Assembly: GCA_026626905.1 (NCBI GenBank)
Contig: JAPNUX010000005.1
Location: forward strand, 1 to 64,000
Origin: Desulfurococcus sp.
GTDB taxonomy: Archaea > Thermoproteota > Thermoprotei_A > Sulfolobales > Desulfurococcaceae
Reading direction: 5' to 3'
Length of the DNA: 64,000 bases
Below the pieces are notes generated by a model that had not been told where the DNA came from, did not search any database, and saw only the letters and a program-made list of their open reading frames with translations. Positions 1-64,000 of this stretch are shown in pieces (positions within the stretch are counted from its first letter, which is position 1; each line of letters begins with the position of its first letter). Position numbers and translations under genes: made by a program.

Positions 1-1127
1 TCGGGGAGCCATCCTATCCTCGCTATTCTTGAAAACTTCTCTTTGAAGTATAATTGACCGTATAATAGTTGTCTTGCAAGAGACTCCCCAGAAACCAGGT
101 TTGTATCCGGTTCAACCCACATTCCTCCGACAGGGATCCACAGTCCTCTCTCAATCTCCCTGAGGATCCTCGAGTAGAGATCCCTGTCTATTTCCTCGAT
201 CCATGCATAGTATTGAGCCGAGCTCTGGAGGAAGGGTATATTCCACCCGTTCTCATGGATCATTAGCGTGTTAGCGAAGGTCTTCCGAAGCTTCATTAAG
301 GTCTCACTGTAAGGCCACAGCCATGCTGCATCAATGTGAGCATGCCCGAATACTATGACTTCTCCTATCTTAGGGTACTTTTCACGGAGAGTCTTCAACT
401 CCTCCTCGAAAACCTTTGAAGCTGTATCTATGACTTCATCTGCTCGTGAAGCCTCTTGATCCTCGATGTCTCTGTAGACTCCCATGAGCACTGGGATACC
501 ATACACGTTCGACGTGTACTCTCGATCCCATCGTGCACCAAGTACTTCAAGGCCCTCGAATATTGCTTGGGCACCTGTGACCTGCAGTATTGATGGAACT
601 ACGTCTACGTGCTGAAGGGCTTTGGAGAGAGCTGCAAGTATGTCGTTTTTTAATGGGTCTCCTATAGACTCAGCCAGCCGGAGAGCTTCAATCATCCCTA
701 TAGCTAGTGAGAGCCCTTTCCAGTTAGCCCCGATGAGAAGTGAATTATTGAAGCTAAATATCCAGGGGCTACCTCCCTGCGACCCAGTAGCATAGGCTTC
801 TAGGGTAATAGAGTGTCTCCCGCTCTTAACGACAGCGAGACCGCGGTTAGCCTCGACGCCGTGGACTACACTCCCGTCGATTCTCAGTAAGCCTTCACCA
901 CTTATAGATACCTTAAGTAGCCACGTTAATTCCCCGGCATCCTCGAGGTCTAGATTTGCCTCGAAGATCATTACCTTGCCTGGCAGTGTCCTCGTAGAGA
1001 ATGGTAGATCAATCTCCTGGTTTAGATTTCTTAAAAACCACCTTGAGATCCTGCGGACTCTTTTAACGCTTAATCCGGCTAGATCCAGTATTCTCCTTCG
1101 TACTTCATGGTACGTATACGGATTCAT
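1..1127 (-). CDS. alpha-mannosidase, GH38 family (N-terminal part, runs off the window)
   Basis: The frame is open from an ATG at the upper end to the window edge, about 375 residues; the C-terminal part lies outside. The N-terminal 250 residues look like the accessory domain that precedes the catalytic barrel in this family. Around residue 261, GHAHIDAAWLWP carries the His and Asp zinc ligands of GH38, and GGMWVEPDTNLVSGES further on holds the expected Asp nucleophile (WVEPD). The end reads ARIGWLP, as expected just before the conserved D-F-G segment. The family hydrolyses alpha-mannosides, usually in the cytoplasm. No signal peptide is visible. It lies 166 bp downstream of a nucleoside-type ABC operon on the same strand and has its own TATA box. 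The family is clear; the natural substrate is not. Confidence 0.9.
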   Translation of the reverse strand, partial: MNPYTYHEVRRRILDLAGLSVKRVRRISRWFLRNLNQEIDLPFSTRTLPGKVMIFEANLDLEDAGELTWLLKVSISGEGLLRIDGSVVHGVEANRGLAVVKSGRHSITLEAYATGSQGGSPWIFSFNNSLLIGANWKGLSLAIGMIEALRLAESIGDPLKNDILAALSKALQHVDVVPSILQVTGAQAIFEGLEVLGARWDREYTSNVYGIPVLMGVYRDIEDQEASRADEVIDTASKVFEEELKTLREKYPKIGEVIVFGHAHIDAAWLWPYSETLMKLRKTFANTLMIHENGWNIPFLQSSAQYYAWIEEIDRDLYSRILREIERGLWIPVGGMWVEPDTNLVSGESLARQLLYGQLYFKEKFSRIARIGWLP

Positions 1128-1168
1128 ACCGTTGCCCAGCCGTCAACACTGTCTTAACCAAGTTAAGT

Positions 1169-1236
1169 TTAATGCTGGATGCATTTATATATCCGTGGGG
1201 GCTTTAGGAATCCTCGAGTAAAACCTTCAGCATTAA
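1169..1236 (-). promoter_or_regulatory. promoter of the GH38 gene with flanking inverted repeat
   Basis: On the minus strand a TATA-like ATATATAAAT lies at 1183-1192, about 56 bp before the GH38 ATG. It sits between the two arms of a perfect 9-bp inverted repeat, TTAATGCTG (1169-1177) and CAGCATTAA (1228-1236). A role as operator is inferred from position only. Confidence 0.45.
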
Positions 1237-1293
1237 CCTCTAACAAGACGAGAATAAAGGGTTTCTAATTTAAAAGAACTTAGAGCGTAAGCT

Positions 1294-2223
1294 TTAAGTC
1301 GATCTATCCTCCCTGTAGAATAGCCTGCCTAGACTAGATGGTGGAGCGTAAATGCGTCGTAGTCTCGTTGCCCCGTAGAGCACCATGACCCCTAGGGTTG
1401 CAGCGAAAGGTATTAGTTTAGCTACATCTACTGGTATACCTGCTACAGCCTGCAATCTAATACTGTACTCTACGAGACCCCCGAAAAATAGTGATAAGGG
1501 GATTAAGTGGAGGGGGCGTCTGCCACTTGCAAGTGCTATTGTGAAGGCGAGCCAACCGTATCCAAGCCTATACAGCTGTATATCCCAGTATCTCTGCCAG
1601 GCCAGCGGGTAGAGTGCTGAACCCACTCCTAGAATATAGAATCCTAGAGCACCAGCTATAATCCTTGTCTTCAAGACATCCACTCCCAGGGATGATGCTG
1701 CATGAGGATTCTCACCACAGGCTTTAATGGAGGCTCCCAGCGTAGTCTTCTCGAGGAGCACGTGGGCTGTAAGCCCCCAGGTAAGAACTAATATTAATGG
1801 AGTTAGTAGCGATGTATACCCGTGGGGCAAGGTATAGGGTTCTATACTTCCAGTATACTGGCGGGTAGGATAACCTATCATTACGCCTAGACCATACCCT
1901 ACAAACTGTAGTGAGAGTCCTAGGGCACCATGGTTAACGGGTAGTGCGGTGAGAGTCCATGCCATGAAGACTCCTATAAGTGATGTAAGCACCCCGGTTA
2001 GCAGTATAGCTGCTAGCGCTGGGAGAGCGCTCTCGAATCCCAGGGGTGAGAGGTAGTTGTAGAGGCTTACAGCCAGGCTTACAGCTATCCCAGTTGAAAG
2101 AAAGAAAACGCCGTCAATAGCTAGGTTCAGCACACCTGATCTCTCCATGAGGCTGTGGCCTAAGGAGACAAGGTATAGTGTTGCAAATGCAGCGAGCAAG
2201 GGTTCAGGATTAAAGTCGAGCAT
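1294..2223 (-). CDS. ABC importer permease, BMP/nucleoside type (YufQ-like)
   Basis: A 309-residue, strongly hydrophobic protein of the BPD_transp_2 (branched-chain/sugar/nucleoside) permease family. The segment ERSGVLNLAIDG near residue 28 matches the family signature that normally reads ERxGVxNLGxEG. It is the last gene of a four-gene operon (substrate-binding protein, double ATPase, two permeases) and starts 5 bp after the preceding permease. With its partner it should form the membrane channel of a purine or ribonucleoside importer. The family assignment is secure; nucleoside rather than simple-sugar specificity is inferred from the BMP-type binding protein. Confidence 0.88.
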   Translation of the reverse strand: MLDFNPEPLLAAFATLYLVSLGHSLMERSGVLNLAIDGVFFLSTGIAVSLAVSLYNYLSPLGFESALPALAAILLTGVLTSLIGVFMAWTLTALPVNHGALGLSLQFVGYGLGVMIGYPTRQYTGSIEPYTLPHGYTSLLTPLILVLTWGLTAHVLLEKTTLGASIKACGENPHAASSLGVDVLKTRIIAGALGFYILGVGSALYPLAWQRYWDIQLYRLGYGWLAFTIALASGRRPLHLIPLSLFFGGLVEYSIRLQAVAGIPVDVAKLIPFAATLGVMVLYGATRLRRIYAPPSSLGRLFYREDRST

Positions 2224-2228
2224 TCATG

Positions 2229-3350
2229 CTACCTCCATGACACCTGGTACTCCTGTAGGAATCTCGTTAAAGTGTAGATTGAGAGGATTAAGCCTGTCAG
2301 CAGAAGCGACTGTTCTAGTCCACCTAAACCACTTATCTGAAGCCTCGCACCCGCCACCCTCAGCGAGGCCATGATGTATGCTGAGAACGGTATCAACTTG
2401 AAGTCTAGTGATGAAAGCCAGACAACTAGTATTGCCAGGTAGCCGTAGCCAGCTGACTGGGCTTCAATAGGATAGCTGAGCCTGAGCGAGTAGGATAGCA
2501 CGTAGAATGCTGAAGTGAAGCCGATGATAGCTCCTGATAAAGCCATAGTTAGAATTATTGTTGACTTAACACTTAACCCCGTGCTCTCAAGATACTCTGG
2601 GCTCGAGCCTAGTATCCTTGCTCTAAGCCCTATCTGGGTCTTATTAAGCAGATACCATGTTGCAGCCGCCGTGGTAGCTAACGCAAGCATCCAGGGCAGG
2701 TAGTATATGGATTGATAAATAAAGCCTGCTAGTATGCTGGCAACCGGGCTCCCTGCACTCATCGATAACGGTAGATTCAAGTAGAGCCTGTATGCAGTTG
2801 GAATTTCATCAGTCCTCAGGTACCCGTAGACATGCCTCCCCTTTAAGGGGCCTGAGACAAGCGCGTCTATGATGTAGTATGCAATGTAGTTTAAGACTAT
2901 TGTGGCGGGTACTTCATCAATACCGAGGACAGCCTTCAGGAAACCGGCTATCGAAGCCCAGAGAGCTCCAGCAGCTGCTGCTAGAACTATGGATGCAATT
3001 ATAGTGGAGGCTGCGTGAACCAGGGAAGCGGGTTCCGGTGCGATACACGTAGTTAACAGTATTACAGGTAGAGATGAAATAAAGAATTGTCCTTCAGCTC
3101 CAATATTCCAGATCGAACCCTTGAATGGTATTAGCAGAGCATACCCGAGCATTGAGAGAACAATGAAGTCGACGAGTATTGAAGGAGATGTAAATGATAC
3201 TAGAATAGTGCCGGCAGCCTCTAGGAGGCTAACACCCTGAGAGCTTAGTAAGCCTGCTAGTATAGCTGTGCCTAGTGTCAGAGAGAGAATACTTGTTAAC
3301 ACGGCTCCATGCTTTACTGGCTCCCTCCTCTTGACTACTGTAAACCTCAC
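2229..3350 (-). CDS. ABC importer permease, BMP/nucleoside type (YufP-like)
   Basis: A 373-residue membrane protein of the BPD_transp_2 family and partner of the adjacent 309-residue permease. The motif GSIWNIGAEGQFF near residue 80 is the hallmark of the larger permease in BMP-type systems. The GTG start lies 2 bp past the stop of the ATPase gene, so the genes are probably translationally coupled. It probably carries nucleosides or a related small molecule; other ligands of the family cannot be excluded. Confidence 0.9.
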   Translation of the reverse strand: MRFTVVKRREPVKHGAVLTSILSLTLGTAILAGLLSSQGVSLLEAAGTILVSFTSPSILVDFIVLSMLGYALLIPFKGSIWNIGAEGQFFISSLPVILLTTCIAPEPASLVHAASTIIASIVLAAAAGALWASIAGFLKAVLGIDEVPATIVLNYIAYYIIDALVSGPLKGRHVYGYLRTDEIPTAYRLYLNLPLSMSAGSPVASILAGFIYQSIYYLPWMLALATTAAATWYLLNKTQIGLRARILGSSPEYLESTGLSVKSTIILTMALSGAIIGFTSAFYVLSYSLRLSYPIEAQSAGYGYLAILVVWLSSLDFKLIPFSAYIMASLRVAGARLQISGLGGLEQSLLLTGLILSIYTLTRFLQEYQVSWR

Positions 3351-3352
3351 AG

Positions 3353-4924
3353 CTAGGACACCATGAGGTGCTCGATTAAGTTTCTATCAATAGACTCTTT
3401 GTTGAAGGGGCCGTAGAGCACCCCGGTATTCATTACGTACACCGTATCGCTCAACTGGAGTAATTCATCCAGGTCTTCGCTTGCTAGTAGAACTCCAACC
3501 CCCCTGCTACGGGCTTTCTCCTTGATTGCTCTTCGCACTAGTATAGCTGAAGCTTCATCTAAGGCTCTTGTTGGATTATACGCTATTAGCGCGCATCTAC
3601 TGTACTCTAGCTCACGTCCTATAATAACTTTCATTATATTGCCTCCCGAAAGCGTCTTCAAGGGGACGTCAACGCTGCTAGCTAGGACGTTATACTTCTC
3701 TAGAATCCTTGCAGCCAGTCTTCTAGCTTGATCCCACTTCACCCTCAGGCTATCCTTCTGGAATAATACAGCGATATTCTCGAGAATCGTATTGTCGAGT
3801 GAAGCTCCATCCCGTAGAGGGGAGTCCGGGATATAGCCGACGCCAAGCCTCCTGACCACGCCTACACCTTTATTCGTTACATCCAGCCTATCTATGACTA
3901 CACGCCCTTCTACAGCCTGCTCTAACCCGACGATAGCTCTTAGAAGCTCTCTCTGCCCACTACCAGATACACCGGCTATGCCTGCAATTTCACCTCTTCT
4001 GACGGCTAAGCTGGCGTTTCTAACTACTGTTCTCCCATGCCTATCTACTACTGTTAGATTCTCTACACTAATACACTGCTCACTCTGCACGCTACTAGGA
4101 GTGGAGTCGCTGCCTGCTGCCTCTATGCTTCCTCCGTTAAACATTAACTTGCGTATTCTCTCAACTGACGCCTCCTCTCTACTTAGAATGCCTGCAAGAC
4201 TACCCCGTTTCAAGACTGCTATTCTATCCGCTACTTCCAGAGCCTCACTGATCTTATGTGTTACAACCAGGATTGAACCACCATTCCTCTTAAATGCTTC
4301 TAGCATAGTGTAGAATCCACGCTTCTCTCTTAAGGGGATGTACGTTAAAGCCTCATCAATTAATACTAGCCTGGCATCCAGGAGTATTGCTCTAAGCATT
4401 TCAACAGCCTGCTTTTGAGTGTAAGTGAGCTCCCATGCTTCTACATCCAGATCCACCTTCAACCCTATCTTCCCACTTACCTCTTCAACCAAGCTATCTA
4501 TTCTCGAGGAGCTGTACAGCTTGTTAGCTTTAAGAGCGCTTAAAGCGATCGCGAGATTCTCTCTCACTGTTAATCTATCTATTAGCTGAGGTACCTGGGA
4601 CACCATTACAATACCTCTCCTAATAGCATCCAGAGGCTTATAGAATACTACTCTCTCTGAGTCAACGTATAGTTCTCCTTCACTTGGAGTGTAGACTCCG
4701 TATAGTATCTTCACGAGCGTCGATTTTCCCGCTCCATTCTCACCTAGGATAACTAGTGTTTCCCCTCTATACACATCCATGCTAATGTTGTTTAGGGCTA
4801 CAATACCACCTGGGAAGACCTTCGAGATATTCCTCACGGAAACCAGTGGTTTCTCGTGCAGCATGTTCTTCAAGCTGGCACTCTCTACGCCTACCCCACT
4901 ACGCTTGCTAACCACCTGCTGCAC
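3353..4924 (-). CDS. ABC importer ATPase with two nucleotide-binding domains, BMP/nucleoside type
   Basis: The protein has 523 residues in two ABC domains. The first has a full Walker A, GENGAGKST (near residue 58), and Walker B LVLIDEA, but its signature loop reads LTYTQKQ instead of LSGGQ. The second has a degenerate P-loop, GVSGSGQRE, and a good signature, LSGGN. This asymmetry is normal for RbsA/MglA/NupO-type fused ATPases. The GTG start follows the binding-protein stop by 15 bp with a GGGCGGGT Shine-Dalgarno-like run. It energises the importer formed with the two downstream permeases, at the inner face of the membrane. Confidence 0.92.
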   Translation of the reverse strand: MQQVVSKRSGVGVESASLKNMLHEKPLVSVRNISKVFPGGIVALNNISMDVYRGETLVILGENGAGKSTLVKILYGVYTPSEGELYVDSERVVFYKPLDAIRRGIVMVSQVPQLIDRLTVRENLAIALSALKANKLYSSSRIDSLVEEVSGKIGLKVDLDVEAWELTYTQKQAVEMLRAILLDARLVLIDEALTYIPLREKRGFYTMLEAFKRNGGSILVVTHKISEALEVADRIAVLKRGSLAGILSREEASVERIRKLMFNGGSIEAAGSDSTPSSVQSEQCISVENLTVVDRHGRTVVRNASLAVRRGEIAGIAGVSGSGQRELLRAIVGLEQAVEGRVVIDRLDVTNKGVGVVRRLGVGYIPDSPLRDGASLDNTILENIAVLFQKDSLRVKWDQARRLAARILEKYNVLASSVDVPLKTLSGGNIMKVIIGRELEYSRCALIAYNPTRALDEASAILVRRAIKEKARSRGVGVLLASEDLDELLQLSDTVYVMNTGVLYGPFNKESIDRNLIEHLMVS

Positions 4925-4939
4925 GGCTACCCGCCCAGC

Positions 4940-6325
4940 TTAATGCTTGATCACCCAGGGTAGGAAGTAGTCCATAGTCCATAGGTCTTGATGACTAGCC
5001 CTGTACCCTGAGGGGAAGGATACCACTGTGCCGGCGGCTCTACCCTTACAGTATGATGATACAGCTGCGTCAGGCGGGAATATACAGTAGGCTTCGAACG
5101 GGCCTGTGAATGGATCGAAGACGGGTGCGATAAGGTATGGTTTTACCCCTATCCTGCCACCCCAGTTCAAGCTTATTGATGTGACATTCTCATAGACGTG
5201 TGCTATCGAGACCCCTTGGAAGGGGAGGGTGGCGTAGGCTCCCTTCATTTCCCAGTATCTCTTCAATACGAGATCGTAGACGCTTAGCTTCTCACCAGTT
5301 AGCTTATCTCTAACTTCTATGCTCCTCAGTAGATTAATGTACCTCGGGTTTACTGCTATAATGCTCCCATTCTCTGCTACATCAGCTCCAAGTTCTACCG
5401 CCCCTGTGTTCAAGAGGTACCAGTAGTCTACTTTATCAAGGTTATCTGGCCTGTAGATCCCTGCTTTAACCTTGAGTAGTATGTCAGCGTATATTACCTC
5501 CCATCTAACAAGCTGGCCGCTCACCACGTAGTTAGGGCCGTATTTAAGCATGGGCCCATAGTGGCTGAACACATATATATTGTTAGCTTCAGCGTATTCT
5601 ACTATAGCTGTTGAATCCTCCGTGAAGGCGAGGACATCTACATTGAACACTGTTCTCAGCGTTTCAGCAGCCTGCCTGGCTTTATCCGGCGAGTACCAGG
5701 CTCCAATCTCTATGACGTGTACTGTGATATTCTTACCTAGCTGCTCACCGACTTCTCTAGCACCTATCGCGAAGGCATTTATGTGTCTCACCACCTCGGG
5801 TATGAGGAATGCCGCTATGTAGCCTATCCTGCCTGTTCTAGTGAGAGCTCCAGCAATCAACCCATTCAAATAGTATACCTGGTAGAGATCCGCGAAGTAT
5901 GTTCCAACATTAGGAGCCCTCTTGTACCCAGAGCAGTGGAAGAACATTACATTAGGGTATTTTCTCGCAGCTTCTATGGTTTTATCCATGTACTCGAAGC
6001 TCGTCGTGAAGATCACGTTGTAGCCTTGAGCTACTAGCTCATCTATTCTCGCGATGAGTTGATCCTCTGGTACTGATTCAATATATGTTGTTTCAAGCCA
6101 GTCACTGAAGAGAGCGGCTACGTACCTCCTAGCTACATCATGCATGTACGACCATCCAGCGTCACCTACAGGCCCAATGTAGATCCATGCAGCCCTCACT
6201 TTCTCTGGGGGAGAGTAGCCTGGTTTATACACTACTGGGGCTGCTACCTGCCCCAGCGTAAATCCTGTTAAGCCAGCTACAAGTGATGCAACTACGAGCA
6301 AGGCTATTATGGAAGTAGTTCTCAT
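4940..6325 (-). CDS. BMP-family substrate-binding protein of ABC importer
   Basis: About 461 residues from the chosen ATG. It starts MRTTS, followed by a hydrophobic signal or anchor segment, then the type-1 periplasmic-binding fold of the Bmp/Med/PnrA family (WIYIGPVGDAGWSYMHD near residue 45 of this start; DVLAFTEDSTAIVEYA in the second lobe). An in-frame GTG 63 bp upstream would add 21 residues before the signal sequence; I prefer the inner ATG because GTGAT sits 6 nt before it and the signal peptide is then N-terminal. It is the first gene of the four-gene operon and should deliver a nucleoside-like ligand to the permeases on the outer face of the membrane. Some family members bind other ligands. 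Confidence 0.88.
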   Translation of the reverse strand: MRTTSIIALLVVASLVAGLTGFTLGQVAAPVVYKPGYSPPEKVRAAWIYIGPVGDAGWSYMHDVARRYVAALFSDWLETTYIESVPEDQLIARIDELVAQGYNVIFTTSFEYMDKTIEAARKYPNVMFFHCSGYKRAPNVGTYFADLYQVYYLNGLIAGALTRTGRIGYIAAFLIPEVVRHINAFAIGAREVGEQLGKNITVHVIEIGAWYSPDKARQAAETLRTVFNVDVLAFTEDSTAIVEYAEANNIYVFSHYGPMLKYGPNYVVSGQLVRWEVIYADILLKVKAGIYRPDNLDKVDYWYLLNTGAVELGADVAENGSIIAVNPRYINLLRSIEVRDKLTGEKLSVYDLVLKRYWEMKGAYATLPFQGVSIAHVYENVTSISLNWGGRIGVKPYLIAPVFDPFTGPFEAYCIFPPDAAVSSYCKGRAAGTVVSFPSGYRASHQDLWTMDYFLPWVIKH

Positions 6326-6506
6326 GGCTTCATCACAGTCAATAGGATTAGTAGCTGAGAGTATATGGAGTGTATACATTACTTTCACATAACTCTCAGC
6401 GTGGGGTCAAGGCTTAATGTTTCATTACTTATGTTGAAAAGGCTGCACGGTATTGTAGCCTCATATTAAAGGGTTAAGGGTGAAACATGTTTAGAGGTGC
6501 CTGCAC

Positions 6507-7847
6507 ATGGTGTTTGATGGCATTAGGAATGCTTTAGCTAGGTTTCTAAAGGGAGGCGACTACGAGAAAAGCGTAGAGGAATTCATGAGAGAGTTTCAGA
6601 AGGAGCTTGTGAAAGCCGACGTTAATCTTAAATTAGCTATGGAGCTCTCCAGCAGAATAAAGGAGAGAGCTCTTAAATCAGAGCCACCTCCAGGCGTTAG
6701 CAGGAGAGAGTGGTTTATTACAATCGTCTACGAGGAGCTCACTAAGCTCCTCGGCGGCGAGAGAAAACCCATAATTAAACCCCCGAGGAAGCCGTGGGTT
6801 ATAATGCTGGTTGGACTTCAAGGCTCCGGTAAAACAACAACAGCCGCGAAACTCGCTTACCTGTACAAGCTAGAGGGATATAGTGTCGGGCTTGTAGCAG
6901 CAGATACGTTTAGACCGGCAGCCTACACGCAGCTCAAGCAGCTCGGGGATCATATTGGAGTTCCGGTTTACGGGGAGCCTGGCAGTAGTGATGCAGTAGC
7001 TGTAGCAGTGAAAGGAGTAGAATTCTTCAAGGAAAGGAGATATGATTTAATCATTATAGATACTGCTGGAAGACACCACAGAGATGAAGACCTCCTCGAG
7101 GAGATGAAAGCTATAAGCGAGAGCGTTAAACCCGACGAGATAATCCTAGTGCTAGATGCAGCTGTAGGACAGCAGGCGTATAATATCGCGAGGAAGTTCC
7201 ACGAGTCTACTCCAATAGGCTCAATAATAGTCACAAAACTTGATGGGACAGCTAAAGGCGGCGGAGCTCTCTCAGCTGTAGCAGCTACTGGAGCTCTCAT
7301 AAAGTTCATTGGGACAGGAGAGAAGATCGACGAGCTCGAAGTATTCAATCCACCTAGATTCGTCTCGAGGATACTAGGCTTAGGCGACGTAGAAGGGCTT
7401 GTTGAGAGAGTTAGAAGACTACAAGCTGATTTCACTGAAGAAGATGTCAAGAAGCTCGTGGAAGGAAAAGTAAACATGAGATTAGTCTACAAGCAGCTGG
7501 TAAGCTTGAGGAAGATGGGGCCTCTAGCAAAAATACTCCAGATGATACCTGGCCTAGGTGTTAGAATGCCGCTGGATGTAAACCCTAAGGAGCTTGAATC
7601 AAAGATCAACAAGTGGCTTGCAGTAATAAACTCCATGACGTACGAGGAGCTCGACAACCCGGATATAATCGATAGATCAAGGATTAAAAGGATAGCTCGT
7701 GGAGCCGGCGTGGAGGTTGAGGATGTAAGAGAGCTGCTCAGACAGTACGAGCTGATGAAGAAGCTCAGCAAGCAGCTCCGCAGAAAGGAGGTATTAAAGA
7801 AGCTAGGGTTAAAGCTAGAGGACCTCAAGATCGAAGCAGAAGAGTAA
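6507..7847 (+). CDS. srp54: signal recognition particle GTPase SRP54
   Basis: 446 residues, normal length for archaeal SRP54. The N-domain helical bundle (about 1-85) leads into the NG GTPase: G1 GLQGSGKTTT (near 103), DTAGRHHRDEDLL (G3) and TKLDGTAKGGG (G4). The C-terminal M-domain (about 310-446) binds SRP RNA and signal peptides. It recognises signal sequences emerging from the ribosome and hands them to FtsY at the membrane. A GAGGTG element 7 nt before the ATG supports the start. It leads a plus-strand run of RNA and translation genes and is divergent from the BMP transporter operon. Confidence 0.97.
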   Translation: MVFDGIRNALARFLKGGDYEKSVEEFMREFQKELVKADVNLKLAMELSSRIKERALKSEPPPGVSRREWFITIVYEELTKLLGGERKPIIKPPRKPWVIMLVGLQGSGKTTTAAKLAYLYKLEGYSVGLVAADTFRPAAYTQLKQLGDHIGVPVYGEPGSSDAVAVAVKGVEFFKERRYDLIIIDTAGRHHRDEDLLEEMKAISESVKPDEIILVLDAAVGQQAYNIARKFHESTPIGSIIVTKLDGTAKGGGALSAVAATGALIKFIGTGEKIDELEVFNPPRFVSRILGLGDVEGLVERVRRLQADFTEEDVKKLVEGKVNMRLVYKQLVSLRKMGPLAKILQMIPGLGVRMPLDVNPKELESKINKWLAVINSMTYEELDNPDIIDRSRIKRIARGAGVEVEDVRELLRQYELMKKLSKQLRRKEVLKKLGLKLEDLKIEAEE

Positions 7848-7867
7848 GCTGAGAACAGGGGTTAACG

Positions 7868-9199
7868 TTGACTCAGAGCTCCAGCCCTGAGGATCCAGCA
7901 GGCATTATAGCTACCGCCGAGAAAGTTCTCTCTAAGCACCCTCTCTGTGATAGATGCCTGGGGAGACTCTTTGCTAGAAGAGGGTTAGAACTCTCGAATG
8001 AAGAGCGTGGGAGAGCTATTAAAACACTTTTATCCATGAAGCTCCACAGCGAGTATACTGCTGGAAAAATAGGCCTCGAGTACATTGAGGAGATCGCTTT
8101 AAACTCAGGGGACCCGGTTTCAAGGCTCTACGAGAAGCTGAGCGGTAGGAGTCTTGAGCCCCGCAGGTGCTTTATATGCATGAATAAACTCACTGAGAGC
8201 TACATTGATGGTATTTCAAGAGAAGCTGCCCAACTACTCGAGAAACTACACGCAAACACCTTCCTGGTAGGAGTTAGCCTTGATGAAGCAGTAATCTTAA
8301 GAGAGCTCGAGGTCTCGGCAGCCACAGGTTTATCCTTCAATGAATCCATTAAAAATGAATTAAAACGTGAAGTAGGCAAGAAGATCTCGAAGCTAACAGG
8401 TCTTCAACCCGACTTCTCCAAGCCTGATGTCGTTGTAATAGTACACGTAGATAGAGACCTAAACTACAAGGTGACAGCACAGGTAAACCCCATCTTCTTA
8501 AAAGCTACTTACTGGAAGAAGGGGCGGAGGATATCTCATGTACCATGGACCACTAGCAGCGGGGCTAGAAGGTTCCCGGAGAGCCTTCAGGACTTTGTAC
8601 GGGATAGCATTGCCAGCTTATTCGATGCCGTAGACGTTAAAGTACACGCAGCTGGACGCGAGGATGTTGATGCGAGAATGCTTGGATCAGGGAGGCCCGT
8701 GATCGTGGAGATTGTTGAGCCAGGGTTTAGGAACGTAGATTTAGACTTGTTAAACCACGTGCTTAACGGAGAATTCATAAAGGTTACCGTGGCAGGCTTA
8801 GCCTCGAGGAAGCATGTAGAAGCAGTTAAAGAAGGAGCCAGGGAGAGGAGGAAAATATACAGGATTTCAGTGCTAACTGAGAAACCTGTAACCACAGGGG
8901 AACTAGAGAAGCTTGTAGAGTTCTTTAAGAATAGAACTGTAAGGCAGAGAACACCAACTCGAGTATTAAGGAGAAAGAGGGATAAAGAGAGAATTAAACG
9001 TGTATACAGTATTGAAGTATTACAGTTAACACCAAGGATCTTCGAGGCGCTAGTATACTGTGATGGAGGATTATACGTGAAGGAGCTCGTCCACTGCGAT
9101 AACGGGAGGACTAAGCCATGCTTCAGCGAGATCCTCGGCTTCCAAGCCTACCCCCTGGAACTCGACGTCGTCTACGTTGAAAACCAGCATGATTTATAA
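7868..9199 (+). CDS. pus10: tRNA pseudouridine synthase Pus10
   Basis: 443 residues from a TTG start, 20 bp after the SRP54 stop. The N-terminal THUMP-like region carries two Cys pairs, CDRC (27/30) and CFIC (101/104), which bind zinc in this family. The catalytic domain follows: GREDVDARMLGSGRP (near 263) contains the catalytic Asp of the GRED motif, and YWKKGRRISHVPW is also typical. Archaeal Pus10 isomerises U54 and/or U55 in the T-loop of tRNA. The family is clear; the exact position modified cannot be read from sequence. Confidence 0.94.
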   Translation: MTQSSSPEDPAGIIATAEKVLSKHPLCDRCLGRLFARRGLELSNEERGRAIKTLLSMKLHSEYTAGKIGLEYIEEIALNSGDPVSRLYEKLSGRSLEPRRCFICMNKLTESYIDGISREAAQLLEKLHANTFLVGVSLDEAVILRELEVSAATGLSFNESIKNELKREVGKKISKLTGLQPDFSKPDVVVIVHVDRDLNYKVTAQVNPIFLKATYWKKGRRISHVPWTTSSGARRFPESLQDFVRDSIASLFDAVDVKVHAAGREDVDARMLGSGRPVIVEIVEPGFRNVDLDLLNHVLNGEFIKVTVAGLASRKHVEAVKEGARERRKIYRISVLTEKPVTTGELEKLVEFFKNRTVRQRTPTRVLRRKRDKERIKRVYSIEVLQLTPRIFEALVYCDGGLYVKELVHCDNGRTKPCFSEILGFQAYPLELDVVYVENQHDL

Positions 9200-9249
9200 G
9201 CTGGTATCACTGGTTTCTATATGAAGGGCTAATAGAAGAGGGATTAAGC

Positions 9250-9582
9250 ATGGTTAAAGCTCCCAAGGGGTACAGGCATAGAACAAGAAAGCTACTAAGG
9301 AAGAGTGTTAGAGAGAAGGGAGGTGTGCCACCGTTAAGCCTACTGATGGTAGAGTACAAGGAGGGGGATAGAGTACACATCGTCATAAACCCATCTATTC
9401 ATAAGGGTATGCCACATAGAAGATACCACGGTAAAACCGGGGTTATTGCTGGTAGGAGAGGGAGAGCTTACATTGTGAAGGTAGCGGTAGGCGGCAAGGA
9501 GAAAATACTATTCGTGAGGCCGGAGCACATTAGACCAGTGAGTATTCAGAAAGCTAGTGGATACCCACAGCAATCCGGGTAG
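9250..9582 (+). CDS. rpl21e: 50S ribosomal protein L21e
   Basis: 110 residues, basic. It opens with KAPKGYRHRTRKLLRKSVRE and contains the conserved HRRYHGKTGVI segment of archaeal and eukaryotic L21e, a large-subunit protein with an SH3-like barrel. It is followed by rpoF, DUF655 and rsmA, the usual archaeal gene order, which confirms the assignment. The ATG is preceded by GAGGGATT. The C-terminal tail of about 12 residues is not conserved. Confidence 0.96.
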   Translation: MVKAPKGYRHRTRKLLRKSVREKGGVPPLSLLMVEYKEGDRVHIVINPSIHKGMPHRRYHGKTGVIAGRRGRAYIVKVAVGGKEKILFVRPEHIRPVSIQKASGYPQQSG

Positions 9583-9636
9583 AGTAAGCGTTAATAACAT
9601 CTGAAGCTAAGATCCCTTGTATTAGGTGTATACCTC

Positions 9637-10005
9637 ATGGCGTCTACAACACTAAGGGCTGTAGAGTATAAGATGCTTTCAAACAGCGAGACCTACGCTA
9701 TACTTAAGAAAGTAGCTGAGAGAATACATAGTGAAACAGGTACGCTTTCACTTCTTATTTCAAGAGTACTAGAATACCTGGCTAAGAACCACAAGGTTCC
9801 ACCGGAGAAAGCAGAGGAGTTGAGAAGCTACCTGTCTTCAAAGGGGTTAAGAGAGGAGACTATTATTATATTAATGAATATCTGTCCATCCACACTGGAT
9901 GAACTTAGATACCTCATGGAGTTCGAGAAGACGCTGCCCGAGCAGAGTATTCTAGAGGAAATTCTCTCTAAGCTTAACGAGTACTGTTCTAGCGGGCAAG
10001 AGTAG
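9637..10005 (+). CDS. rpoF: DNA-directed RNA polymerase subunit F (Rpo4, Rpb4 homologue)
   Basis: 122 residues, all helical in appearance. NICPSTLDELRYLM is the conserved core of archaeal RpoF. It pairs with RpoE (Rpb7) to form the stalk of RNA polymerase, which helps open the promoter and binds nascent RNA; rpoE is not in this window. AGGTG lies 8 nt before the ATG. Its place between L21e and DUF655/rsmA is the standard archaeal arrangement. Confidence 0.93.
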   Translation: MASTTLRAVEYKMLSNSETYAILKKVAERIHSETGTLSLLISRVLEYLAKNHKVPPEKAEELRSYLSSKGLREETIIILMNICPSTLDELRYLMEFEKTLPEQSILEEILSKLNEYCSSGQE

Positions 10006-10034
10006 AGCTAGGCGTCCAGTAGGGGTGCATCTTT

Positions 10035-10673
10035 TTGGCTTATCGTGGAAGAGGCTTTCGACGCGAAGGCCCATGGAGACAGAGGTACGAGCCAGCTCTC
10101 TACGTCCTCGACTACCTAGAGCTAGGTAATCCATCAGACATACACTACGAGCACAGGAATCAACCACTCGTTCAAGGAGTTGGAGTCAAGTACTTCTCTC
10201 TTCTCGAGGCTACCCCGCTTCCAGCTGTCAGAATCGATATACTCGAGAGAATAGAGTTAGGTGGGCCGAGCAAGGTGAAGAGGGTTATACATGTAGGGTA
10301 TAGTGAGCTTACCAGTGTTGCAAGAGCGAATCTACCTGAAGCTCTCAGGCTAGTGGTCATCGAGAATGAAAGAGTATTCACAGAGTTCTTCAACATAGCT
10401 GAGCCAGTTAATATAAGACTACACGCTCTCGAGCTACTTCCAGATATAGGTAAGAAAACAATGAATCAAATACTAGAAGAGAGGAGTAGGAAGAAGTTTG
10501 AGAGTTTCAGCGATATAAGAGAGAGAACACGCGTCGACCCGGTTAAAGCACTCATAGGCAGGATTATAAAGGAGCTTGAAGGCGGCGAGAAATACTACTT
10601 GTTCATTAAGCCAAAGGAGCCTGGAGCCCTATACCTGGGGTACCTGGAGAAACTGTATGGGGAGTCATTTTAA
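10035..10673 (+). CDS. DUF655 family protein, probable RNA-binding
   Basis: 212 residues from a TTG start, 29 bp after rpoF. It belongs to the archaeal DUF655 family. The N-terminus is Arg-rich (RGRGFRREGPWRQR). An OB-like middle follows, then a helix-hairpin-helix-like segment, LELLPDIGKKTMNQILEER (about 134-152). The function is unproven. Its constant position next to rpoF and rsmA in archaea suggests a role in rRNA processing or ribosome assembly, which is inference. The end overlaps the preferred start of rsmA by 17 bp. Confidence 0.85.
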   Translation: MAYRGRGFRREGPWRQRYEPALYVLDYLELGNPSDIHYEHRNQPLVQGVGVKYFSLLEATPLPAVRIDILERIELGGPSKVKRVIHVGYSELTSVARANLPEALRLVVIENERVFTEFFNIAEPVNIRLHALELLPDIGKKTMNQILEERSRKKFESFSDIRERTRVDPVKALIGRIIKELEGGEKYYLFIKPKEPGALYLGYLEKLYGESF

Positions 10674-11499
10674 ACCCGAAGACATGAGCCGTCAAGCCCT
10701 GCTCTCCTGGACGCTGAGAACCCTTAGAAGCCATGGCTTAAAGCCTAGAAGAAAGCTAAGCCAGAACTTCACGGTAAATCCCTACCTCTTAAAAACTATT
10801 AAAAAACTAGTTGAATACGCTGATACCCTTGAGATAGGGTGTGGTATTGGAACTCTAACATTAGTGCTTAGTAGGGTTGTCCCTAGACTAGTCTCCATAG
10901 AGATCGATGAAAGACTCCTCGAGGCTGCCCGAGAGAACGTGGATGCTGCTAACACTATACTAGTTAAAGCTGATGCAACCAGGTATAGCGGTTACCCTGA
11001 GCAAGTTGTAGGTAACATCCCTTATCATATCACCTCGGAGATCCTAGTGTTGATTGCTAGATCTAATAGTGTAAGGAGAGCAGTGCTCACAGTTCAGAAA
11101 GATGTAGCTGAGAGACTTACAGCCAATCCTGGTAGTGATAACTATGGTAGAATAACCGTTCTAGTTAAAGCGTTATTCAAAGTAGAAGTTGCCGGAGTCT
11201 ACGGGAGAGCCTCCTTCTACCCTAAGCCTGAGGTTGAGCATGCTGTACTAGTTTTAACAAGGATTAAACAATTCGACACGGATATTGAAGCTCTCGAAGA
11301 GCTCACGCGAGTGATGTTCACTCAAAGGAGGAGGATTGCTTTAAAAGTGCTTGCAGAGAGAGTAGGCTTGAAAGGGGATGAATTATACCCTCGAATCCAG
11401 CGTCTTCTAGCAGGGAAGAGAGTGTACGAGGTCGAGGTGGGAGAGTTCTTGGAGCTAGCGAGGATAGTAGGGGAGGCTGGGTTGATATCGAGGGATTAA
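10657..11499 (+). CDS. rsmA: 16S rRNA (adenine-N6,N6) dimethyltransferase RsmA/KsgA/Dim1
   Basis: About 280 residues of the Dim1/KsgA family, which dimethylates two adjacent adenosines near the 3' end of 16S rRNA. KLSQNF (near 33) corresponds to the LGQHF motif, EIGCGIGTLTLVLSR is the SAM-binding loop, and NIPYHITSEIL carries the catalytic NxPY motif. I chose the ATG with GGAG 8 nt upstream, which overlaps DUF655 by 17 bp; an ATG at 10684 would be 11 bp past DUF655 and is also possible. The 3' end is immediately followed in another frame by the HemK-type methyltransferase. Confidence 0.95.
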   Translation: MGSHFKPEDMSRQALLSWTLRTLRSHGLKPRRKLSQNFTVNPYLLKTIKKLVEYADTLEIGCGIGTLTLVLSRVVPRLVSIEIDERLLEAARENVDAANTILVKADATRYSGYPEQVVGNIPYHITSEILVLIARSNSVRRAVLTVQKDVAERLTANPGSDNYGRITVLVKALFKVEVAGVYGRASFYPKPEVEHAVLVLTRIKQFDTDIEALEELTRVMFTQRRRIALKVLAERVGLKGDELYPRIQRLLAGKRVYEVEVGEFLELARIVGEAGLISRD

Positions 11500-11561
11500 A
11501 ACTTGTATTCCTGGGTGATGTATACAAGCCAAGCGATGACACATGGCTGGCAGTAGACTTC

Positions 11562-12071
11562 ATGGATTCACTGAAGCCTCGTGGAGAGCTCTGCATGGAT
11601 TTAGGCTGTGGTAGCGGCGTGCTGGGACTCTACGCCTTAGTTAAAGGCTACTGCAGGAGGGTTGTCTTCATTGATATACAGGAGGATGCACTTCAGACAA
11701 CACTCAACAATATAGTATTGAATGGCATGTTAGGGAGAAGCATTGTAGTTTCAAGCTATCCAGCATTCTTTAAGAGTACTTTCGATGTAGTCTTAGCTAA
11801 CCCACCCTACCTGCCAGGATTGAATGGGAGAGTAGAGGATGAAACAGTTGAAGGCGGGAGATACGGGTTTGAAACCCTGCTATACTTTATTGACGCTGCT
11901 TTCAGGGCTTTAAAGCGGGGCGGCCTCTTGATACTCGTATATTCATCACTATCCAACCCGGAAGTCATCGAGAAGCACCTTCATGGAAGATTTGATAAGG
12001 TGGCTCAGATATCTAAGAGATTGTTTTACGAAGTAATATACGCTGTAGGGGTTGTCAAGAAAAGTGATTAG
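11562..12071 (+). CDS. HemK/PrmC-type class I methyltransferase; true start lies upstream
   Basis: 169 residues from the first ATG: SAM loop DLGCGSGVLGLYA (near 13), DIQEDAL, then NPPYLPG, the NPPY motif of N5-glutamine and related amino-methyltransferases. Archaeal members (Mtq2/HemK2-like) usually methylate the Gln of the release-factor GGQ motif. The frame stays open 5' of this ATG and encodes VYKPSDDTWLAVDF (11520-11561), a segment conserved at the N-terminus of the family, so translation must begin earlier. Between the upstream in-frame stop and 11562 I find no ATG, GTG or TTG in frame. Candidates are a rare codon such as CTG at 11511, or a sequence error. The open frame also overlaps the end of rsmA. 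Confidence 0.85.
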   Translation: MDSLKPRGELCMDLGCGSGVLGLYALVKGYCRRVVFIDIQEDALQTTLNNIVLNGMLGRSIVVSSYPAFFKSTFDVVLANPPYLPGLNGRVEDETVEGGRYGFETLLYFIDAAFRALKRGGLLILVYSSLSNPEVIEKHLHGRFDKVAQISKRLFYEVIYAVGVVKKSD

Positions 12072-12771
12072 AGTAGTCTTAGTAGGCATTGAGGGCTCTG
12101 TAAACCTAGGTGTTATAGCTAGGACGTGCGTTAACTTTAATGTTGATGAATTATACCTAGTAAACCCTGTAGCAAGCGTCCAGGAGGCATTAGTATATGC
12201 TGCTAAAGCCAGGGATTTTCTCTCTAAAGCTGTGGTGACCACGAGACTTGAGGATGCTTTAAGAAATGTGGATCTAGTGGTTGCTACAAGTGATGAAGGC
12301 TTCAGCGAGAGAGATATGCTCAGGCAATCCCTGAGTCTCGAGGAGTTCGCTAGAAGCGTGTACCCTAAGGCTAAGAGCGTTGCAATACTCTTCGGGAGAG
12401 AGAGCACGGGCTTAACGAGAGAAGAATTAAGTAAAGCAGACATCCTCGTGACGATCCCGGCGAACCCAGCATATCCCACCTTAAACGTGAGCCAGGCAGT
12501 AGCTGTAGTACTATGGGAGCTTTGGAGGCAGAGGCGGCTTCAGGCAACTAATGTGCCGAGAACTGCCAGCAGAAGCATGCTGGCAGAGCTAGTAGAGCTT
12601 GCAACAGATGTATCAAGACTCGTGATGTCGTCAGAAGAGAAGATTGAGAGATCCAGGCTACTATGGAAGAGAATGCTAAGTAAGTCGCTGCTAACTGAGA
12701 AGGAGGCCAGCCTGCTTAAATACTGGCTTTACAGGGTTAAGCGTCGGCTAGCACCAAGCAGTAGCATCTAG
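12052..12771 (+). CDS. trmJ: tRNA 2'-O-methyltransferase TrmJ, SPOUT family
   Basis: 239 residues from a TTG start overlapping the HemK-type gene by 20 bp. The trefoil-knot SPOUT domain shows the SpoU motifs in order: GIEGSVNLGVIARTCVNF (motif 1, about 12-29), LFGRESTGLTREEL (motif 2) and IPANPAYPTLNVSQAVAV (motif 3). TrmJ methylates the 2'-OH of nucleotide 32 in the tRNA anticodon loop; the Sulfolobus enzyme acts on C32. A helical C-terminal extension of about 70 residues follows, as in bacterial TrmJ. Its neighbours are other RNA-modifying genes. Confidence 0.88.
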   Translation: MSRKVIRVVLVGIEGSVNLGVIARTCVNFNVDELYLVNPVASVQEALVYAAKARDFLSKAVVTTRLEDALRNVDLVVATSDEGFSERDMLRQSLSLEEFARSVYPKAKSVAILFGRESTGLTREELSKADILVTIPANPAYPTLNVSQAVAVVLWELWRQRRLQATNVPRTASRSMLAELVELATDVSRLVMSSEEKIERSRLLWKRMLSKSLLTEKEASLLKYWLYRVKRRLAPSSSI

Positions 12772-12826
12772 AACCCTGGATGTCTTTAAGAGCAGGCTCT
12801 CTTGATAAAAACTCTGGGAGAGTCGT

Positions 12827-13615
12827 ATGGGTTTAACTGAGGGTTTAAGAATCCTGGTGACAGCTTCTACTAGAGGTCTTGGTAGAGGCGCTGCTGAAGT
12901 CCTACTCGAGGAGGGTGCCTTAGTAGTCATAAATGGAAGGAGCACTGAAAGTGTTGAGAAGACTCTTAAAGAGCTGAGAGCAAGGTATGAGGGTAGAGTG
13001 TATGGTGTAGCCGCTGATATTACTAAAAGGAGTGAAGCATACAGCCTGGTTGAAAGAGCAGTAGAATATCTAGGTGGATTAGACTCTCTAGTATACGTGA
13101 CCGGCCCTCCTAGACCCGGCACATTCCTTGAGGTAAGTGATGAGGAGTGGGAGGAAAACGCCAAGCTATTAGTCTTCAATGCAATATGGCTTGTTAAAGC
13201 CGCACTCCCATACCTCAGGAGATCTAGGAATCCATCCATAGTTTTATCATCCAGCATAGCAGTGAAGGAACCCATAGAAAACCTCGCTTTATCGAATATT
13301 CTAAGGATAAGCATACACGGGTTGCTGAAAACACTCTCCAGGGAGCTCGGGCGGGAGGGGATCAGGGTTAACGCTGTGATGCCAGGATACATTGAGACTG
13401 ATAGAATTAGGAGGTTGATCGAAGATAAAGCTAGGAGAGAAGGTGTATCATTTGAGGAAGCTTATAGAAGCTTCAGCAGGGAGATCCCGCTTGGACGAAT
13501 AGGTACTCCAAGAGAGTATGGGAGAGTAGTAGCCTTCCTAGTCAGCGAGTACGCGTCGTACGTTAACGGTGCATCAATAGCGGTTGACGGAGGGTTAATG
13601 AGGTCAGTATTCTAA
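12827..13615 (+). CDS. short-chain dehydrogenase/reductase family protein lacking the YxxxK active site
   Basis: 262 residues with a Rossmann fold. The nucleotide loop is TASTRGLGRGAAEVL (12-26) in place of the standard TGxxxGxG. Catalytic Ser is present (LSSSIAV), but where YxxxK is expected the sequence reads LALSNILR, so both Tyr and Lys are gone. An SDR subgroup with this LSNxxR pattern is known, resembles beta-ketoacyl-ACP reductase, and has no assigned reaction. The C-terminus (VNGASIAVDGGLMRSVF) is typical SDR. It sits alone after trmJ, 55 bp away, with GGGAG before the ATG. I assign the family, not a function. Confidence 0.8.
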   Translation: MGLTEGLRILVTASTRGLGRGAAEVLLEEGALVVINGRSTESVEKTLKELRARYEGRVYGVAADITKRSEAYSLVERAVEYLGGLDSLVYVTGPPRPGTFLEVSDEEWEENAKLLVFNAIWLVKAALPYLRRSRNPSIVLSSSIAVKEPIENLALSNILRISIHGLLKTLSRELGREGIRVNAVMPGYIETDRIRRLIEDKARREGVSFEEAYRSFSREIPLGRIGTPREYGRVVAFLVSEYASYVNGASIAVDGGLMRSVF

Positions 13616-13794
13616 GCTGTGAACTCTAAGAGAAGTAGCTGGTATTCTTCAAGCACGTCTAAGCCCTTATCGAAGCCTGCTAGAAGCTTTCACGTATACT
13701 CTCATGCTACCCTGACCACGGCTTTAAAGCTAGCTGGAGGTACTTTTCGATTACTCCTCAGCTTCAATGAGTGATAGCAGCATTCACCTATCAA
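13612..13794 (-). pseudogene. possible decayed small gene downstream of pyrH, two in-frame UGA codons
   Basis: Reading from a TTG at 13794, 15 bp after the pyrH stop, one frame runs 61 codons to a TAG at 13612 and is interrupted only by TGA at 13702-13704 and 13690-13692. The parts read like protein: KVPPASFKAVVRVA before the first TGA and KLLAGFDKGLDVLEEYQLLL after the second. Both TGAs would be Arg if the first base were C. It lies between two convergent genes. I do not recognise the family. Chance cannot be excluded in a frame this short. Confidence 0.35.
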
Positions 13795-13809
13795 TGATCG
13801 TCAAAGTAG

Positions 13810-14484
13810 TTAGCATGGATGTATCATGCTACCCGGGTTTCCTCCTCTAATGGCTTCTAATAGCTTCTCTGGCTCACGGTAGTCTACGAGTTTTATGAGG
13901 ATATTGCTTCTTACAGCGAGATCCAGGGCTTTTTCATCTATGAGAGCATACTCGCCTGGCAGCTGTTTCTGCCTAAGCATCTCCTTAAGCATGGATGCAT
14001 TAATCTCCTTTAGCGGTTTTGCATCCGGATACCTAGCTGGATCTTTATCGTAAACGTAGCCTGCTGCAGAGAGGTAGTATAGCTCGCTGACGCTGAGAGC
14101 CTCTGCTACCTCTACCGCCACTGAGGCTGTCGACTGACCTGGTATTAAGCCGCCCATGACTACTATTCTACTGGATGCTAATGCCTCTAATGCTTCCTCG
14201 AGGCTGGCAGCCGGCTTAGGATACGAGTATGGCTGTAGAGCTGAAATAAGGAGAAGGCTGTTAAGCCTTGAAGCCCATATCCCGATCAAGTCAAGCCAGT
14301 AGTTTGATGAAACTCCAATTGATTTAGCGCTAGTAATATATCTTCTAGCAGTACCGCCACCTCCTGCAACAATTACGATCCTGTAGTTTTCAGAGAGACC
14401 TCTAACTACGTGGATGAGTTTAGCGAGAAGCTCGGGCTCGCTATAGAAGACTCTGCCTGTCACCTTTAATACTAGGGGTTTCAC
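13810..14484 (-). CDS. pyrH: uridylate kinase (UMP kinase), archaeal type
   Basis: 224 residues of the amino-acid-kinase fold. It starts KPLVLKVTGRVF, with the nucleotide loop VAGGGGTARRYI (about 39-50) and VMGGLIPGQSTASVA (UMP site). SAAGYVYDKDPARYPDAKPL is the conserved ATP-site segment. It phosphorylates UMP to UDP in pyrimidine nucleotide synthesis. The GTG start is preceded by GGTGGTG. It is divergent from glmS with only 58 bp between the starts, so the two promoters overlap or are leaderless. Downstream lies a broken small frame on the same strand. Confidence 0.93.
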   Translation of the reverse strand: MKPLVLKVTGRVFYSEPELLAKLIHVVRGLSENYRIVIVAGGGGTARRYITSAKSIGVSSNYWLDLIGIWASRLNSLLLISALQPYSYPKPAASLEEALEALASSRIVVMGGLIPGQSTASVAVEVAEALSVSELYYLSAAGYVYDKDPARYPDAKPLKEINASMLKEMLRQKQLPGEYALIDEKALDLAVRSNILIKLVDYREPEKLLEAIRGGNPGSMIHPC

Positions 14485-14542
14485 AAGGCACCACCAGGCA
14501 TTAATTTCTCTCCTTCTTACTAGTCACATTAAGGGTTAAGCC

Positions 14543-16375
14543 TTGTGTGGTATAATAGGCTTATGCCTTAACTCAAGGGATCGCTTGAGGATCGGGGAGG
14601 CTATTTACAGGGGTCTCCTGAGACTTGAGTATAGGGGTTATGATTCAGCTGGTATAGCTGTAATTGAGGGTAAAGAGCTGAGAGTTCTAAAAGGTAAGGG
14701 AAGGCTTAGAGACCTCGAAGCCCGGTTCTCCTTTACAAGGCTAGAGGGTGTGACCGGTATAGGGCATACTAGATGGGCTACTCATGGAGCTCCAAGCGAT
14801 GTAAACGCTCACCCGCATACCGACTGCAAGGGGTTATTCGCGGTAGTTCACAATGGAGTTATAGAAAACTACTTGGAGTTGAAGAAGAAGCTATCGGAGA
14901 AAGGACATGTATTTAAGAGTGATACTGACACTGAGGTTATAGCTCATTTAATTGAGGAATACTATGAGGAGCACCATGATGTATACAAAGCATTTAAGAA
15001 AGCTATCACAGAGCTTAAAGGCGCGTATGCCATCCTAGCGATCACGTGGCTGGAGCCACATAAAATATTCTTCGCCAGGAAGGATAGCCCCCTGGTAATC
15101 GGGTTGAGTGACGGGTATACTGTGCTAGCAAGTGATATACCAGCACTACTCGACCATACAAGGAGTATTATAGTAGTGAGAGATGGGTGGATCGGGTATG
15201 CAACACCCTCCACGGTATACCTAGAGGATCTCTCAACAGGAGGCGTGGTCGATCCTCTAAGATACCTTAGATTCGTTGAGTGGAGTTTAACAGACGCTGA
15301 GAAAGAAGGATACCCGTACTTCATGCTCAAGGAGATACACGAGCAGCCGGTTGCACTAAAGAATACTATCCACGGGTTGATCGGAGACCCTGTGGTTGAT
15401 AAGGTAGTGGAGTTATTAAGCAATGCTGACAGAGTATTCGTTGTCGGAGCTGGTACAAGCTACCACGCCTCAGAGTACTTTGCTATAGTCTCCTTGAAGC
15501 TAGCTGGGAAACTTACAGTACCATTCATTGCAAGCGAGTATAATATGCTTGCCGAGGCATCCAGGCCCGGGGATGTACTAGTAGCTGTCAGCCAGAGCGG
15601 TGAAACCATGGATACTTTGAAGGCTATACGGGCTTTTAAGAGGCAGGGAGTGAGGGTTATCAGCATAACTAACATCGTGGATTCAGCTATAGCGAGGGAG
15701 AGTGATGCAGCCTTATACATGAGGGCTGGGCCTGAGATAGGGGTTGCTGCAACAAAAACGTTTCTAGCGGAAACTCTAATTCTAGCATGGCTAGCTGTGA
15801 AGCTGGCGGGTGAGACAGGTAGACTTACATCCAGTGAGGTATCCGAGCTGCTGAAAGCTCTAGAATCCTCTCCAAGTCTAGTGGAGAAGTCTATTAAAAG
15901 CAAGGCTGCCGAGGAGCTAGCGGGGAGACTATCCAGCTCGAAGAGCATGTACTACCTGAGTAGAGGGGTAGGGCTACCTGTAGCTAGGGAAGGCGCGCTC
16001 AAGATAAAAGAGGTAGCCTACATCCACGCTGAAGCGTATCCTGCTGGAGAGTCTAAGCACGGGCCCATCGCGCTCGTAGAGCCATTCTTCCCTGTGGTGT
16101 TCATTGTCCCGGATGACCGAGAGCTGGAGAAACTAGTACTAGGTAATATCGAGGAGATAAAGGCTAGAGGAGGAGTAGTTATCGGCGTGATACCAGAGGG
16201 TTCAAGTCTCGTGGAGAGACTAGATGTAGCCATCGAGGTACCTGCAGCACACTGGGTGCTCACGCCTCTAACACATACACCTCCACTTCAACTCCTAGCC
16301 TACCATACCGCTGTATTGAGAGGCTATGATCCCGATAAGCCTAGGAATCTAGCTAAAACAGTTACAGTTGAGTAG
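14543..16375 (+). CDS. glmS: glutamine--fructose-6-phosphate aminotransferase (isomerizing)
   Basis: 610 residues, full length. After a TTG start the next codon is Cys (CGIIG), the glutamine-amidotransferase nucleophile. RLEYRGYDSAGIAV, GHTRWATHGAPSDVNAHPHT and HNGVIENY follow in the N-terminal Ntn domain. Two SIS sugar-isomerase domains come after, with SQSGETMDTL and ESKHGPIALV. The C-terminus KPRNLAKTVTVE is the typical lid. It makes glucosamine-6-phosphate from fructose-6-phosphate and Gln, the first step to UDP-GlcNAc for surface glycans. Confidence 0.97.
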   Translation: MCGIIGLCLNSRDRLRIGEAIYRGLLRLEYRGYDSAGIAVIEGKELRVLKGKGRLRDLEARFSFTRLEGVTGIGHTRWATHGAPSDVNAHPHTDCKGLFAVVHNGVIENYLELKKKLSEKGHVFKSDTDTEVIAHLIEEYYEEHHDVYKAFKKAITELKGAYAILAITWLEPHKIFFARKDSPLVIGLSDGYTVLASDIPALLDHTRSIIVVRDGWIGYATPSTVYLEDLSTGGVVDPLRYLRFVEWSLTDAEKEGYPYFMLKEIHEQPVALKNTIHGLIGDPVVDKVVELLSNADRVFVVGAGTSYHASEYFAIVSLKLAGKLTVPFIASEYNMLAEASRPGDVLVAVSQSGETMDTLKAIRAFKRQGVRVISITNIVDSAIARESDAALYMRAGPEIGVAATKTFLAETLILAWLAVKLAGETGRLTSSEVSELLKALESSPSLVEKSIKSKAAEELAGRLSSSKSMYYLSRGVGLPVAREGALKIKEVAYIHAEAYPAGESKHGPIALVEPFFPVVFIVPDDRELEKLVLGNIEEIKARGGVVIGVIPEGSSLVERLDVAIEVPAAHWVLTPLTHTPPLQLLAYHTAVLRGYDPDKPRNLAKTVTVE

Positions 16376-16390
16376 ACTCTACTGTGAATG

Positions 16391-17779
16391 CTAGCTGTAG
16401 TGCCTAGCCATCTCTTCGTTACCTGGCACGCTTAACATTGCATCAATTGCTTCTTCAGCCTGCTTCTCGCTCTTAGTTCTCACATCGTACATTAACCATT
16501 CCAGTAGTTTCTCCCTTCCTCCTTTAAGGAAGGCTTCAAGAGCCCACTCCATCCGCATCATTCTCGGATAGAGCACGTAGTAGAGGATCTTACTATTCGG
16601 CTGGGTGACGCTTACTCTATGGTAGCCTTTACCATCAACTATCGCTGGGACTTCAACGACTACGTTATCGGGTATGCCTGAGAGAACACCATTATTAGGA
16701 ATGTTCAGCTGGAATCTCCTAGGTGTATCCGTGGCAATAGACTCTATTATATCCACGAGTTCTTCGCCACTAGGCTTAGGTGGGAATACCTCTGTGAGTC
16801 TTGTATGTGGATTACTGACTGCATCGTAGATAGATTTCAACCCATGATTGAGGAATGCAACATAGAGAGCCCAGCCAACCTCGGAGTCCGGGCCTCCTGT
16901 ATAGCCATACCACTTTCTCTTTGTGTCAAGATTCCAGTGATACTTCCATGTGCCGCCGCGGACAGTATCACCGATCGGGAATAAACCGTAAGTTTTATAC
17001 ATGTCTACTGCTGCAGGTGATAGATCAATATCAAAGGGGTTGAGGTTTTCCCAGCGCCATCTACTCCAGTACTTTTCAGCCTCCTCTTGAATCCACTTAT
17101 CGATGTACTGGTATCCATCGCCTCCATCATACTTGAATTTCGTCAGCCAGATAACATGGTTGAATCCAACTGCCTCCCACTCATCTACCTTGGATGGATC
17201 TAATCCTATTCCTTTAACGACCCTCCAGAATCCATGGTGGCCGTGACATAAGCCTATATGCTTAACCTTGGAGATTCTATGTGCTAGAGTTGAGAGCTCG
17301 AAGACAGGGTTAGCGACATTTATAAACCATGCATCCGGAGCATACTCCTCTATATCCCTTAGGATGCTTACGTAGAGCTTGAACTGGTAGTACCCCCATA
17401 TCGTGTGGTAATCGCTCACCATGTTCCATTCAACACTGTTGATTCCTCTATAGTATCCTTTCTTCTCTGTTGCCTCACGCATTTGCTCATAGTACATGTG
17501 GCCGCCGGCCATTGCTGAGTTAATAATGAAGTCGGCTTCCTTTATCGCTTCAATCCTATCTGTTGTAGCATGGAACTCCATGTCGACTTTAAGTTCCTCA
17601 GCATACCGCTTGGCAAACCCGTATACTAGTTCAAGGCGCTCTCTATTTATATCCATCAAGTAGACTTTGCTTCCATGGAGGTTCTTCTTTAACATTAAAT
17701 CTATCAGGGTTCTAGTACTCCATACAGCTGAGCCGGCACCAATGAAGGCTATCTTTAACCCTTTACTGGTATCCGGCAT
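16391..17779 (-). CDS. GH4 family glycosidase (alpha-glucosidase/alpha-galactosidase type)
   Basis: 462 residues, normal GH4 length. The N-terminal Rossmann fold reads IAFIGAGSAVWSTRTL (10-25) and binds NAD+, which GH4 enzymes use for a redox-assisted hydrolysis. NVANPV, GLCHGHHGF and GFNHVIWLT are family motifs; the Cys of GLCHG and the His of GFNH are the expected Mn2+ ligands. Its likely role is cytoplasmic hydrolysis of alpha-glucosides or alpha-galactosides; the sequence does not decide which. It is a single gene with its own promoter, convergent with glmS. Confidence 0.9.
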   Translation of the reverse strand: MPDTSKGLKIAFIGAGSAVWSTRTLIDLMLKKNLHGSKVYLMDINRERLELVYGFAKRYAEELKVDMEFHATTDRIEAIKEADFIINSAMAGGHMYYEQMREATEKKGYYRGINSVEWNMVSDYHTIWGYYQFKLYVSILRDIEEYAPDAWFINVANPVFELSTLAHRISKVKHIGLCHGHHGFWRVVKGIGLDPSKVDEWEAVGFNHVIWLTKFKYDGGDGYQYIDKWIQEEAEKYWSRWRWENLNPFDIDLSPAAVDMYKTYGLFPIGDTVRGGTWKYHWNLDTKRKWYGYTGGPDSEVGWALYVAFLNHGLKSIYDAVSNPHTRLTEVFPPKPSGEELVDIIESIATDTPRRFQLNIPNNGVLSGIPDNVVVEVPAIVDGKGYHRVSVTQPNSKILYYVLYPRMMRMEWALEAFLKGGREKLLEWLMYDVRTKSEKQAEEAIDAMLSVPGNEEMARHYS

Positions 17780-17811
17780 TAGTCATCCACCGGCTCTAAT
17801 ATATTGATCCC

Positions 17812-17839
17812 CTTAGGTTTAAATACTTCTTAGGTTTAA
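17812..17839 (-). promoter_or_regulatory. GH4 promoter: TATA box within a direct repeat
   Basis: On the plus strand CTTAGGTTTAA occurs twice, at 17812-17822 and 17829-17839, with a 17-bp period. On the minus strand the proximal copy forms the TATA box (AGTATTTAAACC, 17816-17827), about 40 bp before the GH4 ATG. A repeated site on the TATA box would suit a repressor; this is inference. Confidence 0.45.
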
Positions 17840-17936
17840 TTACTGTTTTTCTCGCTAAGAGTTTTAGTGGGAAATTTCGCCTAATACACTTCAAGCTTAT
17901 CCTCGATGATGTGGCAGTGAAAGTACTTCGACTCTA

Positions 17937-18365
17937 CTAGTAGAAGGAGAAAGCTCCTTCAATATCTATTCTCATGGATTCCTCGCGCAGGTAGATCTCG
18001 GGTACCCCATGTTCTCTTAGCTTCCTTCTTAACTCTCTATCGCTTGTAGCAACAATAGCATTGTTCTCCAGGGCGTATCTTAATAGGGCATCATCTACGC
18101 TTTCACCAGGCTTCAACTCGTACTCGTGTATCTCGCAGTACCTGCTTGCTATATCTAGAGCAAGCTTAGCCTTCCTGGCAATACTCGGTTTACCAGTGGA
18201 TGCCAGCTTTGCTAGCTCGTTGAGTACTGGTGTGATAACTATGTAAGCTGGCCTAGTGAGAAGCTTCTCTTCAATTTGATCGAGGATGGGGATGCCGCTA
18301 GCCATTAAGATAAGCATATTCGAGTCTAGTAGTATCTTTACAGCTCTACTCTGAGACACTCTCAA
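17937..18365 (-). CDS. PIN-domain nuclease, FCF1/Nob1-like
   Basis: 142 residues with the PIN fold. The acidic residues expected to bind metal are present: Asp in ILLDSNML (residue 14), Glu in VLNELAKLA, Asp in SVDDALL and Asp in TSDRELR. The gene overlaps the end of aIF2gamma by 20 bp and so is probably translated with it, an arrangement common in archaea. Related archaeal proteins are compared with the eukaryotic rRNA-processing nuclease Fcf1/Utp24. A role in rRNA maturation is therefore likely but inferred. No antitoxin gene is adjacent, which argues against a VapBC pair. Confidence 0.85.
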   Translation of the reverse strand: MRVSQSRAVKILLDSNMLILMASGIPILDQIEEKLLTRPAYIVITPVLNELAKLASTGKPSIARKAKLALDIASRYCEIHEYELKPGESVDDALLRYALENNAIVATSDRELRRKLREHGVPEIYLREESMRIDIEGAFSFY

Positions 18366-19599
18366 TAATCCCCCAGCCAGCTAGCCTCCACCTAGCTAGA
18401 ACTCTCCTGCTTAACGCTATCTTGGAGCCGGGCCATGTAGCTACTGGTTCTGATAGCTCAAGGGTGAGTGTATCCTTTCTCACTGATTTAACCACGGCAA
18501 TACGGTTTGCTGCTCCAACAGCGACTGCTACTTTCTCTCCAGCCTGGAGTGGAGGTAGCTTGGTGAACTCTTTTGCACCCACAATTCTCTCAAATAAGTG
18601 GTAGTTTACTTCTAGAGTCCTCGCGATAGGTATATTGTTGTCTGGTTTAGTCACCACTGAGCCAACCAGCTGATCATTCTTTGTAAGGGATGGATCTAGT
18701 TTTGACTGTAGTGCTACAAGACCACCGGGTCTCGCTTCATCAACTCTGAGATCCCCGTAGCGTATCTCTTCTATTACTGTTATAATAGGCTCGTATCTAG
18801 CTTGAGTTTTAGATCCCCCGCTGGCTACTTTAACCCCGGGTAGCACGGATACTTCATCGCCTACTCTAAACACGCCTTGAAGGAGAGAGCCTCCTAGCAC
18901 GCCTCCCTCTATTTTATCATAGGGTGTTCCAGGCTTGTTTACATCAAAACTTCTTACAACATACATCAAGGGAGGCTTACTGTAATCTCTCTCAGGGGTG
19001 GGAATAACCTCCTGTATTGCTTGGAGGAGAGCATCTATGTTGACTTTATGGAGAGCGCTGACAGGTATTATTGGAGCATTCTCTGCAACTGTTCCAGTAA
19101 CAAGCTTCTTAATCTCCTGGTAGTTTTCTAAAGCCCTCTTTCTATCCACAACATCTATCTTGTTTTGAACTACAATAACGTTTCTAACCCCTAGTATATT
19201 CAACGCCATTAAATGTTCTACTGTCTGGGGTTGAGGGCAGGGCTCGTTGGCAGCTACTACTAGTATGGCTCCATCAATTATCATTGCTCCACTAAGCATA
19301 GTAGTCATGTAGAGCTCGTGGCCCGGGGCATCCACGTAGCTGACTCTCCTGAGAAGCCTGGATTCACTGCCGTCAGGGCAGCTGGCTTCAGTCGTATAGG
19401 CGTCTGGTGCAGGTAGTCCATCGCAGTACGCGATGTTACCGTCAGCGTATCCAAGCTTAATGGTCATCCCGCGCTCTATCTCCATGCTGTGCTTAGCTGT
19501 CCATACACCTGTAAGGGCTTGCACAAGTGTTGTCTTCCCGTGGTCAACGTGCCCTATTACACCTATGTTAGCTTCCGGAGGCTTTAGTTCCCATGGCAT
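18346..19599 (-). CDS. eif2g: translation initiation factor aIF2 subunit gamma
   Basis: 417 residues. GTPase motifs: GHVDHGKTTLVQ (G1, near 16), DAPGHELYM (G3) and NKIDVV (G4), then the two beta-barrel domains (FDVNKPGTPYDKIEGGVLGG). The subunit holds Met-tRNAi and GTP in the aIF2 heterotrimer and delivers the initiator to the small ribosomal subunit. AAGGTGAG about 9 nt before the ATG supports the start. The alpha and beta genes are not here. It forms a two-gene unit with the PIN nuclease. Confidence 0.97.
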   Translation of the reverse strand: MPWELKPPEANIGVIGHVDHGKTTLVQALTGVWTAKHSMEIERGMTIKLGYADGNIAYCDGLPAPDAYTTEASCPDGSESRLLRRVSYVDAPGHELYMTTMLSGAMIIDGAILVVAANEPCPQPQTVEHLMALNILGVRNVIVVQNKIDVVDRKRALENYQEIKKLVTGTVAENAPIIPVSALHKVNIDALLQAIQEVIPTPERDYSKPPLMYVVRSFDVNKPGTPYDKIEGGVLGGSLLQGVFRVGDEVSVLPGVKVASGGSKTQARYEPIITVIEEIRYGDLRVDEARPGGLVALQSKLDPSLTKNDQLVGSVVTKPDNNIPIARTLEVNYHLFERIVGAKEFTKLPPLQAGEKVAVAVGAANRIAVVKSVRKDTLTLELSEPVATWPGSKIALSRRVLARWRLAGWGIIESVSE

Positions 19600-19695
19600 A
19601 GTATACCACTCACCTTATGAAAAAGTTAACATGGATTTCACTCTTAATTAGCTTTAACTTTAATACCCAAGGCTAGCTCTTGCTGGATGCACTAG

Positions 19696-20346
19696 CTACT
19701 TATATGATATCTTAACATTTATTTGAACAGTATCAGGTGCTATAGTATTGCCTCTAATAATCTTCCTTCTACTCTCTCCTTCCTCCCTTGGATGAAAGCC
19801 TGGCGGGGTCGACAGTATAATCCTCTTCTTAACGGGGCCTGGGACATCAGGCCTCATGGGTATACCGCTTGAATCACTCCCCCCGGTCACAACGAGTTTA
19901 ACACCCTTCAAGCCTATTATGGAGCCATCCACGTAATCCCCTATCTTTAACCCTACGAATGGAGTAGCTTTTTCGCCGCTCACTCTCACCTGCCATGCTC
20001 TAGCCCGAAAAACCTCTCCTTCGATCTCGCCTTGCCCTGTCTTATCTATTAGTAGCTCACTGTTGACTTTTACAACGTAGTCTGGTACACTGTCATCTAC
20101 TACTATTCTACCAGTGATCTTGACTTTATCCCCTGTGTCAGGCCGTCTTATTCTCAGAGTTGCAACGCCGTGTACAGCGTCTATTTCACTAGCAGTCTTA
20201 CTATTAGTCTTTATGACTGGTAGCTCGAACCCCTCTTTCATTCTATCAGTGAACTCTACTTCACTGTCTCCTTCAATCTTAACTCTAATGACTCTCTCAT
20301 TTTTCGGGGCTTCAGGGTCGCTTACTACCACCTTGAAGTCAGGCAT
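19696..20346 (-). CDS. rps6e: 30S ribosomal protein S6e with a long internal or N-terminal extension
   Basis: 216 residues from the ATG (MPDFKVV); GGTG 6 nt upstream supports it over the GTG at 20355. The last 87 residues are unmistakable S6e: FVGLKIGDYVDGSIIGLKG, TGGSDSSGIPMRPDVPGPVK, RRKIIRGNTI. The first 25 residues resemble the start of S6e (FKVVVSDPEAP). About 100 residues lie between them that ordinary S6e lacks; they are rich in beta-type sequence with many Val, Ile and acidic residues. S6e is a small-subunit protein near the decoding-side foot. The insert could contact crenarchaeal rRNA or another protein, which is unknown. Confidence 0.9.
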   Translation of the reverse strand: MPDFKVVVSDPEAPKNERVIRVKIEGDSEVEFTDRMKEGFELPVIKTNSKTASEIDAVHGVATLRIRRPDTGDKVKITGRIVVDDSVPDYVVKVNSELLIDKTGQGEIEGEVFRARAWQVRVSGEKATPFVGLKIGDYVDGSIIGLKGVKLVVTGGSDSSGIPMRPDVPGPVKKRIILSTPPGFHPREEGESRRKIIRGNTIAPDTVQINVKISYK

Positions 20347-20410
20347 GCTGGACACCGAGTAGCTCTACATGTCTGCTTTAATCAACTCCGTTTCGATGAT
20401 ACCTTGAGAG

Positions 20411-20435
20411 CTTTAAAAAGTTCACTGTACAGTGA
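20411..20435. promoter_or_regulatory. TATA box and 14-bp palindrome upstream of rps6e
   Basis: CTTTAAAAAG (20411-20420; CTTTTTAAAG on the minus strand) lies about 65 bp before the S6e ATG and is a good TATA box for it. Immediately upstream, at the BRE position, is a perfect palindrome, TCACTGTACAGTGA (20422-20435), a likely dimer-binding site. Use as a regulatory site is inferred. Confidence 0.4.
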
Positions 20436-20569
20436 GCGCATGTATGAAGACTTAACGTGAAATAGCCTGCTGGAGTCTCGAGGAAGGCTGTAGTAGTAGA
20501 ATGCTAGCTAGAGCGCGGTTCTGAATATAAGTTAGTTAGAGTTATTGGTTAACATGAGGTGTTTACGAG

Positions 20570-22378
20570 TTGAGTGATAGAAGAACATGGATTAGGCAGC
20601 CTATTATAGTAGTCATGGGGCACGTTGACCACGGGAAGACAACACTCCTCGATAAGATTAGAGGTACTGCTGTCGCGAGAAAAGAGCCAGGCGAGATAAC
20701 ACAGCATGTAGGGGCTAGCATAGTCCCAGCTAGCGTGCTAGTCAAGATCTCCGAGCCATTAAAGAAGTACTTCCCGAGGCTAACGATAGAGATACCTGGG
20801 CTACTCTTCATTGATACTCCAGGCCACGAGCTCTTCAGCAACCTTAGACGTAGAGGTGGGAGTGTAGCTGACATGGCAGTCCTAGTCATCGATATAATAG
20901 AAGGGTTTCAACCACAGACTGTTGAAGCATTAAACATCCTGAGAGAGAAGAAGGTTCCATTCGTCGTGGCAGCTAACAAGATCGATAGGATCAGCGGCTG
21001 GAAGCCCCACCCGGATGCACCAATCCTTGAGAGCTTGAAACTACAGGATAACAGAACTCTAAGTATCCTCGAGGATAGAATCTACGCTATAGCTGGTAAG
21101 CTATACGAGCACGGCTTTGAAGCTGAGAGGTTTGATAGAGTAAGAGATTTCAGGAGGACTGTTGCAATAGTACCTTTATCAGCTAAGACCGGGGAGGGGC
21201 TACCAGAGCTACTAGCCTTAATTGCCGGTCTCTCGCAGCAATTCATGAAGAAGAAGTTGATTGCAAGCAATGAGCCAGCAAAAGGCGTTATATTAGAAGT
21301 TAAAGAGGAGGTTGGACTAGGAACCACGATAGATGTAATAGTATATGATGGCATCTTAAGGAGAAATGATCTTTTCGTAGTAGCCGGGAGAGATAAACCC
21401 ATATACTCGAGAGTTAGGAGCCTGCTAATGCCGAGGCCGCTTCAGGATATGAGAATGCATGAAGGAAGATTCATCCAGGTCGACATGGTTACTGCTGCAA
21501 CAGGAGTTAAAGTAGCAGCACCAGGACTAGAAGATGCTATAGCCGGCTCACCATTCTACGTTATACCATCAGAGGATAAAGCCGAGGAGTACGGGAGAAT
21601 GATCCTCGAGGAGATCTCACAGCTGAGATTCAAGGTTGAGAGTGATGGCATAGTAATTAAAGCGGATGCTCTCGGAACACTCGAAGCCCTAGTGGAAGCT
21701 TCAAGAAGAATGGGGATTCCTGTCAAGCTAGCTGATGTAGGGAATGTGACAAGGAACGATGTACTCGAAGCCCTAGTAGTCAAGAAGTCTAAGCCTGAGT
21801 ATGGCGTAATACTAGCCTTCAACGTTAAAGTGCTCCCAGAAGCCGAGGAACTCATAGCAAGAGAAGAGATTCCAGTATTCAAGAACAATGTAATCTACCA
21901 GTTAATCGAGGAGTATACTAGATGGCTCAGAGATATCAGAGAGCAGAGCAAGCAGAGAGCGCTGGACTCGCTTGTTAGACCTGGGAAAGTGAGAATAATC
22001 CCGGGTGCAGTATTCAGGAGAAGCGACCCCGCGATAGTTGGAATAGAGGTTATAGGGGGAAGAGTAAGGCCCGGCTATCCTTTAATGACTAGTGATGGAC
22101 GCAGTATTGGAGCTATAATGCAGATAAGAGACCGCGATAACGTGTTGAAGGAGGCCTTAACAGGCCAGCAGGTAGCTGTAAGCATAAAGGGGCGGGTAAT
22201 GGTCGGCCGGCAAATCGATGAAGGAGACATCCTCTACACTGATATCCCAGAGGAGCATGCAAGGCTATGGCTCACAGTATACAATAATGAGTTAAGCAGT
22301 GATGAGAAACAAGTGTTAAGTGAAATAGTTAACATCAAGAGGAAATCTAATCCACTCTATGGTCTAGTATTCAAGTGA
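20570..22378 (+). CDS. infB: translation initiation factor aIF5B (IF-2 homologue)
   Basis: 602 residues, the usual archaeal length without the bacterial N-terminal extension. GTPase motifs: GHVDHGKTTLLDKI (16-29), DTPGHELFSNL and NKIDRI, followed by domains II to IV (SDGIVIKADALGTLEALVEA in domain III). The protein promotes subunit joining during initiation. The start is TTG with GAGGTG upstream, and a TATA-like GAATATAAG lies at 20523-20531. No intein is present. It is convergent with the L24e gene, with 4 bp between the stops. Confidence 0.97.
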   Translation: MSDRRTWIRQPIIVVMGHVDHGKTTLLDKIRGTAVARKEPGEITQHVGASIVPASVLVKISEPLKKYFPRLTIEIPGLLFIDTPGHELFSNLRRRGGSVADMAVLVIDIIEGFQPQTVEALNILREKKVPFVVAANKIDRISGWKPHPDAPILESLKLQDNRTLSILEDRIYAIAGKLYEHGFEAERFDRVRDFRRTVAIVPLSAKTGEGLPELLALIAGLSQQFMKKKLIASNEPAKGVILEVKEEVGLGTTIDVIVYDGILRRNDLFVVAGRDKPIYSRVRSLLMPRPLQDMRMHEGRFIQVDMVTAATGVKVAAPGLEDAIAGSPFYVIPSEDKAEEYGRMILEEISQLRFKVESDGIVIKADALGTLEALVEASRRMGIPVKLADVGNVTRNDVLEALVVKKSKPEYGVILAFNVKVLPEAEELIAREEIPVFKNNVIYQLIEEYTRWLRDIREQSKQRALDSLVRPGKVRIIPGAVFRRSDPAIVGIEVIGGRVRPGYPLMTSDGRSIGAIMQIRDRDNVLKEALTGQQVAVSIKGRVMVGRQIDEGDILYTDIPEEHARLWLTVYNNELSSDEKQVLSEIVNIKRKSNPLYGLVFK

Positions 22379-22382
22379 AAAA

Positions 22383-22568
22383 CTACCTTGCTTGCTGACC
22401 GTACTTCAAGGTCCACTTATACTTCCTTGGATCCCTCTTCAACCTATAGTTCTTTAAGCACTTGCTGCTACAGAACCACAGTATTGTTCCATCGTTCTTA
22501 ACGTACATTAATCCTGTTCCAGGCTCTATCTCACCACCACAGAAAGCACATTTAACAGCTCTCACCAT
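22383..22568 (-). CDS. rpl24e: 50S ribosomal protein L24e
   Basis: 61 residues from the ATG (MVRAVK). GGAGGTG ends 6 nt before it and decides this start over a longer in-frame one at 22619. The zinc-finger Cys pairs are CAFC (residues 7/10) and CSSKC (about 32/36), with the typical [16 protein letters not shown] between. L24e binds the large-subunit surface near the inter-subunit bridge. It is minus-strand and faces aIF5B; S28e starts on the other strand 105 bp away. Confidence 0.96.
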
Positions 22569-22672
22569 CCTTAAGCACCTCCACTCTAAGCTAGCCAGCG
22601 TGGTATCTTTAAATCTCACGTCACGCTTATAAAGCTCAAGAATACATTGACACTCGGGTAGGGTGGTGCTGT

Positions 22673-22945
22673 ATGAGTAATGAGACTCAGGAACCTAGCA
22701 GAGTGGTTTTAGAATCGCCGAAAGTGAATGTTGTAGAAGAGATAGGGTTCCCGGCCGAGGTCATCCAGATACTTGGCAGAACAGGTGTGACAGGTGAGAT
22801 AACACAGGTTCGAGTTAGAGTCTTAGAGGGCAGGGATAAGGGTAGAGTGATCACTAGGAATGTCAAGGGGCCTGTGAGAATCGGCGACATAGTTATACTA
22901 AGGGAGACAGAGAGAGAGGCTAGAAAACTCACTAGCAGGAGATAG
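22673..22945 (+). CDS. rps28e: 30S ribosomal protein S28e
   Basis: 90 residues. The core [20 protein letters not shown] and the end [11 protein letters not shown] are diagnostic of S28e, an OB-fold protein near the mRNA exit of the small subunit. GGGTGGTG just before the ATG is the ribosome binding site. The N-terminus is about 18 residues longer than in compact homologues. Alone on the plus strand, it is convergent with L7Ae; many archaea keep L7Ae, S28e and L24e together, and here they are adjacent but in different directions. Confidence 0.96.
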
Positions 22946-22966
22946 AGTGTAAAAAAACTGTTTCCT

Positions 22967-23350
22967 CTAACTACTCTGAGACTTTAATTGTTGAACACTC
23001 TTAATGATCTCGTCTACTAGATCCTTAGCTCCGCCAACATCAATTATAGCTACTGATGCTGCTGCAACTTCAATGCCTGCTGCCTGACCTAGCTTCTGCT
23101 TGCTAGGCACGTACACGTAGGGTATCTTCTTCTCCTCACATAGTAACGGGAGATGTGCCACGATCTCCGGTGGATCTACGTCTTCAGCTATTACGACTAG
23201 TTTCGCCTGTCCTCTCTCAACAGCCTTTGTTGTCTTGTTAGTCCCCTTCTTAACTTTACCTCCGCTCTCTCTAACCTTAGTTATTGCCTGGTATACTTTC
23301 TCAGCTAGCTCGGGTGGAACCTCGAATTTTACGTAGAATGGTTTGGGCAT
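22967..23350 (-). CDS. rpl7ae: 50S ribosomal protein L7Ae, kink-turn-binding protein
   Basis: 127 residues. [18 protein letters not shown] (30-47) is the RNA-contact segment that recognises kink-turns, and [20 protein letters not shown] follows. In archaea the protein is also the core of box C/D and H/ACA guide RNPs and of RNase P. A strong GGAGGAGGATG lies before the ATG. The leader holds a TATA box and a 14-bp palindrome (separate entry). L7Ae of other archaea represses its own mRNA through a leader kink-turn; I could not confirm such a fold here. Confidence 0.97.
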
Positions 23351-23395
23351 TGCTTCATCCTCCTCCCTTAGGGTCGTCTACTCACCTGTGTTAAC

Positions 23396-23430
23396 GTTTA
23401 AGCTTAAACCTTCATAGGGGTTTATAAATG
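23396..23430 (-). promoter_or_regulatory. L7Ae promoter with palindrome between TATA box and expected start
   Basis: The minus-strand TATA box CATTTATAAACCCC occupies 23417-23430. A perfect 14-bp palindrome, GTTTAAGCTTAAAC, follows at 23396-23409, overlapping the expected transcription start about 50 bp before the L7Ae ATG. A bound dimer there would block transcription; that use is inferred. Confidence 0.4.
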
Positions 23431-23461
23431 AAAATCTTAAGCTTCTCCATGCTACCTTTAA

Positions 23462-25231
23462 TTATTCGTGAGCAAAGACTGCTATAATCCTGGTGTCTTC
23501 TACCGCTTCAATCCTGGCGAATCCAACTCTATAAAGCTGGACAATAGAGTCAGGCTTCTCGCTCAGAATGCGTTTTTCAGCTAGATACCTTGTTTTCTTT
23601 AACTCCATCCCCTCCGGTATTAGCAGGAGAAGCTCGATGCTTTCAGCGCTATTAACCCACTGGATTATCGGCGCGTTAGATTTCCTTGCATCCTCTTGAG
23701 GGATACTGTAGAGGTAGGCTGTGAAGCCGGGTTTTCCTCCTATACTCACAGGGTCTCCTAGAGTAAAGTTAGCTAGACCCATAGCTCTGAAGAGCTTGTG
23801 GCTGCTCTGCTCTATTAAGCTTACATCTCTAGGCGAGATGTATATTATTGCTCCATCTTCTATTAGGTACTCGTAGAATTCTCTTCTCGATGGGTGCACT
23901 GGTATCTGGGCTCTCAGAGGCTCCTTTATCCCTTTTAATACCACGGGCACGGGGTCCTCAACTGCCATATACCTGTTCGCGGATGCATCTACTAGGATCC
24001 TGTTGATAGCGTAGAGGTTTACGAGGCTTACTCTAGCATCAATAGGCTTAACACCGACATCTTTAACTATCCTCCATATGGTTTCACGTAGAATCCCTCT
24101 TCTACGTAAACCCTCTATGGTTCCGAATCTTGGATCGTCGTAGGGTTGGATGCCCTGCTCTTCTACGAGCTTCCTCATCTTGGATTTACTCAGTATTAAT
24201 CCCTCGAGAGATAGTCGTCCGAAGTGTATTGTCTCAGGGTACTTCCAGCCCATGTGGGTATAAAGATACTTCTGTTTGACGGTATTGGTTAGGTGCTCCT
24301 TCGCTCTTAGTATGTGCGTGACCCCCATGAGGTAGTCGTCTACTCCTGCAGCAAAATTATATGTTGGCCATACAATGTATTTATCCCCTGTCACTGGGTG
24401 AGGAGTCCTCGAGGTGTCTATTATACGGAAGGCCACCCAGTCTCTGACACTGGGGTCGGGGTGCTGGAGGTCGGTTTTAACTCTTAGGACAGCCTCACCC
24501 TCCCCGTAGCGTCCCTCCAGCATTCTATCGAATTTCTCGAGGTTGTCTTCAACAGGTGTATCCCTGTGGGGGCAGGCTCTCCCAGCGTTCCTATAGGATT
24601 TAAACTGTTTATCGCTGCATTCATCAATGTAGGCTCCACCTCTCGCTATTAATTTACGAGCAATATCGTAGAATATCTCCATGCGGAGACTCTGCACGTA
24701 CTCCTCGCTCCACTTCACGCCCAGCCACTTCAAGGCTTCTTTTATCCTCGTGTAGGCTTCAGGGTAGGGTGCTTTTACCCTTGGGTCTGTATCCTCGAAT
24801 CTGAGTATCATTCTACCATTATACATTTCTGCATACCAGTAGCTTAGTAGGGCCGGTCTCGCATTACCGAGGTGTATTGTGAAGTCGGGGTTAGGCGCGA
24901 ACCTTGTTACGACTCTTCCAACTTCAGCGTTAGGTAGAGGGGGTAGCTCCTTCTCTACAGGGCTCTTCTTTTCTTCCAGGAGCTCAGGCCAGTTCGCTCT
25001 CACTAGCTTAATCTGCTCCTCCAGGCTGAGCTTGTTCACTTCTACTATGACTTCCTCGATAACCTTAATGAACTCTCGCAACCTGCTACGTATCTCAGGT
25101 ATTTCACCAGCTATTTTTGAGACCACGGCTTTAAGGTCTGCTTTACCCTCATGCTTGACTGCGTTGACTAAGGCGTGTTTAAAAGCTGCTTCTTTCACTT
25201 TCTCTAATAGAGATTTCTCTTGGCTGCTCAA
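23462..25231 (-). CDS. gltX: glutamyl-tRNA synthetase, archaeal class
   Basis: 589 residues. A helical N-terminal extension (1-100) precedes the class I catalytic domain: PDFTIHLGNARPALLSY holds the HIGH-like motif (HLGN) and LSKSKMRKL the KMSKS-like loop. The C-terminal anticodon domain is the all-beta type of archaeal/eukaryotic GluRS, not the helical bacterial one. Crenarchaeal GluRS is usually non-discriminating and also charges tRNA-Gln, which is then amidated; this is known of the group and not visible here. The TTG start has GGTGGTG 4 nt upstream and overlaps the preceding gene by 53 bp. Confidence 0.96.
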   Translation of the reverse strand: MSSQEKSLLEKVKEAAFKHALVNAVKHEGKADLKAVVSKIAGEIPEIRSRLREFIKVIEEVIVEVNKLSLEEQIKLVRANWPELLEEKKSPVEKELPPLPNAEVGRVVTRFAPNPDFTIHLGNARPALLSYWYAEMYNGRMILRFEDTDPRVKAPYPEAYTRIKEALKWLGVKWSEEYVQSLRMEIFYDIARKLIARGGAYIDECSDKQFKSYRNAGRACPHRDTPVEDNLEKFDRMLEGRYGEGEAVLRVKTDLQHPDPSVRDWVAFRIIDTSRTPHPVTGDKYIVWPTYNFAAGVDDYLMGVTHILRAKEHLTNTVKQKYLYTHMGWKYPETIHFGRLSLEGLILSKSKMRKLVEEQGIQPYDDPRFGTIEGLRRRGILRETIWRIVKDVGVKPIDARVSLVNLYAINRILVDASANRYMAVEDPVPVVLKGIKEPLRAQIPVHPSRREFYEYLIEDGAIIYISPRDVSLIEQSSHKLFRAMGLANFTLGDPVSIGGKPGFTAYLYSIPQEDARKSNAPIIQWVNSAESIELLLLIPEGMELKKTRYLAEKRILSEKPDSIVQLYRVGFARIEAVEDTRIIAVFAHE

Positions 25232-25679
25232 CTGACACCACCAGTACTATTTTCTCAGGCTTCTCCCATGTCAAATCTATAACAGCTAGTAAAAACCCCT
25301 CGCACACAGAGCGTGTACTCCTCACCTCGTGCTTCCCGGTTACAGTGTACACTACTAGTTCTCCTCTCCTAACATGCTTTAAGCCGCCGATGTAATAAAG
25401 CCTCCTCCCAGTCACCTCTTGAAGGCAGAGGGGGGTGCCCTCCTCGAAGAGAAGTGCTTTCGGTAGCTCTCTCCTATCAACTAGTATGATGCTTGCTTTT
25501 AGAGCAGGATTCTCCAGGTCTATGTACCTGAGTACATCCTCGTAGGGTATGCTACCGTAGATCTCACTACATGAGTCTGAGGGTTGACTAGTCATTGTGA
25601 ACTCGTCTCCCCTACGGCATATAATTCTCTTAGACTCCACGTTCTTTACGAAGAGCTCGGGGAAGATGTAGTCGCTCAA
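25179..25679 (-). CDS. uncharacterised protein between idi-2 and gltX
   Basis: 166 residues that I do not recognise. It starts at a TTG overlapping the idi-2 stop (TTGA) and ends 53 bp inside gltX in another frame, so all three genes are probably co-translated. No signal peptide or transmembrane segment is visible. The middle (YIDLENPALKASIILVDR, GGLKHVRRGELVVYTVTG) alternates hydrophobic and charged residues like a beta-rich domain. Four Cys (CRRG, SCSE, LCLQ, SVCE) are scattered and form no CxxC pair. The tail after VLVVSVEQP is Ser/Arg/Glu-rich and lies in the overlap. Confidence 0.7.
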   Translation of the reverse strand: MSDYIFPELFVKNVESKRIICRRGDEFTMTSQPSDSCSEIYGSIPYEDVLRYIDLENPALKASIILVDRRELPKALLFEEGTPLCLQEVTGRRLYYIGGLKHVRRGELVVYTVTGKHEVRSTRSVCEGFLLAVIDLTWEKPEKIVLVVSVEQPREISIRESERSSF

Positions 25680-26794
25680 TGCCCTTTCCTCTCATGGCTT
25701 AAGTACTTGTATAGATCTATACCTCTCTGAAGCATGACGCCTACAATATTGGAGCCCAGCACCACTGGCACGCTTCTCAAATCCCTAGTGGTCCTGGCAC
25801 CAGTGAGGTACATAGCAGTCTTCAATTCGTAGATGTAGGAGTCAAGGTATACTTCAGCTGCAGTAACCCCCTCTTTTAAGAGTTTTCCTAGAATAGGCTT
25901 AGCTACTCCAGCCATGTCAGCACCTAAAGCTATGTTGACTGCAGCCTTGAATCCATCCCAGACTCCACCGCTAGCAATGATAATTGAGTCCCTGGCTGCA
26001 TGCCGCGCCTCGATCACTGAGAGAGGAGTGGGGATTCCCCATTCCGAGAGCTTTAAGCCGCTTTCGTATCGTGGTGTTCCAGGCGGGTTTCTATATGCTT
26101 CAATGAGAGCCCAGTTAGTGCCGCATGCCCCGGCTACATCGAATATTCTAACTCCCGCTCTGTGGAACAGTTCAACGACCTCCATGGAGAGCCCGCTGCC
26201 TACCTCCTTGATTACAATCGGTTTGCCGAGTACTGAGACTAGCTCTTTAACTTTATCGACTAGCTCTGCTCTCAGTCGTGTATCACCTTCCGGCTGTACT
26301 ACCTCTTGGGCTGGATTCAAGTGTATGGCTAGAGCGTCTGCATCCAATACTTCCACTAGTTTTACAACGACGTCGAGTTCAATATCGTTTAGTGTATTCA
26401 ACCCAATGTTACCGATAACTGGGACACTTCTAGCTGTATCCCTGACGACTCTATAGCTGGCTACAACATCACTATTGAATCCACTGGTAACCATTGCTCT
26501 CTGGCTGCCTACACCTATCGCAATACGCTTTGATTCAGCGAGCTCAGCGAGCATCTTATTCACTTTTGTAAGAGAGGGGTGGCCGCCTGTCATCCCTGTT
26601 ATCATTAAGGGTGCTGAGAGCTTGTACCCGAGGAATTCAACCTCTAGGCTCACATCACTGAAGCTTAACCCTGGGAGAGCCTTGTGTATTAGTTTTATCT
26701 CGCTGTAAATGCTCCTGCAATAATCCTTGTAGTCTACACGCGGGTCTAAAGCTAGTTCTAGATGCTGGAGTTTTCTAGCCTGTACTTCATCCAA
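25676..26794 (-). CDS. fni: isopentenyl-diphosphate delta-isomerase, type 2 (FMN-dependent)
   Basis: 372 residues. It has a TIM-barrel with family motifs: MITGMTGGHPSLTKVN (about 66-81), IGVGSQRAM, HLNPAQEVVQPEGDT, KEVGSGLS, and ASGGVWDGFKAAVNIALGAD for FMN phosphate binding. It interconverts IPP and DMAPP in the mevalonate-derived pathway that supplies archaeal isoprenoid lipids. It is followed by an unknown gene and gltX and preceded by a MEMO protein 13 bp away, so a four-gene operon is likely. Confidence 0.95.
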   Translation of the reverse strand: MDEVQARKLQHLELALDPRVDYKDYCRSIYSEIKLIHKALPGLSFSDVSLEVEFLGYKLSAPLMITGMTGGHPSLTKVNKMLAELAESKRIAIGVGSQRAMVTSGFNSDVVASYRVVRDTARSVPVIGNIGLNTLNDIELDVVVKLVEVLDADALAIHLNPAQEVVQPEGDTRLRAELVDKVKELVSVLGKPIVIKEVGSGLSMEVVELFHRAGVRIFDVAGACGTNWALIEAYRNPPGTPRYESGLKLSEWGIPTPLSVIEARHAARDSIIIASGGVWDGFKAAVNIALGADMAGVAKPILGKLLKEGVTAAEVYLDSYIYELKTAMYLTGARTTRDLRSVPVVLGSNIVGVMLQRGIDLYKYLSHERKGH

Positions 26795-26807
26795 TTCAGC
26801 CTGCCTC

Positions 26808-27662
26808 CTACAAGTAGAATTTTATGCTAGCGTATCCAACAACATGGGTTTTATCACCGGATGTATCCCCGCTTGTAGCGTGCTTTAAGAGGCTTACCCT
26901 GCCTCCAAGCATTCTCGTGTACTCCATTAGAGTCATTATGCCACCAGGCCCGCAGATACTGATGCCTTCCCGCATCATTACATTGTAGAATCCGTGGATG
27001 TCTAGCCTTAGAATTTCATCTATAGCCATTAAATCCTTCCTCACGGTTTCCTCGTGGGGCTCATAGTGGTTGAAATCGCTGCTAGCTAGTATAATAGTAT
27101 TCTTCCCGAGCGACTCAACTGCTCTCCGTATAGCCCTAGCTAGATCAAAAGCAACGTCGGGTGTGTGTACACCTATCACTATAGGGACTATTCTTACAGC
27201 TGAACCATACAGGTATGCGAGGAAGGGTAGTTGAACTTCAACCGAGTGTTCTTCTAGGTGAGCATACTCATCGAAGTCTGCTACATCACTGTACTCAACG
27301 ATCTTCTTCGATAACTCTCCATCCACTGTTAGAGCCCCCAGCGGGGTCTCCCAGACACCCTCAGGGTATACTGAGACAGGCTTCCCAAGTCCTGTGTGAT
27401 TAGTACCCAGTATCACCACGACGTCAGGTTTCCCGTTGAGAGCCATATCATGGAATGCGTGAGCTGCTACAGGCCCGCTATACACATAGCCTGCGTGGGG
27501 GACAACATATCCTAGGATACCGTGTAACGGGGTCTCAACAGTTTTTAAGGGGAGACTTCCAGGGCCCACAGGATGCTTAAAAGACCACTCTATCATCTCT
27601 CTAAGCTCCCCGGGGTCCTCTGGGTAGAAATAGCCTGCTACAACAGCTATTCTCCGCTTCAA
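26808..27662 (-). CDS. MEMO1-family protein (AmmeMemoRadiSam system protein B)
   Basis: 284 residues. MEMO motifs: VVPHAGYVYSGPVAAHAF, ILGTNHTGLGKPVSVYPEG, EHSVEVQLPFLAYL and SSDFNHYEP, whose His residues line the metal pocket shared with class III extradiol dioxygenases. The function in archaea is not settled; genome context often links it to AMMECR1 and radical SAM genes, neither of which is next to it here. It probably heads the operon with idi-2. Confidence 0.9.
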   Translation of the reverse strand: MKRRIAVVAGYFYPEDPGELREMIEWSFKHPVGPGSLPLKTVETPLHGILGYVVPHAGYVYSGPVAAHAFHDMALNGKPDVVVILGTNHTGLGKPVSVYPEGVWETPLGALTVDGELSKKIVEYSDVADFDEYAHLEEHSVEVQLPFLAYLYGSAVRIVPIVIGVHTPDVAFDLARAIRRAVESLGKNTIILASSDFNHYEPHEETVRKDLMAIDEILRLDIHGFYNVMMREGISICGPGGIMTLMEYTRMLGGRVSLLKHATSGDTSGDKTHVVGYASIKFYL

Positions 27663-27787
27663 ACTAATCCCTCATGTTAAACTAGGATATTGAAAGCTAA
27701 TAATATAGTTAAAGGTTAAGCCAGGATAACCCTGAGCTTAAAGCATTTTTCTCTCTGAGAGTAGATTCCAAAACAGTGGGAGTATGC

Positions 27788-28456
27788 TTATGCTGTGGCC
27801 TCGAAATCCGAGGGCTGCTCTGGAAGGTCAGCGTTAGGTGGGAGAACACCTCTCTCGCGTAGTATCTGCCTTGTGAGTATCCAGTATAGTAGTGCGAGAC
27901 TCTTTCTCCCCTTGTTATTCCCAGGTATTATTAAGTCAACGTATTCAACCCTGTTGTCCGTGTCAGCGAAGGCTACTACTGGTATCCCTACATCAGCTGC
28001 CTCCTTGAGAGCTTGTAGATCGGATCTTGTATCAGTGATCACCACTACATCGGGCTCAAAGTAGTTCTTCAGGCTCGGGTTAGTGAAGGTGCCTGGTATG
28101 AACCTGCCGATAAATGGCTTGCAGCCAACATACTGGCACATCTTTGACACCGGCTTCCTCCCGTATTGTCTAACAGAGACAGCTGCTATCTTCTCCGGCT
28201 GGTATCTAGCTAGGAATCTACCAGCTATCCTCAATCTTTCATCTATCTTCCTCACGTCGAGAATGTATAGTCCATCTGATCGAACCCTGTAAACGAATGG
28301 CTCCATGAATTTAGTGCACACATGCGTACCTATGTGGACACCGGCCGAAAGGTATTTCTCTATTGGTACTAGGAGCTCTACAACACCGCTTTCAGGCTTA
28401 GAGATCGGTGCCTCCTTCTCCTCATCCGTCCAGCTTGGATCACCCATGCTACTCAC
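27788..28456 (-). CDS. rps2: 30S ribosomal protein S2
   Basis: 222 residues of the S2/SA family: [33 protein letters not shown] and [17 protein letters not shown]2 binds between head and body of the small subunit late in assembly. It is the last gene of the long S13-to-S2 operon and starts 2 bp after rpoN. An N-terminal tail of about 30 residues, acidic and Ser-rich, precedes the conserved domain. Confidence 0.97.
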
Positions 28457-28458
28457 CC

Positions 28459-28659
28459 TTAAGATATCTTAGGGAAGTATAATACCTCCTTGGATACATC
28501 TACATGGGATAAAAACATCCTTCTACAGCAATACCTCTTAACACCTAAATCATCTAGAACCTTGCCTGGATCCTCGCCTTTCTCAACTCTCTTTAAGTAT
28601 TCCTCCCATAAATGCCCTATGGGCCTGCCACAAGTGAAGCATCTAACAGGGAAGAGCAC
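28459..28659 (-). CDS. rpoN: DNA-directed RNA polymerase subunit N (Rpo10, Rpb10 homologue)
   Basis: 66 residues. [18 protein letters not shown] and [15 protein letters not shown] carry the atypical zinc site (CxxC plus CC) that defines RpoN. It belongs to the RpoD-L-N-P assembly platform of RNA polymerase, which explains its place in the same operon as rpoD. It lies 11 bp after S9 and 2 bp before S2. Confidence 0.97.
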
Positions 28660-28670
28660 TTTTCAACCAC

Positions 28671-29093
28671 CTACCTATAGCTCTTCTGCCATCTTCTTCT
28701 AGCACTATACCTACCCCACTTTTTAGGTTCCGTTTGACGGGGATCCCCGCTTAGCATGTGTCGATCATACTCTTTAAGTATTCTTTTAAGCTCCTCGTGC
28801 CCGAAGTACTCTACTAGACCTCTAGCTATAGCTATTCTTGCAGCCTCTGCTTGACTCATGTAGCCTCCTCCTTCAACGGTCACCTTGATATCGATTGTCT
28901 TAGCTAGGTCGCCGGCTAGGAGGAGCGGCTCCATTATTTTAACTCTAGCCATCTCAATGGGAATTAACTCTAATGGTACCCCGTTGATCCAGACTCTGCC
29001 AATCCCTGGTTTTATTACAGCTCTAGCTATACTAGTCTTTCTTTTACCTGTTGATAAAACCACCTTTACTCCCGTGCTCGTTGACTGGCTCAT
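28671..29093 (-). CDS. rps9: 30S ribosomal protein S9
   Basis: 140 residues. STGKRKTSIARAVIKPG, EGGGYMSQAEAARIAIARGL and the basic tail GRYSARRRWQKSYR, which reaches the P-site tRNA, identify universal S9. It overlaps the end of L13 by 4 bp (ATGA type), so the two are translationally coupled, as in most archaea. Confidence 0.97.
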   Translation of the reverse strand: MSQSTSTGVKVVLSTGKRKTSIARAVIKPGIGRVWINGVPLELIPIEMARVKIMEPLLLAGDLAKTIDIKVTVEGGGYMSQAEAARIAIARGLVEYFGHEELKRILKEYDRHMLSGDPRQTEPKKWGRYSARRRWQKSYR

Positions 29094-29542
29094 CTCCTAG
29101 CACCCGTCCAGCCCATTACTCTGGCAACTTCCTCCAGGTAGATGAATCTACCTTTTAGTCTTGATGCTGAAGCCTCGGGGAACTGTATGAATTCAGTGCT
29201 TTTTAAGCTGCTCGGGGTACCCACGTATACTTTAAGATTTCTGTATGCTCTTCTACCCGTGGCTTTATCCATGGGGAGCATTCCTCTAACCGTCCTCTTA
29301 AATATGTTGACAGGGTTCCTTGGCCTTCTCACACCACTCTTTTCTGGATTGTAGTGGGTTCTAACTCTCAGGAGAAGCTTGTAGCCTTCGACAACTCTTA
29401 TCTTATCGCCGCTTAAAACAGCTTTCTCAGCATTAACAACGATAACCTTGTAGCCTTCAAGCAGCTTCTTAGCTATTATTGTAGCTAGCCTTCCGAGAAT
29501 CTGGTTAGAGGCATCCACGTAGAGTACTTTCCCCTCACTCAA
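29090..29542 (-). CDS. rpl13: 50S ribosomal protein L13
   Basis: 150 residues. DASNQILGRLATIIAKKLL, KAVLSGDKI and RGMLPMDKATGRRAYRNLKV are conserved in archaeal/eukaryotic L13 (uL13), an early-assembling large-subunit protein. The start lies 6 bp after L18e. Confidence 0.97.
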   Translation of the reverse strand: MSEGKVLYVDASNQILGRLATIIAKKLLEGYKVIVVNAEKAVLSGDKIRVVEGYKLLLRVRTHYNPEKSGVRRPRNPVNIFKRTVRGMLPMDKATGRRAYRNLKVYVGTPSSLKSTEFIQFPEASASRLKGRFIYLEEVARVMGWTGARR

Positions 29543-29548
29543 CTCTAC

Positions 29549-29917
29549 TCACCCTATGATCTTGACTCCACTCCCCTTAGGGTTCTCTGATACCAAGTCT
29601 AGTATGTGCAGGACTCTACCACCGCTCTTTAAGATCTTCTCTATAGCTGTCTTCGAGAAGCTAGAAGCTGCCACCGTGATAGGGTGATCGAGGACGCCGG
29701 CTCCCAGCACTTTCCCTGGAACAACCACTACATCACCGGGGCTGGTATACCTGTTCAACCTACTGATGTTTACAGCTCTTCTTCTACGTCTAGGCTTAGA
29801 GAGTTCTTCTGCGACCGCCCTCCATATTGGAGCATTATTCTTATTTGAGGCTTTAATGAGCTCTTCTATAGTCTTCCTTAAAACCACGTTGGTTTTAGAG
29901 CCCCCGATGAACGTCAT
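29549..29917 (-). CDS. rpl18e: 50S ribosomal protein L18e
   Basis: 122 residues. WRAVAEELSKPRRRRRAVNI and VVPGKVLGAGVLDHPITVAA identify L18e, an archaeal/eukaryotic large-subunit protein (eL18). It overlaps the rpoD stop by 4 bp. The order rpoD-L18e-L13-S9-rpoN is the standard archaeal one. Confidence 0.97.
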   Translation of the reverse strand: MTFIGGSKTNVVLRKTIEELIKASNKNNAPIWRAVAEELSKPRRRRRAVNISRLNRYTSPGDVVVVPGKVLGAGVLDHPITVAASSFSKTAIEKILKSGGRVLHILDLVSENPKGSGVKIIG

Positions 29918-30756
29918 GCTACTACACCATTTCCTGCAAGTTCTTTCATGAAATCATCAAGTTTTCTGCTTAAGATGTCAACAGCCTCTAATAAAAGATT
30001 CCTAGCGTTTAAGGCGCCTGTTAACTCTAGGTTTAAGATGAACTCGTTTTCCCTCCATGAGACTCTTACCGCGTTAGCAGGGCATGCATTCTCACATAGC
30101 CTGCAGAGAGTGCACTCGAGGAGCCTGTCTTCTCTAACCTTCACTGAGCCTTCTGCTACCTCGAAGATGCCCTTAGGGCATACATTAATGCATAGCGAGC
30201 ACTCGGGCCCCCTGCACTTCTCAGGGCTCACTGATACTACCGGGACGTACTTGTGCGCGGCTACTGATACAGGACTCCACTTCGCGTGCTCCTTACCTCT
30301 ACCCAGCCTTGCATAGGCTTCTAGCCTGATACGCTGGTTTCGCGCAAGCTTTACAATGGGAATCCCGCTGTAGACGGGTTTTACATCAGGATCATTGCTT
30401 TCAAGCATCTCGCTGTAAACTGTTAGAACACCATCTTCAGGTCCTTCAGCTTCAAGCCTTAGTATTGCAAAGCAGTCCTGCGAGAAAACTCCTTTCTCAC
30501 CGGCCTCAGCGCACTCCTCCGGAGGCTTATACTTGCTTAAAGCTTCGTCGCTCTTTAATGGTATTAAGCCAAGCCTGTGAGCTATGTACTCATCGTAGAA
30601 GACGCTTGAGTTCTCAGTTATAGCAACGTAGTCGATAGCTATGGTTGGTACCTCTGCGATTACTGTTCTCCTTATGGAGTTCACTATGTGGAGTGGAATA
30701 CCTTTAAGGTAGAGCTTAATGTGGTAGGGGCTCTTCTCTAGGACAACTACATCCAA
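29914..30756 (-). CDS. rpoD: DNA-directed RNA polymerase subunit D (Rpo3) with ferredoxin domain
   Basis: 280 residues. The Rpb3/alpha-type dimerisation domain (GIPLHIVNSIRRTVIAEVPT, near 20) is split by a ferredoxin-like insert of about 60 residues. The insert carries two cluster motifs: CRGPECSLCINVCP (irregular first spacing) and CTLCRLCENACP (CxxCxxCxxxCP, complete). The related Sulfolobus subunit holds an Fe-S cluster that helps the D-L platform assemble. Both motifs retain four Cys, so one or two 4Fe-4S clusters are possible. Acts with RpoL, N and P. Confidence 0.97.
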   Translation of the reverse strand: MDVVVLEKSPYHIKLYLKGIPLHIVNSIRRTVIAEVPTIAIDYVAITENSSVFYDEYIAHRLGLIPLKSDEALSKYKPPEECAEAGEKGVFSQDCFAILRLEAEGPEDGVLTVYSEMLESNDPDVKPVYSGIPIVKLARNQRIRLEAYARLGRGKEHAKWSPVSVAAHKYVPVVSVSPEKCRGPECSLCINVCPKGIFEVAEGSVKVREDRLLECTLCRLCENACPANAVRVSWRENEFILNLELTGALNARNLLLEAVDILSRKLDDFMKELAGNGVVA

Positions 30757-30777
30757 GCTGCTAACACCCTTAAATTC

Positions 30778-31179
30778 CTACAGTCTTCTACCTCTCCTTC
30801 CTCCAGGCCTCCTAGTGGTATCGTGGGGTATCGGGGTTACATCCTCTATCCTACCGATTATGAATCCAGCTCTAGCCAGCGCTCTTATAGCTGCTTGAGC
30901 ACCTGGTCCAGGAGTCTTAGAGCCGTGGCCTCCTGGAGCTCTTACTTTTATGTGGAGTGCTGTAATACCTTTATCCATGGCTTCACTAGCACTTCTGGAT
31001 GCAGCCATCATTGCTGCATAAGGACTCGGCTTCTCCCTGTCAGCTCTGACAACCATCCCGCCACTCCATCTACTTACTGTTTCAGCCCCCGTGATGTCGG
31101 TTATATGCACTATTGTATTATTCGAGCTACTATAGATGTGTGCTACACCCCACTTCAACTCTCGAGCAGAGAACGCCAT
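30778..31179 (-). CDS. rps11: 30S ribosomal protein S11
   Basis: 133 residues. [20 protein letters not shown], the [16 protein letters not shown] region and the basic end [14 protein letters not shown] identify universal S11, which shapes the platform at the E site. It lies between S4 and rpoD, as in most archaeal S13 operons. Confidence 0.97.
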
Positions 31180-31186
31180 CCACTAG

Positions 31187-31693
31187 TCACCCCTCTACGC
31201 TAACCTTCTTTTTCAGCGGGCTGAACTGGTAGTAGTCGATTAAAGGCTCTAAGTCAACTGGGATCAGCATTCCCGGAGAGCGTATTCTTCTACCAGCGAC
31301 AGCTATGTGACCATGGGTTATTAGCTGTCTAGCCTCGTGTATGGTTCTAGCCAGCCCCTTCCTGTAGACAATTGTCTGCAGGCGTCTCTCTAGTAGGTCT
31401 TCAACCTTTAAGTTTAACACGTCATCTAGTTTTGCACCTTCTCTAAGAAGCCCTAGTTTTACTAATCTCTCCACAAGTGCTTTCTCCTCTCTTTCTCTTA
31501 CTTCTGGGGGAGCAGCTAGTAGCGACCTAGCTCTATGCCTAAAGTACCTTACTATTGAAGCAGCCTTCCAAAGCTCCCTCTTATTTCTTAATCCGTAAGC
31601 ACCCAGCAGCTTCATCTCGTAGGCTAGCACATCGCGGCGCCAGGGGTGCCGGGGCCCCTCATATGTTCTCCTGGACTTACGTGGGTCACCCAT
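31187..31693 (-). CDS. rps4: 30S ribosomal protein S4
   Basis: 168 residues, without the zinc finger of many bacterial S4 proteins. [19 protein letters not shown] at the N-terminus and the S4 RNA-binding domain ([20 protein letters not shown], about 115-134) are characteristic of archaeal/eukaryotic S4. It is a primary 16S rRNA binder. Third gene from the S13 end of the operon, with 7 bp to S11. Confidence 0.97.
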
Positions 31694-31704
31694 CTCATAC
31701 CACC

Positions 31705-32181
31705 CTACTTACCACTCTGGCTTTGAGCCTGACCCGACTTCTTCCTTACACCTACTGTCACACCTGTCCTACCCGTTGTCCTTGTTCTCTGCCCTCTAAC
31801 CTTTAATCCTAGTGCATGCCTTATACCACGCCAGCTCTTAATCCTCTTTTCTCTCTCAATATCCTCCTTCACATAGTAGATTAAGTCAGCACCAGTTAAG
31901 TGCATGTCTTCACCAGTAGTGTAGTCCTTCCGCCTGTTGTAGAGCCATGGAGGAATACCATGCCTGCCTGGATTCCGTACAGCCTCCTCAATGCTTTTTA
32001 CCTGCTCATCAGTGAGATAGCCTACCCGCTGCTCAGGGTTTAAGCCTAGTACCCTGCATATAGCTAAGCTGAAAGTATAGCCTAATCCTTTAACTTCTGA
32101 GAGACCGTAGACTAACGGTAGGGTTCCATCTACATCTGTCCCTAGTATTCTAACGATCTGCTTGAAGCCTTCACTACTCAA
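31705..32181 (-). CDS. rps13: 30S ribosomal protein S13
   Basis: 158 residues from a TTG start preceded by [26 protein letters not shown], the helix-two-turn-helix region and the basic tail ([19 protein letters not shown]) identify S13, which contacts the large subunit and P-site tRNA from the head. It is the promoter-proximal gene of the S13-S4-S11-rpoD-L18e-L13-S9-rpoN-S2 operon; a TATA box CTTTAAAAGG lies upstream at 32239-32248. Confidence 0.97.
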
Positions 32182-32238
32182 AGCCTCCCACCATTCTCGT
32201 AAGCATACACGGCTATCATCATAGTTAGCTAGTATAAG

Positions 32239-32248
32239 CCTTTTAAAG
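32239..32248 (-). promoter_or_regulatory. TATA box of the S13-to-S2 operon
   Basis: CTTTAAAAGG on the minus strand, about 60 bp before the S13 TTG. It is the best TATA-like element in the 161-bp gap that also carries the oppositely directed tRNA-Ser promoter. Confidence 0.45.
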
Positions 32249-32342
32249 CTTATTTTCAGGCTCTAGAGTCCAACTAAACTATATCAGCAGGCATAGAAAG
32301 GAAAGAATTTAATCCTGGATTCTACTCCACTAGAGTAAGGGT

Positions 32343-32426
32343 GCCGGGGTGCCCGAGCGGCCTAAGGGGCTGGCCTTGAGAGCCAGTGGGCTCACGCCCG
32401 CGCGGGTTCAAATCCCGCCCCCGGCG
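32343..32426 (+). tRNA. tRNA-Ser (anticodon UGA)
   Basis: 84 nt, class II. The acceptor stem GCCGGGG pairs with CCCCGGC (32419-32425); the T arm is GCGGG-TTCAAAT-CCCGC. The anticodon stem-loop CTGGC-CTTGAGA-GCCAG gives UGA. The long variable arm (GGGCTCACGCCC region) and discriminator G fit Ser. There is no intron and no encoded CCA. A TATA-like GAATTTAATC sits at 32305-32314, about 30 bp upstream. Confidence 0.96.
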
Positions 32427-32579
32427 CTACCTGTCTCCTACTACGTTAAACTCTGCTCTCTAAGAGCTGAGTGCATAGTAGAATAGAGTAGTCTTAGTGG
32501 AGTCTTCTGGAGGAGTTTACGTTGAAGTAAATCTTCTAGGAGTATTATGTTGAAAATAGTAGAGTAGAGAATTGACCGC

Positions 32580-32891
32580 TTAGATCTCTATCTCCATCCA
32601 TACTTCAGGTGGTATTCTAACTCTTATTAGCTGCTTCATTACTCTTTCATCTTCAGCTATGTATAGTAGTCTCTTATGTATCCTCATCTCCCACTTCTCG
32701 TACTTCTTCTTACCCTCCCCGTGGGGTAGCTTTAATGTTCGAACTCTAAGCTTCTTGGTGGGTAGTGGTGTAGGGCCTTTCACTCTGACACCAGTTTTCT
32801 TCGCTATATCAACAATCTTACCGACAAAGTCGTCTAGTACTTTTACATTCGTGCTCCAAATCTTGATTTTAACCATTCTTACAGTGGACAT
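32580..32891 (-). CDS. rps10: 30S ribosomal protein S10
   Basis: 103 residues from the chosen ATG (MSTVRMVKIKIWSTN). GPTPLPTKKLRVRTLK and MRIHKRLLYI are universal S10 motifs (uS10, in the head of the small subunit). The frame extends 12 codons further to an ATG at 32927, but the usual archaeal length of about 102 favours this start. It follows EF-1alpha on the same strand, the conserved archaeal pair. Confidence 0.95.
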   Translation of the reverse strand: MSTVRMVKIKIWSTNVKVLDDFVGKIVDIAKKTGVRVKGPTPLPTKKLRVRTLKLPHGEGKKKYEKWEMRIHKRLLYIAEDERVMKQLIRVRIPPEVWMEIEI

Positions 32892-32967
32892 GGCGGGAGT
32901 CCCTCTAGCTGCTGTATAGTTAAGCACTCTAGAAGCAGGAATGCTTATAGCATTAAAAAAGCCTTAG

Positions 32968-34287
32968 CTACTTCTTGGCGGCTACCTGGGCAGGCTTTAC
33001 TTCTAGTACTTGCCCGACTCCGACTGTTTTACCCATATCTCTCATAGCGAATCTGCCTAACGCCGGGAAGTCAGCGAACTTCTCGACTACTAGCGGCTTT
33101 ATAGGCTTGAACTTCACTACTGCTATATCACCCTGCTTCAAGAACTGCGGGTTCTTCTCGAGCTCCTTGCCTGTTCTAGGATCTAGCTTCGAGGTTATCT
33201 CCACTATCTTGCAGGCTACGCTTGCAGTGTGAACGTGTATAACTGGCGTGTAGCCGACTGCTATGGCTGTTGGATGCCATACTATCATTATTCTAGCAGT
33301 GAACTCGTCAGCTACAGTCGGCGGGTTCGTTGGGTGTCCTGCAACATCTCCACGCTTGATATCCTTCTTCTCAACACCCTTTACGTTGAAGCCTATATTG
33401 TCGCCTGGCTCAGCCTTCTCTATTTTAACGTGGTGGGTCTCAATGCTTCTAACCTCGCCGACAACGTTTGGCGGCATGAAGACTACTTTATCGCCGACCT
33501 TTAATACTCCTGTTTCAACTCTTCCAACTGGTACCACGCCGACACCAGATATACTGTAGACGTCTTGTATGGGTACTCTGAGAGGCTTATCCACCGGCTT
33601 TGAAGCTGGCGGCTGCAGGGAGTCTAAGGCTTCTACAAGCGTGGGGCCGTTATACCACGGCATGTTCAGTGATCTCTCTATGAGGTTCTCGCCAGTCCAA
33701 GCTGATATCGGTATAAAGGGTATCTTTGATGTATCGTAGCCTAACCCCTTCAGGAATTTACTCATAACTTCCTTGATCTCATTGTACCTCTTCTCGCTGT
33801 AAGGAGGTTCTGTTGCATCCATCTTATTTATAGCTACAATCAACTGGTTTATACCCATGGTTCTAGCTAGAATAGCGTGCTCTCTTGTCTGGCCTTCAGC
33901 GCTCATGCCAGCCTCGAACTCACCTTTCCTAGCGCTTACCACTAGTATTGCAGCATCAGCCTGGCTGGCACCAGTAATCATGTTCTTCACGAAGTCCCTG
34001 TGCCCTGGTGCATCTATGATAGTGAAGAAGTACTTCTTGCTCTCGAATTTCATGTATGATAGTGCTATTGTTACTCCGCGCTCACGCTCCTCTTTCATTC
34101 TATCAAGTAGCCACGCGAACTTGAAGCTCTCCTTACCCGTCTTCTTAGCCTCCTCTTCGATCATCTTCATTGTTTTCTCATCGAAGTACCCTAGACGGTA
34201 GAGTATCTGGCCTGTCATTGTGCTCTTACCGTGGTCGACGTGCCCTATTATGATCAAGTTTAGGTGCGGTTTCTGCGGTGCACTCAT
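32968..34287 (-). CDS. tuf: translation elongation factor EF-1alpha (aEF1A)
   Basis: 439 residues. GTPase motifs: [13 protein letters not shown] (15-27), [20 protein letters not shown] and NKMDA, with the EF-1alpha-specific [19 protein letters not shown] insertion, then two beta-barrels. It brings aminoacyl-tRNA to the A site. GGGTGGT precedes the ATG and a TATA box ACTTATATAC (34333-34342) lies about 48 bp upstream, so it has its own promoter. No intein is present. Confidence 0.98.
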
Positions 34288-34332
34288 CTAAACCACCCTT
34301 TCACATTCTTCTATACATTAACACGTAGAGTA

Positions 34333-34342
34333 GTATATAAGT
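34333..34342 (-). promoter_or_regulatory. TATA box of the EF-1alpha-S10 operon
   Basis: ACTTATATAC on the minus strand, about 48 bp before the EF-1alpha ATG, in the 184-bp gap between S7 and EF-1alpha. The rest of that gap shows no convincing gene. Confidence 0.5.
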
Positions 34343-34471
34343 CTCAGGTGCTTATAAAATGTTTCGTATTCTGCTCAAAAGCTGCTTCCCTAGCAAGACA
34401 GAAAATCACAGAGGATGTTTTCTCAGGGGCTGAAAGCTTGAGAAACTCTGTGGAGCTAGTGGTTGAGGAGG

Positions 34472-35062
34472 CTACCTGCTGCTTAAAGCTATCCTCTCAA
34501 TTTCTTCCTTCTTCTGTATAGCATAGCTCTTCGGGTCATTTAGTGCAGCTAGGATTATTTCTTCAGCTAGAGCCTCCTCTATGGATATAGGGTTACGGAA
34601 AGCCTTCATTCTAGCACCCTCGGTTAGATGCCTAAGAGCGAGGTCTATCCTCCTCAATGGTGATACGTCAACTGAGACATGATACGTTATTCCACCATAC
34701 ATTATTCTCGTTGTCTCCTCTCTAGGAGCACTATTCTCTATAGCTCTCACTAAGATTTGAATCGGGTTTTCACCCGTCTTCAAGTAGATTAAATCGAAAG
34801 CCTTCTTCACAATGTTGTAGGCGAGGTGTTTTTTACCCATGTTTCTACCAGGCCTCATAACCTTGTTTATTAGTCTCTCAACTATGGGTACCATGGCCTT
34901 CCCGAATCGTCTATGCGCGTGTCTACCACCAGTGTGCGGGAGGTAGACTGGACTTAAGCATAGATACTTCTTCAGGCTTGGATCTCTAACCTCAATGAAA
35001 TCATAGCTCCACTTATTGAACAATTTTATCTCGTTGATTGTAAGCTCCTCTACGCTACTCAT
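34472..35062 (-). CDS. rps7: 30S ribosomal protein S7
   Basis: 196 residues. [40 protein letters not shown] and [17 protein letters not shown] are archaeal S7 motifs. S7 nucleates assembly of the small-subunit head. It is the last gene of the RNA polymerase operon, 14 bp after S12; the operon ends before the separately promoted EF-1alpha gene. Confidence 0.97.
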
Positions 35063-35076
35063 ACAGCTACCCCTCT

Positions 35077-35523
35077 CTACCTAACAGGCTTCTGCTTCTT
35101 GCCGAGCCATAGGGCTTTAAGTGATACTCCATTAACGCTTATAACCTTGTATCTTACGCCTGGGATGTCTCCAAGGGATCCACCTAGTGGCCCTCCAATA
35201 CCTTCTATTATTACTTCATCGTGTTCATCAATGTAGTTTATTCCACCATCTAGCGGGACAAATGCTGTGACAACCTTCCCGTTTTTAACTAGCTGTACTC
35301 TAACACATTTTCTTACAGCTGAGTTGGGTTTACGTGACTCAATGCCGACTTTCTCGAGGACTATGCCTCTAGCCATAGGGGCTCCTTCTAGTGGATCCTT
35401 GAGCTTACCTATTTTCCTGAGCATCCTCTGCTTGAAGCTCCTCTGGCTCCAGCGGTACTTCAACCTCTTCTCTTTCAATTTTCTAGCCGCGTATAGCCCG
35501 GCTGGAGCTTTCTTCCCCGGCAT
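35077..35523 (-). CDS. rps12: 30S ribosomal protein S12
   Basis: 148 residues. The [20 protein letters not shown] segment and [17 protein letters not shown] identify S12 (uS12/S23 of eukaryotes), the decoding-centre protein. Gene order NusA-S12-S7 after the polymerase genes is the usual archaeal arrangement. Confidence 0.97.
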
Positions 35524-35538
35524 AAGGCTCCCTCCAGC

Positions 35539-35985
35539 TTAAGCAATAACCACTGAGTCTATGTTAAAGTGCCTTTTTAAAATAAGTCTAGCTCTCTGCA
35601 CGTTCTTCCCATTCCTCCCTATTGCTATGCCTTTATCTGACGGCTCTACCGCCACATATAGTACTCTGCTTCCATCAGGCCTGGTTGCTAGCTTCACCTC
35701 TTTAACTCTAGCTGGTGCTAGAGCATACCTGACTTGCTCCTCGATGCTGCTACCATATCCTACTACCTCAATGTTCTTGTTTAGGAGTCTACGTAATCTT
35801 TGAGCGAAGAATCCTCTAGGGCCTATGGCTTTCCCGACATCCTCTGGATTCACCAGGAATATCACTCGATTGTTCTCCTCGTCGATAATGCAGTCTTTTA
35901 CAACAGCCCCGGTTAACTCGTTGAGTAAAGCCATGTAGCGGAACTCTTCTGGAGTTATCTTGATCTGGGGTTTCTCACTACTCAC
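35539..35985 (-). CDS. nusA: NusA-like transcription factor with two KH domains
   Basis: 148 residues, short as in archaea, with only the two KH domains and none of the bacterial polymerase-binding parts. GxxG loops: VGKAIGPRGFFAQRL (near 51) and KGIAIGRNGKNVQRA (near 118). It binds RNA and is thought to aid termination or pausing; its archaeal role is less defined than in bacteria. The ATG overlaps the L30e stop by 4 bp. Confidence 0.94.
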   Translation of the reverse strand: MSSEKPQIKITPEEFRYMALLNELTGAVVKDCIIDEENNRVIFLVNPEDVGKAIGPRGFFAQRLRRLLNKNIEVVGYGSSIEEQVRYALAPARVKEVKLATRPDGSRVLYVAVEPSDKGIAIGRNGKNVQRARLILKRHFNIDSVVIA

Positions 35986-36305
35986 TTACCCGACACCTCC
36001 CTAGCTATATCGAGGATGTTGGAGCCTCCAGGCTCGATGACAGCTATTGAAGTAATACTATGGGGTCGTCCTAGAAATGTACCTAGCTCTACACTAGTTC
36101 CCGGGAATACTATTACAGGAATGCCGCTTAGCTTAGCATAGTACTCTATATCCCTCTTCAACTCGGCTGGAGCGTTCAATGCTATTATAACCGCTTTTGC
36201 CTTACCGTGGAGTACTAGCTTTCTGACTTTTCTCGCCCCGTACTCTATGTGGCCTGTTTCAGCGGCCATCCTGATAGCTCTAAGCAGGTCTGTCTGCCCA
36301 CTCAT
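35982..36305 (-). CDS. rpl30e: 50S ribosomal protein L30e
   Basis: 107 residues of the L7Ae/L30e RNA-binding fold: YGARKVRKLVLHGKAKAVII and KLSGIPVIVFPGTSVELGTF. It overlaps rpoA2 by 4 bp and NusA by 4 bp, giving tight coupling. The fold also occurs in other kink-turn proteins, but position in the rpo operon decides for L30e. Confidence 0.96.
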   Translation of the reverse strand: MSGQTDLLRAIRMAAETGHIEYGARKVRKLVLHGKAKAVIIALNAPAELKRDIEYYAKLSGIPVIVFPGTSVELGTFLGRPHSITSIAVIEPGGSNILDIAREVSGK

Positions 36306-37522
36306 GTTTCAGCACCCTTACTCCCACCTGACTTTTCTCTAAGCAGGCTTGGAGTCATGTAGACTTGAACTACACCAGTACCTAGTGGAATAGTTTGCCC
36401 TATTATAATGTTTTCGGCTACACCCTGCAGTCTATCCTCCTCCCCGGAGGCTGCAGCCTCTATTAGCTTTTGAACAGTCATCTCGAATGTAGCTTTAGCG
36501 AGAACACTAGGCTTCTCGCCTGCAATCCCCATTCTACCAATCTGCTTGACGTGCCCTGTCCACGTCATCATGTCGGCTAGAAGCATTACATGCCTTATAT
36601 CCACGTCGAGACCCTGGTTGTCAAGGGTATCCTTGATTTCTCTTATAATCGCTTGGCGTGCTGCTTCTATTCCAAGCACCTTCTCGATCTCGTGTATGTC
36701 ATTAGTGTATATTCTCCTCCAGTCCACTCCTTTCACCTTCATGAGGTCTGCGAGATTGCTTCCCTCTGCTACTATAACGTATTCATCGCCTCTTCTCTGA
36801 ATTATTACTTTTCTTATACCTTTCACACCCTTCAACTGCGTGCTGAGAAGCTGGCTTCTCAGCTTCTCCAGCTTACTGTAGTCTAAGTACTCCTCTCTGA
36901 GAGCAATCTCTATCTCGAAGGGCTCGTCTCCTTCGCGCACCTCGCCTACGTTGAGTGCGCTGAGCTTCTCGATGACATCGCTTGTAGTTAACCCTTTATC
37001 TCTCAGCATCTCGGGGTCTAATCGGATGATAGCTACTCCCTCGTATAGGTCTATGTCAAGCTCGCTGGTGACGTTCTCAAGGAATGTTGCCTCTATGATC
37101 CTCGCTATCTCTCTAGCCTTCTCCTCGCTTCTCTTGTACTCTTCAGTCAAGTATATCTCGGTTATAGGGGTCTCCGGCTTCTTCCTAGCGTCAACTATCT
37201 CTATTAGCCTGGGAAGCCCTAGTGTCACATTGAACTCGCGTACTCCAGCATAGTGGAAGACACGCAGTGTCATCTGGGTTGAAGGTTCACCCAGACTCTG
37301 GGCTGCTATAGTACCTACTGCCTCCCCCGGCTCTATCATGGATGCAGTATACCTCTCAATAATATGCTCTATAATCTTCTCAACACTCTCTCTCGTGATA
37401 GCTATCTTCTCGGATAACCTGAGTAGTTTCTCGAGAGTCTCCTCGTATACCTGCGAGCTGACGCGCCCCTTCAGCTTCTCTTCGAGTAGTGCTTTTATCT
37501 CCTCGCGGGTTAACCCTGACAT
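36302..37522 (-). CDS. rpoA2: DNA-directed RNA polymerase subunit A'' (Rpo1C)
   Basis: 406 residues, the C-terminal part of the Rpb1/beta' equivalent. EPGEAVGTIAAQSLGEPSTQ followed by MTLRVFHYAG is the bridge-helix/trigger-loop region. The jaw and C-terminal cleft parts follow. It starts 1 bp after the A' stop. Archaea split the largest subunit as seen here. No intein is seen. Confidence 0.98.
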   Translation of the reverse strand: MSGLTREEIKALLEEKLKGRVSSQVYEETLEKLLRLSEKIAITRESVEKIIEHIIERYTASMIEPGEAVGTIAAQSLGEPSTQMTLRVFHYAGVREFNVTLGLPRLIEIVDARKKPETPITEIYLTEEYKRSEEKAREIARIIEATFLENVTSELDIDLYEGVAIIRLDPEMLRDKGLTTSDVIEKLSALNVGEVREGDEPFEIEIALREEYLDYSKLEKLRSQLLSTQLKGVKGIRKVIIQRRGDEYVIVAEGSNLADLMKVKGVDWRRIYTNDIHEIEKVLGIEAARQAIIREIKDTLDNQGLDVDIRHVMLLADMMTWTGHVKQIGRMGIAGEKPSVLAKATFEMTVQKLIEAAASGEEDRLQGVAENIIIGQTIPLGTGVVQVYMTPSLLREKSGGSKGAET

Positions 37523-37523
37523 T

Positions 37524-40187
37524 CTAGTACACCCCTAGTATCTTCTCTAGAACTCTATCAACGTTAACTGACTTGCTGTGATCGCTTTTCATCGGGTCAA
37601 CCCCGTCTTCACCGTAGAGTAACTGTACTACCTCCCCGGTCGGCATGCGGACGCTTCCATCATACTCGACTCTTAAGTCCTGGAGAGCATTTATCAGTCT
37701 TCTCTGCATGTAGCCGGACTGGCTTGTTCTAACCGCTGTATCTATTAAGCCTTCTCTCCCAGCTGCTGCATGGAAGAACATTTCAATGGGGCTCAACCCT
37801 TTAACAAAGCCGCTTTCAATGAAGCCTCTAGCCTCAGGCCCTAGATCCTCTGGCCTAAAGTGGGATAATGCTCTCTTCAAGTACCCTCTAGATAAACGCT
37901 TACCCCGCACTGTCTGCTGTCCTAGGAGACCTGACATCTGAGTTAAGTTGACGAGGTTGCCTCTCGCTCCTGTTCTAGCCATTACTACAACCGGGTTAAC
38001 CATGGTGAAGTAGTGTGTTATCAGCTCAGCAACTCCTTCCAGCAACTTCTTTGAAAGTGTATCGATGATTTCATCTTCAAGCGTCTCCTCGAGGGTCTTA
38101 CCCGGCCTAGCCTGCAGCTCGCCTCTTCTATACTTGGCTATCAGCTTGTCTACATCCTTCTTCTTCTCGCGTATTATCTCCTCTAGCTTCTTCTTTGCAT
38201 CCTCTGGTAGAGTGAGATGAGCTACACTCATTGTAAGCCCGTGTTTCTCCGCCATTCTCACGAACATCTTGTAGACTCTATCCATGAACATTCTCCCGTA
38301 GTCTTCTCCATACTCCTTTATAAGCCAGTGGATAAGGCTCTCCGGCTCCTCTCTCCCAATACTTGATTTATCGAGGACCCCTTCTAGTAGAACCCCGTTC
38401 CTAACTATCACTAGACTGTCGTGAGGGCAGTCTTCATCAAGACACCTAAATGCTGCCGCGCTTCCAATCTTAGAGACCCTCTTATAGTTGAAGTCTCTGG
38501 GAAGAAATAATGATATCAGCTGCTTACCCGTCCAGAGCTCGCGTGGCTTGAGGATAGCTGGCTCCGGCAGCTCGCCCTCGTAGCCGGCTACTGCAAGGAG
38601 GTCTATGACGTCATCTCTGCTTAGAATAGTTGTCTTACTTGTAAGCACGTAGGCTCCGCTAATGTAGTCCTGGAGTCCGCCTATTATGGGTCCACCGTAG
38701 CGCGGCGTGAGAATGTGCTTCTCCACAAGCATTAGCAGTCTCGCCTCAGCCCTAGCCTCCTCGCTCTGAGGCACGTGGAGGTTCATTTCATCTCCATCGA
38801 AGTCAGCGTTGTAGGGCGGGCAGACCAGCGGGTTCAACCTGAGGGTCTTGTAGGGTAGGACTCTCACTACGTGAGCCATAACGGATATCCTGTGGAGTGA
38901 AGGCTGCCTGTTGAATAGCACTATATCTCCATCCATCAAGTGTCTTTCAACAATGAAGCCGGGCTCTAGTGACTCGGCTGCAGCCTTCCTATCAACAAAC
39001 TTCAAGCTTATCTTCCTGCCATCAGGTCTCACAATGTAGTTGGCTCCAGGCCACTTGCTTGGACCGTTAAGTATCAGCCTGCGCATTTCCTCAATGTTCC
39101 ATGGCGTGACTCTCTCAGGCACGGTGAGTATCTTAGCTATCTCCTCGGGGACACCGACTTCATCTATACTGAGGCTTGGGTCAGGGCTTATCACAGTTCT
39201 AGCTGAGAAGTCAACTCTCTTACCTCTAAGATTATTCCTAAACCTGCCTTCCTTACCCTTTAACCTCTGAGCAATACCCTTTAATACTTTACCGCTGCGG
39301 TGCTTGGAGACAGGGATCCCGGGTGCCTCGTTATCGAAGTATGTGGTTACATGGTACTGGAGGAGCTCCCAGTCCTCCTCTATTATAGCGCTTGGAGCAC
39401 CACTCTCAACGTGCTCTCTAAGCCTATTATTAATTCTCACGATGTCTACCAGCTTGTGCGTTAAATCATCCTCGCTTCTTATACCGGTTTCAAGGAGCAC
39501 TGATGGCCTCACGCTTCTCGGGGGTACTGGTAGAACTGTGAGAACCATCCATTCAGGTCTCGCTTCAGCCGGGTCACCGCCGAGTAATCTTACATCCTCG
39601 TCGGGTATTTTCTCCAGTCTACCCCGGATCTCACTGGGTGTTAGCTTCTCAAGCCCTCTCTCGGTTTCCTCGTAGAATGAGTGGGGCTTCTCAAACTTTA
39701 TTTTATATTGCTTGACGCCGCAGTGAGGGCACGTCTCTACAGCACTCGCCTTCCTCCTCACGTACTCATGGAATCTTCTAATCAGGTATGGTGCTCCAAG
39801 CTCCTCGAGATCCCTTAGCAGGCGGAGATACTCGCTTCTCTCCTCCTCAGGTATCTTCAGCCGCCCGCAGTTTCTACATGTAGCCTTCAAGTACATTAGT
39901 ATGTGCTTCGAGAACCCTGCATGAATAACGGGTTTAGCGAGCTCTATGTGACCGAAGTGACCTGGACATGAATCCCTTGTGTTACCGCATATAGGGCATA
40001 CTTCACCTGGCTCTATAGCGCCGAGTCTTTTATCCATCACGCCTCCATCTATTGGTGAGCCGTCGTTATCGTATACTTCAGACGAGATTATCTGGGTTAC
40101 ACTCATTCTCCGTATCTCGTCGGGGGATAGTACTCCAAACTTCACTCTAGATATCCTGTTAGTTACAACTCTACTCACGTCTACCAC
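37524..40187 (-). CDS. rpoA1: DNA-directed RNA polymerase subunit A' (Rpo1N)
   Basis: 887 residues. Zinc sites [17 protein letters not shown] (near 61), CRNCG and CPHCG; the catalytic loop [16 protein letters not shown] holds the three Asp that bind the active-site Mg2+. It overlaps the rpoB end by 17 bp. It is normal archaeal length and starts with the clamp sequence [18 protein letters not shown]. Confidence 0.98.
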
Positions 40188-43100
40188 CCCCTACGATCTC
40201 CTCGATGAGTAGCCTGGGCCTTATACCCAGGCTCATTAATTCTTGGAGGAGTAGCTTGAAGGCGTAGGATACCTCAATAGGCTTCATAACACCCTTCTCC
40301 TTATGAATAGGGCATACATACCTCCCTTTATTCCTATCGTACCAGCCTATCGAGCCGCAGAGCTCGCAGACGTATATTGTTGTAGTATCGCTTCTATCAG
40401 TCATAGACTCCTTTAAGAGCATTGCCGCCCCATGCCCGACCAGGCAGTCAACCTCCATCTCCCCCCATCTCAAGCCGCCGGCTCTCGCACGGCCCTCTGT
40501 TGGCTGCCGGGTTAGTATCTGGACTGGACCTCTAGCTCTCGCATGCATCTTATCGCTAACCATATGGTGTAGCTTCTGATAGTATACTACCCCTATGAAG
40601 ACTGGGTTATCGAGGATCTCGCCCGTCCTCCCATCATACATTGTCTCCTCGCCTGTATGAGGATACCCGTACCTCCTTATAGTTAGCTGGAGGTCTTCTA
40701 GAGGCGTCTTATGGAAGGGTGTTGCATCAACAAGCCTTCCCTCAAGGGCGGCAGCTTTACCTGCAATACTCTCTATCAGCTGCCCGACAGTCATTCTACT
40801 GGGGAATGCATGCGGGTTTATTATAAGGTCTGGTACCACGCCTTCTTCCGTGAACGGCATATCGTACTGGGGTAGTAGTAACCCTACTACACCTTTCTGC
40901 CCGTGCCTTGAAGCGAATTTATCGCCTAGCTCAGGAATCCTGAGGTCTCTTACTCTTACTTTTATAAGCCTGTTACCCTCCCAATCCATGGTCACCATGA
41001 CTGAATCCACTACACCCTTCTCCTCATGCCTCATTACAACGCTAGTATCCTGCCTAGTTAACCCGCCGCCAACCTCGTACTCCTGTACTGTGAGGAATCT
41101 CGGCGGGCTCACCTTACCTATCAGCACGTCGCCTCCTGCTACAGGGGTTTCAGGTGCTACTATTCCATCCTCCTCCAGCTTCTCATAAGCCTTCTGCCCT
41201 CTATAGCCTCTCACACTCGTCGGCGGTATTGTTATCTCGTCTTGTACTCCACCCGGATACTTGTACTCTACAGTAGAGTACAGCCTGAAGAAAGTGGATC
41301 TAGCTAGCCCTCTATCCACGCTGCTCTTATTGAGTACTAGTGCATCCTCCATGTTGTAGCCCGTGTAAGCTAGGATTGCTACAATCATGTTCTGTCCTGC
41401 AGGCCTCTCATTATACCCTATGGTATTCATCACGCGTGTCTGAACAAGAGGTTTCTGCGGGTAATGGAGAAGATGGCCTCGAGTATCCATTCTCCTCTGG
41501 AAGTTCGCTGCGTAGAGACCCAGGCTCTGCTTAGCCATTGCAGACTCATACATGTTCCTCGGGCTCTGGTTATGCTCCGGGTAAGGTATGATGGATGCAG
41601 TAATCCCGAGTATCGCTGGAACCCATATCTCTAGATGCGTGTGATCCTTATTCAAGTCACCAGGCTTCAATGCTATGTAAGCATTCTCTTCTTCATCCGG
41701 GTCAAGGTATTCTACTATACCCTGGTTAACTAAATCGCTGAACTTCAGCTTACCCTCCCTGAGAAGCTGTATATGTTCTCTCTTAAGCTTAGGCTCACCG
41801 TTCTCGACAACTATTAGAGGCCTACGTATCCTGCCTGCATCAGTGTTCACTACTACTTCGTTAACATGCTCCGTGCTGATGTAGGCAACGTTGACTTCAG
41901 AACTTAACTCACCTTTCCTCCTGAGCTCCCTGAGTGATCTAACCAGTTTCTTTCCATCCCTGCAGTAGCCTATTAATCTTCCATTCAAGAACACCTTACT
42001 CCAGCCGGAGAGCTTCTCGCTGATCTCACTAGCCGATGCTACATTCTCGCGTATAGCGTCTATTATACCATTATATGTTTTTCCACCGATACTCGTGGTT
42101 ACAACAGGCTTTACACCCATCCTGTAGAGTAGCGCCTCTACCTCTCTATCCTCGATGCCGACGCTTACATTAGCCATCAACGCGAGGTTTTTAACTAACC
42201 CTATGTTAGCTCCCTCGGGTGTTTCAAACGGGCACATTCTACCCCACTGGGTTCCATGGAGCTCTCTAGCTTCAAAGTGAGGCTGGCCTCTAGCTAGAGG
42301 GGATACAACTCTTCTAAGATGGCTTAGAGTGCTAAGCATGTTAGTTCTATCTAAGAGCTGGCTTATACCTGTCCTCCCGCCCGGCCAGTTTCCTGTAGCC
42401 ATAGCGTGGAGTACTCTATTCGTCACCACGCTTGACTTGAAAACCATCTTAAGGTCTATTTTACCTGTTTTAGCGAGCTGCTTCTCGAGGCCCTCCCTCA
42501 ACTCCCTCATGAAGCTCATTAGTGATACCCTTAAGAGTAGAGCAAGCATGTCGCCTGCCAGCTTAAGCCTCTTATTCCTGTAGTGGTCTTTATCATCAGG
42601 CTCCCTGTAGCCCAAGTATACCTCAATAATCCTTGAGATCATCTGGCCTATGAATACCGCCTTCTTAAGCCTAACCTCTGGTGAAGGCTCTGTGCCTATA
42701 TGGGGTAGTAGTCTTTCATCAAGTATCCTTAGTATCCTCTGGATTCTCTCCTCCCTAGGCCTTCCAACAATGAATCTAGATGCTATGAAGTCTAATGCCT
42801 CCTCGACAACCCTCCTCTTGTATTCTTCTCTCAGCTTTGCAACCTCTTCTTCGCTGGCTCCTTCAGGTATCTCGAGCTTAGGCAGTATCTCCTGGATCTG
42901 CATTATAGAGGGGAGAAGATAGTTGTGTATCTCAGGGTTGAGGCTTGTAGCGTATAGTATCTCAGCTTCACTTGTAAGACCTAGAGCAAGCATTAAGGCT
43001 AAAGCCGGGAACTTATGCCCCTGGAAGCTAGCGTAGAATATTCCATCCTTTCTTCTCTCGATCACTAGCTGGCTTCTCCTCCCTCTAGCCATGCTTGTAA

Positions 43101-43674
43101 CCTTAGCTACATGTGTTGCAGCACTCTCCTCGGGCATCACGTCTACAATAATGTTGTTGCTGGCTAAGTCCTCCTGGGCTACAATAACCTTCTCGCTACC
43201 ATTTATAATGAAGTATCCGCCAGGATCCCTTGGATCCTCCCCGATTTCAATTAACTGCTGGGGAGTTAGCTTACTCAACGGGTCTATACTAGACTTCAAC
43301 ATAACGGGGAGATCCATGAGTTTAAGCTCCTGTGTCTTCACGTAGCCACTTTCATCCTCTACGCGGACTGTAACATATATTGGAGCAGCATAGGTGAGAT
43401 TCCTTAAACGGCACTCCAGTGGAGTCTTGTACTCTTCAATCCCCTCAATACTCATCCATCTAGGTTCACCGATACGGTACTTCTCGATGGTTAAACTGAT
43501 CTTCCCGCCTACCTTAACCTCCTTGAATTCCTCGATGATTGATGGCAGGTACTCTCTCACGAACCTCTCATAGCTATCCAAGTGCTGTCTAACTAACCCC
43601 ATCTCCTCGAAGTACTTCTCCATGACAACCCATAGATCCTCTGAGTCTAGAACCACCTGGCTCTCCCGCTTCAA
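40171..43674 (-). CDS. rpoB: DNA-directed RNA polymerase subunit B (Rpo2), undivided
   Basis: 1167 residues in one chain, as in crenarchaea; methanogens and halophiles usually have B' and B''. Motifs: [44 protein letters not shown] and the C-terminal zinc ribbon [20 protein letters not shown]. It is the second-largest subunit and lines the opposite side of the active cleft. It starts 3 bp after the rpoH stop. Confidence 0.98.
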
Positions 43675-43677
43675 TAC

Positions 43678-43941
43678 TCAGCCACCCTGCTCGGATGTAT
43701 CTACTACTACATACCTGTAAGCAACAAAGACTCCTGCAGTCGGACTCTTCCTTATAATCCTTATTATATCTCCTGGTTTAGCTCCAACAGCTCTAGCTGC
43801 AGGGTCATTCACAGATATCCAGGGTAGCTGCCAGGGCTCCACCCCCAGCTTCTTTAAAATCCTGTAGGCTTCCTCGGGTGGTAGAACCTCGTGTTTAGGT
43901 ACTAGTTCATGCTCTAGTATGTCTACTTCACTTTCACTCAT
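43678..43941 (-). CDS. rpoH: DNA-directed RNA polymerase subunit H (Rpo5, Rpb5 homologue)
   Basis: 87 residues from the inner ATG; AGGTG lies 9 nt upstream, which favours it over an in-frame start at 43974. [20 protein letters not shown] and [20 protein letters not shown] are the Rpb5 C-terminal domain, the only part archaea have. It forms part of the lower jaw. It is the first gene of the H-B-A'-A''-L30e-NusA-S12-S7 operon. Confidence 0.97.
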
Positions 43942-43998
43942 GAAAACAGCACCTAGTAGCCATGGTTTATTCATAAGTGAAACTCATTGGTCGACACG

Positions 43999-44010
43999 AT
44001 TTTAAATAAT
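43999..44010 (-). promoter_or_regulatory. TATA box of the RNA polymerase operon
   Basis: ATTATTTAAAA on the minus strand, about 60 bp before the rpoH ATG. It is the only good TATA-like element between tRNA-Ala and rpoH. Confidence 0.5.
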
Positions 44011-44071
44011 AATGTAGCTGGGATTCCACTCTAAGCATGTACTACCGGCAGCCTGATAGGAGAAGGGGGAG

Positions 44072-44145
44072 TGGACCGGCCGGGACTTGAACCCGGGTCC
44101 TCTCGGATGCCAACCGAGCGCTCTTCCAGGCTGAGCTACCGGCCC
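44072..44145 (-). tRNA. tRNA-Ala (anticodon GGC)
   Basis: 74 nt. The acceptor GGGCCGG pairs with CCGGTCC and so has the G3-U70 wobble pair that marks Ala tRNAs; the discriminator is A. The anticodon stem-loop CTCGG-TTGGCAT-CCGAG gives GGC. T arm CCGGG-TTCAAGT-CCCGG. There is no intron and no encoded CCA. Confidence 0.97.
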
Positions 44146-44166
44146 ACCACTATTCAAGTGGATATC

Positions 44167-44195
44167 TCTACAGGTTTTAAAGATTTTCTACAGGT
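44167..44195 (-). promoter_or_regulatory. tRNA-Ala TATA box between two copies of TCTACAGGT
   Basis: The TATA element CTTTAAAA (minus strand, 44175-44182) lies about 30 bp before tRNA-Ala. It is bracketed on the plus strand by TCTACAGGT at 44167-44175 and 44187-44195, exactly 20 bp apart. The same gap carries the orc1/cdc6 promoter. The repeats have no known meaning. Confidence 0.4.
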
Positions 44196-44321
44196 GTATT
44201 CAGGTAGGATGGCTGGGGGCTGTTGAGGATTCAGATGGTTCTGAAGTATTTAAGCTTCAAGGGTGATTCATCCAGAAGGTAGCCGAGGCTTCTCTGCTTC
44301 ACGGGTTTAAAGCGTCTTGGG

Positions 44322-45518
44322 GTGCCGAGTTTGGAGGATATAATTGACAGGCTTATCAAGGAGCGAGGGTTATCCTCGAAAATATTTAAGAGCAGGGAGG
44401 TGCTCCACCCCGACTACATACCTGATACCCTACCACATAGAGAGAGCGAGATTAGAAGGCTTGCCGAGCACCTCCTAGTCTCTCTGCGAGGAGCTAGACC
44501 GAGCAACGTGCTCATATACGGGTTAACTGGTACTGGTAAAACCGTTGTAGCCAAGTACGTGGTCAGCCGGATGAAGGAGAAGGCCAGCTCACTGGACACG
44601 AGGCTGGATTACGCTTACGTGAACACCAGGAAGCTTGATACAACCTACAGGGTTATGGCGAGTATAGCTCAGAGCCTAGGTTTAAGAGTACCCCACACAG
44701 GTCTTGCTACAAGCGAAGTCTACAGAAGGTATATTAATGCTCTTGAAAGCTGGGGCGGCCTACACATCATAGTTCTGGATGAAGTCGACTACTACGTTAA
44801 GCGTGAAGGAGACGATTTAATCTACAAGTTGGTGAGAGCTAACGAGGAGTTGAAGAGAGCGAAGATAATCCTTGTAGGTATAACTAACGACATAAACTTC
44901 GTTGAAAACCTTGACCCGAGAGTTAGATCAAGCATGGGTGAAGTCGAGATGGTTTTCCCACCCTACAACGCCGAGCAGTTATTCACTATACTGAAGCAGA
45001 GGGCTGAACTAGCCTTCAATCCAGGTGTAATGGATGACGGCGTTATCTCCTACTGTGCAGCCCTAGCGGCGAGAGAGCATGGCGATGCAAGAAGAGCACT
45101 AGACCTCCTTAGAGTCTCAGGCGAGATAGCTGAGAGAGAAGGCGCTGAGAGAGTAACAATCGAGCATGTTAAAAAAGCTACACTAGAGATCGAGGAAGGC
45201 AGAATATACCAGAGTGTTGTAACACTACCATTCCACCAGAAGATCGTGTTGAAGAAGATCCTCGAGCTCGTTGAAGCCAACCGCATCGTGACGTCAAGTG
45301 AAGTCTACTCAGAGTACGTTAAAGCAATGAAGAACCTCAAGTATGAGCCGCTGTCACCACGCAGGATAAGCGAGATAATAGCTCAGCTAGACATGATGGG
45401 GCTTGTTTTAACAGAAACTATCAGCCGGGGGAGACATGGAGTCGTGAAAGTCATCAGGATTAAAGATGACGTCAGAAAGATAATCAAGGAGACACTTAAA
45501 GACTTAGAGGTAGCCTGA
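44322..45518 (+). CDS. cdc6: Orc1/Cdc6 replication initiator
   Basis: 398 residues from GTG. AAA+ ATPase: Walker A YGLTGTGKTVVAKYV (near 66), Walker B IVLDEVDYY, sensor 1 GITNDINF, and sensor 2 ARRALDLLR. The winged-helix DNA-binding domain is C-terminal (about 300-398). It binds origin recognition boxes and loads MCM. Origins often lie next to such genes, but I see no recognisable ORB element in the 176 bp upstream. It is followed 5 bp later by the DUF99 gene. Confidence 0.96.
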   Translation: MPSLEDIIDRLIKERGLSSKIFKSREVLHPDYIPDTLPHRESEIRRLAEHLLVSLRGARPSNVLIYGLTGTGKTVVAKYVVSRMKEKASSLDTRLDYAYVNTRKLDTTYRVMASIAQSLGLRVPHTGLATSEVYRRYINALESWGGLHIIVLDEVDYYVKREGDDLIYKLVRANEELKRAKIILVGITNDINFVENLDPRVRSSMGEVEMVFPPYNAEQLFTILKQRAELAFNPGVMDDGVISYCAALAAREHGDARRALDLLRVSGEIAEREGAERVTIEHVKKATLEIEEGRIYQSVVTLPFHQKIVLKKILELVEANRIVTSSEVYSEYVKAMKNLKYEPLSPRRISEIIAQLDMMGLVLTETISRGRHGVVKVIRIKDDVRKIIKETLKDLEVA

Positions 45519-45523
45519 AGGCA

Positions 45524-46120
45524 ATGATTCTCGAGGATAGCGCGCCAGGCGTCTACGAGGCATTCGACGACGGCTTCTTCCCGGCGGAATTCAAGAGTAG
45601 TAGGGGCGATACATATATAGCTGGCGTTGAGGCCACCAGCTCCTTTAGAGTAGTAAGAATAACACTCGCTAGAATCCCAGTGGATGGAGGACAAGCTTAT
45701 AAAGCTGTACTCAATGCGTCAAGACAACTCCAGGGTAGCGTGGTGTTCCTAGACGGAGTAACCTACGCTGGCTTTGATGTCGTAGACCCCTTCAGCCTTA
45801 ATGTGGAGACAGGTAAGCCTGTTATAGCTATTCAACTATACCCATTAAACCTTGAGAGAATTAGAAGAGCCCTAGTAAAGCACTTCAATGACTGGAGGGA
45901 GAGATTCAAGGTTATAGAATCATACACTAAAAGCCTCACCGTAGTGGATACTCCCTGGAGGCCCATAGAGATCGCCCCGGTAGGAGTAAGCTTGGAGGAA
46001 GCTATTAGGATCCTAAGGAGGACTAGCATCTACAGTCCTGAACCAGAGCCTCTGAGAATAGCTGGTAGAGTAGCCTCATCCCTGACAAGACTCATGCATC
46101 AAGGATTAATTAGATGCTAG
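45524..46120 (+). CDS. DUF99 (UPF0215) family protein, endonuclease V-like fold
   Basis: 198 residues. FDDGFFPAEF at the N-terminus and VFLDGVTYAGFDVVDPFSLN (near 73) are the DUF99 signatures, followed by ETGKPVIAIQ. The family is structurally related to endonuclease V and keeps the Asp pattern of that nuclease fold; its substrate is not established. It starts 5 bp after cdc6, so a link with DNA maintenance is reasonable but inferred. Confidence 0.85.
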   Translation: MILEDSAPGVYEAFDDGFFPAEFKSSRGDTYIAGVEATSSFRVVRITLARIPVDGGQAYKAVLNASRQLQGSVVFLDGVTYAGFDVVDPFSLNVETGKPVIAIQLYPLNLERIRRALVKHFNDWRERFKVIESYTKSLTVVDTPWRPIEIAPVGVSLEEAIRILRRTSIYSPEPEPLRIAGRVASSLTRLMHQGLIRC

Positions 46121-46137
46121 CTGCTTCAAGCCAAGAT

Positions 46138-46185
46138 TCCAGCCATGCTTGAAAAAGGGTTTAGTTGGATATTATAATGGCTGGA
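46138..46185 (+). promoter_or_regulatory. PEPCK promoter: TATA box within an inverted repeat
   Basis: TCCAGCCAT (46138-46146) and ATGGCTGGA (46177-46185) form a perfect 9-bp inverted repeat with 30 bp between the arms. ATATTATAAT (46169-46178) between and overlapping them is the probable TATA box. The arms could bind a regulator, or form a stem at the end of the DUF99 transcript. Confidence 0.4.
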
Positions 46186-46243
46186 TCTATCATAGGAGTT
46201 TAATGGATTTAACCACAGAGTACAACAGGAGGGTTGACTCGAG

Positions 46244-48157
46244 TTGAACTCTCATGCCACGCTACCCGGTGGCCAAGCCACGAGTAATATACTCCAGCGG
46301 CTAGCTAGATACACCGACGAGAAGAACCTCGAGAGACTCTCTAAGATAAGAGATAAAAGGCTGCTGGAATGGCTGGCAGATGTAGCTGAGCTTCTAGAGC
46401 CTAGCTCTATATTCGTTAACACTGGTTCACCCGAGGATATAGAGTACATTAGGCGGAGAGCTGTTGAAAAAGGCGAGGAAATACCGAGTAAACGCAACCC
46501 CATGCACACTGTCCACTTCGATGGGATCCGAGACCTAGCGAGGGATAGAGAGAATACTAGAATACTTGTAGCAGAAGGTAAAGCTATCTCAATGATCAAT
46601 ACTAAGAATCGGGATGAAGGGCTAAGAGAGCTCGCAGATATCTACCGCGGTATAATGCGCGGTAAGGAAATGTACGTGGGCTTCTACTGCTTCGGCCCTA
46701 AGGGCTCACCCTACACTCTATACGGTGTTCAAGTAACAGACTCCGCGTATGTTGCTCACAGCGAGAACATACTGTACAGGGTGTGCTACGATGTCTTCGT
46801 GGAGAAGGGGGACTCCATAGAGTACATGAGGTTCCTTCACAGCACTGGAGAGCTAGATGAACACGGGTGGAGTAAGAATATTTCAAAGAGGAGGATATAC
46901 ATAGACCTCCAGGACTCCATTACTTACAGTGTGAACACTCAGTACGCTGGGAATACTGTAGGCTTGAAGAAGCTGGCGTTAAGGCTCTGCGTATACAAGG
47001 GGTTCAAGGAGGGATGGCTCTGCGAGCACATGTTTATAGCCGGCATGAAGGGGCCGGGTGATAGAATCACTTATTTCACTGGAGCATTCCCTGCTGGATG
47101 CGGGAAGACTTCAACAGCACTCATAATGGATACTCTTGTAGGTGATGACCTAGCACTCATTAGAAACGTTAACGGGGAGGCTATAGCATTAAATCCGGAG
47201 GTAGGGATGTTCGGGATTATAGATGGTGTTAACCCAGTAGACGACCCAGAGATCTACGAGGTGCTTACATCAAGGGAAACCGAGGTCATATTCTCTAATG
47301 TACTCCTCACAGTAGATGGAGACGTATGGTGGAATGGTAAGCCTGAAGAACCCAAGCGGGGGTTAAACTATGCTGGTGAATGGTGGCCTGGAAAACTCGA
47401 TGAAAACGGGAGGCCTGTTAAGCCGTCTCATCCCAACGCTAGGTTCACCACTAGTATATTCTATCTCAGCAAAGTGGATCCAAGGATAGATGATCCAAGC
47501 GGGGTGCCAGTGAGCGGAATGATCTTCGGTGGCAGGGACCCAGATACATGGGTTCCCGTAGAGGAGGCCTTCAACTGGGTTCACGGCGTGGTTACAAAGG
47601 GTGCCTCACTAGAATCCGAGAGAACTACTGCAGTTCTCGGCGAAACAGGTTTAATGGAGTTCAACCCCTTCGCGATACTAGACTTCCTATCAATATCCCC
47701 AGGCGACTTCATCGAGCTACACTTCAGGTTCGGGGACAGCTTAGAGAAGCATCCTAGGATATATAGTGTCAACTACTTCCTGAGAGATGAGAAAGGCAGG
47801 TATCTTACAGAGAAGGTTGACAAGAGAGTATGGTTGAAGTGGATGGAGCTCAGAGTGAACAATGAGGTTGAAGCTCTAGAAGCCCCCACAGGATTCATAC
47901 CACTATATGATGACTTAGAGCGATTATTCAAAAGCGAGCTAGGCAAGGAGTTCCCCCTCGAGCTCTACGAGAAGCTCTTCTCAATAAGAGTCGCAAAGCA
48001 CCTCGAGAAGGCTGAGAGAATATATAAGATATACGCTGGTATACCCGAAACACCACGATTATTCCACGATACCCTAGTGCAGCATAAGCGGAGGCTGAAG
48101 GAAGCATTAGAGAAGTATGGCTCCACGATCCCCCCATCAAGGCTGGATAAACGCTAA
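46244..48157 (+). CDS. pckG: phosphoenolpyruvate carboxykinase (GTP)
   Basis: 637 residues from TTG, with AGGAGGG 10 nt upstream. GTP-PEPCK motifs: EGWLCEHMFIAGMKGP; the kinase loop FPAGCGKTSTALI (P-loop and hyper-reactive Cys, near 284); GDDLALIRNVNG, which binds Mn2+ and Mg2+; PKRGLNYAGEWWPGK; and NPFAILDFLSISPGDF. It converts oxaloacetate and GTP to PEP and CO2, feeding gluconeogenesis or working in the anaplerotic direction. Length and motifs are of the GTP type, not the ATP type. Confidence 0.97.
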   Translation: MNSHATLPGGQATSNILQRLARYTDEKNLERLSKIRDKRLLEWLADVAELLEPSSIFVNTGSPEDIEYIRRRAVEKGEEIPSKRNPMHTVHFDGIRDLARDRENTRILVAEGKAISMINTKNRDEGLRELADIYRGIMRGKEMYVGFYCFGPKGSPYTLYGVQVTDSAYVAHSENILYRVCYDVFVEKGDSIEYMRFLHSTGELDEHGWSKNISKRRIYIDLQDSITYSVNTQYAGNTVGLKKLALRLCVYKGFKEGWLCEHMFIAGMKGPGDRITYFTGAFPAGCGKTSTALIMDTLVGDDLALIRNVNGEAIALNPEVGMFGIIDGVNPVDDPEIYEVLTSRETEVIFSNVLLTVDGDVWWNGKPEEPKRGLNYAGEWWPGKLDENGRPVKPSHPNARFTTSIFYLSKVDPRIDDPSGVPVSGMIFGGRDPDTWVPVEEAFNWVHGVVTKGASLESERTTAVLGETGLMEFNPFAILDFLSISPGDFIELHFRFGDSLEKHPRIYSVNYFLRDEKGRYLTEKVDKRVWLKWMELRVNNEVEALEAPTGFIPLYDDLERLFKSELGKEFPLELYEKLFSIRVAKHLEKAERIYKIYAGIPETPRLFHDTLVQHKRRLKEALEKYGSTIPPSRLDKR

Positions 48158-48190
48158 CACTCGGAATCACAGAACCGAGTGGTGTTTAAG

Positions 48191-48265
<75 letters not shown>

Positions 48266-48363
48266 GGCTTAGCTCCAAATGGATTAGCCTTACAGGAGTT
48301 TAAAAATATCCTAAAGGAGGGAAGCTTAAAAAGCCGTTTCCGGGGATAAGGTATGTCTGTGAT

Positions 48364-48436
48364 AGCCGGGTCGTCTAGCGGCCAAGGATGCGGGGCTCTG
48401 GCCCCCGTGACCGGGGTTCGAATCCCCGCCCGGCTA
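48364..48436 (+). tRNA. tRNA-Gln (anticodon CUG)
   Basis: 73 nt. The acceptor AGCCGGG pairs with CCCGGCT; the discriminator is A. The anticodon stem-loop CGGGG-CTCTGGC-CCCCG gives CUG. T arm CGGGG-TTCGAAT-CCCCG. The TATA-like AGCTTAAAAAG is at 48323-48333. The last three bases (CTA) are, on the other strand, the TAG stop of the aminotransferase gene. Confidence 0.96.
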
Positions 48437-49813
48437 CTCCCATGCGATCATCCTATCGACTACTTCATCCGGGACTCTGCCGTCTCTGACATCCCTGATG
48501 GCCTCTTCGAGTATATCTATCCCTTTATCTAGATCCTCCTCCGGTATAGTTAGCGGTGGGGCTATTCTTAGAACATTACCATACTTCCCGTAGGTCATTA
48601 CTATGAGCCCTTTCTCCCATGCTCTCCAGATGATCTTTAGTGCTGTTTTGCGGTCGGGCTTCCTGCTCGCTTTATCTGCTACTATATCGACTCCTATCAT
48701 TAACCCTAAACCTCTGACATCTCCCACCTGCTCGTACTTCTCTTTCAGCTCGCTGAGCCTTCTTAATGCATGCTCGCCTAGCCTACGTGCTCTCTCATGG
48801 AGGTTGTTTCTAGTGATATACTTGATGACTGCTATAGCTGCTGCAGCTGAGCATGCATGCGCTGCTAAAGATGAAGCGTAGGTTTGCGGTGGGGCTGAGT
48901 CAAGTATCTCGCTTCTCCCGACTACAGCTGAAATAGGCATTCCCCCGCCGAGAGCCTTCCCTAGTACTATTACATCGGGTTCTATAGAGTAGTGTTCAAT
49001 GGCGAATAATCTTCCAGTCCTACCCATCCCGCTCTGTATTTCATCAGCTATTAACACGATGCCATGCTTTTCTGCTATCTCCTTTAATCCTCTAATGAAG
49101 TTAGCTGGTGGAACTAGGACTCCTCCATCACCCTGTATAGGCTCAAATATTATTGCAGCTATTCTTGACCCCCCAAGGTTTTCAACGAGTTCTTTAAGCC
49201 TCGATAAGTAGAGGGCGCCGCACTCCTCTGGATCCCTCACGCCGCCTATACACCTGTAGGTATCAGGGTATTCAGCGAAGTACACGTTCTTGAACTGCAT
49301 TAACTCGCGGATCTCCCGGGGAAATGAGCCTCCTACAGCTATATCTAGAGCAGTAGTTCCATGATACGAGTAGTTGAATGATACTATTAGAGGCCTACGT
49401 GTGTATATGAGGGCGGACTTTAATGCTGTATCACAAGCTCCCCCGCCGCTTAACTCAAAGACTACTTTCTTACTGAAGGAGCCCGGAGTTATCTTAACGA
49501 GGAGTTCTGCCAGTTCTACCACAGGCTCGTGATATAGGTAGAGAACATAGTGTGTAAACTTATCGAGCTGGGATTTAACAGCCTGCAAAACCTCCTCGTT
49601 GTTGTGTCCTACATTGAAAACTGCAGCACTCGAAAGAAAATCAATGTACTCTCTTCCCTCTAAATCCCATACCCTGGCATTCCTAGCTTTAGCAACCACC
49701 ATGGGGAAGTACTTGAAGAAGAAGCCTCTTGAAACATACCTCCAGTACTTGTCTAGCACGTGCTGTGTAGCACTCCCCGCGGTACTACCGGGATCGCTCA
49801 AAGCTTGCTTCAC
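48434..49813 (-). CDS. class-III aminotransferase-fold PLP enzyme
   Basis: 459 residues from GTG. Fold type I: FLSSAAVFNVGHNNEEVLQA, LSGGGACDTALKSALIYTR, ADEIQSGMGRTGRLFA and VLGKALGGGMPISAVVG, whose Lys binds PLP. It is close to the archaeal 4-aminobutyrate/ornithine aminotransferase group, which also includes amino-acid racemases in Thermococcales; sequence reading cannot separate these. Its neighbours are a small membrane protein and an AGCS alanine-type symporter, so it probably handles amino acids taken up from outside. The stop codon overlaps tRNA-Gln. Confidence 0.88.
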   Translation of the reverse strand: MKQALSDPGSTAGSATQHVLDKYWRYVSRGFFFKYFPMVVAKARNARVWDLEGREYIDFLSSAAVFNVGHNNEEVLQAVKSQLDKFTHYVLYLYHEPVVELAELLVKITPGSFSKKVVFELSGGGACDTALKSALIYTRRPLIVSFNYSYHGTTALDIAVGGSFPREIRELMQFKNVYFAEYPDTYRCIGGVRDPEECGALYLSRLKELVENLGGSRIAAIIFEPIQGDGGVLVPPANFIRGLKEIAEKHGIVLIADEIQSGMGRTGRLFAIEHYSIEPDVIVLGKALGGGMPISAVVGRSEILDSAPPQTYASSLAAHACSAAAAIAVIKYITRNNLHERARRLGEHALRRLSELKEKYEQVGDVRGLGLMIGVDIVADKASRKPDRKTALKIIWRAWEKGLIVMTYGKYGNVLRIAPPLTIPEEDLDKGIDILEEAIRDVRDGRVPDEVVDRMIAWE

Positions 49814-50023
49814 CTACTCTGAGAGCTTTCCGAAAATGAATGCTGCTACCTCTAGAACCACTACTATTACTACTATAGCTATGTGCGCAGGCCAATCCCT
49901 TAACACCTCCTCCACTCCACTCGAGAATCCCAGCAGTAAGAGGATTCCCATGAGTATTCCTATCGACAGTAGCCATACCACTATTGATACAATTGAAGTT
50001 CGTGGGATGTTCTCTCCACTCAT
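49814..50023 (-). CDS. small membrane protein, two predicted transmembrane segments
   Basis: 69 residues from the ATG at 50023 (MSGENIPRTS); an in-frame start at 50104 would add 27 residues that look non-coding. Two hydrophobic stretches, SIVSIVVWLLSIGILMGILL and HIAIVVIVVVLEVAAFIFG, are separated by a short loop with charged residues (EEVLRDW). I do not recognise the family. It abuts the aminotransferase start with no gap and is divergent from the AGCS symporter; a role as a subunit for transport is only a guess. Confidence 0.65.
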   Translation of the reverse strand: MSGENIPRTSIVSIVVWLLSIGILMGILLLLGFSSGVEEVLRDWPAHIAIVVIVVVLEVAAFIFGKLSE

Positions 50024-50050
50024 AACTAGTACACCATAATATACTATGGA

Positions 50051-50073
50051 AGAAAATTTGAAAAATATTTTCT
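50051..50073. promoter_or_regulatory. A/T-rich inverted repeat in the divergent promoter region
   Basis: AGAAAAT (50051-50057) and ATTTTCT (50067-50073) form an inverted repeat with 9 bp between, about 30-50 bp from both divergent starts. It overlaps the A/T-rich stretch expected to hold TATA elements for one or both genes. Confidence 0.3.
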
Positions 50074-50104
50074 CTATACTATTATAATCTTTGGGGGTAC
50101 ACAT

Positions 50105-51506
50105 ATGAGCATCATAGATACAATCATAAATACAATAAACTACATTAATGCGCTAGTATGGGGGCTACCTGCAGTAATAATTCTTGCTGGAACAGGGCTA
50201 GCAGTAAGCGTTCTCAGCGGGTTTGCCCAGATCAGGTATTTTAGAAAAGCCCTCAAAAATATGGTGTATAAGGGCACTGGAGCTAAAGGCGAGATACGGC
50301 CCTTCGCCGTCTGGTGGGCTGTGATGGGTGCAACTGTTGGCGTGGGTAATATAGCAGGAGTTTCGACAGCTATACATTTAGGTGGTGCTGGAGCACTCTT
50401 CTGGATGTGGGTCTGCGCTATTCTCGGAATGATGACTAAAGCTATCGAGGCAACACTTGCAAATTACACGAAGAGAGTCACCCCTGAGGGACGGGTAGAA
50501 GGTGGAACCCCATACTACATCAGGCTCATCCCGGTGGTGGGTCCAGCTCTAGCGGTAATATTTTCTATATTCACGTTTATTGCTGCATTCGGTATTGGAA
50601 ACATGGTTCAAGCTAACTCGGTAGCTCACGCCGCCGAGTATATTGCTGGAATGTATAAGGGCTCTCCCGAGGTGGCTAGACTGCTAGCAGGCATCTTGAT
50701 GCTAGTATTCACAGCTCTAGTCGTCCGAGGAGGCTTGAAAAGAATCGCAGAGGTATCAAACTACCTGGTTCCCTTCATGGTTACCTGGTATATTGCTGTA
50801 AGTATTATCGCACTGGTGATATACGCTGAAAATCTCCCACTAACAATTAGAGAGATATTTACCTACGCTTTCACACCACAAGCAGCTGCCGTAGGCCTTG
50901 CAGGCTGGGTGGTTTACTCGGCTATTAGGTGCGGTTTTTGCTAGAGGACTGTTTTCAAATGAAGTCGGGTTAGGCAGCGCCCCCAACGCCTACGCGTACA
51001 TGGCTGTGGACCACCCCGGTAGAGCAGGGCTCTACGGGATGTTCGAGGTCTTTATGGATACAATAGTCATATGCAGCATGACTGGCTTAGTGGATATTGC
51101 CACACGAGCATATATTGAGAGAACAGATTTAACTGGTGCTGCTCTAGTTACTGAAGCATTCCGTAGAGTTTATGGTGATTGGGCTCCCATACCGCTTGGC
51201 GTAGCACTAGCATTATTCGCTTACACTACGCTAATAACATGGGGGTGGAATGGTGAAGTCAACTGGGTTTACTTCTGGAGTAAAACTCTCCGGTTGCCTG
51301 AGAAGCCTGTGAGATGGGTGTGGAGGGTCATGTGGGTTATACCAATAGTTCCTGCTGCTATTGCTGGAGAAATGCTAGAGGTATTCTGGAATTTTGCTGA
51401 CATGGCTAATGGATTTATGGCTATCCCGAACCTTATAGCTGTAGCCTACTTCGCCCCTGTAGGTGTAGGGTTGATCAAGGAGTTCTTGAGAAGCGGGAAA
51501 ATATGA
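50105..51506 (+). pseudogene. alanine:cation symporter (AGCS family), broken by a frameshift
   Basis: The N-terminal 275 residues (to AGWVVYSAIRCGF) are in the frame of the ATG at 50105, which has a GGGGGT run before it. A TAG follows at 50941. The rest, ARGLFSNEVGLGSAPNAYAY and on to the end, is one frame over. AVMGATVGVGNIAGVSTAI and the ARGxFSNExGLGSAP motif are diagnostic of AGCS Na+/H+-alanine or glycine symporters. Removing one T from TTTTT (50935-50939) restores a single frame of about 466 residues. The downstream half is intact and well conserved, so this is either a sequencing error in the homopolymer, a recent mutation or a slippage site. Confidence 0.88.
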
Positions 51507-51526
51507 GGTTCCAGCTCTTTTAACCC

Positions 51527-53209
51527 CTATGGTTTAATTCCCTCGTATGCTTGCTTGTATATCTCGCTTGACTCAAGCTTTCTTCTATCCCTAATGTACT
51601 TCCTTGTGACAACACCCTTTGGAAGATTGTATTTAGCTGAGTACTCCTCTAGGGGTACACCGTACTCCTTCATTATCTTATCCCGGTAGATGTCATCGAA
51701 TATGTTGAAGGCGCAGAAAGGTATGAGCCTGCCGTCGGGTGTTGAGTAGTGTATGTTGCATCTCTGAACTCTCTGTATATCGTAGTTGTATAAGTCCATG
51801 AAGTGCATTTGCCCGAGGAAGAGTAGCTTGTAGTGGAGCTCGCTGAGGGCATCATAGCTCCTCTTAACAATAACATTAAATAGCAGCTTGTATAAGTCGA
51901 GGCCTTCAGGCTGCCTGCTTGTATCAATGAACTTCCTGATAGAGTACAGTAGCTTCAAGCCTACAAGATACCTGCTGGAGCCTGAGACCAAGTCCTCCCA
52001 CTTCTCCCTCAGGTACTCGAGGAGGCCTTCTACATCAAGGAAGCTTGTCACAGGTATCAGCTTAACCCCGCTACTACTCTTCTCAACATAGATGTATGTT
52101 CCAACACCGCATATAGGGTGATTACTCATCTCGAACTTGAATTCACCGCTGAATCCCTCCACGAACCTTGAGAATATAGCACTAACGTTTATTGGGAACC
52201 AGGCGTCCCGTGGTACCTCTCCATTCGTCTGCTCTTCTAACAGCTTGACTACATCCGGTATTGTAACCCTGTATTTTTCTCTCTCATGCTTCTTCATGTA
52301 TCCTGTTAGACTAACCGGCTGGAAGTTCACGGATCTAACTATGTCTATATGCTTGGCTGCAAACCTCACTATAGCTCCGAGCTCGTGGGTGTTAACACCT
52401 CGAATAACTGTTGGAACTAGGACAACACTAGTCATGCCGGCTTTCCTGAATACCTCGAAAATATAAGGTATCTCCCAGTGGTTCTTCCAGTTTGTGACAG
52501 GGGATACACCGTCGAAGCTTAAGTAGACTGTGTTAACCCCGTTTACTCTTAACTGCCTGGCGTACTCGACGGCTTTAGCCGGATCCTCAAGGTATAACTC
52601 AGCGAATTTCAAGCCATTCGTATTCAACTGTATGTGTCTAACACCTTCTTCTCTTAGAAGCCTTACAATATCAACAAGGTCTTCTCTAAGCGTTGGCTCG
52701 CCTCCAGTTAACTGGACAGCTACAGTAACCCCCTGCTTCTTAATGGTGTTAACCATGGCTTTAATCTGCTCTAGAGTCGGCTCGTAGACGTATCCAGCTG
52801 CCTCAGAGTAGAAGAAGCAGTACCAGCATGAGAGGTTACAGCGGTTTGTTACAACAAGGTTTACTAAAGCGCTGTGCTGCTTGTGCATAGGGCATAAACC
52901 ACAGTTGAATGGGCAGTAGGTTTTCACCTGCGTGTAGATGTGTCTAGAGCCTCTTCCATCCTCACTGTACTTCGTCACCCTCTTATAGAAGGCTACATCA
53001 CCATAGTATACTTCTTCTACCTCACCGTGCTCTGGGCAGACTCTTCTAATGTAGACTTTACCCTCCCTCTCAACTATGATAGCTGGGAGAACACGGTAGC
53101 AGTAAGGGCAAACACTGGTTGTAAGAGATAAAACCTCCTCACCGCTCTTAAGCTTCGGTAGAATATAAGCCATCTCACCAGGCTTCTTAGCTAAGCTTAA
53201 CTGAGCCAT
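51527..53209 (-). CDS. radical SAM protein, tetraether lipid synthase (Tes)-like
   Basis: 560 residues from the ATG with GGTGAG about 8 nt upstream; an outer start at 53287 would add 26 residues. Two Cys-rich N-terminal motifs (CPYC at 34/37 with C58; CPFNCGLC at 99-106) precede the radical SAM motif CNLSCWYC (124/128/131). QLTGGEPTLRED and LNTNGLK follow. The arrangement matches MJ0619/Tes, which joins the phytanyl tails of two archaeol lipids to make membrane-spanning tetraethers. A hyperthermophilic crenarchaeon would need this enzyme. Assignment rests on motif order and length; related radical SAM enzymes with the same layout exist. Confidence 0.75.
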   Translation of the reverse strand: MAQLSLAKKPGEMAYILPKLKSGEEVLSLTTSVCPYCYRVLPAIIVEREGKVYIRRVCPEHGEVEEVYYGDVAFYKRVTKYSEDGRGSRHIYTQVKTYCPFNCGLCPMHKQHSALVNLVVTNRCNLSCWYCFFYSEAAGYVYEPTLEQIKAMVNTIKKQGVTVAVQLTGGEPTLREDLVDIVRLLREEGVRHIQLNTNGLKFAELYLEDPAKAVEYARQLRVNGVNTVYLSFDGVSPVTNWKNHWEIPYIFEVFRKAGMTSVVLVPTVIRGVNTHELGAIVRFAAKHIDIVRSVNFQPVSLTGYMKKHEREKYRVTIPDVVKLLEEQTNGEVPRDAWFPINVSAIFSRFVEGFSGEFKFEMSNHPICGVGTYIYVEKSSSGVKLIPVTSFLDVEGLLEYLREKWEDLVSGSSRYLVGLKLLYSIRKFIDTSRQPEGLDLYKLLFNVIVKRSYDALSELHYKLLFLGQMHFMDLYNYDIQRVQRCNIHYSTPDGRLIPFCAFNIFDDIYRDKIMKEYGVPLEEYSAKYNLPKGVVTRKYIRDRRKLESSEIYKQAYEGIKP

Positions 53210-53405
53210 ACGTGAGCTCACCATTAAATCTATAAACGTGTTATAGGCTACTATGGTTAAAAACCTTGTGGTACCACCTTGCATCAAAGCTAGTTGAAGC
53301 TACCCTTAGCATGAGCGAGAAGGTATCCTCTACAGGAAGCCTTAGGGTTAAGCAGGTGCATTAATAGCAGGTGTAAGGCTACCAGGTAACCGGAGGGTAC
53401 TCTAA

Positions 53406-53987
53406 ATGGGCATGCTCATAGTTATAGCTGGCACACCAGGTACAGGTAAGACTAGTGTTTCTAGAGAGCTCTCACTGATAACAGGGCTTCCAGTAGTAGA
53501 CTTAGGTAGCTTTGCACTTGAAAAAGGATTTATAGTAGACTTCGACTACGAGAGGAATAGCTATGTGGTAGACGAGGATGCTTTATCCCAGAGTATAGTG
53601 GAGCTTGCCTCGAAGTCGGAAAGTGATCTCATAGTGTCGACGCTCTACCCTGAGATCCTCAAGCCGGAGATCGTTAGATACGTGTTTGTGCTTAGAACAC
53701 ACCCGCTGATACTCGAGAAAAGGCTTGAAGCAAAGAATTGGAGTAGGAGAAAGATTAACGAGAACATCATGGCTGAGATACTAGGCGTAGTCTCCTATAA
53801 TGCTGTGGAAGCCTTCGGAGAAGAAAAAGTATTTGAAGTAGACACCTCGAATACCACGCCGAGAGAAGCTGCTGAAATGATATCAAGGATTATGAGTGGC
53901 GTGGAAGCAGTTAAACCCGGGGTAAGAGTAGACTGGCTGCTCCTACTCCCAGTGGAAGTAGTCTCGAGGTTCAAGGACTATGAGTAG
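53406..53987 (+). CDS. AK6/Fap7-type adenylate kinase, probable ribosome-assembly factor
   Basis: 193 residues. P-loop IAGTPGTGKTSVSREL (7-22), the GLPVVDLGSFALEKG AMP-site segment and THPLILEKRLEAKNWSRRK, which matches the RL..R..W..K pattern of the Fap7/hCINAP family. In yeast and Pyrococcus this ATPase acts in small-subunit assembly with S11. GGAGGG precedes the ATG. It opens a four-gene run whose members overlap by 8, 14 and 8 bp, which indicates a true operon. The C-terminal 35 residues are an extra tail. Confidence 0.87.
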   Translation: MGMLIVIAGTPGTGKTSVSRELSLITGLPVVDLGSFALEKGFIVDFDYERNSYVVDEDALSQSIVELASKSESDLIVSTLYPEILKPEIVRYVFVLRTHPLILEKRLEAKNWSRRKINENIMAEILGVVSYNAVEAFGEEKVFEVDTSNTTPREAAEMISRIMSGVEAVKPGVRVDWLLLLPVEVVSRFKDYE

Positions 53988-54816
53988 CCGGGGAGGTTTC
54001 ACGCTGGCGTCCTGGAGGCAGCTTGAAAGAATGATCTCTAGAGTAGACGTCGTGTTAATGGTGCTTGATGTAAGAGACCCATTGAGCACTTTCAGCAAGA
54101 GGCTTGAATCCATGGTCTACAAGCTCGGGAAGAAGTTAATACTAGTACTCAATAAAGCCGACCTAGTTCCTAGGAGCGTTGCAGAAGAGTGGAAGGAGTA
54201 CTTTGAGGAGAGAGGGTACACTACAGTCTACATGGCTGCAGCAAGACATATGGGTACACTAGTCCTCAGGAGGACTATACGTAGAGTTGCTCCCTCACTA
54301 CCCACAGTAGTCGCTGTAGCAGGATTCCCTAAGGTCGGTAAGTCCTCGATCATCAATGGATTAAAAGGAAGGCATTCAGCCCCCACAAGCCCCTACCCGG
54401 GAAGCCCAGGGTATACAAGGCACTTCCAGCTCTACAGGATCGACAAGAATATAATGATACTAGACTCCCCTGGCGTAATCCCCGTTGAAGGCGGGATGCT
54501 TGAAGCAGTGATCAGAGGCTACCCGCCCGAGAAGCTGGAGGATCCAGTCCCCCCGGCAGTTATGCTAGTCGAGAGGATCTTAAAGTATCATCCCGATGCC
54601 TTCGAGAAAGCTTATGGTGTTAAATCTAGAGAGCCCCTTAGAATACTCGAGGAGATAGCATTAAAGCGCGGCTGGGTCTACAAGACTACAAAAGAGCCTT
54701 TAATTGAGGAGGCTGCTAGAGCTGTTATAAGAGGCTACCATGATGGAGTAATACCCTTCTATATAAGGCCCTCATGGATTAATAGGGGGGCAGGGGAGCA
54801 CGTTGATAGTAGTTAG
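53980..54816 (+). CDS. circularly permuted GTPase, YlqF/RbgA-like (HSR1/MMR1 family)
   Basis: 278 residues. Motif order is permuted: G4 NKADLVP (about 58-64) comes before G1 GFPKVGKSSI (about 114-123) and G3 DSPGV. Family members bind the large ribosomal subunit late in assembly. A helical C-terminal domain follows (about 185-278). The ATG overlaps the AK6 gene by 8 bp. With Fap7 next door, a ribosome biogenesis operon is a fair inference. Confidence 0.9.
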   Translation: MSSRGGFTLASWRQLERMISRVDVVLMVLDVRDPLSTFSKRLESMVYKLGKKLILVLNKADLVPRSVAEEWKEYFEERGYTTVYMAAARHMGTLVLRRTIRRVAPSLPTVVAVAGFPKVGKSSIINGLKGRHSAPTSPYPGSPGYTRHFQLYRIDKNIMILDSPGVIPVEGGMLEAVIRGYPPEKLEDPVPPAVMLVERILKYHPDAFEKAYGVKSREPLRILEEIALKRGWVYKTTKEPLIEEAARAVIRGYHDGVIPFYIRPSWINRGAGEHVDSS

Positions 54817-55003
54817 AGTAGCGGGTAGAGAACACCCTATCCACGTAGATGCATCCAGCGTGAGGGTTTCAGAGCTACTCGAGAAACTAGGGTTCTCTAT
54901 ATCAGAGCACATCGTTCTAAGGAGTGGTATTCCATTAACCGAGGATGATGTAGTAGGAGATGGAGAAGAAGTTCTAGTATACCCTGTTAAATCAGGTGGC
55001 TGA
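54803..55003 (+). CDS. ubiquitin-like beta-grasp protein (MoaD/ThiS/SAMP family), first copy
   Basis: 66 residues from TTG. VVRVAGREHPIHVDASSVRV starts the beta-grasp fold, and the C-terminus ends VKSGG with the exposed Gly-Gly that is activated by an E1-like enzyme. Such proteins either carry sulfur to tRNA or molybdopterin, or are attached to proteins as archaeal SAMPs. It overlaps the GTPase gene by 14 bp and the E1-like gene by 8 bp, so it is the obvious partner of the latter. Confidence 0.85.
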   Translation: MIVVRVAGREHPIHVDASSVRVSELLEKLGFSISEHIVLRSGIPLTEDDVVGDGEEVLVYPVKSGG

Positions 55004-55775
55004 GTTGAGCCTCAGCCAGGATGAACTGGAGAGATACAGCAGGCAGCTACCCATTATAGGAGTAGATGGACAATTGAAGCTCAAGAATACCAGCGTGCTT
55101 GTGGCAGGAGCCGGCGGGCTGGCCTCCACAGTACTCTACTATCTTACTGCAGCTGGAGTCGGGAGAATAGTATTCATCGATGACGGTGTAGTAGAGTTAA
55201 GTAACCTCCAAAGACAAATACTCTATGATTCAAGCGATATCGGTAAACCGAAAGTACAAGCAGCCTACGAGAAGCTCGCTAAGCTGAACCCTGGGGTAGC
55301 CTTAGAGCCGGTTCACGAAACCATAACTAGAGAGCTGCTTAGCAGGCTAGTACCGAGAGTAGACTTGATTGTTGACGCCTTAGACAACTGGAACACCCGC
55401 TTCCTGCTAGACGAGGCTGCATGGATGCACGGTAAGCCATTAGTTCACGCAGGTGTCGGAGAATACTACGGTCAGCTCACAGTGGTAATACCCGGGGAGA
55501 CACCATGCCTGCGCTACTTGTTCAGAGGGGTGAGAGACGAGGGGAGAGGGGGAGTTGTAGTCCTACCCCAGGTACCCGGCATCCTAGGGCTCCTTGAAGT
55601 AAACGAGGTCTTCAAGCTTGTGCTCGGCTACGGTAGGCCGCTAGCCAACAAAATGCTCTTATTCAATGCGAGAAACCCCTCGCTAGAGGTAATCGAGTTA
55701 AAAGTAGATGAGAACGTTAAAGCAGAGGTATTAAAGTACTGTGGTGAACCATTCAGAGGTATCGTGAAACCCTAG
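54996..55775 (+). CDS. E1-like adenylyltransferase (ThiF/MoeB/HesA family) lacking most Cys
   Basis: 259 residues from GTG. SRQLPIIGVDGQLKLKNTSV, VAGAGGLASTVLYYL (36-50) and FIDDGVVELSNLQRQILY (60-77) are the ATP-binding and adenylation motifs. ALDNWNTRFLLDEA follows. The protein has only two Cys, 171 in TPCLRYLF and 249 in KYCGEP. The CxxC pairs that hold zinc in MoeB/ThiF are incomplete, and no Cys follows where the thioester or persulfide Cys is usual. It should adenylate the Gly-Gly end of a beta-grasp protein. The gene sits between two such genes. Confidence 0.88.
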   Translation: MAELSLSQDELERYSRQLPIIGVDGQLKLKNTSVLVAGAGGLASTVLYYLTAAGVGRIVFIDDGVVELSNLQRQILYDSSDIGKPKVQAAYEKLAKLNPGVALEPVHETITRELLSRLVPRVDLIVDALDNWNTRFLLDEAAWMHGKPLVHAGVGEYYGQLTVVIPGETPCLRYLFRGVRDEGRGGVVVLPQVPGILGLLEVNEVFKLVLGYGRPLANKMLLFNARNPSLEVIELKVDENVKAEVLKYCGEPFRGIVKP

Positions 55776-55984
55776 CCTCCTAGAAACTCCTCGACGACAA
55801 CCACTCTATCGCTACTCTTAACACGTAGATCCCATGAATCAGCTACTCTATCATTCACGATAACCATGATGTCGCTACCTGTTAGCTCGCTTCTAAGAAC
55901 CTCTATAATCTCCTTTAGAGTCAACTCTCCTCCATTAATATCTAATTCAACACCCTTAGGTATTAGCTTAACCTTAACCATCAC
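55772..55984 (-). CDS. ubiquitin-like beta-grasp protein (MoaD/ThiS/SAMP family), second copy
   Basis: 70 residues on the opposite strand, with its stop overlapping the end of the E1-like gene by 4 bp. KVKLIPKGVELDINGGELTL and IMVIVNDRVADSWDLRV fit a ThiS/Urm1-like beta-grasp fold; it ends VVVEEFLGG, again with terminal Gly-Gly. It differs clearly in sequence from the first copy. It is convergent with the E1-like gene, so it is separately transcribed. Adenylation by the neighbouring E1 is inferred. Confidence 0.8.
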   Translation of the reverse strand: MMVKVKLIPKGVELDINGGELTLKEIIEVLRSELTGSDIMVIVNDRVADSWDLRVKSSDRVVVVEEFLGG

Positions 55985-56098
55985 AAATCACCTTTAACAA
56001 TACAATTAAGCTTCAATACGGCGAAAAGCTAGCTCATGAAGGTTTAAGGAGAAAATTACCGTGTATTCAGTGATTAAGTGGTATGTGCTCTACTCTAA

Positions 56099-57658
56099 TT
56101 AAGCTTTCTCCAGCTTGAGCTCTATTAGATGTTTCAAGTGCTCTCTGGGTATACTGTTTGATTCAGCTATGGATTTATATATTATAGAAGACTCCCTGGG
56201 AATCCGCTCCTTAGTCTTCAAGTTAACCTCGTACAAGCCGAATCTCTGCTTAAAGCCCTGGGCCCACTCGTAGTTGTCAACTAAAGCCCAGTGGAAGTAG
56301 CCTTTAACACCCACTCCCTCCTCTATCAGTTTATGTAGAACGTACAAGTGGTTTACGATTACTGCTGGACGGTATACGTCACGTGAGTCTGCAACCCCGT
56401 TCTCCGTTATGTATACGCTTGGAGAATATCTTTCAGCTAACCGTACTGCATCCTCTAATCCCTCAGGGTAGAACTCCCAGCCGAAGTCACTACACCATCT
56501 CCCAGCTTTTGAGACACCGTTAGGAGTACAAGAATACCCGTACCCGGGTATACTAGCGAAGTCCATGAGCTTATTTCCATACATGGGTTCAACACGTTTT
56601 ACTACATTTCTTGTATAGTAGTTTACTCCTATCCAATCTAACTTCCCGCCTAACAATGGAGGCTTTACTATTGAGCTCTGATCAAGATTTAAATCTAGCT
56701 TCCCCGTGGTGATAGCATTGAGGAAGACCTCGTTGTGAAGGTACGAGTAGTGTTCTGCTGCTAGTTTACTCTCCTCATCGAGAGCATAGGCTGGGATAAT
56801 ATTGTAGATTACGCCTACTTGAGCTGCCTCACTGGAGTCAGGGTCAGCTCTCACACCATCAAACTTCTTCACCATCTCGTATGCTAGTGCATGAGCTATG
56901 ATTAGATTTGATACCGCCTTAGGGATCACGTGGGGGGCCTCCACGCCTGGAGGCCATCCAGCATTAATCCATAAATATCCGAGCTCGATGGGGACTAATG
57001 GCTCAGTTATAGTTGACCACATGTCTACGATGTCTCCTAGCTTCCATGCTATGTAGGCAGCATACTTTGCGAACTCCACGGGGAAACGTGGATCCAGATA
57101 TCCCAGCGGGCCCTTCTCTAGTCTCGACGCCCTGGCCTTAAGGGGGTTGTGAAGCCAGAATGGGAGAGTAAAGTGGAGAAGATTAACTACGACTTTGAAC
57201 CCTTGTCTTCTAAGGTCTAATATGATGTCACGGTAGAGTTCTAAGGCGTCATGATTAGCTATTTCATCAAGCTCTCTCAGAGTATCTTCTGTAATCTTAA
57301 CATTCTTTACAAGGCCGTGGCTATCGTATTCCACGCCGGCTTCGATAGTCCATGTGGGATGAGGGAAAATTCTACTCCATTCTACTCCAATCCTGTAAGC
57401 GTTTAAGCCGAGGCCTCGAGCTATCTCGTGGTCACTCCTATACAACTCGAAATAATCGACTCCATCCTCAGGTAAATCACCGCTTACAAGCCTGCTACTT
57501 ATGTTATACGGGTCTCTCACCCAGTGCCACCAGTCGGTATTAGTATCCACGAATCTTCGGCGGAGGTCACCCATCTCGAACTGGAAGCCTGACTGTGATA
57601 CACCCCACTTGAATCCTTCAGGAAACTCTATACTCACTGATGAGGCTGGCTTACCCAA
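56099..57658 (-). CDS. GH1 beta-glycosidase
   Basis: 519 residues from TTG, with GGGGTGA 6 nt upstream. FPEGFKWGVSQSGFQFEMG and GLGLNAYRIGVEWSRIFP are like the LacS-type enzymes of Sulfolobus and Thermosphaera. The acid/base Glu is E219 in STITEP (the usual NEP is TEP here) and the nucleophile is E419 in YITENGVADS. It is about 30 residues longer than Sulfolobus LacS, mostly from an insert around 106-130. It has no signal peptide and so should cleave imported beta-glucosides or beta-galactosides inside the cell. It is divergent from an Opp-type importer. Confidence 0.95.
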   Translation of the reverse strand: MGKPASSVSIEFPEGFKWGVSQSGFQFEMGDLRRRFVDTNTDWWHWVRDPYNISSRLVSGDLPEDGVDYFELYRSDHEIARGLGLNAYRIGVEWSRIFPHPTWTIEAGVEYDSHGLVKNVKITEDTLRELDEIANHDALELYRDIILDLRRQGFKVVVNLLHFTLPFWLHNPLKARASRLEKGPLGYLDPRFPVEFAKYAAYIAWKLGDIVDMWSTITEPLVPIELGYLWINAGWPPGVEAPHVIPKAVSNLIIAHALAYEMVKKFDGVRADPDSSEAAQVGVIYNIIPAYALDEESKLAAEHYSYLHNEVFLNAITTGKLDLNLDQSSIVKPPLLGGKLDWIGVNYYTRNVVKRVEPMYGNKLMDFASIPGYGYSCTPNGVSKAGRWCSDFGWEFYPEGLEDAVRLAERYSPSVYITENGVADSRDVYRPAVIVNHLYVLHKLIEEGVGVKGYFHWALVDNYEWAQGFKQRFGLYEVNLKTKERIPRESSIIYKSIAESNSIPREHLKHLIELKLEKA

Positions 57659-57706
57659 TAGTATTCACCCCACACAATAATAGCAGATATTTTGTGATGA
57701 GTTAAT

Positions 57707-57808
57707 AAACTATATACTCCTCAATATTTATTTAGGTGATAAAAAACCTACATAGGGTACAGTTTGTAGTTCTAAGTATGGGTTGCTGAGAAGAGAAAAG
57801 TTTATAAG
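57707..57808. promoter_or_regulatory. divergent promoter region of the GH1 gene and Opp-type importer
   Basis: A minus-strand TATA (GGAGTATATAG, 57710-57720) lies about 52 bp before GH1. A plus-strand TATA, TTTATAAG (57801-57808), lies about 30 bp before the importer. Between them, TAGGT (57733-57737) and ACCTA (57746-57750) form an inverted repeat with an A/T spacer. TTAGGT also occurs in the repeats at the GH4 promoter, so one sugar-responsive regulator could serve both; this is inference. Confidence 0.4.
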
Positions 57809-57836
57809 TATTCGACATATACACAGTTATTAATAG

Positions 57837-59783
57837 GTGAGAATAGTGCCTAGTAGGATCATCCTACTACTCCTGATCCTCCTAATAATTCTACCCGCTC
57901 TGCCGCTAACAACCGCCCAACAGGTTCCACCGAGAGAGGAAACCGTTATCATAGGAGGAGGAATGTGGTCTCCCCCCACAAACTTCAACCCGCTAGTTCC
58001 ATGGAGTGCTACAACTGGAACTATTGGTTTAATCTATGAAACTCTATACGTATACCTACCGCATTTAGATAAGTTAATGCCGTGGCTGGCTTCAGAAGAG
58101 CCCACCTGGCTGTCTAATGATAGTCTCCAAGTCAAGCTCCGCGATGCTGCGTGGTGGGATAGAACACCACTTACAAGCGCTGACGTGAAATTCACATTCT
58201 ATGATCTACCTAAGAAGATACCTGGAGTCTACTACTCCAGTATACTGGAATACCTCCTCGATGTTGAAACACCAGATGATAAAACTGTTATATTCAAGTT
58301 CAATACTACCACTATTAGCTACCCAACACTATACTATTACCTCTACTCTATACCAGTGCTACCTAAACACATATTCGAGCCTGTAATAAATGAAAAGGGC
58401 AGTAATGTCCTGCAGATGGAGGTTGTGGGAGCAGATAAACCAGAGAACATTGTAGGCTCAGGCATGTATAGAGTATACATGACTACAGAAGATACACTCT
58501 ACATGGTGAGAGTTGATAACTGGTGGGGTTCAAAGTATTTTGGGACGCCGGGGCCGAAGTACATTAAGTACGTCATGGTATTCAGCAATCAGGTAGCTCT
58601 CGGACTGCTATTGAGAGGTGATCTAGACTGGAGCAACTTCTTTATTCCAGGTATCCCAGACCTCGTGAAAAGATACGACTTCCTAGTCACATGGTATAAG
58701 GATCGACCGTTCTACCTACCGGCTAATGTTGCATACCTCTTCGTTAACCATGCGAAGAAACCGTTAAACGATCCTAACTTCAGGAAAGCCATGTACTACG
58801 CGATCGATGTTGATAGAATAGTTAACGAGGTCTTTGAGGGAAGTGTTGTAAAGTCTAATCCGGTTGGCTTAATAGAAATACCCGGCTGGAAGGAGTTCCT
58901 TGCCACAGATTTAATAAACAGCTATGGATACGGGTATAACCCTGAGAAGGCTAAACAGATACTTGACAGCGCCGGATACAAGGATATCGATGGTGATGGA
59001 TGGAGAGAAGCACCTGATGGAAGCAAGATAAGCCTCGAGATCATCGTGCCTTATGGATGGACTGACTGGATGCAGGCAGCAATAATCATAGCTGATAACC
59101 TTAAAGCTGTTGGCATAAAGGCTGAAGCCAGCTTCCCAGCATACGGCGTGTATGCGGATAAAATGTATAAAGGAGAGTTTGACATGCTGATAAACAACTT
59201 CGGTAGCTACGTAGCTATATCACCATACCTACTCTACAACTGGGTGTTCTGGCCTGATGCACCCGCGCCTGGAGAGCCCAGCTGGAATGGAAACTTTGGG
59301 AGATATAGGAATGAAAATCTCACAGCACTACTTGATAAAATAGCGAATACTCCTCTCGATAATACCAGCGGGTTAAAGCAGCTCTACTATGACCTCCAGA
59401 AGATACTGCTTGATGAAATGCCGTATCTACCGTTATGGTACAATGCATACTGGTTCCAAGCCACTACATTATATTGGACTGGATGGCCAACTCAAAGCAA
59501 CCCCTATGGTATACCAGTGTCATGGACTGGTAGATGGGGAGATGGTGGTCTACTAGTACTCTTGAATCTAAAGCCCGTTAAGGCAACGCCGACACCCTCT
59601 CCAACTCCAACAACATCTCCAGCGCCCACTCCCATCCAAACCCCATCTCCAACACCAACACCGTCGCCTCCAGTAACTCAGGCTCCAGCTGAGTCACAGC
59701 TAGCATTATATGCTATCGTGGCTGTAGTGATAGTCGTTATAGTTGTGATCGCAGTATTCCTTCTCAGGAGAAGGAGGGCTTGA
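57837..59783 (+). CDS. ABC importer substrate-binding protein, SBP_bac_5 (Opp/Dpp) family
   Basis: 648 residues from GTG. An N-terminal hydrophobic signal segment (RIILLLLILLIILPALPL) is followed by the extracellular binding domain (WSPPTNFNPLVPWSA; FRKAMYYAIDVDRIVNEVFE, a family signature). A Pro/Ser/Thr linker (about 575-615) leads to a C-terminal transmembrane anchor and an RRRRA tail. This surface-anchored layout is usual for crenarchaeal sugar-binding proteins. A second GTG at 57846 has AGGTGA 5 nt upstream and may be the true start. Divergence from GH1 suggests cello- or other beta-oligosaccharides, although the family also imports peptides. Confidence 0.9.
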   Translation: MRIVPSRIILLLLILLIILPALPLTTAQQVPPREETVIIGGGMWSPPTNFNPLVPWSATTGTIGLIYETLYVYLPHLDKLMPWLASEEPTWLSNDSLQVKLRDAAWWDRTPLTSADVKFTFYDLPKKIPGVYYSSILEYLLDVETPDDKTVIFKFNTTTISYPTLYYYLYSIPVLPKHIFEPVINEKGSNVLQMEVVGADKPENIVGSGMYRVYMTTEDTLYMVRVDNWWGSKYFGTPGPKYIKYVMVFSNQVALGLLLRGDLDWSNFFIPGIPDLVKRYDFLVTWYKDRPFYLPANVAYLFVNHAKKPLNDPNFRKAMYYAIDVDRIVNEVFEGSVVKSNPVGLIEIPGWKEFLATDLINSYGYGYNPEKAKQILDSAGYKDIDGDGWREAPDGSKISLEIIVPYGWTDWMQAAIIIADNLKAVGIKAEASFPAYGVYADKMYKGEFDMLINNFGSYVAISPYLLYNWVFWPDAPAPGEPSWNGNFGRYRNENLTALLDKIANTPLDNTSGLKQLYYDLQKILLDEMPYLPLWYNAYWFQATTLYWTGWPTQSNPYGIPVSWTGRWGDGGLLVLLNLKPVKATPTPSPTPTTSPAPTPIQTPSPTPTPSPPVTQAPAESQLALYAIVAVVIVVIVVIAVFLLRRRRA

Positions 59784-59861
59784 ACATAAATGTTGTTTAC
59801 TTTTTCCTCTACTACGTTTCCCCTGCTTACAGCCTCCTACAACTTGGGAGAGGATTGGTGA

Positions 59862-60854
59862 ATGGGGCTTGCAGGCTATATTGCTAGGAGAATAGTGTTA
59901 TATACAGCAGTCTTCTTTACGGCATTAAGTATCACGTGGCTTATACCTAGGCTTCTAGGTAACCCGATAGCTATAGTTGTAGCTAGGCTTGGCCCTAGCC
60001 CTGCAGGTGCTGCTATAGTAGCCTCATACTTCATGCAGGCGTTTGGATTTGATAAACCACTCTACGAGCAGTACTTTTTATTTCTGAGAGGGTTACTCTC
60101 TGGTGACCTTGGAGTTAGCTTATGGTTGCTGGGTAGACCTGTATCCAGTATAGTCTATAAAGCTTTAATTTTCGACATAATACTTATGGCTCCAGCGATA
60201 ATAATAAGCTGGTTCATAGGGAACTATCTAGGAGCTCTTGCAGCAAGACATAAACGACTAGATAGAGTGTTAATGCCAGTCCTCTATATTCTGGCTGCTA
60301 CACCCTACTTCGTTCTAGCCATGCTCCTCCAGTGGACGCTTACAGTTAGATATAAGGCTTTTCCAACTGTTATATCCTCAACGATCCTTGATCAAATGCT
60401 TAGAAGCCCTACCTGGGAGTCCATATCTAGCTTCCTCCACGCTATAACACTCCCAATGCTAAGCCTTATAGTAGTCTCCATGGGAGGTTGGGCTTCAGGC
60501 ATGAGGACGATGATGATCTATGAGCTGGAGTCCAACTACTCTAGATTCATGGAGATGCTGGGTATGTCCGAGAAGAAGATATCACTATACGCGTTCAGGT
60601 ATGCTATTAACCCTCAGATTTCAGGTCTAGGCGTACAACTTGGAACTCTTGTTGTAGGAGCAGCCGGCGTCGAGTACATATTCAATTATCCTGGCTTAGG
60701 CTACTTCCTCTTCAACGCTATAATAAATAACGATCCCTTCCTGCTCCAGGGAGCCATACTCCTACTAGTCTTAATGGTTATAGCAGCTAACTTCATAGTG
60801 GACATCCTCTACGCGATCCTAGACCCGCGTATAAGGATAGGAGTGGTGAGCTAG
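59862..60854 (+). CDS. ABC importer permease, OppB/DppB type
   Basis: 330 residues. YIARRIVLYTAVFFTALSIT is the family start. The cytoplasmic loop reads RTMMIYELESNYSRFMEMLG, the EAA-like contact site for the ATPases. Several hydrophobic segments give about six membrane spans. GGGAGAGG lies upstream of the ATG. Pairs with the next gene, 1 bp away, to form the channel of the divergent sugar-type importer. Confidence 0.92.
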   Translation: MGLAGYIARRIVLYTAVFFTALSITWLIPRLLGNPIAIVVARLGPSPAGAAIVASYFMQAFGFDKPLYEQYFLFLRGLLSGDLGVSLWLLGRPVSSIVYKALIFDIILMAPAIIISWFIGNYLGALAARHKRLDRVLMPVLYILAATPYFVLAMLLQWTLTVRYKAFPTVISSTILDQMLRSPTWESISSFLHAITLPMLSLIVVSMGGWASGMRTMMIYELESNYSRFMEMLGMSEKKISLYAFRYAINPQISGLGVQLGTLVVGAAGVEYIFNYPGLGYFLFNAIINNDPFLLQGAILLLVLMVIAANFIVDILYAILDPRIRIGVVS

Positions 60855-60855
60855 A

Positions 60856-61707
60856 ATGGTATCAAAGCTTGTATCCAAGGAGACTAGAGCTCTCCTAAGG
60901 AAGAATAGGAAGTTCTGGGTTAGCACTATAATAGTAGTATTTGTAATCTCTCTAGGACTACTGGGCCCACTGGCAACAAAATATGGGCCTAGAACACCAG
61001 CTGGGACTCCAAGAAGCCCTCCTACACTCAATCACCCATTTGGTACCGATTACTTTGGCTACGATGTCTTCGCTGAAGTAGTCTACGGTATTAGAGTCTC
61101 ACTTTCAGTTGGAGTGATTGCCGCTATAGTTGCAACTACTATCGGAGTCCTCCTCGGCATGATCGCAGGGTTGAAGGGCGGCTGGATCGACTCGCTCGTG
61201 GAGTTTGCTACTAATACTTTTCTAACTATACCATCCCTCCTAGTGATACTCTTGATCACAGCATACATGGGGAGACGCGAGATCACAGATATGGGGCTTC
61301 TTATAGGAGCCTTCTCGTGGCCCTGGACCGCTAGGGCTGTACGCTCTCAAGTAGCTGCTCTAAAAGCCTCAGACTACGTTTCCCTCTCGTATCTCAGCGG
61401 TAACAGCTCTTTTAGAGTACTCTACAAGGATATCCTGCCGAACATCGCATCATACATACTGCTAGTCTTCGTGATACAGTTTAGCGGTGGAATACTAGCA
61501 GTTGTTACACTAGAATTCCTGGGAATGGGGGCGGCAGAGTGGTCTCTAGGCGCTATACTAAATCTAGCTGTGATCTGGGGTGCTGTGACCCTCGATGTAT
61601 GGTGGTGGTTTTTCCCAGGTATAATCATAGTGCTACTGATGTCCTCACTATACATTCTAGTGATCTCCCTCGAAGAGGTCTTCAATCCGAGACTCAGGAG
61701 GGAGTAG
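60856..61707 (+). CDS. ABC importer permease, OppC/DppC type
   Basis: 283 residues. The N-terminal span is followed by NHPFGTDYFGYDVFAEVVYG, the conserved DppC segment (usually HPxGTDxxGRDV), then about five more spans and the EAA-like loop AALKASDYVSLSYLSGNSSF. Partner of the DppB-type permease. It ends 2 bp before the first ATPase gene. Confidence 0.92.
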   Translation: MVSKLVSKETRALLRKNRKFWVSTIIVVFVISLGLLGPLATKYGPRTPAGTPRSPPTLNHPFGTDYFGYDVFAEVVYGIRVSLSVGVIAAIVATTIGVLLGMIAGLKGGWIDSLVEFATNTFLTIPSLLVILLITAYMGRREITDMGLLIGAFSWPWTARAVRSQVAALKASDYVSLSYLSGNSSFRVLYKDILPNIASYILLVFVIQFSGGILAVVTLEFLGMGAAEWSLGAILNLAVIWGAVTLDVWWWFFPGIIIVLLMSSLYILVISLEEVFNPRLRRE

Positions 61708-61709
61708 GC

Positions 61710-62675
61710 ATGAGAAGCATCCTCACAATTAGAGATTACAGAGTTTACTATAAGACTTCCTCAGGCTACGTAAAGGCTGTAGACGGTGTTAACCTTGAAC
61801 TAGGGGGAGGAGAGATCCTAGGGCTGATAGGTGAAAGCGGGAGCGGGAAGACAACGCTAATCATGAGTTTAATACAGCCAAAGCCACCGATGAGGATTAT
61901 GGGTGGATCCGCGAGATTCCAGGAGATCGAGCTTGTTAAATTAAAGCAGCAGGAGAGAAAGGACCTCCTACTAACTAGGATCTCTATTATACCTCAGTAC
62001 GCTTTGGACTCACTTCCAGTAATAAAGAAGATTAGAACCTTCCTGAGAGACCTAGCTAGAGATAAGAAACGAGACTTCGAAGAGGTAGTTAAAGTATTCT
62101 CTGAGAGAGCGAGACTCATAGGCCTACCCGACAGCATACTAGACGTCTACCCTCTCGAGCTATCAGGCGGCATGAGGCAGAGGGTGGTAATAGCTATTGC
62201 CACAATGTTCTCTCCAGACCTCCTGATAGCTGATGAGCCGACCTCAGCTCTCGATGTAACAACGCAGAGACACGTACTCGAGCTCTTAAAAGAGCTGAGA
62301 GATAGAGGAATAGTGAGGTCGCTGATATACATTACACATGATATTGCTACTGTGAGGCAGATTGCCGATAAGCTTGCAGTCATGTATGCTGGGAAGATTG
62401 TTGAAGTAGGATCACTCAGCGAAATCCTCTCAAACCCCAAACACCCGTATACTAAGAAGCTACTGGAGTCTGTGCCAACGCTTGAAGTCAACTATAAGAA
62501 CAGGATGCTTAAGGGGCTGAGTGGCTCGCCGCCAAGCCTACTCAACCCGCCGACTGGATGCCGCTTCCACCCGCGGTGCCCTCTAGCCAGGGATATCTGC
62601 AGGAGGGAGGAGCCACCACTAGTAGAAGTAGAACCAGGCCACTACGTTGCATGCTGGCTGTACGCTCAGAGGTGA
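61710..62675 (+). CDS. ABC importer ATPase, OppD/DppD type
   Basis: 321 residues from the ATG after GGAGGGAG; a longer in-frame start lies inside the permease gene and is not credible. Walker [12 protein letters not shown] (about 39-49), signature LSGGMRQRV, Walker [14 protein letters not shown]-loop ITHDIA. The C-terminal oligopeptide-type region has [14 protein letters not shown], a Cys cluster that binds Fe-S or zinc in this family. Energises the importer with the next ATPase. Confidence 0.94.
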
Positions 62676-62681
62676 CCAGGG

Positions 62682-63656
62682 TTGAGCACACCCTTCATCA
62701 GGTTAAAGGAGTTAACCAAAATATATAGCCTTGGAGTCCTAGGTAAAAAGAAGATTGTAGCTGTTGATAGAGTAAGCTTCGATATACGTAGTGGTGAGAT
62801 ACTAAGTATTCTCGGCGAGTCGGGTAGCGGTAAATCCACGATAGCAAAGATGGTTCTAAGGCTGTTAAAGCCATCAGGTGGTAACATTGTAATGTATACT
62901 AGTGAGAGAGCAATAGACCCATGGAATCTAAGGAAGTGGAGTGAGATAAAAGAGTACTTTAGGAGGGTTCAAGGAGTATTCCAAGACCCCTACGCCAGCT
63001 TTAATCCAAGAAGGAAAGTACTGGATGTCCTCTACGATACGGTAAGAAACTTTTTCCCCGAGCTCAAGGACAACCCAACAGCTGCTAAAACCATGATCTC
63101 GGATGTACTTGAGGGACTCGGCCTTAGAATACAAGACCTTGAAGGAAAGTACCCCCACCAGTTAAGCGGCGGGCAATTGCAGAGAGTCTCGATCGCGAGG
63201 GCGCTCCTTCCTAAGCCGCAGTTCATAATAGCTGATGAACCAGTATCCATGGTTGACGCTTCGACGAGAATAGATATACTCAACATATTCATAAACTTAA
63301 AGAAGGAGTACGGGGTTACACCAGTGGTAATAACCCACGACTACTCGCTAGCACACTACGCTAGTGACCGCATAGTAGTCTTGTATAGAGGGCAGTTAAT
63401 GGAGGAAGGGCCTCCTGAAGTCCTAGAGGAGCCGAACCACCCTTACACCAAGCTACTGAAGGAATCAGTACCGCTAATAGATAGAACTTGGGGGGCGAAA
63501 CTCAAATACAGTGCTGGCTCGATCGATATCACGAAGAGGACTAAAGGATGCGTCTTCGCTGACAGATGCCCCTTCAAGCGACAGATCTGTGAGGTGAAAG
63601 AACCCCCGTTAATCGACTTAGGGAGGGTAAAAGTGAAGTGCTGGCTTTACGCTTAA
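62682..63656 (+). CDS. ABC importer ATPase, OppF/DppF type
   Basis: 324 residues from TTG, with GGTGACC just upstream, 6 bp after the previous gene. Walker A GESGSGKSTIA (about 46-56), signature LSGGQLQRV, Walker B IIADEPVSMVD, H-loop ITHDYS. The C-terminus again carries a Cys cluster, CVFADRCPFKRQIC. It is the last gene of the five-gene importer. The order binding protein-B-C-D-F is canonical for Opp/Dpp operons. Confidence 0.94.
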   Translation: MSTPFIRLKELTKIYSLGVLGKKKIVAVDRVSFDIRSGEILSILGESGSGKSTIAKMVLRLLKPSGGNIVMYTSERAIDPWNLRKWSEIKEYFRRVQGVFQDPYASFNPRRKVLDVLYDTVRNFFPELKDNPTAAKTMISDVLEGLGLRIQDLEGKYPHQLSGGQLQRVSIARALLPKPQFIIADEPVSMVDASTRIDILNIFINLKKEYGVTPVVITHDYSLAHYASDRIVVLYRGQLMEEGPPEVLEEPNHPYTKLLKESVPLIDRTWGAKLKYSAGSIDITKRTKGCVFADRCPFKRQICEVKEPPLIDLGRVKVKCWLYA

Positions 63657-63779
63657 ATATAAAATGGGGGAACACGCTCTTCTAGTTTTCACGGTAGTAT
63701 TAACTACATTAAGGTATTCCTGAATAGTTTTAGTGGCATGCACATCTGGAATCCTGGCGGCTAAAGCTCCTCGAGCACT

Positions 63780-63788
63780 GTTATAAGC
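63780..63788 (+). promoter_or_regulatory. TATA box of the gene at the right edge
   Basis: GTTATAAGC, about 50 bp before the TTG of the edge gene. It is the only clear element in the 180-bp gap after the importer operon. Confidence 0.35.
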
Positions 63789-63836
63789 CTACACTATCAA
63801 TGAGATAGCTGTTAATTCGATGAGGTGTTAAGCAGC

Positions 63837-64000
63837 TTGAAGTCTACGTGTTTCTCCATAGTCACCTCTACTCTCGGATTGAGTATTGGTGAAGGATATG
63901 GGAGAGAAATTGAAGACCGCATTCCACGTGGAGTCTTCTACGGTGGCGTAGTCTCAGATAGCAATATTGATTCACTCCCAGAGTGTACTGTACACACTGT
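63837..64000 (+). CDS. 5' end of an unidentified gene (runs off the window)
   Basis: A frame opens at TTG (GAGGTG 9 nt upstream, TATA box about 50 bp upstream) and stays open for 54 codons to the edge. It reads TSTLGLSIGEGYGREIEDRI and GVFYGGVVSDSNID. The composition looks coding and the start signals agree, but I cannot name the family. No membrane or signal segment is seen in this part. Confidence 0.5.
   Translation, partial: MKSTCFSIVTSTLGLSIGEGYGREIEDRIPRGVFYGGVVSDSNIDSLPECTVHT

Follow-up and report, generated by a model that had tools for sequence, protein, structure and literature searches.

A sole E1-like adenylyltransferase beside ubiquitin-like genes in a Desulfurococcus genome: a probable shared activator of sulfur carriers

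What does an E1-like protein with just two cysteines do when its gene is flanked by genes for two different small proteins, each ending in Gly-Gly? The question is posed by a 64,000-nucleotide stretch of Desulfurococcus sp. DNA (contig JAPNUX010000005.1, hereafter the window). The answer that we favour, with a probability of about three in four, is that this protein is a general adenylyltransferase of the MoeB/UbaA type, the only one in the genome, charging ubiquitin-like proteins (Ubls) for sulfur transfer without an E1 thioester: Ubl-1 for tRNA, MoaD proteins for the molybdenum/tungsten cofactor and Ubl-3 as a further carrier or modifier. The locus would then offer, in compact natural form, a single adenylating enzyme that works with several different Ubl partners and has no catalytic cysteine, near the sulfur-carrier state presumed to be ancestral to ubiquitin conjugation.

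The locus and its conservation

The relevant features of the window are as follows; the names Ubl-1, Ubl-2 and Ubl-3 were coined in this analysis and are unrelated to UblA, UblB and UblC of T. kodakarensis.

53406..53987, plus strand: AK6/Fap7-like kinase, opening the gene run (AAA_18; PRK03839 putative kinase, below its cut-off)
53980..54816, plus strand: RbgA/YlqF-like GTPase, overlapping both neighbours (GTPase_YlqF 110.6 bits, below the cut-off of 208)
54803..55003, plus strand: Ubl-1, beta-grasp, most likely a TtuB/SAMP2-like sulfur carrier (66 amino acids, TTG start, ends VKSGG)
54996..55775, plus strand: E1-like adenylyltransferase of MoeB/ThiF fold (PF00899, 218 bits; pLDDT 92; MoeB 1jw9)
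55041..55385, plus strand: R16 to D130 of the E1-like protein, with R16, GxGG 38-41, R73, K86 and D130 (invariant alignment columns; roles as in PMC7527816)
55506..55508, plus strand: Cys171, first cysteine of zinc pair 1 (CLRY where CLRC is expected)
55740..55742, plus strand: Cys249, last cysteine of zinc pair 2 (LKYC where CxxC is expected)
55772..55984, minus strand: Ubl-3, beta-grasp, convergent with the E1-like gene (70 amino acids, ends EEFLGG; model pLDDT 86; Foldseek)

A sequence-only reading of the window had described the SGG-ending, E1-like and LGG-ending open reading frames, and all three are present with the strands, lengths, overlaps and cysteine positions that it gave. The E1-like gene (54996-55775), as read from the window, encodes 259 amino acids, with Cys171 and Cys249 as the sole cysteines. 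Upstream, the AK6-like, RbgA-like and Ubl-1 genes overlap head to tail and look like a single operon. The Ubl-1 and E1 genes overlap by 8 bp, provided that the GTG start of the latter (54996) is correct; a start at TTG 55005 instead yields a 256 amino acid protein beginning MSLSQDELERY, which agrees better with relatives, and does away with the overlap. At its other end the E1 gene overlaps Ubl-3 by 4 bp on the opposite strand. Elsewhere in the window (50105-51506), an alanine-symporter-like gene is broken into two overlapping open reading frames (279 and 202 amino acids); in two congeners it is a single frame of 462-467 amino acids, and the break is a frameshift or a sequencing error.

Across the order, the E1-like protein is present in 106 of 117 genomes and Ubl-1 has matches in 80. 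Gene neighbourhoods at the E1 locus were read in 16 genomes of the host's family. The AK6-RbgA pair lies directly 5' of E1 in 14 of these; Ubl-1 follows RbgA in 11, with E1 next in nine of the 11 and missing from that position in the other two (L201 and L202). Ubl-3 is convergent with E1 across the family. Since Ubl-1, E1 and Ubl-3 are conserved in relatives, the arrangement is not a matter of chance. In most family loci, however, two convergent Ubl genes, Ubl-2 and Ubl-3, lie 3' of E1, making three Ubls around the enzyme, and it is the middle one (Ubl-2) that has been deleted in the window. The E1 gene between two Ubl genes is thus real here but is a derived state rather than a fixed two-Ubl pair; nor is a single partner the rule in most of the related genomes.

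The E1-like protein and its cysteines

The E1-like protein matches PF00899 at 218.2 bits, well above the curated cut-off of 28.1, and a profile search finds it to be the sole ThiF/E1-family protein in the 1.27-Mb, 99.9% complete genome; as a control, the same search recovered E1s in 12 of 14 well-known organisms. With one PF00899 protein in the genome, the possibility that this is a second, specialised copy is ruled out. Scores against the MoeB equivalog (TIGR02355, 158.3 bits, cut-off 376.6), the ThiF equivalog (TIGR02356, 183.8, cut-off 275.3) and the SAMP-activating UbaA model (NF047750, 192.2, cut-off 450) all fall below threshold, which counts against the explanation favoured here. The structure model (pLDDT 92) is closest to MoeB and ThiF (TMt 0.91-0.92; for MoeB 1jw9, TMt 0.91 and rmsd 1.8), and the adenylation residues R16, G38/G40/G41, R73, K86 and D130 are invariant in alignments of relatives.

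The crossover loop of the protein, LFRGVRDEGRGGVVVLPQVPG, contains no cysteine. To place this in context, the cysteines of E1s at 60 loci were surveyed, 44 of the proteins being short. All of the long E1s (about 285-360 amino acids) have a crossover-loop cysteine, as does a long-like protein of 274 amino acids (L104). The cysteine is missing from 41 of the 44 short E1s and present only in L079, L082 and L083, so the enzyme probably adenylates only, like MoeB. Substrates of MoeB and ThiF are activated by adenylation alone (PMC7527816), and the short E1 type, largely lacking the catalytic cysteine, is in agreement with both. Because the crossover cysteine is absent here and from nearly all short E1s, and because the model is nearest to MoeB/ThiF, it is likely that no E1 thioester is formed, as the earlier reading had ventured. 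Its observation that the catalytic cysteine is missing is correct, but the absence is general to short E1s rather than peculiar to this gene, and the cysteine pattern does not hold the key to mechanism. The idea that the missing cysteine signals a new mechanism is ruled out on the same grounds, 41 of 44 short E1s of the order, together with several archaeal and bacterial relatives, being without it.

The zinc site is a different matter. Neither CxxC pair is intact, as had been claimed, but each retains one cysteine (CLRY...LKYC), marking Cys171 and Cys249 as zinc-site remnants. Most short E1s have intact pairs; reduction is seen in two genera, the window's own and another (including a Thermogladius MAG, L304). 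On the maximum-likelihood tree, well-supported branches force two separate changes, and no bootstrap tree accommodates the loss in one. Both lineages retain the same two cysteines, the one that opens pair 1 and the one that closes pair 2, although chance alone would produce this about one time in four to six. Since the hosts are hyperthermophiles, it is natural to think of a disulfide replacing zinc, and we speculate that a Cys171-Cys249 bond may stand in for the lost site in the C-terminal lobe. Loss of the zinc site is the sole special trait of the cysteine pattern. A broader proposal, that two hyperthermophile genera independently swapped the zinc site of a MoeB-type E1 for a disulfide between the same cysteines and that the same E1 charges Ubl-3 as a lineage-specific carrier, is a tentative one that we would put at well short of even odds.

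The ubiquitin-like proteins

Ubl-1 gives weak Pfam matches to SAMP2 and ThiS (25.1 bits against SAMP2, PF21965, where the cut-off is 27), and a phmmer search of the PDB finds SAMP2 5lda_B (E 1e-4) and also PF1061. Its position in relatives also bears on its role. In the remaining five of the 16 family genomes, Ubl-1 lies elsewhere and adjoins a TIGR00269 thiolase of the TtuA/NcsA type (the genes themselves were read in G009, G107 and G101; for G095 and G058 the placement comes from coordinates, in the latter across the chromosome origin). Beyond these genomes, one more genus of the family and two further families of the order show this adjacency (L242, L206, L209), and at L203-L206, L209 and L242 the Ubl-1 homologue is 6 bp from, or overlaps, the thiolase gene. 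Because Ubl-1, when not behind RbgA, adjoins such a thiolase, we consider it most likely to be a TtuB/SAMP2-like carrier for tRNA thiolation. The link to tRNA thiolation suggested in the sequence-only reading thus gains support, the Ubl-1 homologues concerned lying directly 5' of TtuA/NcsA-type genes. In the window's own genome TtuA lies away from Ubl-1 (G000:C1), which adjoins E1 and RbgA instead, and a second thiolase paralogue is also encoded. In genus g3 the second TIGR00269 thiolase paralogue has a JAMM gene at a distance of 1.5-3.5 kb (G113:C2, G089:C9, G138:C18, G136:C23 and G134:C13).

How many carriers does the enzyme serve? A profile search, which sets a lower bound, finds at least four Ubls with Gly-Gly termini in the genome: Ubl-1, Ubl-3, a MoaD ending FSGG that adjoins MoaE (L190) and a MoaD-like carrier ending AAGG beside an AOR-like gene (L191). 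With a single PF00899 protein to hand, elimination suggests that the same enzyme should be responsible for activating four Ubls or more. The earlier suggestion of one adenylating enzyme with two partners gains support as regards the shared enzyme but set the number of partners too low.

In the mechanism that we propose, the Ubl tail would enter the ATP site of the E1-like protein, whose fold and residues are as described above, to form a Gly-adenylate. AMP would then be displaced by persulfide from a SufS-type desulfurase, or by sulfide, yielding a thiocarboxylate with no E1 thioester. Thiocarboxylated Ubl-1 (Ubl-1-COSH) would pass its sulfur via TtuA/NcsA to tRNA for 2-thiolation, the separate MoaD proteins of the same genome would supply molybdenum/tungsten cofactor synthesis, and Ubl-3 would be a further carrier or modifier. 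A SufS-like cysteine desulfurase with an intact Cys loop is encoded; had the desulfurase been lacking, free sulfide would have been suggested as sole donor. Two further observations concern the MoaD-like genes of this genome: the AOR-like gene beside the AAGG carrier is broken into two open reading frames (L191:5987-7724), and there are two MoaD-like proteins with non-terminal Gly-Gly (L238:4492-4770 and L239:4628-4921; GGS and GGIFLNGVT), with no Prok-JAB match.

Ubl-2, the carrier missing from the window, is a protein of about 87 amino acids with an invariant TPEMGG end and a ThiS Pfam match in 10 of 10 members. In the window genome nothing matches it better than a different MoaD, which scores 30.7 bits, where intact family orthologues score at least 115. 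The gene has been lost or broken repeatedly in the family (L116, L061, G113 and the window): it is interrupted by a stop codon in G009 and frameshifted in G107, and G113 does not have it at all. Ubl-2 therefore appears dispensable, and its repeated decay suggests that the carriers are redundant with each other. Co-loss, taken as a test of whether Ubl-2 is the MoaD partner of MoaE, gave no support for that idea: MoaE and a separate MoaD persist here without it. Outside the window's family, in family f2 (L195-L198), Ubl-2 lies near what appear by eye to be PCNA, primase and TFS genes.

Ubl-3 is the most divergent of the three Ubls, with P9, G69 and G70 its only invariant columns. The model (pLDDT 86) has a beta-grasp fold with Foldseek matches to MoaD, TtuB and SAMP1; five of 11 family members match ThiS (PF02597), the window protein not being among them. 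We found no functional assignment for Ubl-3 in the literature and no tie to any pathway, which counts against our preferred explanation. Might Ubl-3 not be an E1 substrate at all, but a stand-alone or vestigial beta-grasp protein brought next to E1 by accident when Ubl-2 was deleted? Its divergence, the broken copy in one Thermogladius MAG and the fact that it adjoins E1 here only through that deletion would all fit. Against this, the Gly-Gly end is invariant in 11 of 11 aligned members and in 12 of 16 family loci the gene lies no more than about 3 kb from E1, and we regard the idea as very improbable. As a putative further carrier or modifier charged by the shared E1, Ubl-3 is a clear target for discovering a new sulfur-transfer or tagging pathway.

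Known systems and the question of tagging

Because it resembles a Thermococcus system already studied, the system is mostly ordinary: the arrangement is real and conserved, but the idea of one E1 serving several Ubls has been proposed before. In that work (PMC11323500), TK2117, the sole E1 of T. kodakarensis, produces pyrophosphate in the presence of TK2118, and three Ubls are proposed as its substrates; UblA acts in tRNA thiolation and UblB in tungsten cofactor synthesis. Both organisms have a single E1/MoeB/ThiF enzyme with several Ubls (UblA, UblB and UblC in T. kodakarensis), a ThiS-type Ubl for the thiolation of tRNA alongside two thiolase candidates, and MoaD-type Ubls for the tungsten cofactor. 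The Thermococcus E1s examined likewise lack the crossover cysteine. Unlike here, the E1-linked Ubl of T. kodakarensis (TK2118) is of MoaD type, and neither an AK6-RbgA operon nor Ubl-3 is described for that organism in the accessible part of that work (PMC11323500). The Thermococcus E1s examined also differ in lacking the zinc site altogether and in ending earlier. The modest new points are therefore the zinc-site loss and Ubl-3.

Other systems bear comparison. E. coli MoeB-MoaD and ThiF-ThiS share the fold (TMt 0.91-0.92), the adenylation residues and beta-grasp Gly-Gly substrates, but the window E1 has its zinc CxxC pairs down to one cysteine each, no crossover-loop cysteine and, apparently, no tie to one partner. 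The UbaA-SAMP1/2 system of Haloferax volcanii and the ELSA-Urm1 system of Sulfolobus are similar in having the genome's sole E1-like protein, no rhodanese domain and a SAMP2-like Ubl with a link to tRNA thiolation. Among Sulfolobaceae and others in the order, the long E1s have a crossover cysteine and a C-terminal extension; the window E1 has neither. In Thermus thermophilus TtuA-TtuB-TtuC, too, an E1-like enzyme serves a Ubl carrier with a TIGR00269-type thiolase, but the window's carrier gene adjoins E1 and RbgA, with TtuA elsewhere. Gene links between archaeal ThiS and PP-loop proteins and between E1 and Ubls were reported in the 2010 arCOG survey of Makarova and Koonin, which included a Desulfurococcus genome; the accessible survey text is silent on the cluster of three Ubls, on the link to AK6-RbgA and on the loss of the zinc site (PMC2948915).

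In T. kodakarensis, which has a single E1, Ubls become conjugated to proteins, so a missing catalytic cysteine is compatible with a modifier role, and the named Thermococcus relatives of TK2117 are also without it. Could the locus serve mainly SAMP-like tagging, with E1 activating Ubl-1 and/or Ubl-3 for attachment to lysines, perhaps those of the adjoining ribosome-assembly factors? The conserved AK6-RbgA neighbourhood (14 of 16 family genomes) would suit such a role. We nevertheless consider it unlikely, given that the Ubl-1 homologues adjoin thiolases, that the E1 lacks the crossover cysteine and that the Prok-JAB profile detects no JAMM deconjugase in the window's own genome or in the two genus mates sampled. 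Co-occurrence of JAMM genes with cysteine-bearing E1s shows no clean split by eye, several lineages with only cysteine-less E1s having JAMM. The tie to ribosome assembly offered in the earlier reading gains no support beyond the AK6-RbgA neighbourhood, which was seen in no other family among the loci read.

In family f8 the E1 gene has a different setting, following a MoaD-MoaE fusion, a link that favours the carrier-charging role proposed above. At this locus (L243:2085-4061, genome G018), a JAMM-type protease gene, the fusion and E1 lie in tandem, and the protease could cleave the fusion to free a Gly-Gly end.
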